From assembly GCA_017853315.1 (NCBI GenBank), contig JAFMJW010000005.1, positions 1 to 52,170 of the forward strand: a stretch of DNA of 52,170 nt, read 5' to 3'. Source of the DNA: Alphaproteobacteria bacterium (GTDB taxonomy: Bacteria > Desulfobacterota > Binatia > UBA12015). Shown here in pieces: positions 1 to 52,170 of this stretch; the first letter of the stretch is position 1, and each line of letters begins with the position of its first letter. The notes under the pieces are model-generated. The model had not been told where the DNA came from. It did not search any database and was given only the letters and a program-made list of their open reading frames with translations. The translations under genes and the position numbers were made by a program.

Positions 1-1195
1 CGACGGCCGCGGCGGCGGCCACGGGCTCGGCCTCGACCGCGCCGTAGAGGGTCGTGCGCTGCCGCGGCACCCGGCCCATCGAGCGTACGAGTCGCTCGAT
101 CTCCTCGGCGGAGGTGTACTCGCCGGCGTCGGCCCCGGCCTCGCGGGAGATGCTCTCCTCCATCAGGGTGCCGCCGAAGTCGTCGACACCGGCCGCGAGG
201 CTCAGCGCGGCGAGCTCGTGGCCGAGCTTCACCCACGAGGTCTGCAGGTGGGGGATCGAGCCGCGGAAGAAGACCCGCGAGGCCGCGTACATGCGGAGGT
301 CGGGCGCCCCCGAGGGCGTCGGCTCGACCAGTCCGCGCTGGTAGAGCGCGGTCTTCTCGTGGATGAAGCGCAGCGGCACGAACTCCGTGAAGCCGCCGGT
401 GTCGTCCTGGATGCGGCGCAGCAGGGCGAGGTGGGCCGCGACGTGACGGTCGGTCTCGACGTGGCCGTACATGACCGTGGACGTCGTGGGCAGGCCGATC
501 CGGTGCGCGGTCGTCACGATCTCGATCCAGGTCGCCGTGTCGACCTTCTTGTGGGAAAGGATCTCGCGGACCTCGTCGTCGAGGATCTCGGCGGCCGTGC
601 CGGGGACGCTGCCGAGGCCGGCGTCGCGCAGCATGGCGAGGTAGTCGCGGTAGGTCATGCTGGTGCGGCGCGCGCCGTACATGATCTCCATGGGCGAGAA
701 GGCGTGCACGTGGATGCGCGGGAACGCGCCCTTGATCGCGACGAGCATGTCCCGGTAGGTGAACGCGCCCATCTGCGGGTTGATCCCGCCCTGCATGCAG
801 ACCTCGGTCGCACCGCGATCGACGGCTTCGGCGACCTTGGCGAGCACCTCTTCGGTGCCGTGGTTGTAGGCGTCCTTCTCCCAGCGCTGGCGCTTGAAGG
901 CGCAGAACTGGCAGTTCACGAAGCAGACGTTCGTGAAGTTCACGTTGCGGTTGACGACGTAGGTGACGACGTCGCCCACGTCGTCGGCCCGGATGCGGTC
1001 GGCCGTCGCGACCAGGGCGCGCAGGTCCTCGCCCTGCGTGCGCAGGAGCCCGAGCAGAGCCTCTTCGTCGATGCGATCGCCGGCGAGCGCGGCCTCGAGC
1101 GTGCGTGCGACCGGCGGGCTCGCGGTCGCGATCCGGCGCTCGATCGGCGTCCCGTCGGGCAGCAGCGCGCGCACCTCGTCGCCGGGCGGCGTCAC
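1..1195 (-). CDS. cofH: CofH, radical SAM subunit of F0 synthase (3' end cut by window edge)
   Basis: CofH transfers the 4-hydroxybenzyl part of tyrosine to 5-amino-6-ribitylaminouracil, the first of the two radical SAM steps to F0, the flavin-like core of coenzyme F420. The translated minus strand shows the radical SAM CxxxCxxC cluster motif at C91, C95 and C98 inside the stretch NFTNVCFVNCQFCAF, then the family's GATEVCMQGG and PHLQTSWVKLG segments. The start is the GTG at 1195, whose GTGA overlaps the stop of cofG, so the pair is translationally coupled. About 398 codons are present with no stop before the left edge; the family is about 370-400 residues, so only a few residues can be missing. 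Confidence 0.93.
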   Translation of the reverse strand, partial: MTPPGDEVRALLPDGTPIERRIATASPPVARTLEAALAGDRIDEEALLGLLRTQGEDLRALVATADRIRADDVGDVVTYVVNRNVNFTNVCFVNCQFCAFKRQRWEKDAYNHGTEEVLAKVAEAVDRGATEVCMQGGINPQMGAFTYRDMLVAIKGAFPRIHVHAFSPMEIMYGARRTSMTYRDYLAMLRDAGLGSVPGTAAEILDDEVREILSHKKVDTATWIEIVTTAHRIGLPTTSTVMYGHVETDRHVAAHLALLRRIQDDTGGFTEFVPLRFIHEKTALYQRGLVEPTPSGAPDLRMYAASRVFFRGSIPHLQTSWVKLGHELAALSLAAGVDDFGGTLMEESISREAGADAGEYTSAEEIERLVRSMGRVPRQRTTLYGAVEAEPVAAAAAV

Positions 1196-2391
1196 GGCCG
1201 GGCCTCCGCGTCGGCGGCGGGGGAGAGACGGGCCTGCCAGGCGTCGATCGCCTCCCGCATCTCCGGGGCGACGAACTCCGCCCGGGACGCGTATTCCGGG
1301 TAGATCGGCAGGCGCTCGGCGAGGCGATGGCCGTGGGCGGCGCAGCGCTTGGCGAGCGCGCCCAGGTGCGGCCAGGGCGCTTCCGGGTTCACGTAGTCGG
1401 GGGTGAGCGGCGAGATCCCGCCCAGGTCGTTGATGCCGGCGTCGAGCAGGGCTTCGAGCGCCTCGGGATCCGAGAGGTTCGGCGGGGCCTGGACGTTCAT
1501 CGACGGCCCGAGCAGGAGGCGCGTGACGGCGATGGTGCGCTGGAGGTCGAGGGCGTCGGGCTCGCCGGCCGTCGCCATCGGGATCTCCGGCTTCGCCCGG
1601 AAGTTCTGCACGATCACTTCCTGCACATGGCCGAAGCGGTCGTGCAAGTCGCCGATCGCGAGGATCGTGTCGACGCGCTCCTCCGGGGTCTCGCCGATCC
1701 CGAGGAGCAGTCCGGTGGTGAACGGGATGTTCTGCTCGCCCGCGTCGCGCAGGACGCGGAGCCGGGCTTCGGGATCCTTGTCCGGTGCGTACCAGTGCAC
1801 CTGCCCGCGGGCGCGGAGCCGCGGGCTCGTCGACTCCAGCATGAGGCCGAGGCTCGCGTTCAGCGGTCGCAGCAGCGCGAGGTCCTCCGGCGTCATGAGG
1901 CCCGGGTTCGAGTGCGGCAGGAGCCCCTCGTCGAGGGCGACCCGGCTGCACCGCGCGACGTAGGCGATGGTCGAGGCGTGGCCCGCCTCCGCGAGCCAGC
2001 GGCGATATCCGGCGAAGGCGGCCTCGGGCTTGTCGCCGAGGCAGAGCAGGGCCTCGCAGCAGCCGAGCCCGCGCGCGCGCACGGACCAGGCGGCGACCTC
2101 CTCGAGCGTCATCGTCCAGGCGCCTTCCTCGCCCTCGTCGCGCCGGAAGGTGCAGTAGGCGCACCGGTCCCGGCAGAGGTTCGTCACCGGGAAGAACGCC
2201 TTGCGCGAATAGGTGACGACGCGTCCCTTGCCCATGTCGCGCAGGTCGCGGGCGCGGGTGAGCAGGTCGTCGACCTCGTCTCCCTGCGCCGACAGGGCCC
2301 GGATCGCCTCGTCGCGACTCGGGGGACGCCACGCATCGCGAGCCGAGGTTCCGATCGTGGTGCCGGCGACGTCCAGCGCTTGCGTCCTCAT
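1192..2391 (-). CDS. cofG: CofG, radical SAM subunit of F0 synthase
   Basis: CofG closes the deazaflavin ring of F0 (7,8-didemethyl-8-hydroxy-5-deazariboflavin) from the CofH product. The 399-residue protein carries the radical SAM motif C73-x3-C77-x2-C80 (NLCRDRCAYCTF), followed by typical CofG segments (GLGCCEALLCLGDKPE, HSNPGLM, GLMLESTSPRL, LGIGETPEERVDTI, VQEVIVQNFRAKPEIPM). It is a separate gene, as in archaea and cyanobacteria, and not fused to CofH as in the actinobacterial FbiC. ATG start at 2391; an 88-base gap separates it from the upstream gene, so it may have its own promoter. No F420 ligase or other cof gene is visible here. Confidence 0.95.
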   Translation of the reverse strand: MRTQALDVAGTTIGTSARDAWRPPSRDEAIRALSAQGDEVDDLLTRARDLRDMGKGRVVTYSRKAFFPVTNLCRDRCAYCTFRRDEGEEGAWTMTLEEVAAWSVRARGLGCCEALLCLGDKPEAAFAGYRRWLAEAGHASTIAYVARCSRVALDEGLLPHSNPGLMTPEDLALLRPLNASLGLMLESTSPRLRARGQVHWYAPDKDPEARLRVLRDAGEQNIPFTTGLLLGIGETPEERVDTILAIGDLHDRFGHVQEVIVQNFRAKPEIPMATAGEPDALDLQRTIAVTRLLLGPSMNVQAPPNLSDPEALEALLDAGINDLGGISPLTPDYVNPEAPWPHLGALAKRCAAHGHRLAERLPIYPEYASRAEFVAPEMREAIDAWQARLSPAADAEARP

Positions 2392-2479
2392 GGGGATTTC
2401 GTCGCGTCGGCGGCGGCTGCCGGTCGCCGTGCCGCGGCGCGCCCGCCCACTCGCGACCTAGAGGAGGGTCGGGGGGCAG

Positions 2480-3190
2480 TCAACCGACCGCGGGCGCGGT
2501 CGCCGGATCCAACGGATCGAGGGAGGCAGGGGCGCCGACGGCCCGGGCCGGTGCAGGGCGGTTCCTCGTCGGGGGGCCGAGGGCGAGGGCGAGCTGGACG
2601 GGCGGGGTCCGAAGCTCCCGCCCGGCGAGGGTACCGGACTCCACCGGATCGGGGGCGGTCCGATCTTCGAAGTCGTCCCGGCGCCGCGGCTCCGGACGCC
2701 CCGCGTCCGGGCCCGCTGCCGGGGCGGCGGGGGCGAGCCCGGCGAGGGGAAGCCTCGCCGCGAAGGCCTGCAGGTAGAGCGTCCACTCGGAGAGGTCGCG
2801 CGTCGCGCCGTCGGAACGCTCGAGCGCGAGGTCGACCAGCGAGCGCAGCTGCCCGGGGTCGAGTCGGGGACCCGCCGCCGCGTGTCCGGGCAGGATGCGC
2901 CACCCGAGCGGCCCGTCGGGCTGCTCGCGGGCTCCCCGCGCGAGCGCGCGAAGCGCGGGGTCGGCCTCGCATCGCACCGGGATCGTCGTGGTGGCGAGCG
3001 GCTCCGACGCCGGGAGGTCGGTCGTGGCCTCGCCGCAGGGGGCCCAGCGGCGCAGGCGGCAGGACGTGTGCCGCTCGGAGAATGCCCGCTCGTCGCGTTC
3101 GAGTTCGAGCGCCAGCTCCGAGTCGCGGCGCAGGACGGAGCCGAGGACGCGAAGCGTCTCGCCGCAGTCGGTGCACTCGAGGAACGTCAT
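2480..3190 (-). CDS. hypothetical protein with putative N-terminal zinc-binding cysteines
   Basis: A 236-residue protein I do not recognise. It starts MTFLECTDCGETLR with a CxxC pair (C6, C9), and C44 and C52 could complete a four-cysteine zinc site. The middle (about residues 65-160) reads as an ordinary soluble fold with leucine-rich helices; the last 70 residues are rich in Pro, Ala and Arg and probably disordered. No membrane segment or signal peptide is seen. The ATG at 3190 follows the stop of the receiver-kinase gene by 7 bases, with a G-rich Shine-Dalgarno stretch at that junction, so the two genes are cotranscribed. It could be an accessory or output protein of that signalling unit; this is inference from position only. 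Confidence 0.65.
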   Translation of the reverse strand: MTFLECTDCGETLRVLGSVLRRDSELALELERDERAFSERHTSCRLRRWAPCGEATTDLPASEPLATTTIPVRCEADPALRALARGAREQPDGPLGWRILPGHAAAGPRLDPGQLRSLVDLALERSDGATRDLSEWTLYLQAFAARLPLAGLAPAAPAAGPDAGRPEPRRRDDFEDRTAPDPVESGTLAGRELRTPPVQLALALGPPTRNRPAPARAVGAPASLDPLDPATAPAVG

Positions 3191-3197
3191 GCCCGGA

Positions 3198-4292
3198 TCA
3201 CCCCCCGAGCCCGGCGACACGACGGCGAGCGGTCGCCGCCTCTTCCTCCGGCCGGATCGGTTTCCGGTCGCTCCACCGCACGCGCACGACCGGGCCGTGG
3301 CCGCTCGGGCGCGGGCGCTCGATCCTCGCGCCGAGCGCGGAGGCGGCGCGCTCGAGCACGTCGCCTCCGCCCCACGGGCCCGCTTCCGCGTCGGCCGGCG
3401 ACCCGATCGCCGCATCCTCGGCGCCGCGGGCCTCGAGGTCGATCGCCCACTCGTCGTGACGAAGGGCGCTCGCCCGCACCCGGATCGCGGCCCCGGGGCG
3501 GCGTGCGAGGAGTTCGAACGCGAGCACGCCCATGAGCCGCCCGAGTGCGGCCGCGTCGGCCCGGGCGACGAGTCCCGGGGGAATCTCGACGTCGACGTGG
3601 CCGCCGGTGCGGATCGCCTCGTCGCGAACGGGCGCGAGCCACGACGCGATCCATGCCGCCACGTCGAGCGGCCCCGGTCTCGGTGCGAGGCGTCCGCCCT
3701 CGCTCTCGGCGAGGAAGAGCAGGCCTTCGAGGTAGGAGAGCAGGCGGGCCGAGCAGCGCCGGATCCGGTCGAGCGCCTCGCGGTGCGAGCCGTCGAGCCG
3801 CTCCCCGGCCTCTTCGTCGAGGATCTCGCTGTAGCCGACGATGGCGTGCAGCGGGGTGCGGAACTCGTGCGAGAGGTTCCCGAGCAGGTGCCCGCGGATC
3901 TCGCTCGCGCGGCGCCGGGCCGCGCGAGCAGCGAGCGCGCCCCGGACCGAGGCCAGGACCGACGGTCCGTGAAACGGCTTCGCGATGTAGTCGCGGGCGC
4001 CCAGCCGCAGGCAATCGACCGCGGTCTCGAGGGTGCCGTGTCCCGTGACCACGAGCGCCTCCACGTCGATTCCCCCGTCGCGGATCGCGCGGAGGGCCTC
4101 GGTCCCCGAGAGGTCGCGCGGCATCGTCAGGTCGAGCAGGACGACGTCGAACGCGTCCTCGCGGAGCAGCCGCAGCGCGTCGGTGGCGCGACCCGTCGTG
4201 GTCACCCGGTACTCGGGCTTGAGCAGCATCCGCAGCGACTCCCGGGGCCCGGGCTCGTCGTCGACGACGAGGATGCTGCTCGGCTCGCGCAT
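3198..4292 (-). CDS. receiver-histidine kinase hybrid with degenerate ATPase domain
   Basis: A 364-residue soluble signalling protein. Residues 5-120 form a receiver domain with acidic D11/D12, phospho-acceptor D54, T83 and K105 all present. Residues 130-195 form a HisKA dimerisation helix pair with the phosphorylatable H142 in LSHEFRTPLHAIVGYSEIL. The C-terminal third sits where HATPase_c should be, but the N-box position reads LMGVLAFELLARR without its Asn, and I find no DxGxG box. It may therefore act as a receiver-linked phosphotransfer protein and not as a kinase; this is inference. No Shine-Dalgarno is visible before the ATG, and the sigma-54 element at 4307-4322 would give a leader of only about 4 bases. 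Confidence 0.85.
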   Translation of the reverse strand: MREPSSILVVDDEPGPRESLRMLLKPEYRVTTTGRATDALRLLREDAFDVVLLDLTMPRDLSGTEALRAIRDGGIDVEALVVTGHGTLETAVDCLRLGARDYIAKPFHGPSVLASVRGALAARAARRRASEIRGHLLGNLSHEFRTPLHAIVGYSEILDEEAGERLDGSHREALDRIRRCSARLLSYLEGLLFLAESEGGRLAPRPGPLDVAAWIASWLAPVRDEAIRTGGHVDVEIPPGLVARADAAALGRLMGVLAFELLARRPGAAIRVRASALRHDEWAIDLEARGAEDAAIGSPADAEAGPWGGGDVLERAASALGARIERPRPSGHGPVVRVRWSDRKPIRPEEEAATARRRVAGLGG

Positions 4293-4306
4293 GCGCGCGT
4301 GTGCGA

Positions 4307-4322
4307 TGCACCCGGCGTGCCA
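4307..4322 (-). promoter_or_regulatory. sigma-54 (-24/-12) promoter for the receiver-kinase gene
   Basis: On the minus strand the bases read TGGCACGCCGGGTGCA. This matches TGGCAC-N5-TTGCA at every conserved position except one T, with the obligatory GG-N10-GC spacing. The expected start of transcription, about 12 bases past the GC, lies near 4296, four bases before the ATG at 4292. An NtrC-type activator gene lies directly upstream, and inverted repeats sit about 120-130 bases upstream of the predicted start, the usual place for an enhancer site. Confidence 0.72.
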
Positions 4323-4414
4323 CGACGGCCTCGCGCGGCGTCGCGCGATCGACGCCCGTCGGCCGCGGTCTTCGCCGCATCGCGAAGCCGGGGTCGCTCT
4401 CGCGTTGCTGCACG

Positions 4415-4437
4415 ACGTTCGCGAATGAACGTACGTT
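4415..4437. promoter_or_regulatory. inverted repeats, candidate enhancer (UAS) for the NtrC-type regulator
   Basis: ACGTTC-N6-GAACGT (4415-4432) is a perfect inverted repeat, and it overlaps a second perfect 10-base palindrome AACGTACGTT (4428-4437). They lie in the 219-base gap between the response regulator gene and the receiver-kinase gene. The first repeat is centred about 127 bases upstream of the transcription start predicted from the sigma-54 element. Position and dyad symmetry fit an upstream activating sequence; that the neighbouring regulator binds it is inference. Confidence 0.5.
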
Positions 4438-4511
4438 TCCGTGCACGGCGCGGACGCCAGCGCACCTGCGCGGTCCGCGCGTCCGGGCGAAGCGACGGGG
4501 GCGGGCGGGGA

Positions 4512-5930
4512 TCAGGACGGCCGGTCGGGGATGCCGAGCTTGTCCATGCGGTACTTCAGGATGCGTCTCGTCGTGCCGAGCCGCTCCGCGGTGCGCGTCT
4601 GGTTCCAGTCGCAGCGGGCGAGCGCCTCGCGGAGGATGGCCCGCTCGAAGTCGTCCACGGCCTCGGAGAGCGATCGCTCTCCGCGCAGCACCGCCTCGCC
4701 GCGATCGTCGTGTCGCGGCATGGCACTCGTCCGCATCGGCTCGGGGAGCTCCTCGGGGCGCACCGGCCCGCCCGTGCCGAGGATGAACAGCCGCTCGACC
4801 AGGTTCTCGAGCTCGCGGACGTTGCCCGGCCAGCGGTAGCGCTCGAGCACGGCCACCGCCTCGGGCGAGAACGGGCGCTCGACCACCCCGAGCTCGCCCG
4901 CCTTCTCGCGCGCGAAGTGGCGCAGGAGCAGCGGAATGTCCTCGCGGCGCGCGCGCAGCGGCGGGAGCGCGAGCGAGACGACCGCGAGGCGGTAGAAGAG
5001 GTCCCCGCGGAAGGCTCCCTCGGCGACCGCCTGCTCGAGGTCGCGGTTGGTCGCCGCGACGATCCGGACGTCGACCGAGACGGGCTTGGTGCCACCCACG
5101 CGCATGAGTTCGCCGGTCTCGATCACCCGCAGCATCTTCGCCTGGAGGGCCGGGTGCATCTCGCCGATCTCGTCGAGGAAGATCGTCGAGCCGTGGGCGA
5201 GCTCGAAGTGCCCCACCTTGCGGGCGTCCGCGCCGGTGAAAGCACCGCGCTCGTGGCCGAAGAGCTCGCTCTCGAGCAGGTTCTCGGGGATGGCGGCGCA
5301 GTTGATGGCGGTCATCGGGAGCGCCGATCGCGGGCTCTGGTGGTGGAGCGCGCGTGCGATGAGCTCCTTGCCGGTCCCGCTCTCGCCGGTCACGAGCACC
5401 GTGGTCCTCTGCGGGGCCACCATCGCGACGGTGCGGAAGATCGGCTGCATCGCGGCGCTGCGGCCCACGATGTTGCCGAGCTGGTAGCGCCGTCCGACCT
5501 CCGCCCGCAGCTCCTCGACCTCGCGCTGCAGGGCCGCGGTCCGGCTCGCGTTGTGGACGACGGCCCGCAGCTCGTCGAGGTCGAAGGGCTTCTGCACGTA
5601 GTCGAACGCGCCGAGCTTCATCGCGGTCACGGCGGTCTTGAGCGTGCGCGTCGCCGTGAGCATGACGACCGGCAGCTCCGGGTGCCGGCCGCGCAGCCGC
5701 TCGAGCACCGCGAGGCCGTCCATCCCCGGCATCAGGATGTCGAGGAGCACGACGTCGGGGCGCGCCTCGGCGGCGAGCGCGAGCGCGCGTTCGCCGTTCT
5801 CGGCCTGCACGACCTCGAAGCCGTCGCGCAGCACGAGGCGCAGCGACTCGCGCACGCCGAGCTCGTCGTCGACGACGAGCACGCGCGGGCGTCGCGGGCC
5901 GCCCTCTTCAGGCGTCGCGTCGGAGGCCAT
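4512..5930 (-). CDS. NtrC-family sigma-54-dependent response regulator
   Basis: A 472-residue activator of sigma-54 RNA polymerase. Receiver domain at residues 15-130 with D21/D22, phospho-acceptor D64, T92 and K114. Central AAA+ domain at about 153-385 with Walker A GESGTGKE (182-189), the sigma-54 contact loop GAFTGA (229-234), Walker B FLDE (251-254) and the typical WPGNVREL segment. C-terminal Fis-type helix-turn-helix near 430-468 (RTAERLGTTRRILKYRMDKLGI). All motifs look intact. Its start overlaps the end of the kinase-like gene by 23 bases, so that gene is the probable cognate partner. The downstream sigma-54 promoter at 4307-4322 is its most likely local target. Confidence 0.95.
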   Translation of the reverse strand: MASDATPEEGGPRRPRVLVVDDELGVRESLRLVLRDGFEVVQAENGERALALAAEARPDVVLLDILMPGMDGLAVLERLRGRHPELPVVMLTATRTLKTAVTAMKLGAFDYVQKPFDLDELRAVVHNASRTAALQREVEELRAEVGRRYQLGNIVGRSAAMQPIFRTVAMVAPQRTTVLVTGESGTGKELIARALHHQSPRSALPMTAINCAAIPENLLESELFGHERGAFTGADARKVGHFELAHGSTIFLDEIGEMHPALQAKMLRVIETGELMRVGGTKPVSVDVRIVAATNRDLEQAVAEGAFRGDLFYRLAVVSLALPPLRARREDIPLLLRHFAREKAGELGVVERPFSPEAVAVLERYRWPGNVRELENLVERLFILGTGGPVRPEELPEPMRTSAMPRHDDRGEAVLRGERSLSEAVDDFERAILREALARCDWNQTRTAERLGTTRRILKYRMDKLGIPDRPS

Positions 5931-7359
5931 CTCGTCCGGCGTGGCGTTGGCCGGCCCGCGCGGCGGGACGTGCCGCCTCGGCCCCGGGGAAGCGGATCTC
6001 GACGAGCCGCCGCCCGTCCTCCTCGCGCGAGACGAGCGAGGCGCCGCCGTGGGCGAGCGCGCCGCGGGCCAGCAGCAGGGGCAGCGGGAGGTCGTCGTCG
6101 AGCCCGGTCACGCCGCGCAGGTGGCTCGTCGCGCCGGCTTCCGGGAGCCGGAGGGAGAGCGCGTCGCCGTGGACCAGGACCGCGAGCGTCCCCTGCGGTT
6201 CGATCGTCTCGACGACGTGGCGGGCGACGGCGCCCAGCGCGGCCCGCAAACGTGGCTCGTCCGCGACCGCGACCAGCCGCGCGCCCGGCTCGACGTCGAG
6301 CGAGCAGTCGTTGCCGGCGCGGGCCGCCTGCGCCTCGGAGAGTGCGTCGCGCAGCACCGCAACGACCTCGATCGTGTCGGGATCCGGCGGCGCGAACCGG
6401 GAGAACGCGAGGATGTCCTCCAGCGTGTCGTCCATCCGGGTGATCGCTTCCTCGGTCAGGTCGCGGAAGCGCGCGAGGTCGGCGGGGTCGCTCGCGAGCT
6501 GGGCGACGCTCTGCACGAAGGTTCGCACGGTGACGAGCGGGTTCTTGATGCGATGGGCGAGTTCGACGGCGATCGCCTCGCTGCCCACGCCGGCGACCGC
6601 CCCGGTGCCGTCCGAAGCCCGCTCCCCCGCGGGATCGTCGCGGCGCGCTTCTCTCGCGAGGCGTGTCGCTTCACGCGCGCTCGCCGTCCCGGCGACCGGC
6701 GCCCAGCGAAGGTCGTCCGCGTCGACCAGCGGGCCCTCGACCTCGACCAGCGTGCGAGCGAGCACCCCGTCGAGCTCCGCCGCGTCACCCGGCCAGTCGT
6801 GGTCGAGCAGCGCATCGAGCGCCGCGGAAGAGAGGGCCGGGGCCTCGCGTCCGAGGTCCGCCGCGAGGGCGGCGACCCGGGCGCGCGCGATCTCGGCGAG
6901 GTCCGAGCCGGCGCGCGCGAGCGACGGCGTGCGCACCGTGATCGTGGTGACGAGCGCCCAGAGTTCCGGGCGAAGAGTCTCGCGCAGCGCGTCCACGTCC
7001 GCGAGGCTCGCCGAGACGAGGCGCGGTCCGTCGACGCCGCCGTCGAGCAGCCGCAGGAGCGCGGCCTGGGCGTCGTCGTCGAGACGATCGATGCCGTCCA
7101 CGGCGAGCGTGCAGCGCGGCGACGTCGCGGCGCGGATCAGGCCGGCCAGGAGTCCGTCCCTCGAGCCGAGGAGGTCGACCTGCACCAGGCGGTCGCGGCG
7201 ACTCGCCGTGTGGATCGAGGCCGCGATGCGGTCGAAGGCCGGGCCGCAGCAGTCGAGGCAGAGCACCGGAAGAGAGGAGGGCGCGACCCTCTCGAGGGTG
7301 CGGGCCGCTGCAGGCGGGAGGAGCCGCTGGGCCGGGAGGCTCTGGCGACGGGCGTTCAT
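5908..7359 (-). CDS. histidine-kinase-like protein with decayed sigma-54 AAA+ module
   Basis: A 483-residue protein. Residues 28-215 align by eye with the AAA+ module of sigma-54 activators: a Walker-B-like TLAVDGIDRLDDDAQAALL (84-102), LRPELWALV in place of FRxDLYYRL, and HDWPGDAAELDGVL in place of [12 protein letters not shown]. There is no Walker A and no GAFTGA. Residues 260-330 are a HisKA unit with H269 (ELAHRIKNPLVTVRTF). The following ATPase region keeps a late LLLARGALAHGG box, but the N-box position reads LRAALGAVARHV without Asn. ATG at 7359 overlaps the stop of the membrane protein gene (ATGA). It is probably a sensor or adaptor for the overlapping NtrC regulator; whether it binds ATP is doubtful. 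Confidence 0.8.
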   Translation of the reverse strand: MNARRQSLPAQRLLPPAAARTLERVAPSSLPVLCLDCCGPAFDRIAASIHTASRRDRLVQVDLLGSRDGLLAGLIRAATSPRCTLAVDGIDRLDDDAQAALLRLLDGGVDGPRLVSASLADVDALRETLRPELWALVTTITVRTPSLARAGSDLAEIARARVAALAADLGREAPALSSAALDALLDHDWPGDAAELDGVLARTLVEVEGPLVDADDLRWAPVAGTASAREATRLAREARRDDPAGERASDGTGAVAGVGSEAIAVELAHRIKNPLVTVRTFVQSVAQLASDPADLARFRDLTEEAITRMDDTLEDILAFSRFAPPDPDTIEVVAVLRDALSEAQAARAGNDCSLDVEPGARLVAVADEPRLRAALGAVARHVVETIEPQGTLAVLVHGDALSLRLPEAGATSHLRGVTGLDDDLPLPLLLARGALAHGGASLVSREEDGRRLVEIRFPGAEAARPAARAGQRHAGRDGLRRDA

Positions 7360-7724
7360 GGCCTGCTTCCGACGGAGCCCGAGTCCGGGGCCCGCGAGAC
7401 CGCGGGATCGTTGCGACGGGCGCGGACCGCGCCGAAGGCGGCGAGGACGATGCCGGTCGCGACCAGCAGGCGACCGCCGGTCGCGACCACGTGGTAGAAG
7501 TCCTGCCGGACGCGGGCGATCTCGACGTCGGCATCGACGGCGGCTTCGCGCGCGCGCGTCCGCGCCCGGTGGATCGGCGGTTGCGAGATCCCGGTCTCGG
7601 CGATGTCGCGCAGTCGCATCGTGCCGGTCGCCCAGTTGCCGAGCCCGAGCGCGATGAGCCCGAGGCCCGCGACCAGGAGGTGGTTGCGGTACCACGCGCT
7701 GCGCGGGGGCGAGGTCTCGGGCAC
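7356..7724 (-). CDS. small two-helix membrane protein
   Basis: A 122-residue protein I cannot assign to a family. Two hydrophobic helices are visible, about residues 15-33 ([18 protein letters not shown]) and 83-103 ([17 protein letters not shown]). They flank a 50-residue hydrophilic, arginine-rich linker containing an acidic patch ([14 protein letters not shown]). The C-terminal 20 residues are polar. It is the first gene of the minus-strand signalling operon and is coupled by ATGA to the kinase-like gene, which itself has no membrane segment. It may therefore supply membrane anchoring or signal input for that protein; this is inference. The 18-base palindrome at 7748-7765 lies just upstream of its ATG. 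Confidence 0.75.
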
Positions 7725-7747
7725 GACGGCATCTCACCCATTCCGGG

Positions 7748-7765
7748 CCCGGGTTGCAACCCGGG
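7748..7765. repeat. 18-base perfect palindrome, candidate operator
   Basis: CCCGGGTTGCAACCCGGG is its own reverse complement over all 18 bases. It lies 24-41 bases upstream of the ATG of the membrane protein gene, where a promoter or operator would be expected, and about 325 bases upstream of the divergent activator gene. It has no T-tract on either side, which argues against a simple terminator. Confidence 0.6.
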
Positions 7766-7851
7766 GTTGCCCCGGAGGACGTCACGCTTCGCGTCGCGGG
7801 CGGTCGCGTTGCACGCACGTCTGCGCGGACGGCAACCGGACGCGCGCGCGC

Positions 7852-7867
7852 TGGCCTCCTCCTTGCT
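7852..7867 (+). promoter_or_regulatory. sigma-54 (-24/-12) promoter-like element
   Basis: The bases TGGCCTCCTCCTTGCT contain the -24 TGGC and the -12 TTGCT with exact GG-N10-GC spacing. The downstream gene at 8090 encodes a sigma-54 activator, so autoactivation is possible. The leader would be about 210 bases, which is long, and the AC after TGGC is not conserved. Confidence 0.5.
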
Positions 7868-8089
7868 CCGGCGAGGGATCGAGGGGGGCGGCGGCGCGAC
7901 GCGTGGTGCGTCGCGTTGCCGCCCGGGGGAGCGGGCGGGCCGGCTGCGAAAGCGTGTCGGTCCGCCCGACTTCGTCTTCGCGCCGGCCTTCCCGAGTCTC
8001 GTTATGCGTGCCCGGGCATCGATCCCGGCCTCGCCTCGCTGCTAAGTCGTCGCTTCGGAGCGTCGACGAGGGCGCGGAGGGGGGCGGAG

Positions 8090-9229
<1,140 letters not shown>

Positions 9230-9280
9230 ACCGACCTCTCGCGGCGGCGCCTCGCAGACGCGACCAGATCCCGTCGCGCG

Positions 9281-9293
9281 GTTGCGACGCAAC
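9281..9293. repeat. 13-base palindrome before lipB
   Basis: GTTGCG-A-CGCAAC is a perfect inverted repeat around one base, 24 bases upstream of the lipB start codon. It shares the GTTGC half-site with the palindrome at 7748-7765. Operator function is possible but not shown. Confidence 0.3.
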
Positions 9294-9316
9294 GGGCCGC
9301 TCTGTATCGCTCGCGC

Positions 9317-10057
9317 GTGCCGGGCCTCGGTTGGAGTTTCCTCGGGTGCGTCGACTACGGGGCCGCGAGGCGCCTGCAGGAACGACTCGCCGAGCAGCGC
9401 AGGGCGGGACGGATCGGCGACCTCCTGCTCCTGCTCGAGCACCCGCCGGTCGTGACGATCGGACGCAACGCGCGCGACCCGTTCGGCGAGGAGGACGCCG
9501 GTTCCTCGGCCGTGCCGCGCATCCGGGTCGACCGCGGAGGTGCCGCCACCTACCACGGCCCCGGACAGCTCGTCGTCTACCCGGTCGTCGAGCTGCGCTC
9601 GGCCGGCCGCGGGGTACGCCGCTTCGTCGACGACCTCGAAGAGACGCTCTGCGCCGTCGCGCGGGAGTTCGGGGTGGAGGCGTTTCGTCGCGCGGGCTTC
9701 CCGGGCGCCTGGGTCGAGGGCTCGCCCGCCCGCAAGCTCGGGTCGGTCGGCATCGGGGTGCGCCGCGGCGTGAGCCTGCACGGCGCCTCGCTCAACGTCT
9801 CCCGCGCGAGTGCGCGCGGCTTCGACGGCTTCGATCCGTGCGGGCTTCCGGGAGTCGTGGCGACGAGCCTCGAGGACGAGGCGCCGAACTGGGTGCCCGG
9901 GCTCGGGCGCGTCGCGGAGAGCTTCGTCGACGGCTGGGCGCGGATCACGGGCGACCCGCGGCCCGAGCGGGTGGCGATCGAGATCGGGAGTCCGGAGGCG
10001 GGACTCGCCGCGGCCCCGCACGCGGCCGGGGGGGACGAGGTGCCGTCGTGGACGTGA
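9317..10057 (+). CDS. lipB: octanoyl-ACP:protein N-octanoyltransferase LipB
   Basis: LipB moves octanoate from acyl carrier protein to the lipoyl domains of 2-oxoacid dehydrogenases and GcvH, the first step of lipoate synthesis. The 246-residue protein shows the family signature RGGAATYHGPGQLVVYP (73-89), the active-site lysine K140 in ARKLGSVGIGVRRG and the catalytic cysteine C175 in GFDPCGL. The start is a GTG at 9317. Its partner lipA is not in the window. The 3' end overlaps the meaB start by 10 bases, so the two are probably cotranscribed, though no functional link between them is known to me. Confidence 0.95.
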   Translation: MPGLGWSFLGCVDYGAARRLQERLAEQRRAGRIGDLLLLLEHPPVVTIGRNARDPFGEEDAGSSAVPRIRVDRGGAATYHGPGQLVVYPVVELRSAGRGVRRFVDDLEETLCAVAREFGVEAFRRAGFPGAWVEGSPARKLGSVGIGVRRGVSLHGASLNVSRASARGFDGFDPCGLPGVVATSLEDEAPNWVPGLGRVAESFVDGWARITGDPRPERVAIEIGSPEAGLAAAPHAAGGDEVPSWT

Positions 10058-11025
10058 AGCCGCTGCTCGACCGATTCGCCGGTCACGACCGCCGTGCGCT
10101 CGCCCGGCTGATCACGCTCGTCGAGAGCCGTTCCCCGGAAGTGCCCGCGATCATGCGGGAGATCTACCCGCGAACCGGGCGCGCGACGGTGGTCGGCATC
10201 ACGGGCCCGCCGGGCGCGGGCAAGTCGACGCTCGTCGACCGCGTCATCGCGCACCTGCGAGCCGCGGGGCGCAAGGTGGGGGTCGTCGCGATCGACCCGT
10301 CGAGCCCGTTCTCGGGTGGAGCGGTGCTGGGCGACCGGGTGCGCATGCAGCAGCACTTCCTCGACGAGGGCGTGTTCATCCGCAGCCTCTCGACCCGCGG
10401 CCGCCACGGCGGGCTCGCCCGCGCGACCCGCGAGGTCGTCCACCTGCTCGACGCCTTCGGGCACGACGTGGTGCTGGTCGAGACGGTGGGCGTCGGACAG
10501 ACCGAGCTCGACATCATGAAGCTCGCCCAGACCACCTGCGTCGTGCTCGTCCCCGAGGCGGGTGACACGATCCAGGTGATGAAGGCCGGGCTGCTCGAAA
10601 TCGCCAACGTCTTCGTCGTGAACAAGGCCGACCGCGACGGCGCGCGCCGGCTGAAGAACGAGCTCGAGGTCATGCTGCAGCTGCGACCGGCGGCCGACTG
10701 GAACGTGCCGGTGCTGCTCACCGAGGCGACCGCGGACAAGGGCATCGAGGAGCTGTGGACGCGCATCGCCGAGCACGGCGTCGCGAGGCGGGCCGCGCGC
10801 GGCGACGAGGAGCAGGGGCGCGAGCGCTTCGAGGAATGGGGCGAGATCCTGCGCGACGAGGTCGCCGAACGCATCGACCGCTCGCTCGCGCAACCGGACC
10901 TCCTGCCGCTCGGCGAGCGGGTGCGCGCCGGCGCGGTCGATCCCTACACCGCGGCGCTCGACGTCCTCGGCGATGCGGAACTGCTCGCGAGGATGCTCGG
11001 GGACCGGAGGGCCGGCGGACGATGA
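10048..11025 (+). CDS. meaB: MeaB/ArgK-family G3E GTPase (methylmalonyl-CoA mutase chaperone)
   Basis: MeaB-type GTPases load and protect the adenosylcobalamin cofactor of methylmalonyl-CoA mutase and related mutases. The 325-residue protein has Walker A GPPGAGKST (53-61), the family segment DPSSPFSGGAVLGDRVRM, the ETVGVGQTE switch motif and the base-recognition NKAD. Start GTG at 10048, seven bases after an AGG of a GGGGGGGACGAGG stretch; a second in-frame GTG lies at 10054. No mutase gene is adjacent, although meaB usually sits beside one. The 3' end overlaps the next gene by ATGA. Confidence 0.92.
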   Translation: MDVKPLLDRFAGHDRRALARLITLVESRSPEVPAIMREIYPRTGRATVVGITGPPGAGKSTLVDRVIAHLRAAGRKVGVVAIDPSSPFSGGAVLGDRVRMQQHFLDEGVFIRSLSTRGRHGGLARATREVVHLLDAFGHDVVLVETVGVGQTELDIMKLAQTTCVVLVPEAGDTIQVMKAGLLEIANVFVVNKADRDGARRLKNELEVMLQLRPAADWNVPVLLTEATADKGIEELWTRIAEHGVARRAARGDEEQGRERFEEWGEILRDEVAERIDRSLAQPDLLPLGERVRAGAVDPYTAALDVLGDAELLARMLGDRRAGGR

Positions 11026-11783
11026 GGCCGTGGGGCGGCGGCCTGCCGACGAGCGCGGACGGCGGCCGGCTGCTCTGCATCGGCGACGTCCACGGGTGCG
11101 CCTCGGAGCTCGACGTGCTGCTTCGCCACGTCGACGCCGACGTCGGCGACCGGCTGGTCTTCCTCGGCGACTACGTCGACCGCGGGCCGCAGTCGCTCGA
11201 CTGCGTGCGGATCGTGCTCGAGATGAAGCGCGCGATGCCCCGGACCGTGCTGCTGCGCGGCAACCACGAGGAGATGTTCCTCGACTTCCTCGGCATGGGC
11301 GGGGCCCATGGGCGCGCGTTCCTCGGCAACGGCGGGATGCAGACGCTGCGCAGCTTCGGGCTCGACGGGCCGCTCGGCACGAATCCGCCCGCGGCGGAGG
11401 CGGCGGTGCGCGAGGAGCTCGAGTTCCTGCGCGACGAGCTCGTCCTCCAATTCGCCGAGGGCGGGGCAGTGTTCGTCCACGCCGGTCTCCGACCCGGCGT
11501 CCCGCTCGCCGAGCAGGTCGCGGACGACCTGTTGTGGATCCGCGAGGAGTTCCTGCTCGCCGACCCCGGGCTGCCGTGGCTCGTGGTCTTCGGCCACACC
11601 CCCTACCGCGACGGGCCGCTCTTCGATGCGCCGCGCAAGGTCGGGCTCGACACGGGGTGCGTCTACGGCGGCCACCTGAGCTGCCTCGACCTGACCGAAG
11701 GGCTCCTCCACCAGGTGCGCAAGGGCGACCGGCGCGCGAAGACGATCGACGTGACCCGCAGGCTCGAGGGCCTCGCGGCCTGA
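11022..11783 (+). CDS. PPP-family metallophosphatase (Ser/Thr phosphatase or ApaH-like)
   Basis: A 253-residue phosphoesterase with all the metal-binding motifs of the family: GDVHG near residue 23, GDYVDRG near 48, GNHE near 79, VHAGL near 150 and GHTP near 190. Family members either dephosphorylate phosphoproteins or cleave diadenosine tetraphosphate; the sequence does not decide between these. ATG overlaps the meaB stop (ATGA), which places it in the lipB-meaB operon. The final HLSCLDL segment is typical of bacterial members of the PrpE/ApaH group. Confidence 0.85.
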   Translation: MRPWGGGLPTSADGGRLLCIGDVHGCASELDVLLRHVDADVGDRLVFLGDYVDRGPQSLDCVRIVLEMKRAMPRTVLLRGNHEEMFLDFLGMGGAHGRAFLGNGGMQTLRSFGLDGPLGTNPPAAEAAVREELEFLRDELVLQFAEGGAVFVHAGLRPGVPLAEQVADDLLWIREEFLLADPGLPWLVVFGHTPYRDGPLFDAPRKVGLDTGCVYGGHLSCLDLTEGLLHQVRKGDRRAKTIDVTRRLEGLAA

Positions 11784-11870
11784 GGCCGCCCGGGGATGCG
11801 TCGTCGCGTGTCGCTCCGGGCATCGACAACGCGGGAGCCCGTTGCTACGGCCTCCCGTCGTTCCCGGATC

Positions 11871-11943
11871 GGCGGCGTAGCTCAGGTGGTAGAGCAGGGG
11901 TCTCATAATCCCCGCGTCGGAAGTTCGAGTCTTCCCGCCGCCA
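11871..11943 (+). tRNA. tRNA with CAU anticodon (elongator Met, or Ile2)
   Basis: Cloverleaf of 73 bases: acceptor GGCGGCG/CGCCGCC (11871-11877 with 11936-11942), D-arm GCTC/GAGC, anticodon loop CTCATAA (11902-11908, anticodon CAT), T-arm GGAAG-TTCGAGT-CTTCC, discriminator A at 11943. The anticodon stem GGGGT/TCCCC has a T-T mismatch at its lowest pair. CCA is not encoded. The loop fits elongator tRNA-Met; tRNA-Ile2 with lysidine has the same anticodon and cannot be excluded, the more so because tilS follows directly. Confidence 0.88.
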
Positions 11944-13331
11944 CCTCCTCACCCTCCGCGCGCGAGGCGCGCTTCACGGCCCGCATCGAAGGGCGCGTTG
12001 CCCGCGCTCTTGCCCGCGCCTGCGGGGTCGGCCCGGGCGATCCCGTCGTGCTCGCGCTCTCCGGCGGTCCCGACTCGGCGACCCTCCTGGCGCTCCTGGT
12101 CGCGATCCGGGGCCGCGACTCCGGTTCGGCCCCCGTCGTCGCGGCGCACCTGAACCACCGGTTGCGGGGTGCGGCGAGCGACCGGGACGCCCTGTTCGCG
12201 GCCGCCACCGCGCGCGCATCCGGGGTCGCGTGCGTGGTGGGCGAGCCCGCGGACCCGATCGGCACGGCCGGGAACCTCGAGGCCGGGGCGCGAGAGGAGC
12301 GTTACACGTTCCTGTGCCGGGTCGCGCAGGCGGTCGGGGCCCGCACCTGCGTCGCGCACACCCGCGACGACCAGGCGGAGACCGTGCTGCTGAGGCTCGC
12401 GCGCGGTGCGGGCGCTCGCGGGCTCGCTGCCATGGCGGCCAGACGCGACGACGGCGTGGTGCGGCCGCTGCTCGACGTGTCGCGCGAAGACCTGCGGCGC
12501 TACGCGGGCCTGCGCGCGGTCGCGTCGGTCGTGGACGTGACGAACGAGGATGCTCGAAGGCTTCGCAGCCGGGTGCGGCACGAGGTGCTGCCGGGCCTCT
12601 CGCTCGCGCTCGGCGTCGACGCGACGGAGCGGCTCGCGCGTCTCGCAGACGAGTTGCGCGTCGAGTCGACGCTCGCGGAGATCGGCGTGGCTTCGCTTCT
12701 CGACGCGCTCGCCTCGCCGACGCGGCTTCCGGTGGCACTCCTCGCCTCGGACGATGCGTCGGGGCGCGTCGTGCACTCCTGGCTCGTGCGCGCGGGGCTC
12801 CGGCCGACCCGGGCGCAGGTGCAGGCGGTGGTGGCCGTCGCACGCTCCGGGCGTCCCGGGGGCCGGGTCGATCTCGCGGGCGGCGCCCGGGTCGAGCGGC
12901 GCTACGGGGAGGTCGTGGTGACGACATCGGCTCGGGCCGCGCGGCCCGACTGGGGCGCGGTCGAGTTGCCGGTCCCCGGTGGGGTGCGGGCCGGAGGCCG
13001 CTGGTGGATCGAGTCGCGGATCGAGCCGGAGGGTTTCGACCCGGCGGGCGGGGGCGACGACCCGTTTCGAGTCGTCCTGTCTTCCGGGGACGCCCGGCTG
13101 CCGCTCCGGGTCCGCCCGCCCCGCCCGGGGGACCGGATGCGGCTGTCCCGGGGCGGGCGCAAGCTCTCGGACCTGCTCGTCGACGCCAAGGTGCCCCGCT
13201 CGGCGAGGTCCGGACTCGCACTGGTCGTGGATGCCGAGGACGCCGTGCTCTGGGTCCCCGGTGTGCCGGGAGCCGTCCGGGGCGGCCGTCGCGCGCGCGG
13301 CGACCTCGGCCTCGTCGCGCGCCTCGACTGA
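11886..13331 (+). CDS. tilS: tRNA(Ile)-lysidine synthetase TilS (start uncertain, frame runs into the tRNA)
   Basis: TilS converts C34 of the CAU anticodon of tRNA-Ile2 to lysidine with ATP and lysine. The PP-loop ATP site SGGPDS is clear at 12060-12077, followed by [17 protein letters not shown] and HTRDDQAET. The C-terminal TilS domain ([31 protein letters not shown], about 13110-13205) is complete. The start is a problem: between the tRNA end at 11943 and the PP-loop the frame has no ATG, GTG or TTG upstream of 12042-12059. The nearest canonical starts are a GTG inside the tRNA D-loop (11886, used here) and an ATG before the tRNA (11796). By homology the protein should begin near 11960-11990; an ATC lies at 11985. 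Confidence 0.85.
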
Positions 13332-13461
13332 GCGCGGCGGGAGACGGCTCGGCCGCATCGCGTCGGGGCGAGACGGCAGTTCCGCAATTGCCGGTCTCGG
13401 GGGGCCGTGGTACTCGGAAGGGGTTCGTCGCCGACGGGTGCCTCCCTTGCAGAGATCAGGA

Positions 13462-15282
<1,821 letters not shown>

Positions 15283-15350
15283 CCGCGGGCCGCGCCCGGC
15301 TCCGGCTTCCCGGGTTGCGATCGGGGGGCCGTTCCTGCACCACGGAAAAC

Positions 15351-16097
15351 GTGGACGTCTTCGGGCAGGTTCGGATCGCCGACGTCGCCGACATCCTGAT
15401 CGTCGCCGTCCTGGTCTACGCGATCATCAACCTGATCCGGGGCACCCGCGCCGTCCAGATGCTGGTCGGCCTCGCCGTGCTGGGCGGGATGTACCTGCTC
15501 GCCCAGTCCTTCGAACTCTACACCCTCTCCTGGATCCTGCGGGCCTTCCTCGGCTCGTTCTTCCTGCTGGTCGTCGTCCTCTTCCAGGACGACATCCGCC
15601 GGGTGCTCACGCGGGTCGGTCGCGCCCGGCTCTTCGGCGGCGACCGCGGGGCGCAGGCGGTCGTGATCGACGAGATCGCCAAGGCGGCGACCGAGCTCGC
15701 GGGCAAGCGGATCGGTGCGCTGATCGTGCTCGAGCGCGACGTCGGACTTTCCCCCTTCCTCGAGAGCGGGATCCCGGTCGACGCAGAGGTCAGCTGGGAG
15801 CTGCTCTGCTCGATCTTCCAGCCGCAGTCGCCCATGCACGACGGGGCGGCCATCGTCCGCAACGGGCGGCTCGCCGCCGCGGGCTGCTTCCTGCCGCTCA
15901 CCCACGACCCGACGGTGAGTCGCGCCTTCGGCAGCCGGCACCGCGCCGCGATCGGCATCTCGGAGGAGAGCGACGCCGCGGTCGTGGTCGTCTCCGAGGA
16001 ACAGGGTCGCATCTCGCTCGTGCACGAGGGCGAGATTCTCCGCAACTGCGATGCCGAGACCCTGCGCACCGGTCTCGAGAGATTCTCCCTCGCGTGA
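15351..16097 (+). CDS. cdaA: CdaA diadenylate cyclase (c-di-AMP synthase)
   Basis: CdaA makes cyclic di-AMP from two ATP at the membrane. The 248-residue protein has three N-terminal hydrophobic helices (about 11-29, 35-52 and 60-78) and a DisA_N catalytic domain with DGA at 164-166 ([10 protein letters not shown]) and RHR at 196-198 ([10 protein letters not shown]), both needed for ATP binding. Start GTG 15351, after a GGAA. It shares a GTGA with the following YbbR gene and stands two genes before glmM, the conserved cdaA-cdaR-glmM arrangement in which CdaR and GlmM modulate cyclase activity. Confidence 0.95.
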
Positions 16098-17122
16098 CGC
16101 CGGCCGGGGACCCGAAGGGGACGGATGCACGGAGCGGCGCTCCGCCTCCGGCGGCCCGAACGTCGGCCGCCCGCCCGCGCTCGTCGCCGTGGACGAACCT
16201 CGGACTCTGGGTGCTCTCGCTCGCGACCGCGACCGGTCTCTGGTTCTTCGTCAACACCGGCGACGGCACCGAGGACCGCACGATGCGGGTCAAGCTCGAG
16301 GCGAGGAACCTGCCGGCGGAGCTGGTCGTGACCAACGCGCTCACCGAGCACGTGGAGCTGCGGGTGAGCGGGCCCTCGGTGATCGTGGCCGCCATCGATC
16401 CGCGCCGGCTGAAGGGCGTCGTCGACCTCTCGAACGCGCAACCCCCGCGTGTCCGCGAGGGGCTCGGCGAGGCGAACTTCAGCCTGCCGCGCAAGGTCCA
16501 GGTGAAGCGGATCGTGCCGTCGTGGGCGATCTTCGACGTCGACCGCCTGGTGACGCGGACGGTCGCGGTCCGGCTCGAGCGCCGCGGCGATCCGCGGCCG
16601 GGGCAGCGCATCGGCGGCGTCGAGATCGTGCCCGAGCGGGTGACGGTGACGGGGCCCGCCCAGGTCGTCGAGGCCATGAAGGATCTCCCGACCCGGCCGG
16701 TCGAGCTCGGCTCCCTCGACGAGAGCGCGCAGCTCGAGGTCGAGCTCGAGACGAGCGGCGGCGTCGTCCGGGCGCAGCCCGCGAAGGTCCTCGTCCGCTT
16801 CGACGTGGAGACCGTCCACGAGGAGCGTCGCATCCCGCGCGTGGCGGTCGGGGCCGACGACGCGGGCGCCTGGAGCGCCTCGCCGGGGTCCGTCGCGGTG
16901 GTCGTGCGCGGCCCCCGGGAGTCGCTCGATCGACTGGCGCTCGACGACGGATCCGTCTACGTGGACGTCGGCGGACGCGCCCCCGGGACGTCGTTCCGCG
17001 CGCGCCCGCGGGTTCGGCTGCCCGAGGACGTCGAACTCGTGCGGGTCGAGCCCGACGAGGTGTCGGTTCAGCCGGCGCGCCCGCGAGGGAACGCCGGGGC
17101 CCGGGTGGAGAGACGACCGTGA
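16094..17122 (+). CDS. cdaR: YbbR-domain protein (CdaR-like)
   Basis: YbbR proteins are membrane-anchored and contact CdaA. The 342-residue protein begins with a 30-residue Pro/Ala-rich cytoplasmic leader, then one membrane helix (about 33-52, [20 protein letters not shown]), then an extracytoplasmic part with about three beta-rich YbbR repeats (for example LPAELVV...VELRVSGP, then [11 protein letters not shown], then [12 protein letters not shown]). Starts and ends in GTGA overlaps with cdaA and glmM. The domain is clear; the role as CdaA regulator is taken from the conserved gene order. Poorly conserved family, so repeat boundaries are rough. Confidence 0.88.
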
Positions 17123-18489
17123 GCGAAGGCGGCAGGAAGCGACGGCTGTTCGGCACCGACGGCGTGCGAGGCGTCGCGAACGAGGAGCCGATGACCTCGG
17201 AGACGGCGCTGCGGCTCGGCCGCGCGATCGCGCACGTCTTCCGCTCGAGCCCGAGGCGGCACAAGGTCCTGATCGGCAAGGACACCCGGGTGTCGGGCTA
17301 CATGCTCGAGACCGCGATGGCGTCGGGCGTGTGCTCGATGGGGGTGGACGTGCTCCTGGTCGGCCCGATGCCCACCCCCGGCATCGCGTTCCTCACCCGC
17401 AGCCTGCGAGCCGACGCGGGGGTCGTGATCTCGGCTTCCCACAACCCGTTCCAGGACAACGGGATCAAGTTCTTCGCCGCCAACGGCTTCAAGCTCCCCG
17501 ACGAGGTCGAGGCCGACATCGAGGACCTGGTCTTCGCCGACTCGATCGACCACCTCCGCCCGACCGCCTCGGAGGTCGGCAAGGCCTTCCGCATCGACGA
17601 CGCGCTCGGGCGCTACAACGTCTTCGCGAAGAACAGCTTTCCCCGGCACCTGGCGCTCGACGGCATGAAGGTCGTCGTCGACGCGGCGAACGGCGCCGGC
17701 TACCGCGTCGCGCCCGAGGTGATCGAAGAGCTCGGGGCGAGCGTGACGGCGCTCGCCTGCGAGCCCGACGGCGAGAACATCAACCGCGACTGCGGGGCGT
17801 TGCACCCGGGGCACCTGCAGGAACGGGTCCTGGCCACCGGGGCGCAGATCGGGATCGCTCTCGACGGCGACGCCGACCGCTGCCTGCTCGTCGACGAGCG
17901 CGGCGACCTGGTCGACGGCGACCAGATCCTCGCGATCGCGGCCCGCGAACTGGTGCGGGGCGAGGCGCTCGCCAAGCGGACGGTGGTCGCGACCGTCATG
18001 TCGAACCTCGGCCTCGAGATCGCGCTCCGGGAGCTCGGCTGCGAGCTGCTGCGCACGCCGGTCGGCGACCGCTACGTGGTCGAGACCATGGTCCGCCACG
18101 GGCTGAACCTCGGCGGCGAGCAGTCCGGCCACGTGCTCTTCCTCGACCACAACACGACCGGCGACGGGCTCGTGACGGCGCTCGCGATCCTCGCGATCAT
18201 GGCCGAGACCGGCCGCCCGCTCTCCGAGCTCGCCCGCGCGATGACGCGCTACCCGCAGGTCCTGGTGAACGTCCGGGTGCGCGAGCGACGCGACTTCGCG
18301 CGCGAGCCCGAGGTCGCGGGTGCGCTCGCCGACGTCGAGGCGGCCCTCGGCGGTCGCGGTCGCGTCCTGCTGCGGGCGTCGGGCACCGAGCCGCTCTACC
18401 GCGTCATGGTGGAGGGCGAGGACGAGGCCGAGGTGAAGCGCTTCGCGGAGGCGATCGCGGACACGATCCGCGCGGCCGACGGCTCGTGA
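17119..18489 (+). CDS. glmM: phosphoglucosamine mutase GlmM
   Basis: GlmM converts glucosamine-6-phosphate to glucosamine-1-phosphate for UDP-GlcNAc, the precursor of peptidoglycan and lipopolysaccharide. The 456-residue protein shows [11 protein letters not shown] at its N-terminus, the phosphoserine loop ISASHNP with S107, the metal loop DGDADRCL near residue 254, the GEQSGH sugar loop and the [14 protein letters not shown] phosphate-binding end. Start GTG 17119 (GTGA with ybbR) and end GTGA with pdxJ. In several bacteria GlmM binds and inhibits CdaA, which fits the operon. Confidence 0.96.
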
Positions 18490-19238
18490 ACGCGGACCGC
18501 GTCGGCCGACGGGTGCTGCTCGGCGTGAACGTCGACCACGTGGCGACGCTCCGCCAGGCGCGGGGCACCAGCTTTCCCGACCCGGTCGAGGCCGCCCGTC
18601 TCGCGCTCGAGGCGGGGGCCGACGGGATCACCGTCCACCTGCGCGAGGACCGTCGGCACGTGCAGGAGCACGACGTCCGGCGCCTGCGCGCGACGGCGGG
18701 CTGCAAGCTGAACCTCGAGATGGCGGCGACCGACGAGATGGCGGCGTTCGCGCTCGACGTCCGTCCCGAGGACGTCTGCATCGTGCCGGAGCGGCGCGCG
18801 GAACTGACGACCGAGGGCGGGCTCGCGGTCGCGGGGAACGAGTCGACGCTCGCCCCGCTGGTCGGGCGTCTGGTCGACGCGGGCATCCGGGTGAGCCTGT
18901 TCGTCGACCCGGACCGCGGCCAGGTCGAGGCCTCGCGGGCGGTGGGGGCGCAGGTGGTGGAGCTGCACACCGGGCGGTGGTGCGACGCCTCGGGCGACGC
19001 CGCGGCCTCCGAGCTCCGGGCACTTCGCGAAGCCGCGGACGCGGCCGTGCGGCGAGGCCTCGTCGTGAACGCGGGACACGGTCTCACGACCGGGAACGTC
19101 GGCCCGATCGCGGCCCTGCCCGCGATGAACGAGCTCAACATCGGGCACTCGATCGTCGCGCGCGCGGTCTACGTCGGGATCGGCGAGGCGGTGCGGGAGA
19201 TGCGGCGGGCGATCGACCGGGCGCTCGCCGGAGAGTGA
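18486..19238 (+). CDS. pdxJ: pyridoxine 5'-phosphate synthase PdxJ
   Basis: PdxJ condenses 1-deoxyxylulose-5-phosphate with 3-amino-2-oxopropyl phosphate to give pyridoxine phosphate. The 250-residue barrel has the family stretches [63 protein letters not shown] and [11 protein letters not shown], and ends [14 protein letters not shown]. Start GTG 18486, coupled to glmM by GTGA. pdxA is not in the window. In many proteobacteria acpS follows pdxJ; here the NAD(P)HX repair gene follows instead. Confidence 0.96.
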
Positions 19239-19242
19239 GAGC

Positions 19243-20874
19243 GTGACGTCGCTCGACGAGGCCACGCCCGCGGGGCTTCCGGTCGTCACGACGGCGCAGG
19301 CGCGCGCGGCGGACCGACGCACGATCGAGCTCGGGACGCCCGGCCTGGAGCTCATGGAGCGGGCCGGCCGCGGGATCGCCGCGGAGATTCTCGGTCCGCT
19401 TCGCGCGCGTGCGGCGCGCGGCGTCGTCGTCGTGGCCGGCCGCGGCAACAACGGGGGCGACGGCTTCGTCGTGGCCCGGTTGCTTGCGGCGGCGGGATTT
19501 CGGGTCGAGGCGTGGCTTCTCGGGCCTCGCGAACGGGTGACCGGCGACGCGCGCGCGAATCTCGACCGCTGGCTCGCATCCGGGGGGCGCGTCGAGGAGC
19601 TCGGCGAGGCGCAGGGCCCGGCGGCGCTCGCGGCGCGGCTTCGCTCGGCAGGCGTCGTGGTCGACGCGGTCTTCGGGACCGGGCTGAACGCGGAGATCCG
19701 GGGGCCCGCGGCCCGCGTGATCGAGGCGATCGCGCTCGCCCGCCGGCCCTCCCGGGAGATGGCCGGGTCGGGGTCCTCGCCCGTCGTGCTGTCGGTCGAC
19801 CTCCCTTCCGGGCTCGACGGGGACACCGGCGAGCCGTGGGGAACCGCGGTATCGGCGGACGTCACCGTGACGCTCGGCGGGACCAAGCTCGGGCTCCTGC
19901 TCCCCGCCGCGCGCGCTCACGTCGGCCGCCTCGTCGAGGTCGACATCGGGCTCGCGCCGGAGGCGCTCGCAGCGATCGAGCCGCTCGCGCGTGCGGCCAC
20001 GCTCGAGATGGCGCGGGCGCTGCTGCCTGCGCGGCCGGTGTCGGGCCACAAGGGCTCGCACGGGCACGTCGTGGTCGTCGCCGGATCCGACGGCAAGGCC
20101 GGCGCGGCGGCGCTCGCGGGGCGGGCCGCGATCCGGGGCGGGTCGGGGCTCGTCACGATCGCGACGCCCGCGGCGGTGCGCGACCTGGTCGCAGGTCTCC
20201 TGCCGGAGGCGATGACCGAGGCGTGGCCGGCTGCGGGCGTCGACTTCGGGCCGCTGCTCGACGGCCGCGATGCCGTGGTGTGCGGGCCCGGGCTCGGGCG
20301 CGAGGCTGCCGCGGCCTCGGTCGCACGACGGCTCGCGAGCGCGGTCGCGCTCCCGCTCGTGCTCGACGCCGACGGGCTGAACGCGTTCGCGGGCGAGCCC
20401 GAGGCGCTGCGATCCGCGCCGGCTGCTCGCGTGCTCACGCCGCACCCCGGCGAGATGGCCCGACTCGCCGGCGTCTCGGTGGCCGACGTCCAGGCCGACC
20501 GGCTCGGCGCCGCGCGCGCGATGGCCGGCCGCTCGGGCGCCGTCGTCGTCCTGAAAGGGGCGGGAACCGTGGTGGCGCATCCCGACGGCCGAGCCTGCGT
20601 GAACACGACCGGCGGCGCGGTCCTCGGCACCGGGGGCACGGGCGACGTGCTCGCGGGGCTCGTCGGCGCGCTGCTCGCCCAGGGCGTCGAGGCCTTCTCC
20701 GCGGCGCGACTCGGGGTCTTTCTGCACGGGCTCGCCGGCGACCGGGTGGCCGGGCGGATCGGGGACGCGGGGCTTCTCGCCTCGGAGTTGGCCGACGAGA
20801 TTCCGCTCGCCCGGCGGGCGCTCCTCGCCCACTCGGGCGGCGAGCGGTGCGGGGCCCGGGAGGCGCTGTTATAG
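19243..20874 (+). CDS. nnr: bifunctional NAD(P)HX epimerase / ADP-dependent dehydratase
   Basis: This enzyme repairs hydrated NADH and NADPH. The 543 residues hold a YjeF_N epimerase half (about 15-240: MERAGRGIAAEIL, VVVAGRGNNGGDGFVVARLL, DAVFGTGLN, SVDLPSGLDGDTG) and a dehydratase half of the ribokinase-like fold (about 262-535: GHKGSHGHVVVVAGS, VCGPGLG, DADGLNA, LTPHPGEMARL, VLKGAGT and the catalytic GTGGTGDVLAGLVGALLAQG). Start GTG 19243, five bases after pdxJ. It ends ten bases before the tsaE start, so all belong to one transcription unit. Confidence 0.95.
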   Translation: MTSLDEATPAGLPVVTTAQARAADRRTIELGTPGLELMERAGRGIAAEILGPLRARAARGVVVVAGRGNNGGDGFVVARLLAAAGFRVEAWLLGPRERVTGDARANLDRWLASGGRVEELGEAQGPAALAARLRSAGVVVDAVFGTGLNAEIRGPAARVIEAIALARRPSREMAGSGSSPVVLSVDLPSGLDGDTGEPWGTAVSADVTVTLGGTKLGLLLPAARAHVGRLVEVDIGLAPEALAAIEPLARAATLEMARALLPARPVSGHKGSHGHVVVVAGSDGKAGAAALAGRAAIRGGSGLVTIATPAAVRDLVAGLLPEAMTEAWPAAGVDFGPLLDGRDAVVCGPGLGREAAAASVARRLASAVALPLVLDADGLNAFAGEPEALRSAPAARVLTPHPGEMARLAGVSVADVQADRLGAARAMAGRSGAVVVLKGAGTVVAHPDGRACVNTTGGAVLGTGGTGDVLAGLVGALLAQGVEAFSAARLGVFLHGLAGDRVAGRIGDAGLLASELADEIPLARRALLAHSGGERCGAREALL

Positions 20875-20884
20875 CAGGGGAATC

Positions 20885-21409
20885 GTGAGATTCTGGAGCC
20901 ACGGCGAAGCCGACACGGAGGCCCTGGGCCGCCGCCTCGGCGAGCTCGCCTATCCCGGGATGGTGGTCTGCCTGAGCGGTCCGCTCGGGGCGGGCAAGAC
21001 CGCCTTCGTGCGGGGGCTCGCCTCCGGTCTCGGGATCGACGAGGCGCGGGTCCACAGCCCGAGCTTCGTCACCGCGATCGAGCACGAGGGGCGGCTCCGC
21101 CTCGCCCATCTCGACCTCTACCGCCACGAGGGCACGCTGCCGCCCGCGGACTGGCTCGCCGAGATGCTCGACGGCCCCGGCGTCGCCGCGGTCGAGTGGA
21201 GCGAGCGACTCGGCCCCGACGCCCCGGAGGACGCGCTCCGGGTGTCGATCGACTACGGCGCGTCCGGAGACGAGCGCCTCGTCACCGCGGAGGCCGGCGG
21301 CGAACGGTCGCGCCGTGCCCTCGACGCCTGGGCGCCCGGAGAGGACCGGCGCGAGGCGGGCCCGGTCGGCGAGACGGGCGCGGCGGCGGAGGACCGATGC
21401 GTCCGCTGA
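20885..21409 (+). CDS. tsaE: TsaE, ATPase for tRNA N6-threonylcarbamoyladenosine synthesis
   Basis: TsaE is the ATPase partner of TsaB-TsaD in t6A37 modification of ANN-decoding tRNAs. Walker A GPLGAGKT sits at 32-39, followed by SPSFVTAIEHEG, the conserved HLDLYRHEG and VEWSERLG. The 174 residues are slightly longer than usual (about 140-160) because of a polar C-terminal extension after residue 140. Start GTG 20885; the 3' end overlaps lysC by 13 bases. TsaB and TsaD are not in the window. Confidence 0.92.
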   Translation: MRFWSHGEADTEALGRRLGELAYPGMVVCLSGPLGAGKTAFVRGLASGLGIDEARVHSPSFVTAIEHEGRLRLAHLDLYRHEGTLPPADWLAEMLDGPGVAAVEWSERLGPDAPEDALRVSIDYGASGDERLVTAEAGGERSRRALDAWAPGEDRREAGPVGETGAAAEDRCVR

Positions 21410-22629
21410 CCGTGCAGAAGTACGGCGGGACGTCGGTCGGCTCGGTCGAGCGGATCGCGGCGGTGGCCGAGCGGGTCGCCGCGCGCGCGGCGAAGGAGCG
21501 CATGATCGTCGTCGTCTCGGCGATGGCGGGGGAGACCGACCGGCTGCTGAAGCTCGCCCGGGCGCTCTCGCCGGAGCCCGATCCGCGCGAGTGCGACGTC
21601 GTCGCGGCGAGCGGCGAGCAGGTGACCGCGGCGCTGCTCTCGATCGCGCTCGCGGAGCGCGGCGTGCCGGCGCAGTCGTTTCTCGGGCACCAGGTGCGCA
21701 TCTCGACCGACAGCGCGCACGGCAAGGCCCGGATCCAGTCGATCGACGGCGAGCGCATCTCGCGCGCGCTCGACGAGGGGCGGGTCGCGGTCGTCGCGGG
21801 CTTCCAGGGCGTCGACGAGCGGGGCAGCATCACGACGCTCGGGCGCGGCGGCTCCGACACGAGCGCGGTCGCGGTCGCGGCCGCGGTGAAGGCCGACTCC
21901 TGCGAGATCCTGACCGACGTCGACGGCGTCTACACGACCGACCCGCGCGTCTGCCCGCAGGCGCGCAAGCTCGAGCGGATCTCGCACGACGAGATGCTCG
22001 AGCTCGCGAGCCTCGGCTCGAAGGTCCTCCAGATCCGCTCGGTCGAGTTCGCCAAGCGCTACGGGGTCCGGGTGCACGTGCGCTCGAGCTTCAACGACAG
22101 CGAGGGCACCTGGGTGGTGCCCGAGGAGTCCACGATGGAGGACGTGCTCGTCACCGGGATCGCCCACGACAAGGACCAGGCCAAGATCACGATCAAGGGC
22201 GTGCCCGACCGCCCGGGGCTCGCGGCGCGCATCTTCGGGCCGATCGCGGCCGCCAACATCATCGTGGACGTGATCCTGCAGAACACCGGCGAGGACGGCA
22301 CGACCGACGTCACCTTCACCGTGCCGCGCGGCGAACTCGCGGCCGCGCTGCGGATCGTCGACGAGATCCGTCGCGACACCGGCGCGAAGGAAGTACTCTC
22401 CGACTCGACCATCGCCAAGGTCTCGATCGTCGGCCTCGGGATGCGCAGCCACGCCGGCGTCGCCGCCTCGATCTTCGAGGCGCTCGCGCGCGAGGGCATC
22501 AACATCCAGATGATTTCCACCTCCGAGATCAAGGTGTCGGTCGTGATCGACGAGAAGTACGTCGAGCTCGCCGTCCGCGCGCTGCACGCGGCGCTGGTCG
22601 AGCGCGGGGAAGGGGCGCACCCGTCGTGA
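21397..22629 (+). CDS. lysC: aspartate kinase
   Basis: Aspartate kinase starts the aspartate-family pathway (lysine, methionine, threonine). The 410-residue protein begins MRPLTVQKYGGTSVGS, with the family's VVVSAMAGETDRLL, GFQGVDERGSITTLGRGGSDTSAVAVAAA and LTDVDGVYTTDP. It ends in two ACT domains (about 265-335 and 345-405, including SIVGLGMRSHAGVAASIFEAL and INIQMISTSEIKVSVVI), so feedback control by lysine and/or threonine is expected. ATG at 21397 lies inside the end of tsaE; the 3' end shares GTGA with cimA. Confidence 0.96.
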   Translation: MRPLTVQKYGGTSVGSVERIAAVAERVAARAAKERMIVVVSAMAGETDRLLKLARALSPEPDPRECDVVAASGEQVTAALLSIALAERGVPAQSFLGHQVRISTDSAHGKARIQSIDGERISRALDEGRVAVVAGFQGVDERGSITTLGRGGSDTSAVAVAAAVKADSCEILTDVDGVYTTDPRVCPQARKLERISHDEMLELASLGSKVLQIRSVEFAKRYGVRVHVRSSFNDSEGTWVVPEESTMEDVLVTGIAHDKDQAKITIKGVPDRPGLAARIFGPIAAANIIVDVILQNTGEDGTTDVTFTVPRGELAAALRIVDEIRRDTGAKEVLSDSTIAKVSIVGLGMRSHAGVAASIFEALAREGINIQMISTSEIKVSVVIDEKYVELAVRALHAALVERGEGAHPS

Positions 22630-24266
22630 GGCGCGTCCAGGTCTACGACACCACGCTGCGCGACGGCTGCCAGACCGAGGAGATCGCGCTCACCGTCGAC
22701 GCGAAGCTCGCGATCGCCGAGCGCCTCGACGCCTTCGGGGTCGACTACGTGGAGGGCGGCTGGCCCGGGTCCAACCCGCGCGACGCGGCCTTCTTCGCAC
22801 CCGCGATGAAGCTCGGGCTGCGCCACGCGAAGATCGTCGCCTTCGGCTCGACGCGCCGGGTGAACCGGGCTGCCGAAGAGGACGAGAACCTCGACCTGAT
22901 CCTGCGCGCCGGCACCCCGGCCGCCTGCATCGTGGCGAAGTCCTGGGACCTCCACGTCCGCGAGGAGCTCCGCATCTCGCGCGAGGCGAATCTCGACGTG
23001 ATCCGCGACTCCGTCGCCTTCCTGCGCGAGCGCCTCGACGAGGTGATCGTCGACGCCGAGCACTTCTTCGACGGCTGGGCGGCGAACCCGGAGTTCGCGC
23101 TCGACTGCGTGCGCGCGGCCGCCGAGGCCGGCGCGACCGCGGTCTGCCTGTGCGACACCCGCGGCGGCAGCATGCCGGCCGTGATCGAGGCCGGCGTACG
23201 GGCCGCGCTCGCGGCGATCGAGGTGCCGATCGGCATCCACTGCCACGACGACGGCGAGCTCGCGGTGGCGAACTCGATCGCCGCGGTCGAGGCCGGAGCC
23301 CTGCAGGTGCAGGGAACGATCAACGGCATCGGCGAGCGCTGCGGCAACGCGAACCTCGTCTCGGTGGTCGCGAACCTCCAGCTGAAGCTCGGCTACCACT
23401 GCGTCGAGCCCGAGCAGCTGCGCGGGCTGACCGAGCTGTCGCGCTTCGTCGACGAGGTCGCGAACCGCGAGCCGCAGAAGCAGCAGGCCTACGTCGGGCA
23501 GAGCGCGTTCGCGCACAAGGCCGGACTCCACGCCTCGGCGGTGCGCAAGCACGCGTCGACCTACGAGCACGTGGACCCGGGCCTCGTCGGCAACCACCAG
23601 CGGGTGCTGGTCTCCGACCAGGCGGGCCGGTCGAACCTGCTCCACAAGGCGAAGGAGTTCGGGATCCCGGCCGAGGTGATCGAGCCGAAGTTGAAGGGCC
23701 TGCTCGCGGAGCTGAAGCAGCTCGAACACCTCGGCTACCAGTTCGAGGGTGCCGACGCTTCCTTCGAGCTCCTGCTGCAGAAGGCGATCCAGGGGCAGAA
23801 GATCCGCCACTTCGAGCTCGCGGGCTTCCGCGTGATCGACGAGAAGCGCCACGAGGACGAGGCCCCGATCGCCGAGGCGACGATCATGGTGAAGGGGCCC
23901 GACGGTCGCGTGGAGCACACCGCCGCGCAGGGCAACGGCCCGGTGAACGCGCTCGACCTCGCGCTGCGCAAGGCGCTCGCGAAGTTCTACCCGGAGATCG
24001 GCGACGTCCGGCTGGTCGACTACAAGGTGCGCGTGCTCGACCAGGGGGTCGGGACGGAGTCGGTCGTGCGTGTCCTCATCGAGTCGGCGGACGCCGACGA
24101 CCACTGGACGACCGTCGGCGTGTCGAACAACGTGATCGAGGCGAGCTGGCAGGCCCTGGCGGACGCGATCGACTTCAAGCTCTACAAGGACCGGCGCGGA
24201 CGCGACGGCCGGGGGGCGGGCTCCCCGCCTGCGCCGGCCGAGCCGGTCGCAGCCGGCCGATCCTGA
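22626..24266 (+). CDS. cimA: (R)-citramalate synthase
   Basis: CimA condenses pyruvate with acetyl-CoA to citramalate, giving 2-oxobutyrate for isoleucine without threonine deaminase. The 546 residues show YDTTLRDGCQTEEIALTVDAKLAIAERL at the N-terminus, the barrel motifs DAEHFFDGW, CLCDTRGGSMP, GIHCHDDGELAVANS, QVQGTINGIGERCGNANL and AFAHKAGLHASAVRK. A C-terminal LeuA-type dimer regulatory domain (about 380-520) follows. NREPQKQQAYVGQSAFAHK separates CimA from homocitrate and isopropylmalate synthases. Start GTG, GTGA with lysC. Coupling to lysC suggests one unit for aspartate-family and isoleucine precursors. Confidence 0.93.
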   Translation: MRRVQVYDTTLRDGCQTEEIALTVDAKLAIAERLDAFGVDYVEGGWPGSNPRDAAFFAPAMKLGLRHAKIVAFGSTRRVNRAAEEDENLDLILRAGTPAACIVAKSWDLHVREELRISREANLDVIRDSVAFLRERLDEVIVDAEHFFDGWAANPEFALDCVRAAAEAGATAVCLCDTRGGSMPAVIEAGVRAALAAIEVPIGIHCHDDGELAVANSIAAVEAGALQVQGTINGIGERCGNANLVSVVANLQLKLGYHCVEPEQLRGLTELSRFVDEVANREPQKQQAYVGQSAFAHKAGLHASAVRKHASTYEHVDPGLVGNHQRVLVSDQAGRSNLLHKAKEFGIPAEVIEPKLKGLLAELKQLEHLGYQFEGADASFELLLQKAIQGQKIRHFELAGFRVIDEKRHEDEAPIAEATIMVKGPDGRVEHTAAQGNGPVNALDLALRKALAKFYPEIGDVRLVDYKVRVLDQGVGTESVVRVLIESADADDHWTTVGVSNNVIEASWQALADAIDFKLYKDRRGRDGRGAGSPPAPAEPVAAGRS

Positions 24267-24282
24267 TCGGCGCGGCGTCGGG

Positions 24283-25476
24283 ATGAACCTCGACCAGCAT
24301 GCCGGCGGCCGAGTGCGGCCGGAGGTGGCCGAGGAGGTCGCGCGCCTGCTGCGGGAGGGTGCGGCGACTCTCGCGAACCCCTCGAGCGCGCATGCGGACG
24401 GCCGCCGGGCGCGCGCGCTGGTCGAGGCGGCGCGGGAGGAGGTCGCGGCGCTCGTCGGTGCGCGGGTCTCCGAAGTCGTGTTCACCTCGGGTGCGACGGA
24501 GTCGAACGCGACCGTCGTGCGCGGCGCCGGGCGGGCCGGGGCGCACCTCGTGTCCACGGCGATCGAGCACGTCTCGGTGCTGCGCGCGCTCGACGCGGCC
24601 GGGGCCGACGGGGCCACGGTCTCGCTCGTCGGCACCGACGCCGAGGGCCGGGTCGATCCCGCTCGCTTCGCGGCGGAGGTACGCGAGGAGACCGCGCTCG
24701 CGAGCGTCGGCTGGGCCAACGGCGAGATCGGCACCCTGCAGCCGGTCGCGGAGATCGCGGCACTGGTGCGTGCGGTCGCGCCGGGAGCGATCGTCCACTC
24801 CGACGCGGTGCAGGCAGTCGCGACCCGCGCGATCGACTTCGGGGCGAGCGGCCTCGATGCGCTGTCGATCGCGGGGCACAAGCTCGGGGCGCTGCCCGGG
24901 ACCGGGGCGCTCGTCCTGCGCGCCGGGCTCGACCTTCCCGCGCTGCTGCACGGCGGTCCGCACGAGCGCGGTCGCCGCGCCGGAACCGAGAACGTCTTCG
25001 GGATCGCGTCGTTCGGGCTCGCGGCTCGCCTCGCGCGCGGCGAGCGCGAGGCCTTTCGCCGGCGCGCCGCCGGACTCGTCGAGCGGCTCTGGGCCGGGAT
25101 CGCGACGAGCTGCGCGCCGGTCGTTCGGCTGGGCGCGCGGGAGTCGGTGCCGACCGTGCTCGCCGTGGCGTTTGCCGGACTCCGGGGCGATGCGCTGGTC
25201 GCCGCCCTCGACCTCGCCGGAGTCGCGGCCTCGACCGGGGCGGCGTGCGCGGCGGGCGGCTCCGAGCCGTCGCACGTCCAGCGCGCCATCGGACTGCCGC
25301 CCGATCTCGCGAGCGGTGCGCTGCGGCTCAGTTTCGGGTGGTCGATGGACGAGGCTTCGGTCGACCGCGCCGTCGGGGCCGTCGCGGACGCGGTGGCGCT
25401 CGCTCGTCGCGCGGTCGCGGCGGGCCGGGGTGTCGCGAGATCCGACGGGCGGGTGGGACCGAGCCGTGCGGCCTGA
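24283..25476 (+). CDS. cysteine desulfurase (NifS/IscS family)
   Basis: A PLP enzyme that takes sulfur from cysteine. The 397 residues show [40 protein letters not shown] and the PLP lysine K200 in [14 protein letters not shown]. The sulfur-accepting cysteine is C322 in [10 protein letters not shown], the long-loop type seen in IscS. The N-terminus reads [13 protein letters not shown] where most members have LDxNATT. Start ATG 24283. The next gene, mnmA, needs a desulfurase to deliver sulfur for 2-thiouridine, so this enzyme is the likely donor. No iscU or other Fe-S scaffold is adjacent. Confidence 0.92.
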
Positions 25477-26614
25477 GGCGGCCGTGGAGACGACGGCGGG
25501 GGAGGCCGCCGCACGGGCCGGCTTCGTCGCGCCGGCGCACCTCCCGCCGGGGACGCGGGTCGTCGCAGCGATGTCGGGCGGCGTCGACAGCGCGGTCGCG
25601 GCGGCACTCCTGTGCGGCGCGGGCTACGAGGTCGTGGGCGTCTCGATGCGGCTCGGCGCGTCCGCGTGGCGCGCCGAGGGCCACGCGGGATGCTGCTCGC
25701 TCGACGACTTCGAGGACGCGCGGCGTTGCGCCGAGCGACTCGGCATCCCGCACTACGTGGTCGACTTCCGGGAGGCGTTCGCCGCGAGCGTGGTCGAGCC
25801 GTTCGCGCGCGAGTACCTCGCGGGACGGACGCCCAACCCCTGCGCGGCGTGCAACCGCGACGTGAAGTTCCGGGCGCTCTGGGACTGGGCGCGCGCGATC
25901 GGTGCCGAGGCCGTGGCGACCGGGCACTACGCGATCGTCGGGGGCGGGCCCGACCACGGCTTCGAGCTCCGCGCGGGGGCCGACCGGGCGAAGGACCAGA
26001 GCTACTTCCTGTTCATGCTGGGACAGGCCGAGCTTGCCCGCACGCTGTTCCCGGTGGGGGGACTCGAGAAGCACCGGGTGCGCGAGATCGCGCACGCGCT
26101 CGGGCTCCCGGTGTCCGCGAAGCCCGAGAGCCAGGACATCTGCTTCGTCGCGGGCCGGCGCTACGACGAGGTCGTGCTGGAGATCGCCGGTCGCGAGTCG
26201 CTGCGGCCCGGGCGCATCGTCGACGAGAGCGGCGTCGAGCTCGGGCGCCACGACGGCATCCATCGCTTCACCGTCGGCCAGCGCCGGGGGCTCGGCGGCG
26301 GGTCGGCGGAGCCACGCTACGTGGCGTCGATCGACGCGGAGAGCGGCGACGTGGTCGCGGCGCCACGCGCGGCGCTGGCGCGCGATGGCTTGCGGGTCGA
26401 AGACGTGCGCTGGGTGGCCGGGCCGTGGCACGGGGCCGCGCGCGTGCGCCTTCGACACCGACACGAGCCGGTCGCCTGCACCGTCGAGCCCCACGGCGGG
26501 GCCGCGCGCGTCCGCTTCGGGTCGCCCACCGCCGGTGCCACCCCGGGGCAGGCTGCCGTGTTCTACGACGGAGACCGGGTACTCGGCGGCGGCTGGATCG
26601 AGGCGGCCTCGTGA
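25466..26614 (+). CDS. mnmA: tRNA-specific 2-thiouridylase MnmA
   Basis: MnmA makes 2-thiouridine at position 34 of Lys, Glu and Gln tRNAs. The PP-loop SGGVDS is at 37-42, the first active cysteine lies in [13 protein letters not shown], and the second is in SQDICFV, with GHYA and [10 protein letters not shown] between them; a beta-barrel C-terminal domain follows ([29 protein letters not shown]). 382 residues from the GTG at 25466, which overlaps the desulfurase by 11 bases. A second in-frame GTG at 25484 has a better ribosome-binding site (TGAGG six bases upstream) and gives 376 residues; either could be used. Ends in GTGA with rnc. Confidence 0.95.
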
Positions 26615-27378
26615 CGCGGGTCGACCTCGAGGAGGAGGAATCCGCGGCGGAGGCCCGGCTCGAGGAGCGGCTCGGCTACGCCTTTCGCGACCGAGAGCTG
26701 CTCCGGACGGCTCTCACGCACCGCTCGCACACCGCCGGCCCCGGGGCGCAGAACGAGACGCTCGAGTTTCTCGGCGACGCCGTCCTGGGGCTCGTCGTGA
26801 CGGAGCTTCTCGTGCGGGCCTGGCCTCGCGTCGGCGAGGGGCGTCTCACCCGTCGGCGCGCCTCGCTCGTGAGTGCCATCTCGCTCGCGCAGAGGGCGGC
26901 GGCGCTCGGGCTCGGCGAGTTCCTGCTGCTCGGCCGCGGGGAGGAGAAGACGCGCGGCCGCGAGAAGCCCTCGATCCTCGCGGGCGCCCTCGAGGCGGTG
27001 CTCGGCTCGATCTTCTTCGAGGGAGGGTTCGAGGCCGCCCGCGGCGTGGTCGAGCGGCTCTTCCGCGAGGAAGTGATCGGGGTCGAGCCACCGGCCTACG
27101 GCGGCGGCGAGTTCAAGACGCAGCTCCAGGAAATCGTCCAGCGCGATCTCCACGCGGCCCCGGAGTACTCGATCTCGAGCACGAGCGGCCCCGACCACGC
27201 GCGCGAGTTCCACGTCGAGGTCTCGGTCGCGGGGCGCGTTCTCGGGCGAGGCAGCGGCTCGAGCAAGAAGATCGCGGAGTCGGGGGCGGCGCGGGAGGCC
27301 GTCGAGCTCCTGCGGGCCGAGGCCGGCGAGGCCGCATCGGCGCCGCGTGCCCTCTCCGCGGCGAGGACGCGAGCATGA
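26611..27378 (+). CDS. rnc: ribonuclease III
   Basis: RNase III cuts double-stranded RNA, including ribosomal precursors. The 255-residue protein has the signature [13 protein letters not shown] (48-60), the second acidic site in [17 protein letters not shown] and a C-terminal double-stranded RNA-binding domain (about 170-240: DFKTQLQE-like [41 protein letters not shown]). Start GTG 26611 coupled to mnmA, ATGA overlap with era. The rnc-era order is widely conserved. Confidence 0.96.
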
Positions 27379-28322
27379 ACGAGTCCCGCGAGCTCGATTC
27401 GGGGGGAATCGCGGACGGCGGCGGTGCGCCCGCGGCCGCCGGCCACCGCGCGGGCTTCGTCGCGCTCGCCGGGCTGCCGAACGCCGGCAAGTCCTCGCTG
27501 CTGAACGCGGTGCTCGGACGCAAGCTCTCGATCGCGACGCCGAAGCCTCAGACGACCCGCAACCGCATCCTCGCGATCGAGAGTCGACCCGGCGTGCAGT
27601 TCCTGTTCGTCGACACCCCGGGGCTCCACCGGGGGCGGAACCTGCTCGGCGAGCGGATGGCGCAGGCGGCGGGCGACGCGATCGCGGACGCGGACGTCGT
27701 CGCCTGGGTGCTCGATGCCTCCCACGCCGAGCCCGAGGCGGAGGCCGCTCTCGCCGCGCGCCTCGCCGAGTCCGGGAGACCCGTCGTCGTCGCTCTCAAC
27801 AAGATCGACCGGGTCGACCGTGCGACGCTTCTCGCCCGTGCACAGCGGGTCGCCGACCTGCTGCCGGGACGCCACGCGGTTCCGGTCAGCGCGCGCACCG
27901 GGGAGAACCTGCCCGAGCTGCTCGAGACGCTCCGGGCCGCGCTGCCCGAGTCGCCGCCGCTCTACCCGGAGGACGCGGTCACCGACCGTCCGGAGCGCTT
28001 CTTCGTCGCCGAGCTGGTCCGCGAGCAGGTGCTGCTGGCGACGCACGAGGAGGTGCCCTACGGAAGTGCGGTGGTGATCGACTCGTTCGAGGAGCGCGAG
28101 GGCCGGAACCTGATCGCGATCGAGGCGACGATCCTGGTCGCTCGCGACTCCCACCGCGGCATCGTGATCGGCCGCGGCGGGCAGCGGCTGAAGGAGATCG
28201 GCCGAAGCGCCCGCCTCGAGATCGAGCGTTTCCTCGACACGCGGGTGTGGCTCGGACTCCGGGTCAAGGTCGACCCCGACTGGTTCGCCTCGGGTGGGAA
28301 GCTCGCGGAGATGGGGCTGTGA
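27375..28322 (+). CDS. era: GTPase Era
   Basis: Era binds the 3' end of 16S rRNA and helps assemble the small subunit. The 315 residues show G1 GLPNAGKS (33-40), the PQTTRNRILAI switch, G3 DTPGLH, G4 NKID, G5 SARTG, and a C-terminal KH domain (about 215-305) with the RNA-binding GRGGQRLKEIGRSARLEIERFLDTRVWLGLRVKV. A 25-residue Gly/Ala-rich leader precedes the G domain. ATG overlaps the rnc stop; the 3' end overlaps der by GTGA. Confidence 0.97.
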   Translation: MNESRELDSGGIADGGGAPAAAGHRAGFVALAGLPNAGKSSLLNAVLGRKLSIATPKPQTTRNRILAIESRPGVQFLFVDTPGLHRGRNLLGERMAQAAGDAIADADVVAWVLDASHAEPEAEAALAARLAESGRPVVVALNKIDRVDRATLLARAQRVADLLPGRHAVPVSARTGENLPELLETLRAALPESPPLYPEDAVTDRPERFFVAELVREQVLLATHEEVPYGSAVVIDSFEEREGRNLIAIEATILVARDSHRGIVIGRGGQRLKEIGRSARLEIERFLDTRVWLGLRVKVDPDWFASGGKLAEMGL

Positions 28323-30214
28323 AGAAGCGATCCGGAAGGTCCCGCGGGAGCCGCCGCCCCCGGGTGCGGCCGACGTCGCGCCCGATCGTCGTCGCGATCG
28401 CGGGGCGCCCGAACGCCGGCAAGTCGACGTTGTTCAACCGGCTGTTCGGCCGCAGGCTCGCGATCGTGGACGACACCCCGGGCGTCACGCGGGACGCGAA
28501 TCGCGCGTTGCTGGTCCACGAGGGCCGCAACTGGGAGATGGTCGACACCGGCGGCATCGAGGAGATGGCTCTCGGCTCCGGCCTCGCGGAGCGGGTGCAG
28601 GAGAAGAGCCTCGAGACGCTGCGTGCCGCCGACGCGATCGTGCACCTCGTGGACGGACAGGCCGGGCTCTCCGCCCCGGATCGCGCGGTCGCCGAGCGCA
28701 TCCGCTCGCTCGGAGTCCCGACGCTGCTCGTGGTGAACAAGATCGACCGCCCCGAGCACGCCGTGCGCGCGCTCGAGTTCACCGCGCTCGGCGAGGGCGA
28801 CCCGGTCGTCCTCTCGTCGGCGCACGGGCTCGGGGTGAACGACCTCTGGGAGGGTCTCGAAGCTCTGCTCGATCGCGCCGGGAGACTCCCGCCCGCGGCC
28901 GAGGAGCCCGAGGAGGAGGAGCCGGCGGACGACGAGGCGGAGGAGGGCGACGGCCGCGCCGCGGCCGCGCACGCAGAGGACGAGGAGGACGATGCGGACG
29001 TCGAGGAAGACCACGACGAGGAGGACGGGGAAGAGCCCGACCTCCCCGACGACCGCCCCGCCCGCATCGCGCTCGTCGGCCGGCCGAACGTCGGCAAGTC
29101 GTCGCTCCTGAACCGCCTCGCCGGCTTCGAGCGCAGCATCGTCGACTCGACGCCGGGGACGACCCGCGACCCGATCGACGTCGTCCTCGAGCGCGGCGGA
29201 CGGAGCTACGTCGTGGTGGACACGGCGGGCCTCCGCCGGCCGAGCCGCATCCAGGAGACGATCGAGGGTTACGCGGCCTCGGCGTCGGTACGCGCGATCG
29301 AGCGCGCCGAGGTCGCCGTGCTCGTGCTCGATGCGACCGTCGGCGTGACCGACCAGGACCTGCGCGTGGCGGACCTCGTCTGGCGGCGCGGCCGGGGATT
29401 CGTCGTCGCGGTGAACAAGATCGACCTCGCGCCGACGCTCGCCGCGGAGCAGTGCCACGAGACGATCCTGCGGCGCCTGCCGCAGTGGCCGCCGGTCCCT
29501 CTCGTGCGCCTGAGTGCGCTCGCGGGGACCGGGCTCGGGACGCTGTTCGCGGCGATCGACACGGTCGTCACGGCCTACCGACGGCGGTTCCCGACGCCGC
29601 GCCTGAACGACCTCCTGCATCGCGCGGTGGAGTCGCACGCGCCGCCGCTCGCCGGGGGGCGCGCGTCCAAGTTGATGTACGCAGCCCAGGTCCGGCGCGG
29701 ACCGCACGAGGTCGCGCTCTTCGTCAGCCGTCCCGACGGCTTCACGACCGAGTACCTCCGCTACTTGCGGCACCGCGTCCGGGAGGAATTCGGGCTCGCG
29801 GGCGTGCCGGTGAAACTCGACGTGCGCGCGCGTCCGAGGCCGGTGCGCGAGCGTCCGCCGGGAGCCGAGGCGAGCGGGGCACCCGCGAAGGACGCGGCAC
29901 CTCGTCGGCGAAGGCCCCGCAAGGGGAGCCCCGCTCGTCCGGCGCGCGCCGGGGTGCGCGGCACGACCCCCCGGCCGGCCGCCACCAAGGAGAGAACGAC
30001 GGCGAAGCCGCGCGGGCCGGTGAAGGGAAGACCGACCGGGGCCGGGCCGGGGCGCGGGCGTCCGAAACCGGGAGCCGCCGGTGGGCGCAAGCCACCGCGC
30101 GGCAAGGCGGGTGGGCCCGCGCGCGGCAAGGGCGGCAAGGGTGCGAAGGGCGGGAAGGGCGGCAAGCCCGGAGGCCGTCGCGGCGGTGTGGCCCGGCGCG
30201 GCGGCAAGCGATAA
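28319..30214 (+). CDS. der: ribosome-assembly GTPase Der (EngA) with acidic linker and basic tail
   Basis: Der has two tandem G domains and acts in 50S assembly. G domain 1 at about 23-188 (GRPNAGKS, DTPGVTRD, DTGGIE, NKID), G domain 2 at about 248-420 (GRPNVGKS, DSTPGTTRDPID, DTAGLRR, NKIDL) and a KH-like domain to about residue 503. Two features are unusual. The linker (about 190-245; bases 28886-29053) is almost entirely Glu, Asp, Ala and Pro. After residue 503 about 128 residues (from base 29828) are rich in Arg, Lys, Gly and Pro. The protein has 631 residues where about 440-500 is normal. Start GTG, coupled to era. Confidence 0.95.
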   Translation: MKKRSGRSRGSRRPRVRPTSRPIVVAIAGRPNAGKSTLFNRLFGRRLAIVDDTPGVTRDANRALLVHEGRNWEMVDTGGIEEMALGSGLAERVQEKSLETLRAADAIVHLVDGQAGLSAPDRAVAERIRSLGVPTLLVVNKIDRPEHAVRALEFTALGEGDPVVLSSAHGLGVNDLWEGLEALLDRAGRLPPAAEEPEEEEPADDEAEEGDGRAAAAHAEDEEDDADVEEDHDEEDGEEPDLPDDRPARIALVGRPNVGKSSLLNRLAGFERSIVDSTPGTTRDPIDVVLERGGRSYVVVDTAGLRRPSRIQETIEGYAASASVRAIERAEVAVLVLDATVGVTDQDLRVADLVWRRGRGFVVAVNKIDLAPTLAAEQCHETILRRLPQWPPVPLVRLSALAGTGLGTLFAAIDTVVTAYRRRFPTPRLNDLLHRAVESHAPPLAGGRASKLMYAAQVRRGPHEVALFVSRPDGFTTEYLRYLRHRVREEFGLAGVPVKLDVRARPRPVRERPPGAEASGAPAKDAAPRRRRPRKGSPARPARAGVRGTTPRPAATKERTTAKPRGPVKGRPTGAGPGRGRPKPGAAGGRKPPRGKAGGPARGKGGKGAKGGKGGKPGGRRGGVARRGGKR

Positions 30215-30225
30215 GGACGCCCGCC

Positions 30226-30804
30226 ATGGCTCTCCTCGACCGCAACCACAGCGTCGTCGTCGTGATCGACGTCCAGGAGAAATACCTCCCGCACCTCCAC
30301 GAGGCCGAGCGCGTCGTGGAGGGCTGTCGCCGCCTGATCGAGGGGGCGAAACTCGTCGGCGTCCCGCTGCTGCCGACCGAGCAGTACCCGAAGGGGCTCG
30401 GGCCCACCGCGACGACGCTCCACGACGCGCTGCCATCGGGTTGCGTCCCGATCGAGAAGTCGACGCTCTCCTGCCTCGGGTGTGCCGACTTCGCGCGTGC
30501 GCTCGAGGCGAGCGGACGGCGGCAGGTGGTCGTCGCCGGCATCGAGGCGCACGCCTGCGTGAGCCAGACCGTCCACGAGTTGCTCGCCACGGGCTACGAG
30601 GTCCACCTGGTCGTCGACGCCGTGTCCGCTCGCTTCCCGCGCGACTACCGGGTCGCGCTGCGGCGGCTGGAGGCGGCCGGCGCGATCCCGACCACGGTCG
30701 AAGCCGTGCTGCTCGAGTGGGTCCGGTCGGCGGACTCGCCCGACTTCCAGGGCGTCCGTCGGATCATCCGCGACCCGTTGCCGGGTACCCCTTCGGGCGA
30801 CTGA
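30226..30804 (+). CDS. isochorismatase-family cysteine hydrolase
   Basis: A 192-residue hydrolase of the ISOC/YcaC type. The Asp-Lys-Cys triad is visible as D15 (VVVIDVQEKY), K78 (PIEKSTLSCL) and C111 (AGIEAHACVSQTVHELL), with EQYPKGLGPT near residue 55. Family members cleave isochorismate, nicotinamide or small amides; the substrate cannot be told from sequence. ATG 30226, 11 bases after der, with an AAGGA ribosome-binding site. The next gene, an aldolase-dehydrogenase fusion, follows after 14 bases, so the two probably form the end of this unit. Confidence 0.88.
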   Translation: MALLDRNHSVVVVIDVQEKYLPHLHEAERVVEGCRRLIEGAKLVGVPLLPTEQYPKGLGPTATTLHDALPSGCVPIEKSTLSCLGCADFARALEASGRRQVVVAGIEAHACVSQTVHELLATGYEVHLVVDAVSARFPRDYRVALRRLEAAGAIPTTVEAVLLEWVRSADSPDFQGVRRIIRDPLPGTPSGD

Positions 30805-30818
30805 GCAGGAGAATTCCC

Positions 30819-32942
30819 ATGCAGAGCCGCTGGTCCGACGACGAGGCCCGTTCGTTCGTCGAGCGCTGGGCCGACGCGGGCGAACCGCTCGCGCTGCGCG
30901 TCTACACCTCGCGCCTGGTCGGGGCGGAGCCCGACCTGGTCATGCACGGCGGCGGCAACACCTCCGTGAAGATCGTCCGGCCGGACGTGCTCGGCGAGCC
31001 GGTCGAGGCGATCTGCGTGAAGGGCAGCGGATGGGATCTCGACTCGATCGAGCCGCGGGGCCTTCCCGCGATGCGGCTCGACGGGCTCCGTCGCCTGCGC
31101 GCGCTCGGCTCGCTCTCCGACGAGGAGATGGTGAACCAGCAGCGGACCCACCTCTTCGACTCGACCTCGCCGAATCCCTCCGTGGAGACCCTGCTGCACG
31201 CCTTCCTGCCCCACCGGTTCATCGATCACACCCACGCCGACGCGATCCTCGCGCTCACGAACCAGCCCGACGGCGAGCGGCTCGTGCGCGAGGTGCTGGG
31301 CGACGACGTGGTGATCGTGCCCTACGTGATGCCGGGGTTCGCGCTCGCGAAGCTCGCGGCCGAGGCCTTCGAGCGCCGGCCCGACGCCCGCGGCATGGTG
31401 CTGATGAAGCACGGGCTCTTCTCCTTCGGTGACGATGCGCGCACGAGCTACGAGCGCACGATCGCCATGGTGGACGCAGCCGAGCGCTTTCTTGCCGCGA
31501 AGACGGCGGGACGTCTGCCGAAGCCGCTCGCGGCGAGCGAGGCGGAGTCCGGACTCGCCGCGGCGCGCCGCGACGCCGCGCGAATCGCGCCCGTACTCCG
31601 TGGGCTCCTGGCCCGCCCGAGCGGCGATCCCGACCGCCCCTGGCGGCGGGTCATCCTCGAGCACCGCGCGACGCCCGAGGCGCTCGCGCTGCTCGGGGCG
31701 CCGGAGTGCGAAGCGCTGTCGCGGCGCGGGCCGCTCACGCCCGACCACGTGATCCGGACCAAGGCCGAGCCGCTGTTCGTGCGACTCGACGCGAAGGCGC
31801 CCGAGGCGGTGCTGCGCGAGACGCTGTCGGCGGCGATCGAGGACTTCCGCCGGCGCTACGACGCCTACTTCGAGAAGCAGGTCGCGGCGAAGGGGGTCTC
31901 GCGCACGAAGCTCGACCCCGACCCGCGGGTGATCCTCGTCCCCGGCATCGGGATCTTCGCCGCCGGGAAGAGCCGCAAGGACGCGGCGATCGCAGCCGAC
32001 CTCTCCGAGCACACGCTGCGGGTGAAGGCCCAGGCCGACGCGCTGGGCCGCTACGAGCCGCTCGCCGACGGCGACCTGTTCGACATGGAGTACTGGAGCC
32101 TCGAGCAGGCGAAGCTCGGCAAGGAGGCGGAGAAGCCGCTCGCGCGCCAGGTGGCGCTCGTCACCGGGGCGGCCGGGGCGATCGGCGTCGGCATCTGCCT
32201 CGAGCTCGCCCGGGCGGGTGCGCACGTCGTCCTGGCCGACGTCGACGAGAAGGGGCTCGAGGCGGCACGCGCGAAGGTCGCGGCGGCAGGCGGCGGAGCG
32301 GCGGTGGCCGCCGTCCGGATGGACGTGACCGACGAGCGTTCGGTCGCGGCGGCCTTCGCCGAGGCGTGCCGCACCTTCGGCGGGGTGGACGTGGTCGTGC
32401 CGAACGCCGGCATCGCCTACGTCGCCTCGCTGGCGGAGAGCGAGGCCGACCGCTTCCGGCGGGTGATCGACGTGAACCTCTCCGGCTACTTCCTGACGAT
32501 GCGCGGCGCGATCCCGGTCCTGCGCGCGCAGGGGACGGCCGGCAACGTGGTCGTGAACGCGTCGAAGAACGTGTTCGGCCCCGGGGCCGACTTCGGCGCC
32601 TACAGCGCCTCCAAGGCGGGCGGGCACCAGCTCGGCAAGGTCGCCGCGATCGAGCTCGCGCCGCTCGGCATCCGGGTGAACATGATCAACGCCGACGCGG
32701 TGTTCGCCGAGGGCGACACCCCCTCAGGTCTCTGGAGGGAGATCGGCGACGACCGGGCGCGGTCCAAGGGCATCGAGCCGGGCAGGCTCGAAGACCACTA
32801 CCGCGAGCGGAACCTGCTGCGGGCCCGGATCACCGGCGCCCACGTGGGCCGGGCGGTGGTCTTCTTCGCGTCGAACGAGACGCCGACGACGGGCGCCACG
32901 CTGCCGGTCGACGGCGGGGTCGCGGCGGCCTTCCCGCGCTGA
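30819..32942 (+). CDS. fused class II aldolase / short-chain dehydrogenase
   Basis: A 707-residue fusion. The N-terminal class II aldolase/adducin domain (about 15-250) has GGGNTSVK, the zinc-ligand stretch FIDHTHADAILALTN, and a further ligand in LMKHGLFSFGDDA. The C-terminal SDR (about 445-705) has the NAD(P)-binding TGAAGAIGVG, NAGIAYV, VVNASKNV and the catalytic YSASKAG. The layout matches the family annotated as bifunctional rhamnulose-phosphate aldolase/alcohol dehydrogenase, but no rhamnose genes are nearby, so the sugar is unknown. ATG 30819, preceded by GCAGGAGAAT, a good ribosome-binding site. Confidence 0.9.
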   Translation: MQSRWSDDEARSFVERWADAGEPLALRVYTSRLVGAEPDLVMHGGGNTSVKIVRPDVLGEPVEAICVKGSGWDLDSIEPRGLPAMRLDGLRRLRALGSLSDEEMVNQQRTHLFDSTSPNPSVETLLHAFLPHRFIDHTHADAILALTNQPDGERLVREVLGDDVVIVPYVMPGFALAKLAAEAFERRPDARGMVLMKHGLFSFGDDARTSYERTIAMVDAAERFLAAKTAGRLPKPLAASEAESGLAAARRDAARIAPVLRGLLARPSGDPDRPWRRVILEHRATPEALALLGAPECEALSRRGPLTPDHVIRTKAEPLFVRLDAKAPEAVLRETLSAAIEDFRRRYDAYFEKQVAAKGVSRTKLDPDPRVILVPGIGIFAAGKSRKDAAIAADLSEHTLRVKAQADALGRYEPLADGDLFDMEYWSLEQAKLGKEAEKPLARQVALVTGAAGAIGVGICLELARAGAHVVLADVDEKGLEAARAKVAAAGGGAAVAAVRMDVTDERSVAAAFAEACRTFGGVDVVVPNAGIAYVASLAESEADRFRRVIDVNLSGYFLTMRGAIPVLRAQGTAGNVVVNASKNVFGPGADFGAYSASKAGGHQLGKVAAIELAPLGIRVNMINADAVFAEGDTPSGLWREIGDDRARSKGIEPGRLEDHYRERNLLRARITGAHVGRAVVFFASNETPTTGATLPVDGGVAAAFPR

Positions 32943-33008
32943 GGCCTCGGTTCCGCGAAAGGCCCTGATTTCCGGGCCCTTGGGCGGAGCGGGGGCGAGA
33001 AATCCGCC

Positions 33009-33037
33009 TTGAGCGGGCGCCGCGCTTCGTATTGAAT
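33009..33037 (+). promoter_or_regulatory. sigma-70-like promoter for the secreted beta-helix gene
   Basis: TTGAGC (33009-33014), 17 bases, then TTGAAT (33032-33037). Matches 4 of 6 at each hexamer, in a locally AT-richer patch. The predicted start near 33044 would leave a leader of about 40 bases before the GTG at 33083. Confidence 0.4.
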
Positions 33038-33082
33038 CGCCCACGGGAGACGGCCCTTTCGCGGGTCGTCGCCCGGAGTCCG

Positions 33083-35143
33083 GTGACCATCGTGGTGACA
33101 CGCCCGTCGCTTCCGCGGAGGCTCACGCTTCTCGTGACGGCCCTCGTCCTGGGCCTCCCGGGGGTGGTGCGAGCCCAGGCCGGGCACCCGCTCTACGCGT
33201 GTGCGAACCGCCTGGCCGGCGACCTCCGGGACTTCTCCGGCGGCCTCGTCGACGCGGTGGCGACCTGCGCGACCACGCGGCTGCGCACGGCCGGCGTCGG
33301 GAACTGCGCGAACGACGCGGCCGTGCTGGCCAAGATCGACGGCTTCGCCGCGACCTTCGCCGACGACCTGACCCGCTGTTCCGCGGCTGAGGTCCGGGCC
33401 CTGTGCTCCTTCGAGGCGAGGGATCTCGCGCACCTCGTGCCCGCGGTGACCGGGGCCGAGGTCGCGCAGAGCGTGCGGCGGCGGCTGCTCTCGCTGGTCC
33501 TCGACTTCTTCGAGACCCCCCAGCCGGGATGTGCCCGCCCCGCTGTCAAGGTCTCGACCGGCGCGGCGGAGTGCGCCGACAAGATCCGCACGGTGCTGGT
33601 CGACCAGTCCGACGCGCTCGCGGGCGAGTACTTCTCCTGCGAGCTGAAGAACCTCGGCAGCAGCATCGCGTGCGTCGACCCCGACGCCGGCGACCCGAAC
33701 TCGAGCGACCTCGAGAGCGGCATCGCGGGCGTGCTCTCCGACGTGTCGGCGATCTCGAACCGCTGCGACGACGCGAAGGTCGTGGCGATCGGTTGCCCGC
33801 TCGGCGAGAACACGATCGCCGGGCTCGTGGCCGCGTTCCAGGCGCGGCTGGGCGAGTTCGTCGCGAAGCTCAACCTCGAGACGTTCCACGCCTCCTGCCG
33901 CACCGACCCCGACGGGACCGAGCCGCCGCTCGTGCCGGCGGACGCGACGCTCGAGCCGAGTCTCAAGAAGGTGAAGGTCTCCTGCGGACAGGTGCTCGAC
34001 GCGAAGTTCTTCGGCGGCGACAAGGGCCTGTCCTTCGACACCGACCTCGACTGCAGCCCCGCGAACTCGGCGACAGACGGCATCGTGGTCGCCGCGTCGG
34101 GTGTCCGGATCAACGGTCGGGGCAAGGCCTGGAGCATCACCGGCCCGGGGAGTCGCAGGTACCGGACGGGCGCGGGCATCCGGATCGCCCCGGGCGTCTC
34201 CAACGTGAAGGTGCTGGGATTCCGCAAGATCCAGTACTTCGGCGCCGGTGTCGCGGCCGACGCCCCGGCCAACCGCGGGTTGCGCGTCGCGAACTCGGTC
34301 CTGTTCCGGAACGTCGATGCGGGCGTGCGGTCGGCCGGCCGTCGAACGGCGATCGTCGAGTCGGTCGCGGACCGAAACGGCATCGGCTTCGACCTCTCCG
34401 GCGACGGCACGATCGTCTCCCGGTCGGAGGCGCGCCGCTCCGAGCCGCAGGGCACGGTCGTCGGTGTGCCGACGTCGCCCGGCGTCGGCATCCGCCTCGG
34501 CGGGACGGATCGCAACCTGAGCGGGGCGTCGGTCCGGGTCTACAACACGAGCCTGGTGACCGAGAACGCGATCGGTGTCCAGATGCTCGGCGACAAGGGC
34601 TCCCTCGAGGGGATCTCCGTGCACTCGAACCTGGGCGACGGCGTGCAGGTCGGCGGCACGGGCAACGTGGTCCGCGACGTCTCGGTGAAACTGAACGGCG
34701 GCCATGGCGTGTCGGTGACCGGCGTGGGCAGCGTCCTCGACGGGGTCGGCAGCGACGAGAACGCCTTCTCCGGCTTCGACGTCTCCGGCCCGGGCACGAC
34801 GATCGTGCAGTGCGGTGCGGGCTCGCCCGGCGACAAGGGGAACGGGCTCGACGGCTTCCACGTGAGCGGGGCCGGGGCGATCCTCGACACGAACCGCGCG
34901 GAGGCCAACGTGCTCACGGGCTTCGCGATCCTCGCGCCTACGGCGCTCTTCGTAGGCAACAAGTCGCAGGGAAACCTGATCGGCTACATCTTCCAGGGGG
35001 GCGGGAGCACGCTCGCCTCGAACTCCGCCGAGTTCAACCTCGGCGACGAGTTCCGGATCGCGCCGAACAACGTCGACGGCAAGAGCAACAAGGCGAACGG
35101 GTCGGGCTTCGCCTTCGGCGCAGCCGGACTCACGATCCACTGA
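33083..35143 (+). CDS. secreted protein with Cys-rich N-terminal region and parallel beta-helix
   Basis: A 686-residue exported protein. Residues 1-33 look like a signal peptide (RR, then LTLLVTALVLGLPG, cleavage after RAQA). Residues 34-320 contain about 15 cysteines in a helical region (CANRLAGDLRDF, NCANDAAVLAKIDGF, CSAAEVRALCSF, CADKIRTVL), probably disulfide-bonded. Residues 330-680 form a right-handed parallel beta-helix with recurring short strand-turn units (VAASGVRINGRGKAW, VNSVLFRNVDAG, VHSNLGDGVQVGGTGNVV, VKLNGGHGVSVTGVGSVLDG). No lyase catalytic pattern is recognised. GTG 33083 chosen for the GGAG before it and the promoter upstream; GTGs at 33092 and 33095 are alternatives. Transcribed alone. 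Confidence 0.82.
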   Translation: MTIVVTRPSLPRRLTLLVTALVLGLPGVVRAQAGHPLYACANRLAGDLRDFSGGLVDAVATCATTRLRTAGVGNCANDAAVLAKIDGFAATFADDLTRCSAAEVRALCSFEARDLAHLVPAVTGAEVAQSVRRRLLSLVLDFFETPQPGCARPAVKVSTGAAECADKIRTVLVDQSDALAGEYFSCELKNLGSSIACVDPDAGDPNSSDLESGIAGVLSDVSAISNRCDDAKVVAIGCPLGENTIAGLVAAFQARLGEFVAKLNLETFHASCRTDPDGTEPPLVPADATLEPSLKKVKVSCGQVLDAKFFGGDKGLSFDTDLDCSPANSATDGIVVAASGVRINGRGKAWSITGPGSRRYRTGAGIRIAPGVSNVKVLGFRKIQYFGAGVAADAPANRGLRVANSVLFRNVDAGVRSAGRRTAIVESVADRNGIGFDLSGDGTIVSRSEARRSEPQGTVVGVPTSPGVGIRLGGTDRNLSGASVRVYNTSLVTENAIGVQMLGDKGSLEGISVHSNLGDGVQVGGTGNVVRDVSVKLNGGHGVSVTGVGSVLDGVGSDENAFSGFDVSGPGTTIVQCGAGSPGDKGNGLDGFHVSGAGAILDTNRAEANVLTGFAILAPTALFVGNKSQGNLIGYIFQGGGSTLASNSAEFNLGDEFRIAPNNVDGKSNKANGSGFAFGAAGLTIH

Positions 35144-35188
35144 ACCCGCTCTCCGGCGAGAGGGGGAAGGGGGTGGCGGGGTCGACCC

Positions 35189-35377
35189 TCAGCGCGCGAC
35201 GGGCGGTGCGGCGTCGACCTTGCGGACCGCCGACTCCCGGATCACGCGGCGGACGCCTGCCCCGGACTCGATCACGACGTTCGGAGGACGGATCTCGACG
35301 ATCGTGAAAGGGCCGGGCTCGGTCATGCCGACGACCAGGTCGCCCACCATGAGTCCGTCGTCGTCGCCGATCGCCAT
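35189..35377 (-). CDS. small hypothetical protein
   Basis: A 62-residue protein without a family assignment. It reads as one small beta fold: GDLVVGMTEPGPFTIVEI, PPNVVIES, AGVRRVIRESAVRKVD, with alternating hydrophobic residues as in SH3-like barrels. ATG at 35377 follows a GAGGGGG ribosome-binding stretch. It stands alone between the beta-helix gene (convergent) and the tRNA-Ser genes on the same strand. The amino-acid pattern and ribosome-binding site favour a real gene; the length leaves doubt. Confidence 0.6.
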   Translation of the reverse strand: MAIGDDDGLMVGDLVVGMTEPGPFTIVEIRPPNVVIESGAGVRRVIRESAVRKVDAAPPVAR

Positions 35378-35452
35378 GCATCCCCCTCGCGGCGGGCGGA
35401 GTGGACCGCCCGCGCTGTCGTTCAGGTAAGCGAGCCACGAGGGGTCGGCAAG

Positions 35453-35541
35453 CGGAGGGGGTGGGATTCGAACCCACGAGAGCCCGCGAAGGCCCTGCCG
35501 GTTTTCAAGACCGGTGCCATCAACCACTCGGCCACCCCTCC
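35453..35541 (-). tRNA. tRNA-Ser (UGA)
   Basis: Minus-strand class II cloverleaf of 89 bases: acceptor GGAGGGG (ending at 35541) with CCCCTCC (35454-35460), D-arm GCCGAG-type, anticodon stem CCGGT/ACCGG with loop CTTGAAA (anticodon TGA), long variable arm, T-loop TTCGAAT and discriminator G at 35453. CCA is not encoded. Confidence 0.95.
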
Positions 35542-35659
35542 AGCCGACGGACCCGCCGCGGAGCGGGCGCCCTTCGGATACCAGCCTCGGGTCGACGAAG
35601 CACGAAGCGGTCGCGGGTGGCGCGGACCGGAGGCGGCCGCGGGCTCGGGAGGTGGGGAG

Positions 35660-35748
35660 CGGAGAGAGAGGGATTCGAACCCTCGATACGGTGTTACCCG
35701 TATACACGCTTAGCAGGCGTGCGCCTTCGACCACTCGGCCATCTCTCC
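35660..35748 (-). tRNA. tRNA-Ser (GCU)
   Basis: Minus-strand class II cloverleaf of 89 bases: acceptor GGAGAGA/TCTCTCC, anticodon stem CACGC/GCGTG with loop CTGCTAA (anticodon GCT), long variable arm, T-arm GAGGG-TTCGAAT-CCCTC and discriminator G at 35660. It lies 118 bases upstream of the other tRNA-Ser on the same strand; the spacer holds nothing I recognise. Confidence 0.95.
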
Positions 35749-35833
35749 AGATGGGTGAGGAGGTACTCCGCGGCCCGCCGTGCTTCAAGCGGCCCGGCGC
35801 CGCCGGGCGCGCGCGACCGACGCTCCGCCGGGC

Positions 35834-35862
35834 TGGACACGCCCGGGTGCGACGGGTACGAG
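35834..35862 (+). promoter_or_regulatory. possible promoter of tRNA-Arg
   Basis: TGGACA (35834-35839; 5 of 6 to TTGACA), 17 bases, then TACGAG (35857-35862; 3 of 6 to TATAAT). The predicted start near 35869 is ten bases before the mature tRNA 5' end. Weak -10, so only tentative. Confidence 0.35.
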
Positions 35863-35878
35863 CGGGGAGCCATCCGAT

Positions 35879-35952
<74 letters not shown>

Positions 35953-35960
35953 CTCGAGGA

Positions 35961-35987
35961 ACCCCCCGGGAAACCGGGGGGTTTTTT
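35961..35987 (+). terminator. rho-independent terminator of tRNA-Arg
   Basis: CCCCCCGG (35962-35969), loop GAAA, CCGGGGGG (35974-35981), then six T (35982-35987). Perfect eight-pair G/C stem with a tetraloop. It is the clearest intrinsic terminator in the window. Confidence 0.95.
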
Positions 35988-36050
35988 CGTCCGGGGGGAA
36001 GACCCGTCGGAGGCTTGCGCGACTCGACGGCGTCGGCGAAGGTCCGCGCC

Positions 36051-36377
36051 ATGCCCGCACCCGAGCGCTTCGAGAACGTCACCGCCGTCGCCAAGGCCAA
36101 CGTCTACTTCGACGGCCGCGTCGTGAGCCACACGATCCACCTCCCCGGCGGCGAGAGGAAGACCCTGGGGCTCATCTACCCCGGCAGGTTCCATTTCGGG
36201 ACCGAGGCCGCCGAGCGCATGGAGATCGTCGCCGGCGCCTGCCGGGTGAAGGTCGACGGGTCCGGCCGGGTCGACGAGTACGGGGCGGGACAGACCTTCG
36301 AGGTGCCCGCGAATTCCGGCTTCGACATCGAGGTCGCCTCGGGCCTCTGCGAGTACGTCTGCTCGTTCCTGCCCTGA
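36051..36377 (+). CDS. ppnP: pyrimidine/purine nucleoside phosphorylase PpnP (DUF1255)
   Basis: PpnP is a small cupin-fold enzyme that splits nucleosides with phosphate. The 108-residue protein matches the family along its length: [65 protein letters not shown] and [10 protein letters not shown] chose the ATG at 36051, preceded by GAAGG, since an upstream start (36015) would add 12 unconserved residues. Members are about 94-105 residues. It stands alone between the tRNA-Arg terminator and the acyl-CoA dehydrogenase gene. Confidence 0.9.
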
Positions 36378-36447
36378 CCGGGGCCTGCTTCCCCGGGGGC
36401 CGGGCGGCCCGTGCGAGCGGTCGCGCGGATCGCTAGGAGAGCCGGCC

Positions 36448-37593
36448 ATGATCGACTTCGAGCTCACCGACGAACAGCGCGCCCTGATCGACACCGCCCG
36501 CAAGTTCACCCGCGACCGCATCATCCCGGTCGCCGCGGAGTGCGATCGCGACGAGAAGTTCCCCGACGACGTCTTCAAGGCGGCCTGGGAGAACGGGCTC
36601 GCGAACCCGACGCTTCCCGCCGAGTACGGCGGGCTCGGGCTCGGCGACGTGGACGGCACCCTCATCAACGAGGAACTCGCCTACGGCTGCACCGGGATCG
36701 CGACCAGCATCATGGCGAACACGCTCGGCATGACGCCGATCAAGCTCGCCGGCAACGACGCCCAGAAGAAGAAGTACCTGGGCTGGCTCGCTTCCGAGCC
36801 CGTCATGGTGAGCTACGCGACGAGCGAGCCCGCCGCCGGCAGCGACGTCGCCGGCCTGCAGTGCCGCGCGAAGCGCATGCCCGACGGCTCGTGGGTGCTG
36901 AACGGCACCAAGGCCTGGATCACGAACGGAGGCCTCGCGAGCTTCTACGTCATCTTCGCGACCGAGAATCCCGACGCCCGGCACAAGGGCATCGGTGCCT
37001 TCATCCTGCGCCGCGACAATCCGGGGCTGAAGACCGGCAAGCGCGAGGACAAGCTCGGCCAGCGCGCGAGCGACACGCGCCAGGTCATGCTCGAGGACGC
37101 CGTCGTGCCGGCCGAGGACGTGCTCGCCGAGCCCGGGGTCGGCTTCAAACTCGCGATGGAGACCTTCAACCAGACCCGCCCCGACATCGGCGCGCTCGCG
37201 ACCGGCCTCATGCGCCGCTGCCTCGACGAGTCGGTGGCCTACGCGAAGGAGCGCATGGCGTTCGGCCGCCCGATCGCCGAGCAGCAGCTCGTCCAGCAGA
37301 TGCTCGCCGAGATGGCGATCCGCATCGAGGCGACCGGGCTACTCGTCCGCAAGGCGGCGTGGAACCTCGAGAAGGGCATCCGCAACCCGATCGTGTCGGC
37401 CTACGCGAAGGCCTACGGCGCCGACGCCGCGATGCAGAGCGCACTCGACGCCGTGCAGATCTTCGGCGGCAACGGCTACGTGAAGGAGTACCCGGTCGAG
37501 AAGTTGATGCGGGATGCGAAGCTCCTGCAGATCTACGAGGGCACGGCCCAGATCCAGCGAGTCGTGATCGCCCGCCACCTGGTCGGGGGCTGA
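36448..37593 (+). CDS. acyl-CoA dehydrogenase
   Basis: An FAD enzyme that oxidises acyl-CoA to 2-enoyl-CoA. The 381 residues show the N-terminal helical domain (FELTDEQRALIDTARKFTRD), the FAD/substrate stretch VSYATSEPAAGSDVAGLQ, LNGTKAWITNGG, and the C-terminal AYAKERMAFGRPIAEQQLVQ and QIFGGNGYVKEYPVEKLMRDAKLLQIYEGTAQIQR, whose Glu in YEGT is the catalytic base of the medium- and short-chain type. ATG 36448 follows AGGAGAG. It stands as a single gene, with no electron-transferring flavoprotein or other beta-oxidation gene near it, so the chain length preferred is unknown. Confidence 0.95.
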   Translation: MIDFELTDEQRALIDTARKFTRDRIIPVAAECDRDEKFPDDVFKAAWENGLANPTLPAEYGGLGLGDVDGTLINEELAYGCTGIATSIMANTLGMTPIKLAGNDAQKKKYLGWLASEPVMVSYATSEPAAGSDVAGLQCRAKRMPDGSWVLNGTKAWITNGGLASFYVIFATENPDARHKGIGAFILRRDNPGLKTGKREDKLGQRASDTRQVMLEDAVVPAEDVLAEPGVGFKLAMETFNQTRPDIGALATGLMRRCLDESVAYAKERMAFGRPIAEQQLVQQMLAEMAIRIEATGLLVRKAAWNLEKGIRNPIVSAYAKAYGADAAMQSALDAVQIFGGNGYVKEYPVEKLMRDAKLLQIYEGTAQIQRVVIARHLVGG

Positions 37594-37634
37594 GGCCGGC
37601 TTCGTTCCCCGGGGGGCCTCGCCGGGGCCCCGGA

Positions 37635-37656
37635 CCTGCCCCTCGGGAGGGGCAGG
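37635..37656 (+). terminator. G/C hairpin after acyl-CoA dehydrogenase
   Basis: CCTGCCCCT (37635-37643), loop CGGG, AGGGGCAGG (37648-37656): a perfect nine-pair stem 41 bases after the stop codon, without a T-tract. It may end transcription with a helper factor or protect the 3' end. Confidence 0.45.
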
Positions 37657-37735
37657 GGGCTCGCCAACGGGGGGTCTGCCGGCATAGAAGGCTCGTCAGG
37701 CCAGCGACCCGGCGTGCGCGGGCCGATCTCCCCCG

Positions 37736-38092
37736 ATGCCGACTCCTCCCGTCGAAGACGCTCCCGTCGCCTGGCTCGACCCGTGCCGGGACGGGGTGCG
37801 CCTTCGCGTCCGGGCGGTTCCCGGGGCTCGGCGCGACGCAGTCCTCGGGCCTCGTGGGGAGGCCCTGCGGGTGGCGGTGTCCGCGCCCGCCGACCGCGGC
37901 CGTGCGAACGAGGCACTGCTCGAGATGCTCGCCGACGGGCTCGCCGTCGGTCGCAGGGACGTGGAACTCTTGTCCGGACGATCGGGACGCGACAAGGTGC
38001 TGGTGGTGAAGGGCCTCGACGAAGACTCGGTCCGCTCGCGGATCGCGGCGATGGTGGAATCGTCGGCGGGCCGCCGGGGGGCGTCCCGGTGA
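37736..38092 (+). CDS. DUF167 (YggU-family) protein
   Basis: A 118-residue protein of the DUF167 family, whose function is not established. The conserved pieces are visible: VRLRVRAVPGARRDAVLG, LRVAVSAPADRGRANEALLEMLADGL, and VELLSGRSGRDKVLVVKGL. The family fold is a small alpha/beta unit; about 12 N-terminal and 12 C-terminal residues lie outside it. ATG 37736 is preceded by no strong ribosome-binding site. The stop overlaps the following cyclase gene by GTGA, so translation is coupled to a large signalling protein, an unusual neighbour for this family. Confidence 0.88.
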   Translation: MPTPPVEDAPVAWLDPCRDGVRLRVRAVPGARRDAVLGPRGEALRVAVSAPADRGRANEALLEMLADGLAVGRRDVELLSGRSGRDKVLVVKGLDEDSVRSRIAAMVESSAGRRGASR

Positions 38093-41000
38093 TCGCGACG
38101 CGGGAACGCGCCTGCTCGGCCTGCGGCGGCACGACGGAAGCGGCGGCCCAGTTCTGCCGGCACTGCGGCGTCGCGATCGAGCGCGTGCACCCCACCGGGC
38201 GGAACCGTCCGATCGCCCCCGAGGCCGACCTCGAGGGCCGGGGCGACTCGGCGCAGACGACGCCGGTCGACGCGGCGGGAAACGATCCGCCGCAAGGCGA
38301 GCTCAAGCAGGTCACGGTCATGTTCGCCGACGTCCAGGGCTCGGTCGCGCTCTCCGAGCAGGTCGATCCCGAGGACTGGCACGGCATCATCTCGCGATTC
38401 TTCTCGCTGCTCGCGGGTGCCGCGCGACGCTACGGGGGAGTCGTCAGCCGTTTCACCGGCGACGGCATCATGGCTCTCTTCGGCGCCCCGGTCGCGCAGG
38501 AGGACCATGCGCAGCGCGCCTGTCACGCCGCGATTCACGCGCGCGAGGTGCTCTCCGAGTATGCAGGCGAGCTGCGGCGGGCGCGCGGCCTCTCGTTCTC
38601 GGTGCGCATCGGGCTGCACTCCGGGCCGGTCGTCGCGACCTGGCTCGGCGACGGCGGTTCGAGCGGTTTCACGGCGCTCGGGCACACCGTGAGCCTCGCC
38701 GAACGCATGGAGCGACTCGCCGAGCCGGGCCGGATCTACGTCACCGAGGACACGGCCGGGCTGGTCGGCGGGTTCTTCGACCTGGTGGACCTCGGTCGCT
38801 TCGACATGCAGGGCGAGAGCCGCCCGATCCGCGTCTTCGAGGTCGCCGGGCGCGGCCAGCAGCGCAGCCGACTCGACTTCGCACGCGTTCGGGGGTTCTC
38901 GCGCTTCGTCGGGAGGGAGGCCGAGGTCGGCCGGCTCGAGGGTGCGCTCGAGAAGGTCCTGCGAGGCGAGGGGCAGACCGTCGAGATCGTCGGCCCCGCG
39001 GGGGTCGGCAAGAGCCGGCTGTGCGCCGAGTTCGTCGCCGAGGCCCGCCGGCGCGGCATCCCGGCCGTCGAGGTCCACGGCTTCGCCCACCTCGCCTCGA
39101 TGCCCTACCTGACCCTCATCGAGGACCTTCGTCACCTCCTCCAGATCGAGCCGCAGGATTCGGACGAGGTCGCGCGAGAGAAGATCTCGGAGCAGATTCT
39201 CGCCGTCGACCCGACGCTCGTCGAGCGCCTGCCGCTCGTCTTCGGCATGCTCGGTGTCGCCGGCCCCGGCGAGGGCGGACCGTCGCTCGATCCCGGATCG
39301 CAGGCCCACGTGCTCGGCGAGTGCGTCGAACGAGCGGCGGTCGCCGGCTCGGCCCGGGGCCCGGTCATCGTGCTCGTCGAGGACGCGCAGTGGCTCGACC
39401 CCGCCTCGTCCGCCTTGCTGGAGTCGCTTCTCTGGACGACGCCCTCGACGCGCATCCTCGTGCTGCTCACCTTCCGCCCGGGCCATCGCGCGCCTCACCC
39501 GCCCACGAGCCGGGTCGAGCGCATCGAACTCGCGCCGCTCGGAGAGCGGGGTTCCTCGGAACTGCTCCACCACCTCCTCGGGGAGCACCCCTCGGTCGCC
39601 CCGCTCTTCGCCCGCATCCTGGAGAGGACGCAGGGCAATCCCTTCTTCACCGAGGAAATCGTGTGGTCGCTCGCCGACGCGGGCGTCCTCGACGGCGAGC
39701 GGGGGCGGTTCCGGCTGACGAGGCCGGTCGCGGGCGTGCCGCTGCCGGCGACCCTGCAGGCGACGCTCGGCTCGCGCATCGACCAGCTGCCGGGCGAGCA
39801 CAAGCGCGTGCTGCAGTTCGCTTCGGTCGTCGGCCTCGAGTTCGACCTGGCTCTCCTGCGTCGCGTCCTCGTCGGCGAACAGCCGCGGCTCGCGACGACG
39901 ATGACGGCCCTCGCGCGCGCCGGCTTCGTCGACCGCTCCGACGTGGACGACCAGGACCGCTTCCGCTTCTCGCATCCGCTCATGCACGAGGAGGTGTACT
40001 TCTCGCAGCTCGGCGAGACGCGCATGCGCTCGCACGCATCGGTCGCGCAGGCGCTCGCGGAGATCGACGCGAGCCAGATCGACGCGCGCGCGGGACTGCT
40101 CGCCCACCACTGGGAGAACGCGGGCGAGGCCCTGCAGGCGGCGCGCTGGATGGCGCGCTCGGCGAAGTGGGTGTCGTCGCGCAAGCTCGCGGAGGCGCTG
40201 CGTTCGTGGCGGAAGGTCGCCGACCTGGTGGACGGACTGCCGCGCCTCGATGCGATGGAACTCGCGGTGGAGGCGCGGATCGCCATGCTCGAGTGCGGCG
40301 CCCGCACCGGCCTCTCCGAGGAGGACTCCGGCGCGATCTTCGCCGAGGGGGAATTGCTGGCCCGGCGCCTGGACGACCGTCACAGGCTCGCGCGGCTCTT
40401 CGGCGCCCGCTGCCAGGTGCTGGCGTTCGCCGGCGACGCGCCGGGCGCGCTCGAACTCGGCCGTCACGCGCTCGAGCTCGTCGAGCACAGCGGCGACCGC
40501 GACGTGATTCGCGACCGCCGCGCGGAGGTGCTCTTCGGGCTTTTCGCGGCCGGGCAGTTCCGGGAGGTCATCGCGCTCGCGGAGGCGACGCTCTCGCCGT
40601 GGCCGGGCGATCCGGCGGTGGGCCGCCTCGGCGACGATCCGCGGGACACCTGGATCCTGTGCTTCCACGCGATGGCCGCGATCGACATGGGCCGCATCGA
40701 GGAGGCCCGCCGCGAACTCGAGATCGTGATCGAGAACTCGCAGAGGATCGGTGCTCTCGAAGTGCTCTGCATCGCCTGGGGCTTCAGTCCGGTCGTCGCG
40801 CAGATCTCCGGGGAGGGGGCGGATCTCGCGCTCGCGCGCGCCCGTCGGGCGGTGCACCTCGCGGAGAGGCTCGAGAGCCCGCTCTCCTCCTACTTCTCGA
40901 GTTGGGGGCTCGGCCTCGCGCACCTGATCTCGGAGGACTGGCCGGAGGCGGAGCGGCTGCTGCGGGCGAGCCTCGAGGGAACCCGGGGGTCCGGCGTGGG

Positions 41001-41424
41001 CCTGCTCGGCGAGGCGGGCATGCTCGCGAACCTGGCCGAGGCGGTTGCCGGCCGGGGGGACCTCCACGGTGCGCTCGAGCTGACCCGCGAGGCGATCACC
41101 ATCGGCCGACAGCGCGGGGCGAAGCTCTTCGAGTGCCTGGCACTCCTCATCTTCGCGCGATGCCGGCTGCTGGTCGGCGACGAGGCGGGGGGCGCCGAGG
41201 TGGCGGAGGCGGTCGCGGCTGCCGACGCGCTCATCGAGACGGAGGGCTTCGCGTCGATGAAGCCGCTGGTGCACGTGCTGCGGGCGTTCTCGGTCCGCGG
41301 AGACCAGGCCGTCGAGCGGGGCATCGACGAGCTCCGGACGGCGCGCCGTCTCTTCGTCGAGATGGGCGCTACGGGGAGCGCGGAGCGGATCGCGGCCCTC
41401 CTCCCGACGGGGGTCGCGGCGTGA
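38089..41424 (+). CDS. zinc ribbon - class III cyclase - AAA ATPase - TPR signalling protein
   Basis: An 1111-residue protein. Residues 9-27 are a double-CxxC zinc ribbon (CSACGG, FCRHCG). Residues 70-255 are a class III nucleotide cyclase domain with metal-binding D81 (FADVQGS) and D125 (RFTGDGIMALFG), T195 at the purine-selecting position and R206, but S202 where the transition-state Asn normally stands (GHTVSLAERM). Residues 272-620 are an AAA_16-type ATPase with FVGRE, Walker A GPAGVGKS (302-309) and Walker B VIVLVEDAQWLD. The last 450 residues are TPR-like helical repeats. Start GTG 38089. Ends in GTGA with a sigma-54 activator gene, so it probably acts on or with that regulator. Confidence 0.9.
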   Translation: MIATRERACSACGGTTEAAAQFCRHCGVAIERVHPTGRNRPIAPEADLEGRGDSAQTTPVDAAGNDPPQGELKQVTVMFADVQGSVALSEQVDPEDWHGIISRFFSLLAGAARRYGGVVSRFTGDGIMALFGAPVAQEDHAQRACHAAIHAREVLSEYAGELRRARGLSFSVRIGLHSGPVVATWLGDGGSSGFTALGHTVSLAERMERLAEPGRIYVTEDTAGLVGGFFDLVDLGRFDMQGESRPIRVFEVAGRGQQRSRLDFARVRGFSRFVGREAEVGRLEGALEKVLRGEGQTVEIVGPAGVGKSRLCAEFVAEARRRGIPAVEVHGFAHLASMPYLTLIEDLRHLLQIEPQDSDEVAREKISEQILAVDPTLVERLPLVFGMLGVAGPGEGGPSLDPGSQAHVLGECVERAAVAGSARGPVIVLVEDAQWLDPASSALLESLLWTTPSTRILVLLTFRPGHRAPHPPTSRVERIELAPLGERGSSELLHHLLGEHPSVAPLFARILERTQGNPFFTEEIVWSLADAGVLDGERGRFRLTRPVAGVPLPATLQATLGSRIDQLPGEHKRVLQFASVVGLEFDLALLRRVLVGEQPRLATTMTALARAGFVDRSDVDDQDRFRFSHPLMHEEVYFSQLGETRMRSHASVAQALAEIDASQIDARAGLLAHHWENAGEALQAARWMARSAKWVSSRKLAEALRSWRKVADLVDGLPRLDAMELAVEARIAMLECGARTGLSEEDSGAIFAEGELLARRLDDRHRLARLFGARCQVLAFAGDAPGALELGRHALELVEHSGDRDVIRDRRAEVLFGLFAAGQFREVIALAEATLSPWPGDPAVGRLGDDPRDTWILCFHAMAAIDMGRIEEARRELEIVIENSQRIGALEVLCIAWGFSPVVAQISGEGADLALARARRAVHLAERLESPLSSYFSSWGLGLAHLISEDWPEAERLLRASLEGTRGSGVGLLGEAGMLANLAEAVAGRGDLHGALELTREAITIGRQRGAKLFECLALLIFARCRLLVGDEAGGAEVAEAVAAADALIETEGFASMKPLVHVLRAFSVRGDQAVERGIDELRTARRLFVEMGATGSAERIAALLPTGVAA

Positions 41425-43064
41425 CGCCGCAGGAGAGGGCGGACAGGCTCGACGACGAGCGACGCCTTCGCCGGCTCTACGAGCTCGGCATCGCGTTCTC
41501 CTCCCGCACCGACGTGGCCGCGGTGGTGGAGGTGGTGGTCGACGAGCTTCGCGAGGAGCTGGATTCGGAGGGCGCGGCGGTCCTGCTGGTCGACCCGAAG
41601 CAGGGCGACCTCTACTTCCCGTGGGTGGCACAGCAGAATCCGGAGGTTGCACGCCGACTGCGCGACGTGCGGGTTCCGCTGGGCCGGGGGATCGCGGGTG
41701 CCGTGCTCCGGAGCGGGCGAGCGATGCGGGTCGACGACGTCGAGTCGCAGCCCGACTTCTACCGCAGCGTCGACTACGAGACGACGTTCCGCACGCGCTG
41801 CATGCTCGCGGCGCCGCTGCTCACGCCGTCGGGCCCGATCGGCGTGGTCGAAGTCGTGAACCGTCGCGATCGCCCGTTCGACGACGAGGACCTCCGGTTC
41901 CTCGAGGCCCTGTCGCTCAGCATCGCGGTCGCGATCGACAATGCGCGCCTGTACGCGCGGCTGCGCGAGGCGGAGTCGAAGCTGCGCGACGAGGTCGGGG
42001 TGCTGCGCCGGGACCTCGCCACGCGGACCCGCTTCGAGGGCATGGTCGGCCTGAGCGCTCCGATGGAGGAGGTCTTTCGCCTCATGGCGAGCGCCGCCTC
42101 GGCGCCTGTCGCCGTCCTGGTCGAGGGCGAGACCGGCACCGGCAAGGAGCTCGTCGCGCGGGGCATCCACCGCTCGAGTGCACGCGCGCAGGGGCCCTTC
42201 GTCGCGGTCAACTGCGCGGCGCTTCCGGAGACGCTGCTCGAGAGCGAGCTTTTCGGCCACCGGCGTGGCGCGTTCACCGGCGCCGACCGGGATCGCCGGG
42301 GTCTCTTCGAGGCGGCGAGCGGCGGGAGCATCCTCCTCGACGAGATCGGGGAGATGCCGCTCGCCATGCAGGCGAAGCTGCTGCGCGTCCTCCAGGAGTC
42401 CGAGGTCATCCCGCTCGGCGACACGAAGCCGCGGCGGGTCGACGTGCGCGTGATCTCCGCGACGAATCGGGACCTGCGACGCGAGATCGCCGAGCGGCGC
42501 TTCCGCGAGGATCTCTTCTACCGGCTCTCGACCTTCCCGATCCGGCTCCCGGCGCTGCGGCAACGGCGCGAGGACATTGCACTGCTCGCCGACCACTTCC
42601 TCGCCCTCGCGGCGGAGCGGCACCACAAGCGGATCGACGCGATCGAGCCCTCGGCTCTCGACGCACTGGCCCGGCACGACTGGCCGGGCAACGCCCGGGA
42701 GCTGCAGAACGAGATCGAGCGCGCGGTCGCGCTCGCGAGCTCGGGCGACCGGATCGGGCTCGCGCACCTCTCGCTGCGCCTGGGCGCGCCGGTCGCCGCG
42801 AGTCGGTCGTCGTCGCCGGGCGCGCAGGCGGTGCCCGACCTCCCGGGGGAGCGGGCTCCCGAGACGATGGACCTGCGCGAGGCTCGCGAAGCCTTCGAGG
42901 CCGAGTTCATCGCGCGCATGCTCGAGCGCCACGGCGGCAACGTGTCGCGGACCGCGCGTGCCCTCGGGCTCTCGCGCGCGATGCTGCACAAGAAGATCCG
43001 CAGCATGGAACTGCGCGCGATCAGCGGCGCAGGCGGATCCAGGCCGAGAGCAGCCGCCTCGTGA
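41421..43064 (+). CDS. GAF-domain sigma-54-dependent transcriptional activator
   Basis: A 547-residue enhancer-binding protein. Residues 15-175 are a GAF sensor domain (LYELGIAFSSRTDVAAVVEVVVDEL, VPLGRGIAGAVLRSG, APLLTPSGPIGVVEVVNR). A coiled-coil-like linker (175-200) leads to the AAA+ domain with Walker A GETGTGKE (236-243), GAFTGA (283-288), LLDEIGEMPLAMQAKLLRVLQ, the FREDLFYRLSTFPIRLPALRQRREDI segment and WPGNARELQNEIERA. The Fis-type helix-turn-helix is at the end (GGNVSRTARALGLSRAMLHKKI). All sigma-54 motifs are intact. Coupled by GTGA to the cyclase-ATPase gene. Its 3' end overlaps the convergent oxidoreductase gene by 44 bases. Confidence 0.94.
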   Translation: MTPQERADRLDDERRLRRLYELGIAFSSRTDVAAVVEVVVDELREELDSEGAAVLLVDPKQGDLYFPWVAQQNPEVARRLRDVRVPLGRGIAGAVLRSGRAMRVDDVESQPDFYRSVDYETTFRTRCMLAAPLLTPSGPIGVVEVVNRRDRPFDDEDLRFLEALSLSIAVAIDNARLYARLREAESKLRDEVGVLRRDLATRTRFEGMVGLSAPMEEVFRLMASAASAPVAVLVEGETGTGKELVARGIHRSSARAQGPFVAVNCAALPETLLESELFGHRRGAFTGADRDRRGLFEAASGGSILLDEIGEMPLAMQAKLLRVLQESEVIPLGDTKPRRVDVRVISATNRDLRREIAERRFREDLFYRLSTFPIRLPALRQRREDIALLADHFLALAAERHHKRIDAIEPSALDALARHDWPGNARELQNEIERAVALASSGDRIGLAHLSLRLGAPVAASRSSSPGAQAVPDLPGERAPETMDLREAREAFEAEFIARMLERHGGNVSRTARALGLSRAMLHKKIRSMELRAISGAGGSRPRAAAS

Positions 43065-44529
43065 CGGGTGTCAGGCGGGTGCGCTGCCATGCGTCGCCGG
43101 CCTTGCGGATCGCGTCGGACAGGGTCGGGTAGGGCAGGATCACCGACGAGAGGCGCCCGAGGCCGATCCCGCTCTCCATCGCCACGACGACGCCGGCGAG
43201 GATCTCTCCCGCGTGGCTCCCGACGGCGGTCGCGCCCAGGATCCGGTCGCTGCCGCGGCGGAGGTGGATTCGCAGGAATCCCTCCGCGGCCTCGTCGAGG
43301 ACGGCCCGGTCGACCGAGTTCATCGGCACCTCGACGGTGTCGAGGGCGACGCCCGTGGTGGCGGCCCGCGCGGGGTCGATCCCGACGCGCGCCACCTCGG
43401 GGTCGGTGAACGTGCAGTGGGGCACGACCAGGTCGCGGTAGCGGCGACGCCCGGCGAAGAGCGCGTTGCGGAGCACGAGGCGGGAGGAAGCGTCGGCGGC
43501 ATGGGTGAACAGGTCGGGCAGGCACACGTCGCCCGAGGCCCAGACCCTCGGGTTCGTGGTCCGCAGGCGTTCGTCCACGACCAGTCCGGCGGGGGCGACC
43601 TCGATCCCGGCGCGGTCGAGCTCGAGGCGCTCGAGGTTCGGGGTCCGGCCGGTCGCGACGAGGATGGCGTCGCAGGCGGTGGAGCCTTCCTCTCCGGGCG
43701 CGCTCCAGTGGACGACCCGGTCGCCGCTCGCCCGATCGACGTCGACGCGGACGGGCACGCAGCCCGTGCGGAGCCGCACACCGTCCTGCGCGAGGGCGGC
43801 GGCGACGATGCGCGACGCGTCGGGCTCCTCGCGGGGGAGCACCGCCGCGGCACGCCCGAGCAGCGTGACCTCGCTCCCGAGGCGAGCGAAGGCCTGCCCG
43901 AGCTCGCAGCCGATCGGGCCGGCCCCGATCACGACCAGCCTCGCGGGCAGGCGTTCGAGGTCGAAGACGGTGTCGCTGGTCGCGGGACGGGCGTCGGCGA
44001 GTCCCGGGACCGAGGGGAGAGCGGGTCGTGCGCCCGTCGCGACGATCGCGCGCCGGAATCGCAACGTGGCCCCGGCCACGTCGATCGCGTCGCGGGAGAC
44101 GAAGCGGCCTTCGCCGAAGAAGACGTCCACGCCGAGCGAACGGAAGCGCTCGGCCGAGTCGTGGACGGCAAGTCCCGCTCGGAGCCTGCGCATTCTTTCC
44201 ATGACCGCGGCGAAGTCGGGCTCGACCGCGCCGACGCGGACGCCCAGGGCGGCCGCACGGCGCGCGTCCGCCGCGGCGCGCGCGGAGCGCAGCACCGCCT
44301 TCGACGGCACGCAGCCGGTGACGAGGCAGTCGCCGCCCATGCGGTCGCGCTCGACGAGCGCCACGCGCGCGCCGAGGCCGGCGGCGCCGGCGGCGGCGAC
44401 GAGTCCCGCCGTGCCGGCGCCGAGCACGACGAGGTCGTAGCAATCGGCCGGAGCGGGGTTCTGCCACGCCACGGGCCGTACCCGCTCGTCGAGGAGGACG
44501 TCGGCACCCTGGCGGTCGGAGGTCTTCAC
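43021..44529 (-). CDS. FAD-dependent pyridine nucleotide-disulfide oxidoreductase (mercuric reductase/dihydrolipoamide dehydrogenase-like)
   Basis: A 502-residue flavoenzyme. FAD-binding LVVLGAGTAGLVAAAGAAGLG near residue 33, redox disulfide C68/C73 in GGDCLVTGCVPSKA, NAD(P)-binding VVIGAGPIGCELGQAFARLGSEVTLL and FAD-closing TNPRVWASGDV. In the C-terminal dimer domain the usual HxHPT active-site His is replaced in ILPYPTLSDAIRK, so it is probably not a true dihydrolipoamide dehydrogenase. The N-terminal MerA metal-binding domain is missing, and I see no C-terminal vicinal cysteines. GTG start at 44529, 24 bases after a GGAAGGG stretch. Divergent from tal; the gap 44530-44749 holds their promoters, which I could not pinpoint. 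Confidence 0.87.
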   Translation of the reverse strand: MKTSDRQGADVLLDERVRPVAWQNPAPADCYDLVVLGAGTAGLVAAAGAAGLGARVALVERDRMGGDCLVTGCVPSKAVLRSARAAADARRAAALGVRVGAVEPDFAAVMERMRRLRAGLAVHDSAERFRSLGVDVFFGEGRFVSRDAIDVAGATLRFRRAIVATGARPALPSVPGLADARPATSDTVFDLERLPARLVVIGAGPIGCELGQAFARLGSEVTLLGRAAAVLPREEPDASRIVAAALAQDGVRLRTGCVPVRVDVDRASGDRVVHWSAPGEEGSTACDAILVATGRTPNLERLELDRAGIEVAPAGLVVDERLRTTNPRVWASGDVCLPDLFTHAADASSRLVLRNALFAGRRRYRDLVVPHCTFTDPEVARVGIDPARAATTGVALDTVEVPMNSVDRAVLDEAAEGFLRIHLRRGSDRILGATAVGSHAGEILAGVVVAMESGIGLGRLSSVILPYPTLSDAIRKAGDAWQRTRLTPVTRRLLSAWIRLRR

Positions 44530-44749
44530 GCTGGTCGTCGTGCCCCTTCCGTAGCCTGCCTTCCGATGCTTGAAAACGGGGGGGGCTTTCTGCAACCTCA
44601 AGGCTTCCGGGCACCGTCGTTTCGAGTCCGTGGGCCCTGCGGTCCAGGGCGGGGACTCGGTACCGGCAGGCGGCGCGACCCGGCCTCGGGAACGCGTCGG
44701 AAGGCACGAAGGATTCCGGGGCGACCCGGCAGACCGTCTCGGGGGACAC

Positions 44750-45898
44750 ATGGGCAACCCACTGGTCGAGGTCGGGCAGTTCGGGCAGAGCATCTGGTAC
44801 GACAACATCCGGCGAGGGATCATCACCTCGGGCGAGTTGCAGTCGATGATCGACCAGGACGGGCTGCTCGGGATCACTTCGAACCCGGCCATCTTCGAGA
44901 AGGCGATCAACGACAGCCACGACTACGACCAGGCGATCCGGGCCGCGGTCGCGACGGGCTCCCCGAGCGCGGTCGACGTCTACGAAGGCCTCGCGATGGA
45001 CGACATCCGCTGGGCCGCCGACCTGATGCACCCGGTCTGGGAGAAGACCGCCGGCCGCGACGGTTGGGTGAGCTTCGAGGTCCTGCCCCAGCTCGCCAAC
45101 GACACCGACGGGACCGTGAAGTACGCCCGCCGCGCGCACGCGGCGATCGGGCGCGACAACGTCCTGATCAAGGTGCCCGCGACGCCGGCCGGCATGCCCG
45201 CCATCGCGACGCTGGTCGGCGAGGGCATCAGCGTCAACGTGACGCTCCTGTTCGCGGTGTCGGCCTACCAGCACTGCGCCGAGGCCTACATGGAGGGGCT
45301 CGAGCGCTCGGCGGCCCGCGGGGCCGACCTGTCGCGGATCGCGAGCGTCGCGAGCTTCTTCGTGAGCCGCATCGACTCGATGGTGGACGCCGAGCTCGAC
45401 GCGCTCGCCGCCAAGGAAGGCGACGCGGCGCGCAAGGCCCGGATCGAGGGGCTGCGCGGCAAGATCGCGATCGCGAACGCGAAGCTCGCCTACGAGCGCT
45501 ACCTCGAGATCGTCGCGGCGCCGCGCTGGAAGGCGCTCGCGGCGAAGGGCGCGCGCACCCAGCGGGTGCTCTGGGCGAGCACGAGCACGAAGAACCCGAA
45601 GTACCCGAAGACGCTCTACGTCGACTCGCTGATCGCGCGAGACACCGTGAACACGATCCCCGAGGAGACCTTCGTCGAGTACCGCCGCAGCGGCAAGCCG
45701 CACGCCGCGCTCGAAGAGGCCTGGGCGGCGCAGCTCGCCGAGGCGAAGGCGCAGGTCGCGGAACTCGAGGGCTTCGGCATCTCGCTCTCGTCCGTGACCG
45801 GCCGGCTGCTCGAAGAGGGCGTGGCGAAGTTCGTCCAGCCGATGGACAAGCTGCTCGCGGCGATCGAGAAGAAGCGCGCGTCGCTGAAGGCGGCCTGA
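44750..45898 (+). CDS. tal: transaldolase
   Basis: Transaldolase moves a dihydroxyacetone unit between sugar phosphates in the non-oxidative pentose phosphate pathway. The 382-residue protein is of the long TalB-like type found beside zwf and opcA: QSIWYDNIRRGIITSGEL, GITSNPAIFEKAI, VSFEVLPQLANDT, the Schiff-base lysine in NVLIKVPATPAGMPAI, GISVNVTLLFAVSAY, VASFFVSRIDSMVD and VLWASTSTKNPKYPKTLYVD. ATG 44750 follows GGGGGAC. First gene of the operon tal-tkt-rpiA-zwf-opcA. Confidence 0.95.
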   Translation: MGNPLVEVGQFGQSIWYDNIRRGIITSGELQSMIDQDGLLGITSNPAIFEKAINDSHDYDQAIRAAVATGSPSAVDVYEGLAMDDIRWAADLMHPVWEKTAGRDGWVSFEVLPQLANDTDGTVKYARRAHAAIGRDNVLIKVPATPAGMPAIATLVGEGISVNVTLLFAVSAYQHCAEAYMEGLERSAARGADLSRIASVASFFVSRIDSMVDAELDALAAKEGDAARKARIEGLRGKIAIANAKLAYERYLEIVAAPRWKALAAKGARTQRVLWASTSTKNPKYPKTLYVDSLIARDTVNTIPEETFVEYRRSGKPHAALEEAWAAQLAEAKAQVAELEGFGISLSSVTGRLLEEGVAKFVQPMDKLLAAIEKKRASLKAA

Positions 45899-45954
45899 GA
45901 AGGAGAGCGGGGGGCACGGCCCCTCGCGCGGGAAACACCGGAGAGGGGGCGGGC

Positions 45955-48021
45955 ATGGCCGCGGCAGGGCAGCAGGAAATCGACAAGAAGTGCATCGACA
46001 CGATCCGCACGCTCGCGATGGACGCGGTGCAGGCGGCGAACTCGGGCCATCCCGGCACGCCGATGGCGCTCGCCCCGGTCGCCTACGAGCTCTGGCAGAA
46101 CCACCTTCGCTACGACCCGTCGGATCCCCTCTGGCCGGGACGCGATCGCTTCGTCCTGTCCAACGGCCACGCCTCGATGCTGCTCTACGGACTCATCTTC
46201 CTCTCGGGCATCGAGGCGGTGGGCAAGGACGGCCGCAAGCTCGGCAAGCCGAGCCTGACGGTCGAGGACATCAAGCAGTTCCGCCAGTTCCACAGCCTCA
46301 CCCCGGGTCATCCCGAGCACGGCCACACGACCGGAGTCGAGACCACGACCGGCCCGCTCGGCCAGGGACTCGCCACGTCGGTCGGCATGGCGATGGCGCA
46401 GGCCTGGCTGTCGTCGCGCTACGACCGCCCGGGCGCCGAGCTCTTCGACTACGACGTCTTCGCGATCTGCGGCGACGGCTGCATGATGGAGGGCATCTCG
46501 AACGAGGCGGCCTCGCTCGCCGCCCACCATGCCCTCTCGAATCTCTGCTGGATCTACGACGACAACCACATCACGATCGAGGGCAGCACGAGCCTCGCCT
46601 TCACCGAGAGCGTGCCCCGGCGCTTCGAGGGGCTCGGCTGGAACGTGCTGCACGTCGCCGACGCGAACGACACCGCGGCGGTGGGTGCCGCGATCGAGGC
46701 GTTCCGCGCGTGCAAGGACCGGCCGACCCTGATCGTCGTGCGCAGCCACATCGCGTGGGGTGCTCCGCACAAGCAGGATACCGCGGCCGCGCACGGAGAG
46801 CCGCTCGGCGAGGAGGAGATCAAGCTCGCCAAGCGCGCGTACGGCTGGCCGGAGGACGCGAAGTTCCTCGTTCCCGACGGGGTGCAGCAGCACTTCCAGG
46901 CGGTCATGGGCGCCCGCGGCCTTGCTGCCCGCGAGGCCTGGCAGGGAAGGTTCGCCCGCTTCCGCGAGCAGCAGCCGGCGCTCGCGGCCGAGATCGAGAC
47001 GATGGAGGCGGGCCGACTCCCTGCGGACTGGGACCGCGACCTGGTCGCCTTCCCGGCCGACGCGAAGGGCCTCGCCACGCGCGAGTCCTCCGGCAAGGTG
47101 CTGAACGCGGTGGCGAAGCACGTGCCGTGGCTGATCGGCGGCGCCGCGGACCTCGCGCCGTCGACCAAGACGCTGCTCACCTTCGACGGCGCAGGCTCCT
47201 TCCAGCCCGGCACCCACGGCGGGCGCAACTTCCACTTCGGCATCCGCGAGCACGCGATGTCGGCGATCCTGAACGGGCTCGCGCTCTCGAACCTGCGGCC
47301 CTACGGCTCGGGCTTCCTGATCTTCTCCGACTACGCGCGCGGCGCGATGCGGCTCTCGGCGCTCATGGAGCTGCCGGTGATCTTCGTCTTCACGCACGAC
47401 TCGATCGGGGTCGGCGAGGACGGCCCGACGCACCAGCCGATCGAGCAGATGGCGGGGCTGCGCGCCGTCCCCGGGATGACGGTGATGCGGCCGTGCGACG
47501 CGAACGAGGTCGTCGAGGCCTGGCGCTTCGCCCTGCAGCACCGCGACGGACCGCTGTGCCTCGTCCTGAGCCGGCAGGCGATGCCGACGCTCGACCGCAC
47601 GAAGGTCGCGCCGGCCTCGGGCCTGCAGCGCGGCGGCTACGTGCTGGCGGACGCACCGGGAGGCCCGGAGGTCATCCTCGTCGGCACCGGCAGCGAGGTG
47701 TCGCTGTGCCTCGCGGCCCACGACGCGCTCGTGGCGAAGGGCGTGCGCTCGCGCGTCGTGAGCCTGCCGTCGTGGGAAGTCTTCGCGAAGCAGGACGCCG
47801 CCTACCGGGACTCGGTTCTGCCGCCGGCGGTGCGGGCGAGGGTCGGCGTCGAGATGGCGTCGACCTTCGGCTGGGAGCGCTGGGTCGGCCTCGACGGCGC
47901 GATCGTCGGCATGCACCGGTTCGGCGAGTCGGCGCCGGCGATGAAGGTCCTCGCCGAGTTCGGGTTCACGACCGACGCGGTCGTGGCCGCGGCGCTCGCG
48001 CAGGTGGGCCGCAAGGCGTGA
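45955..48021 (+). CDS. tkt: transketolase
   Basis: Transketolase moves two-carbon units between ketoses and aldoses with thiamine diphosphate. The 688 residues show ANSGHPGTPMALAPVAYELW, VLSNGHASMLLYGL, TPGHPEHGHTTGVETTTGPLGQGLATSVGMAMA, the TPP motif CGDGCMMEGISNEAASLAAH ending in DDNHITIEG, then the pyrimidine domain (GGAADLAPSTKT, FHFGIREHAMSAILNGLAL, THDSIGVGEDGPTHQPIEQ) and the C-terminal domain (GGYVLAD, LVGTGSEVSLCL). ATG at 45955, 57 bases after tal, preceded by GGAGAGGGGGC. Confidence 0.97.
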   Translation: MAAAGQQEIDKKCIDTIRTLAMDAVQAANSGHPGTPMALAPVAYELWQNHLRYDPSDPLWPGRDRFVLSNGHASMLLYGLIFLSGIEAVGKDGRKLGKPSLTVEDIKQFRQFHSLTPGHPEHGHTTGVETTTGPLGQGLATSVGMAMAQAWLSSRYDRPGAELFDYDVFAICGDGCMMEGISNEAASLAAHHALSNLCWIYDDNHITIEGSTSLAFTESVPRRFEGLGWNVLHVADANDTAAVGAAIEAFRACKDRPTLIVVRSHIAWGAPHKQDTAAAHGEPLGEEEIKLAKRAYGWPEDAKFLVPDGVQQHFQAVMGARGLAAREAWQGRFARFREQQPALAAEIETMEAGRLPADWDRDLVAFPADAKGLATRESSGKVLNAVAKHVPWLIGGAADLAPSTKTLLTFDGAGSFQPGTHGGRNFHFGIREHAMSAILNGLALSNLRPYGSGFLIFSDYARGAMRLSALMELPVIFVFTHDSIGVGEDGPTHQPIEQMAGLRAVPGMTVMRPCDANEVVEAWRFALQHRDGPLCLVLSRQAMPTLDRTKVAPASGLQRGGYVLADAPGGPEVILVGTGSEVSLCLAAHDALVAKGVRSRVVSLPSWEVFAKQDAAYRDSVLPPAVRARVGVEMASTFGWERWVGLDGAIVGMHRFGESAPAMKVLAEFGFTTDAVVAAALAQVGRKA

Positions 48022-48057
48022 TCGAGCGGCCGACGGGGCCGGCGGGCGGGACGGCCT

Positions 48058-48759
48058 GTGTCCGCGCCTGAGGCTTCGCTCGACGGGATCGCGCGCCGCG
48101 CGCTCGACTGGGTGCGCGACGGCGACGTGCTCGGACTCGGTACGGGTCGGGCCGCGACCGCCTTCGTGCGCATGCTGGGCGATCGCGTTCGGGAAGGACT
48201 CTCGGTGCGGGGCGTGCCGACCTCCGAGTCGACCGCCGCGCTCGCGCGCGAGCTGGGCATCCCGCTGCTCGACCTCGGGTCCGCGGGCGAGATCGCCACG
48301 ACCTTCGACGGTGCCGACGAGGTCGACCCCCGGCTCGACCTGATCAAGGGCTACGGCGGTGCGCTGGTCCGCGAGAAGATCGTCGCGTCCTCCTCGCGGC
48401 GGCGGGTCATGCTGGTGGGCTCGGAGAAGATGGTCGAGGCGTTGGGTGCGCACGGGAAGCTCCCGGTGGAGGTCGTCCCGTTCGCCCTCCCGTTGTGCCG
48501 CCGCCGCATCGAGCAGATGGGCTTCGGCGCCCCGCTCCGGGGAGGGGACGCAAGCCCCTGGCGGACCGACAACGGCAACTGGATCATCGACGTCGCGCTC
48601 TCGCGGATCGAGGACCCGGGCGAACTCGACCGGCGGCTTCGGGAGATTCCCGGGGTGGTCGGCACGGGCATCTTCGCCGGGATGGCCGACGTCGTGCTCG
48701 TGCAGCGCGGCCACGAGGTGCAGGTTCTCGAGCGTCCCGGGGGATCGGCGGCGACCTGA
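48058..48759 (+). CDS. rpiA: ribose-5-phosphate isomerase A
   Basis: RpiA interconverts ribose-5-phosphate and ribulose-5-phosphate. The 233-residue protein shows GDVLGLGTGRAATAFVRML, VPTSESTAALARELGIPLLDL, the active-site FDGADEVDPRLDLIKGYGGALVREKIVA, KLPVEVVPFALPL and DNGNWIIDVALSRIEDP. Start GTG 48058, 36 bases after tkt. The isomerase links the oxidative branch (zwf) to tal and tkt in the same operon. Confidence 0.96.
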   Translation: MSAPEASLDGIARRALDWVRDGDVLGLGTGRAATAFVRMLGDRVREGLSVRGVPTSESTAALARELGIPLLDLGSAGEIATTFDGADEVDPRLDLIKGYGGALVREKIVASSSRRRVMLVGSEKMVEALGAHGKLPVEVVPFALPLCRRRIEQMGFGAPLRGGDASPWRTDNGNWIIDVALSRIEDPGELDRRLREIPGVVGTGIFAGMADVVLVQRGHEVQVLERPGGSAAT

Positions 48760-48793
48760 GCGGCAGCGGCTGCGCTGCCAGAGAGACGGACGG

Positions 48794-50338
48794 ATGGCGG
48801 AGCCAGGGGAGACACTGCTGGGCGGGCAGGAGGGCGGGCCCGTCGCGGCTCCCTGCACGCTGGTCATCTTCGGCGCCGCCGGCGACCTCGCGCGCCGCAA
48901 GCTCGTGCCGGCACTCTACAACCTCTCGCTCGACGGGGTCCTCCCGCCGAGCTTCGCCGTGGTCGGGTTCGCGCGCCGCGAGATGGGCGACGAGGAGTTC
49001 CGGGCCGCGGGCCGGGAGGGCGTCGACCGCTTCTCTCGACGGGTCGCGGACGCCGAGCGCTGGGCCGGCTTCGAGCGCAGCCTGTTCTACGTGACGGGCT
49101 CCTTCGGCGACCCCGCGGCCTACCAAGCCCTGCGCAAGCGGATCGAGGAGATCGAGCCCGGCTTCGGGATCCCGGGCAACCGCATCTTCTATCTCTCCGT
49201 CCCGCCGGGCGAGATCGTGACCTGCGTGCAGCACCTCCAGGCGGCGGGTCTGCTGAAGCGCGACGCCCCGGGCGAGCCGTTCTCCCGGGTCATCGTCGAG
49301 AAGCCGATCGGCCACGACCTCGCGAGCGCTCGCGAGATCGACGGGGCGGTCGCGGCCGTCTGCGGCGAGCGGCAGATCTTCCGCATCGACCACTACCTCG
49401 GCAAGGAGACGGTCCAGAGCCTGCTCGTCATGCGCTTTGCGAACTCGATCTTCGAGCCGCTCTGGAACCAGAAGTACATCGACCACGTGCAGATCACGGT
49501 GGCCGAGGAGGAGGGCGTCGGCACGCGCGCCAACTACTACGAAGGCGCCGGCGCGCTGCGGGACATGGTGCAGAACCACATCCTGCAGGTGCTGTGCCTG
49601 GTCGCGATGGAGCCGCCCTTCGAGATGACGGCCGACGTGGTGCGCGACCAGAAGGTCGCCGTGCTGAAGTGCCTGCGGGCGATCCCGCGCGGCGAGGACC
49701 TCGAGCGCCACGTCGTCCGGGCGCAGTACGCGGCCGGCTTTCAGCACGGCGTGGAGGTTCCCGGCTACCGGCGCGAGGACCGGGTGAAGGCCGACTCGAC
49801 GACCGAGACCTACGTCGCGCTGAAGGCCTTCGTCGACAACTGGCGCTGGGCGGGCGTGCCGTTCTACCTGCGCACCGGCAAGCGGCTGCCCAAGCGCGCG
49901 AGCGAGATCGCGGTGCAGTTCAAGGACGTGCCGCAGATGCTCTTCAACGCGTCCGGCACGCCGATCGAGCCCAACGTGCTCGCGATCCGCATCCAGCCCG
50001 ACGAGGGGCTCTCGCTACGGATCGCGACCAAGCTGCCGGGCCCGCGCGTGCGCATCTACCCGGTGAAAATGGACTTCCGCTACGGCTCGACCTTCGGCGA
50101 CCAGTCGCCGGAAGCCTACGAGCGCCTGCTCCTCGACGTGATGGCGGGCGACGCGACGCTCTTCATGCGCCGCGACGCCGTCGAGGCCTCGTGGTCGTGG
50201 GTGAACGAAATCCTCGAGGCCTGGCAGGCGCGGGGCAGCCGCTACCTCCCGGAATACCCGGCGGGGAGCTGGGGCCCGGTCGAGGCGGACCGGCTCATCG
50301 AGGCGGACGGTCGCGGGCGGGCGTGGCGGACGCTGTGA
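48794..50338 (+). CDS. zwf: glucose-6-phosphate 1-dehydrogenase
   Basis: Zwf oxidises glucose-6-phosphate to 6-phosphogluconolactone, the entry of the oxidative pentose phosphate pathway. The 514 residues show the nucleotide fold FGAAGDLARRKLVPALYNL, VEKPIGHDL, the catalytic RIDHYLGKETVQSLLVMRFAN, EPLWNQKYIDHVQITVAEEEGV, REDRVKADSTTETYVALKAFVDNWRWAGVPFYLRTGKRL, DFRYGSTFGDQSPEAYERLLLDVMAGDATLFMRRDAVEASW. ATG 48794 follows GAGAGACGG. GTGA overlap with opcA. No lactonase (pgl) or 6-phosphogluconate dehydrogenase gene is in the window. Confidence 0.97.
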   Translation: MAEPGETLLGGQEGGPVAAPCTLVIFGAAGDLARRKLVPALYNLSLDGVLPPSFAVVGFARREMGDEEFRAAGREGVDRFSRRVADAERWAGFERSLFYVTGSFGDPAAYQALRKRIEEIEPGFGIPGNRIFYLSVPPGEIVTCVQHLQAAGLLKRDAPGEPFSRVIVEKPIGHDLASAREIDGAVAAVCGERQIFRIDHYLGKETVQSLLVMRFANSIFEPLWNQKYIDHVQITVAEEEGVGTRANYYEGAGALRDMVQNHILQVLCLVAMEPPFEMTADVVRDQKVAVLKCLRAIPRGEDLERHVVRAQYAAGFQHGVEVPGYRREDRVKADSTTETYVALKAFVDNWRWAGVPFYLRTGKRLPKRASEIAVQFKDVPQMLFNASGTPIEPNVLAIRIQPDEGLSLRIATKLPGPRVRIYPVKMDFRYGSTFGDQSPEAYERLLLDVMAGDATLFMRRDAVEASWSWVNEILEAWQARGSRYLPEYPAGSWGPVEADRLIEADGRGRAWRTL

Positions 50339-51468
50339 GCCCCGAGGCCGGGATGCCGGCCGGGAGCGGGACGGGACCGGGGACGGCCTCGGAGGAGTGG
50401 ACCGAGCAACGCCCGGTCGACCTCGGCGCGATCGAGCGGGAACTCGAGGCGCAGCTCGACGTCCTCGGCCGGGCGGGGCAGGGCGTCGTCCCGACCCGGG
50501 CACGGATGTCGAACCTGGTCGTGTTCGCGAGCGGCGAGGCGGCCGACGGCCGCCTGCACGAGAGTCTCGCCGAGATCTCGGAGCGGCATCCGTCGCGGAT
50601 CCTCCTCCTGGTCCGGGACGACGACCTCGGCGCCGAGCCGAAGGCGTGGGTCTCCGCGCTTTGCCGCGCGGGCGACGGCGGCCGGAAGATCTGCTCCGAG
50701 CAGGTCTCGATCCGGGCCGGCGGCGAGGGAGTGCGGCTCCTGCCCTCGATCGTGCGACCGCTGCTCGTCGGGGACCTGCCGACCGCGCTCTGGTGGGCCG
50801 TTCCGACGCCGCCGCCGCTCGCGGGAGAGGTCTTCGCCGAGCTCGCCGCGATGGCGCGACGCATCCTGTGGGACAGCCGGGACTGGGCCGACGAGGCGGT
50901 CGGCCTGCGATCGGTGGGGCGATGGGCGGAAGCCGTCGACCCGCGCATCGGGCTGGCCGACCTCGCCTGGGTGCGGCTCGCGCCGTGGCGACTCGCGGTC
51001 GCTCGCGCACTCGGTGCGGAAGCGGCCGCGACGACGTCGGTGCGCGTCGTCCACGGTCCGCACGCGTTGCCGAAGGCGCTGCTGCTCGTGGGATGGCTCG
51101 CGGCGCGGCTCGGGTGGAGACGTCGCGACGGCGGCGCGATCACCCCATCGTCGGCCCGTTGGACCCTGGACGGGCCCTCGGGAAGAGACGTCCGGGTCGA
51201 GGTGCTCCGGGCCACGGACGGCCCGCCGCTTCTCCTCGAGGCCGGCTTCGAGGTCGCAGGGAGCGTTTCTCGAGTGGTCTCCGTGCGAAGCGAGCCCGAT
51301 GGTCGCCTCCGCATCGATCCGCCGCTTCCCGGTGCGGAGGTGCTCCCGTCGCCGAGTGGGGGACCCGGCGACCTGGTGGCCCGCGAGCTTCCCGACCTCG
51401 ACGGCGACCCGCAGTTCCGGGCCGCGCTCGCCGTGGCGCGCTCGCTCTCGGAGGACGTCGTCGGCTGA
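50335..51468 (+). CDS. opcA: OpcA-like glucose-6-phosphate dehydrogenase assembly protein
   Basis: OpcA is an allosteric partner of Zwf known from cyanobacteria and actinobacteria, where it passes redox control to the enzyme. The 377-residue protein lies directly after zwf with a GTGA overlap, and shows RMSNLVVFASGEAADGRLHESLAEISERHPSRILLLVRD, LLVGDLPTALWWAVPTPPPLAGEVFAELAAMARRILWDSRDW and LADLAWVRLAPWRLAVARAL, all typical of the family. The C-terminal 130 residues are less conserved. The assignment rests on these segments plus the position. Confidence 0.87.
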   Translation: MSPEAGMPAGSGTGPGTASEEWTEQRPVDLGAIERELEAQLDVLGRAGQGVVPTRARMSNLVVFASGEAADGRLHESLAEISERHPSRILLLVRDDDLGAEPKAWVSALCRAGDGGRKICSEQVSIRAGGEGVRLLPSIVRPLLVGDLPTALWWAVPTPPPLAGEVFAELAAMARRILWDSRDWADEAVGLRSVGRWAEAVDPRIGLADLAWVRLAPWRLAVARALGAEAAATTSVRVVHGPHALPKALLLVGWLAARLGWRRRDGGAITPSSARWTLDGPSGRDVRVEVLRATDGPPLLLEAGFEVAGSVSRVVSVRSEPDGRLRIDPPLPGAEVLPSPSGGPGDLVARELPDLDGDPQFRAALAVARSLSEDVVG

Positions 51469-51489
51469 CTCGCCGGCGATCGTCACGAC

Positions 51490-52014
51490 ATGGCGGCGGG
51501 AGGCGAGCGCGGGCGCGACCCGGGTCCGACCGATCCGGACCAGGGGATCTGGCGCGGCCGTCGCGTCGCCCGTCGCCACGTCTCGCCCGACGGGCTCGTC
51601 GTGCTCGTCGGGCGCAGCGCGGAGGACAACGACATCCTGTCGCTGAAGCTCGCGGCTCCGCGCGACTTCTGGCTCCACGTCGCCTCGGGGCCGGGATCGC
51701 ACGTGGTCGTGCGGAACCCCGACGGGCTTCGACGCCTGCCGCGTGACACGGCCCGCTTCGCGGCGGGCCTCGCCGCCGCGCATTCGAGTGCCCGGGACGG
51801 GGGGCGCGTCGCCGTGCACCTGGCGTTCGCCGCCGAGGTGAGCAAGCCCCGGGGCCTGCCGCCGGGGAAAGTCCAGATCGGACGGTGGGAGAGCGTGACG
51901 GCGAGCCCTCTGCACCTGCCCGCCGAGGGCGAGGCCACGGGGGCCGGGACACCTGGGCCTGGTGGGACCAGGGTGCCGTCGAGAGGGACCCGGGACGCCC
52001 GCAGGCGTCCCTGA
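51490..52014 (+). CDS. stand-alone NFACT-R (DUF814) domain protein
   Basis: A 174-residue protein made essentially of one NFACT-R domain, the part of RqcH/NEMF/Tae2 proteins thought to contact RNA in ribosome quality control. The hallmark segments are clear: GLVVLVGRSAEDNDILSLKLA, DFWLHVASGPGSHVVVRNP, ARFAAGLAAAHSSARDGGRVAVHLAFAAEVSKPRG, and PPGKVQIGRWESVTASPL. The NFACT-N, helix-hairpin-helix and coiled-coil parts of full-length RqcH are absent. The last 35 residues are Gly/Pro/Arg-rich and probably disordered. ATG 51490, 21 bases after opcA, so probably in the same transcript; a link to the pentose phosphate genes is not evident. Confidence 0.85.
   Translation: MAAGGERGRDPGPTDPDQGIWRGRRVARRHVSPDGLVVLVGRSAEDNDILSLKLAAPRDFWLHVASGPGSHVVVRNPDGLRRLPRDTARFAAGLAAAHSSARDGGRVAVHLAFAAEVSKPRGLPPGKVQIGRWESVTASPLHLPAEGEATGAGTPGPGGTRVPSRGTRDARRRP
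51992..52011 (+). terminator. G/C hairpin at the end of the NFACT-R gene
   Basis: GGGACGCC (51992-51999), loop CGCA, GGCGTCCC (52004-52011): perfect eight-pair stem ending right before the TGA. It has no T-tract, but a second G/C inverted repeat (CCCC-CTAG-GGGG, 52043-52054) follows. Together they may mark the end of the tal-opcA operon. Confidence 0.4.
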
Positions 52015-52083
52015 CCCAGCCTCGGGCAGGGGCTCGGCCGGTCCCCCTAGGGGGCCGAGTGCGCGACCGCGGCGCGAATTTCC

Positions 52084-52112
52084 TTGACTTTGGAATTCGT
52101 GAGGCCGATAAC
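52084..52112 (+). promoter_or_regulatory. sigma-70-like promoter reading out of the right edge
   Basis: TTGACT (52084-52089; 5 of 6), spacer of 17 bases, GATAAC (52107-52112; 4 of 6). It sits in the most AT-rich patch of the window. The gene it serves lies beyond the right edge. Confidence 0.55.
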
Positions 52113-52170
52113 CCGAGGCTCGCCCCGATCGGGTTCCACCCTACGGGCGGCGTTTCTCGACAACCATCGA

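Follow-up and report, generated by a model that had tools for sequence, protein, structure and literature searches.

A conserved sigma-54-type promoter close to the start codon of a receiver-HisKA gene that precedes cofG and cofH

In the window analyzed here, a stretch of 52,170 nt that makes up one complete contig of a 4.0 Mb assembly (3,978,266 bases in 398 contigs), a gene for a 364-aa protein with receiver and HisKA domains (RR-HisKA; 3198..4292, minus strand) is preceded by a sigma-54 type promoter element at such short distance that the predicted mRNA leader is only four nucleotides long. In sequence comparisons, other members of one class of uncultured bacteria keep this layout, and the regulator site upstream of it, at the same operon. 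We consider it likely that the promoter, together with an NtrC-type activator encoded next to it, drives a near-leaderless RR-HisKA mRNA that reads through to the F420 genes cofG and cofH.

Promoter element and predicted transcription start

The -24/-12 element TGGCACGCCGGGTGCA (4307..4322, minus strand) differs from the consensus TGGCACG-N4-TTGCW only by a G in place of the first T of TTGC, in agreement with the original prediction of a near-consensus sigma-54 element. The GG and GC dinucleotides are intact and separated by 10 nt, as sigma-54 promoters require. In promoters of this geometry, the +1 is expected 12 nt downstream of the C in the GC box. With this C at 4308 and the ATG at 4292, both read directly off the sequence, transcription is predicted to start at 4296 (minus strand) and to leave a leader of 4 nt (4293..4296, minus strand). 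The start near 4296 that was proposed originally thus follows from the -24/-12 geometry, and is as such a prediction only. None of the motifs GGAG, GAGG and AGGA occurs within 20 nt upstream of the ATG, which bears out the claim that no Shine-Dalgarno (SD) sequence precedes it, and the start codon is an ATG, as it is in leaderless mRNAs. We use ‘near-leaderless’ in place of the earlier ‘leaderless’ because a leader of 4 nt is predicted; the short leader without an SD sequence stands, and recurs in several families.

The genome encodes rpoN (PF04963, E = 1.2e-64). Searching both strands of its 3,978,266 bases with the pattern TGGCACR-N5-TGCW gave six matches, from which we estimate a chance rate of about 1.5e-4 per 200 bp of one strand. 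One of the six falls within cysS. Among the five matches other than that of RR-HisKA, at least two have surroundings that point to a promoter, one at a receiver-domain gene and one at glnB, a classical sigma-54 target (genes at these matches were named by eye from translations). Another sigma-54-like match in the window, TGGCGCGGGCGCTGCT (14 bits), is located at 20009 on the plus strand, and the 54 nt that follow it contain no ATG. Between positions 2300 and 6000 of the window, no terminator and no sigma-70 consensus was found; a hairpin considered as a terminator between the NtrC-type gene and RR-HisKA was rejected, its stability being at the level of shuffled sequences (z 0.23).

Conservation of the promoter at orthologous loci

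Orthologues of the RR-HisKA protein were collected from 29 related genomes, the nearest of them congeneric and the most distant sharing only the class, to give 30 loci including that of the window. Each upstream region was scored by its best -24/-12 weight-matrix match within 80 to 25 nt before the start codon, with 12 bits taken as strong. By this measure, 26 of the 30 regions carry a strong element, whereas random windows drawn from this DNA reach the threshold in 0.33% of cases. The loci cover seven families, so the conservation reflects more than recent common descent, yet the related genomes are not independent and the locus counts overstate the number of independent events. One of the related sequences, L032 (CAMBZJ010000025.1), is titled Klebsiella pneumoniae but comes from the GC-rich species that is sister to the window's organism, and the title looks wrong. 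An assignment of these bacteria to Myxococcota was considered and dropped, as MYXO-CTERM was found in only one of 29 genomes.

The distance from the predicted +1 to the ATG is bimodal, with 4–8 nt in 21 loci, 22–43 nt in 8, and none in the 9–21 nt range between them. Short leaders are found in all ten loci of family f1, to which the window belongs, in f6 and f8, in two loci of f15 and in one of f2. All 21 short-leader loci start with ATG, and none has an SD-like motif, whereas five of the eight long-leader loci do (Fisher's exact test by our own arithmetic, about 5e-4). The start methionine occupies the same alignment column and is invariant across 29 RR-HisKA proteins, and in the f2 locus L014 an earlier start is excluded by a stop codon that lies in frame 9 nt upstream. 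The near-leaderless layout is therefore better explained as an alternative promoter state than as a miscalled start codon. At one locus (L031), the adjacent NtrC-type gene, the promoter and the enhancer are all missing together.

Enhancer site and NtrC-type regulator

The inverted repeats that had been noted about 127 bases upstream turn out to be one copy of a conserved palindrome, GTNCA-N4-TGNAC, that is common to the intergenic regions. In the window the repeat reads ACGTTC-attcgc-GAACGT, and its 14-bp core GTTCATTCGCGAAC (4417..4430, minus strand), 125–138 nt before the ATG, has one mismatch to the class motif. Twenty-two of the 30 loci carry the palindrome with no more than one mismatch, where 2.0 are expected (the maximum among 200 Markov shuffles was 5 loci), and 13 carry it exactly, where 0.08 are expected. 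Since the motif was both defined and scored on one set of sequences, these figures describe the site and do not test it; what counts is the size of the excess.

Directly upstream of RR-HisKA lies a gene for an NtrC-type response regulator (4512..5930, minus strand) with a receiver, a sigma-54 AAA+ domain that includes the GAFTGA motif, and a Fis-type HTH, which we propose as the activator. The adjacency noted in the original prediction holds in 26 of the 30 loci, with the gene ending about 140–340 nt before the ATG. The protein scores below the NCBIfam equivalog cut-offs for AtoC (501 against 714 bits) and NtrC (468 against 559 bits), and for this reason we name it only ‘NtrC-type’. An enhancer-binding protein and an upstream site, the usual companions of a sigma-54 promoter, are thus both present as sequence features.

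The recognition helix TTRRILKY(R/K)(M/I)DKL accompanies the GTNCA-N4-TGNAC site. In five f2 loci (L013, L014, L016, L023 and L026) the helix instead reads TSRRVLRYRMEKL; there the site is either missing or changed (CAAARNTGTCCRG). This joint change, the only clear change of motif, is suggestive support for the pairing of regulator and site. CAAARNTGTCCRG, itself conserved, sits at the extreme 3' end of the NtrC-type gene. It may represent an altered enhancer site, although coding constraint may contribute to its conservation because of this overlap. Two loci, L008 and L010, keep the promoter and the enhancer site with no NtrC gene immediately adjacent.

The RR-HisKA protein and the genes behind it

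The phospho-acceptor Asp, the Lys and the H-box His are invariant in the alignment of 29 RR-HisKA proteins. The ten f1 proteins have all lost the ATP-binding N, G1 and G2 boxes, which most other families retain as LLDNAVKF, DSGIGM and GLGLGL. The description of the protein as a receiver-kinase therefore holds for its receiver and HisKA domains, but without the N and G boxes the f1 proteins probably have no autokinase activity. They may instead act as a phosphate sink, phosphatase or phosphotransfer protein on the same pathway.

Seven nucleotides after the RR-HisKA stop codon begins a gene for a protein with a CxxC...H motif (2480..3190, minus strand), followed after 88 nt by cofG (1192..2391, minus strand; TIGR03550, 412 bits, cut-off 213) and by cofH, which reaches the contig edge and whose start is not fixed (2..1201, minus strand; TIGR03551, 479 bits, cut-off 374). 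Both encode subunits of FO synthase, and with scores above the equivalog cut-offs and the same gene ahead of them in several families, the earlier placement of cofG-cofH behind the receiver-HisKA gene is upheld. The short gaps and the single strand throughout make read-through to cofGH likely, while the 88-nt gap could hold a separate promoter.

The CxxC...H protein (about 230 aa) is encoded behind RR-HisKA in most loci, from overlapping to 30 nt apart. It matches no Pfam or NCBIfam family, and a fold search with the confident model of an orthologue (pLDDT 89) gave no PDB match; its relatives include one at L119:7648-8325. The order RR-HisKA, CxxC, cofG, cofH with short gaps was seen in the f1 genomes examined and in f7 and f15, while in f13 cofG and cofH follow with an insertion. 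In f8, one locus (L129) has the order RR-HisKA-cofG-cofH-cofD, cofD being named by eye from its N-terminus, and another (L132) has a further gene in between. The recurrence of this order across families makes a wiring of the regulatory genes to FO (F420) synthesis plausible. No cofGH was found within the stretch examined in f6 and f2, and with RR-HisKA away from cofGH in these families, its ancestral role would not be tied to F420.

The near-leaderless layout across genomes

Genome-wide counts were obtained by pattern searches of the distance from TGCW to ATG, using distance histograms and shifted distances as controls. These were chosen because a reversed-pattern control (21 matches as compared with 6 for the pattern itself) was unfair for one GC-rich genome. 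In four f8 genomes the distance peaks at 12–14 nt, with 34 of the 106 matches over 0–30 nt (p about 2e-10 against a uniform distribution). Nine f1 genomes, which apart from the window's own locus had no part in choosing this range, have 23 of 78 matches at 12–14 nt (p about 8e-7), although at least three of the 23 are probably coding matches. In seven genomes from other groups the distribution is flat (16 of 127 at 12–14 nt). By hand sums over 98 genomes of the class, 205 matches lie at 12–14 nt and 108 at 21–23 nt. The corresponding hand sums by family are 24:4 in f1, 52:13 in f8, 31:15 in f6 and 11:4 in f4, with the reverse ratio in f9 (11:14) and f5 (4:14).

The ATGs at 12–14 nt belong to real genes whose products have conserved N-termini, and several of these genes recur in different genera: a PilT-like ATPase, HDOD, XRE-type HTH, S30AE-cold-shock fusion, Usp and hemerythrin-CBS proteins. 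Family f8 genomes with the layout before unrelated genes include G020, G025, G039 and G045, among others (loci L168-L201). A second case in the window's genome (L208, on contig 357 of G000) stands before the gene of a conserved 59-aa protein and is also present in the sister species (L211, G001). The cysS match TGGCACATCGAGTGCT-N5-ATG and a match to TGGCACACGYTCTGCTGG in three f1 genomes were discounted, as both look like conserved coding sequence. In a sample of 20 genes, too small for a conclusion, general SD use in f1 was at background level (0.15). Loss of the anti-SD sequence was considered as a cause and set aside: one f1 genome (G011) has an intact CCTCC end of the 16S rRNA, while most assemblies gave no match.

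By these patterns, the RR-HisKA locus belongs to an architecture found throughout the genome. We see roughly even chances that in this class a whole sigma-54 regulon, with the type IV pilus ATPase, a ribosome hibernation factor, Usp, HDOD, this operon and others, is transcribed near-leaderless; the genes turned on by enhancer-binding proteins would then be translated without SD-dependent 30S initiation, an arrangement to which surveys based on the -10 box would be blind.

Comparison with known systems

The locus resembles sigma-54 promoters with NtrC-family activators in its GG-N10-GC element, the presence of rpoN, an activator with receiver, GAFTGA motif and Fis HTH, and a palindromic site 100–200 nt upstream. 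Unlike the usual sigma-54 promoters, its ATG follows the predicted +1 by about 4 nt and lacks an SD sequence; its activator falls below the equivalog cut-offs for NtrC, AtoC, NtrX and ZraR, and its enhancer motif was matched to no named regulon. With the leaderless mRNAs of Streptomyces, Deinococcus, Mycobacterium and rhizobia it shares the lack of an SD sequence and, if transcription starts as predicted, an AUG near the 5' end. Promoters described for leaderless genes are of the -10 type, namely TANNNT located about 12 bp upstream of the start (PMC3160421), the extended -10 TGnTA (PMC4842269) and the sigma-70 motif TAnAaT (PMC3847290), in contrast to the -12 box of sigma-54 found here. A 2011 survey of leaderless genes detected only Pribnow-like promoters and noted that their number may be underestimated (PMC3160421); surveys keyed to the -10 box would miss near-leaderless sigma-54 genes. 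In the passages covered from the openly accessible literature on leaderless mRNAs and sigma-54/RpoN, mainly transcript-start maps, we found no leaderless genes described as a sigma-54 class, which within this scope is weak evidence of absence.

A sigma-54 version of leaderless expression would place SD-independent translation under a promoter whose opening needs ATP and is tightly switched. The rule TGCW, 12–14 nt, ATG can be applied to any sigma-54 transcriptome. Unlike known F420 (FO) genes, cofG-cofH have a sigma-54/NtrC module in front of them in several families, and a single literature search returned no paper linking F420 synthesis to sigma-54. The operon is a candidate for two-component control of F420 synthesis in these bacteria.

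Proposed mechanism and alternatives

In the mechanism that we favor, the phosphorylated NtrC-type regulator would bind GTNCA-N4-TGNAC about 130 nt upstream and remodel the sigma-54 polymerase. Transcription would begin about 4 nt before the ATG, with RR-HisKA translated by SD-independent initiation at the 5' end, while read-through would express the CxxC gene and then cofG-cofH. RR-HisKA would share receiver chemistry with the NtrC-type regulator and may feed back on the pathway.

A lone match with one mismatch to the consensus could arise by chance in GC-rich DNA, but with just six matches in the genome and the element strong at most orthologous loci, this origin is contradicted by the comparative data and is very improbable. 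A less remote alternative, which we still regard as unlikely, accepts the promoter and its regulation but has RR-HisKA translated from a leadered mRNA, which either reads through from the NtrC operon or begins farther upstream, with the sigma-54 transcript being minor or serving the downstream genes only. The two genes are on the same strand about 220 bp apart with no terminator found between them, as read-through would need. Against this, the empty interval between the two leader classes and the absence of SD motifs exactly in the short class suggest selection for a short transcript, and unrelated genes show the same distance peak.

Similarly unlikely is an activator other than the adjacent NtrC-type regulator, such as the second enhancer-binding protein that the locus itself encodes on the opposite strand (7754-9229, plus strand). 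The loci L008 and L010 would agree with such an activator, whereas the prevailing adjacency of the NtrC orthologue and the joint change of recognition helix and site in f2 favor the adjacent regulator.

Upstream of the NtrC-type gene, on the same strand, is a gene of uncertain start (5908..7818, minus strand) for a degenerate sigma-54-AAA domain fused to HisKA, a probable sensor partner. This protein is conserved at that position, and in other families there is also a match to a receiver-like part. The divergent gene beyond it is followed by lipB and a MeaB-like gene (to 11025, plus strand), in an order that is kept in several f1 genomes.
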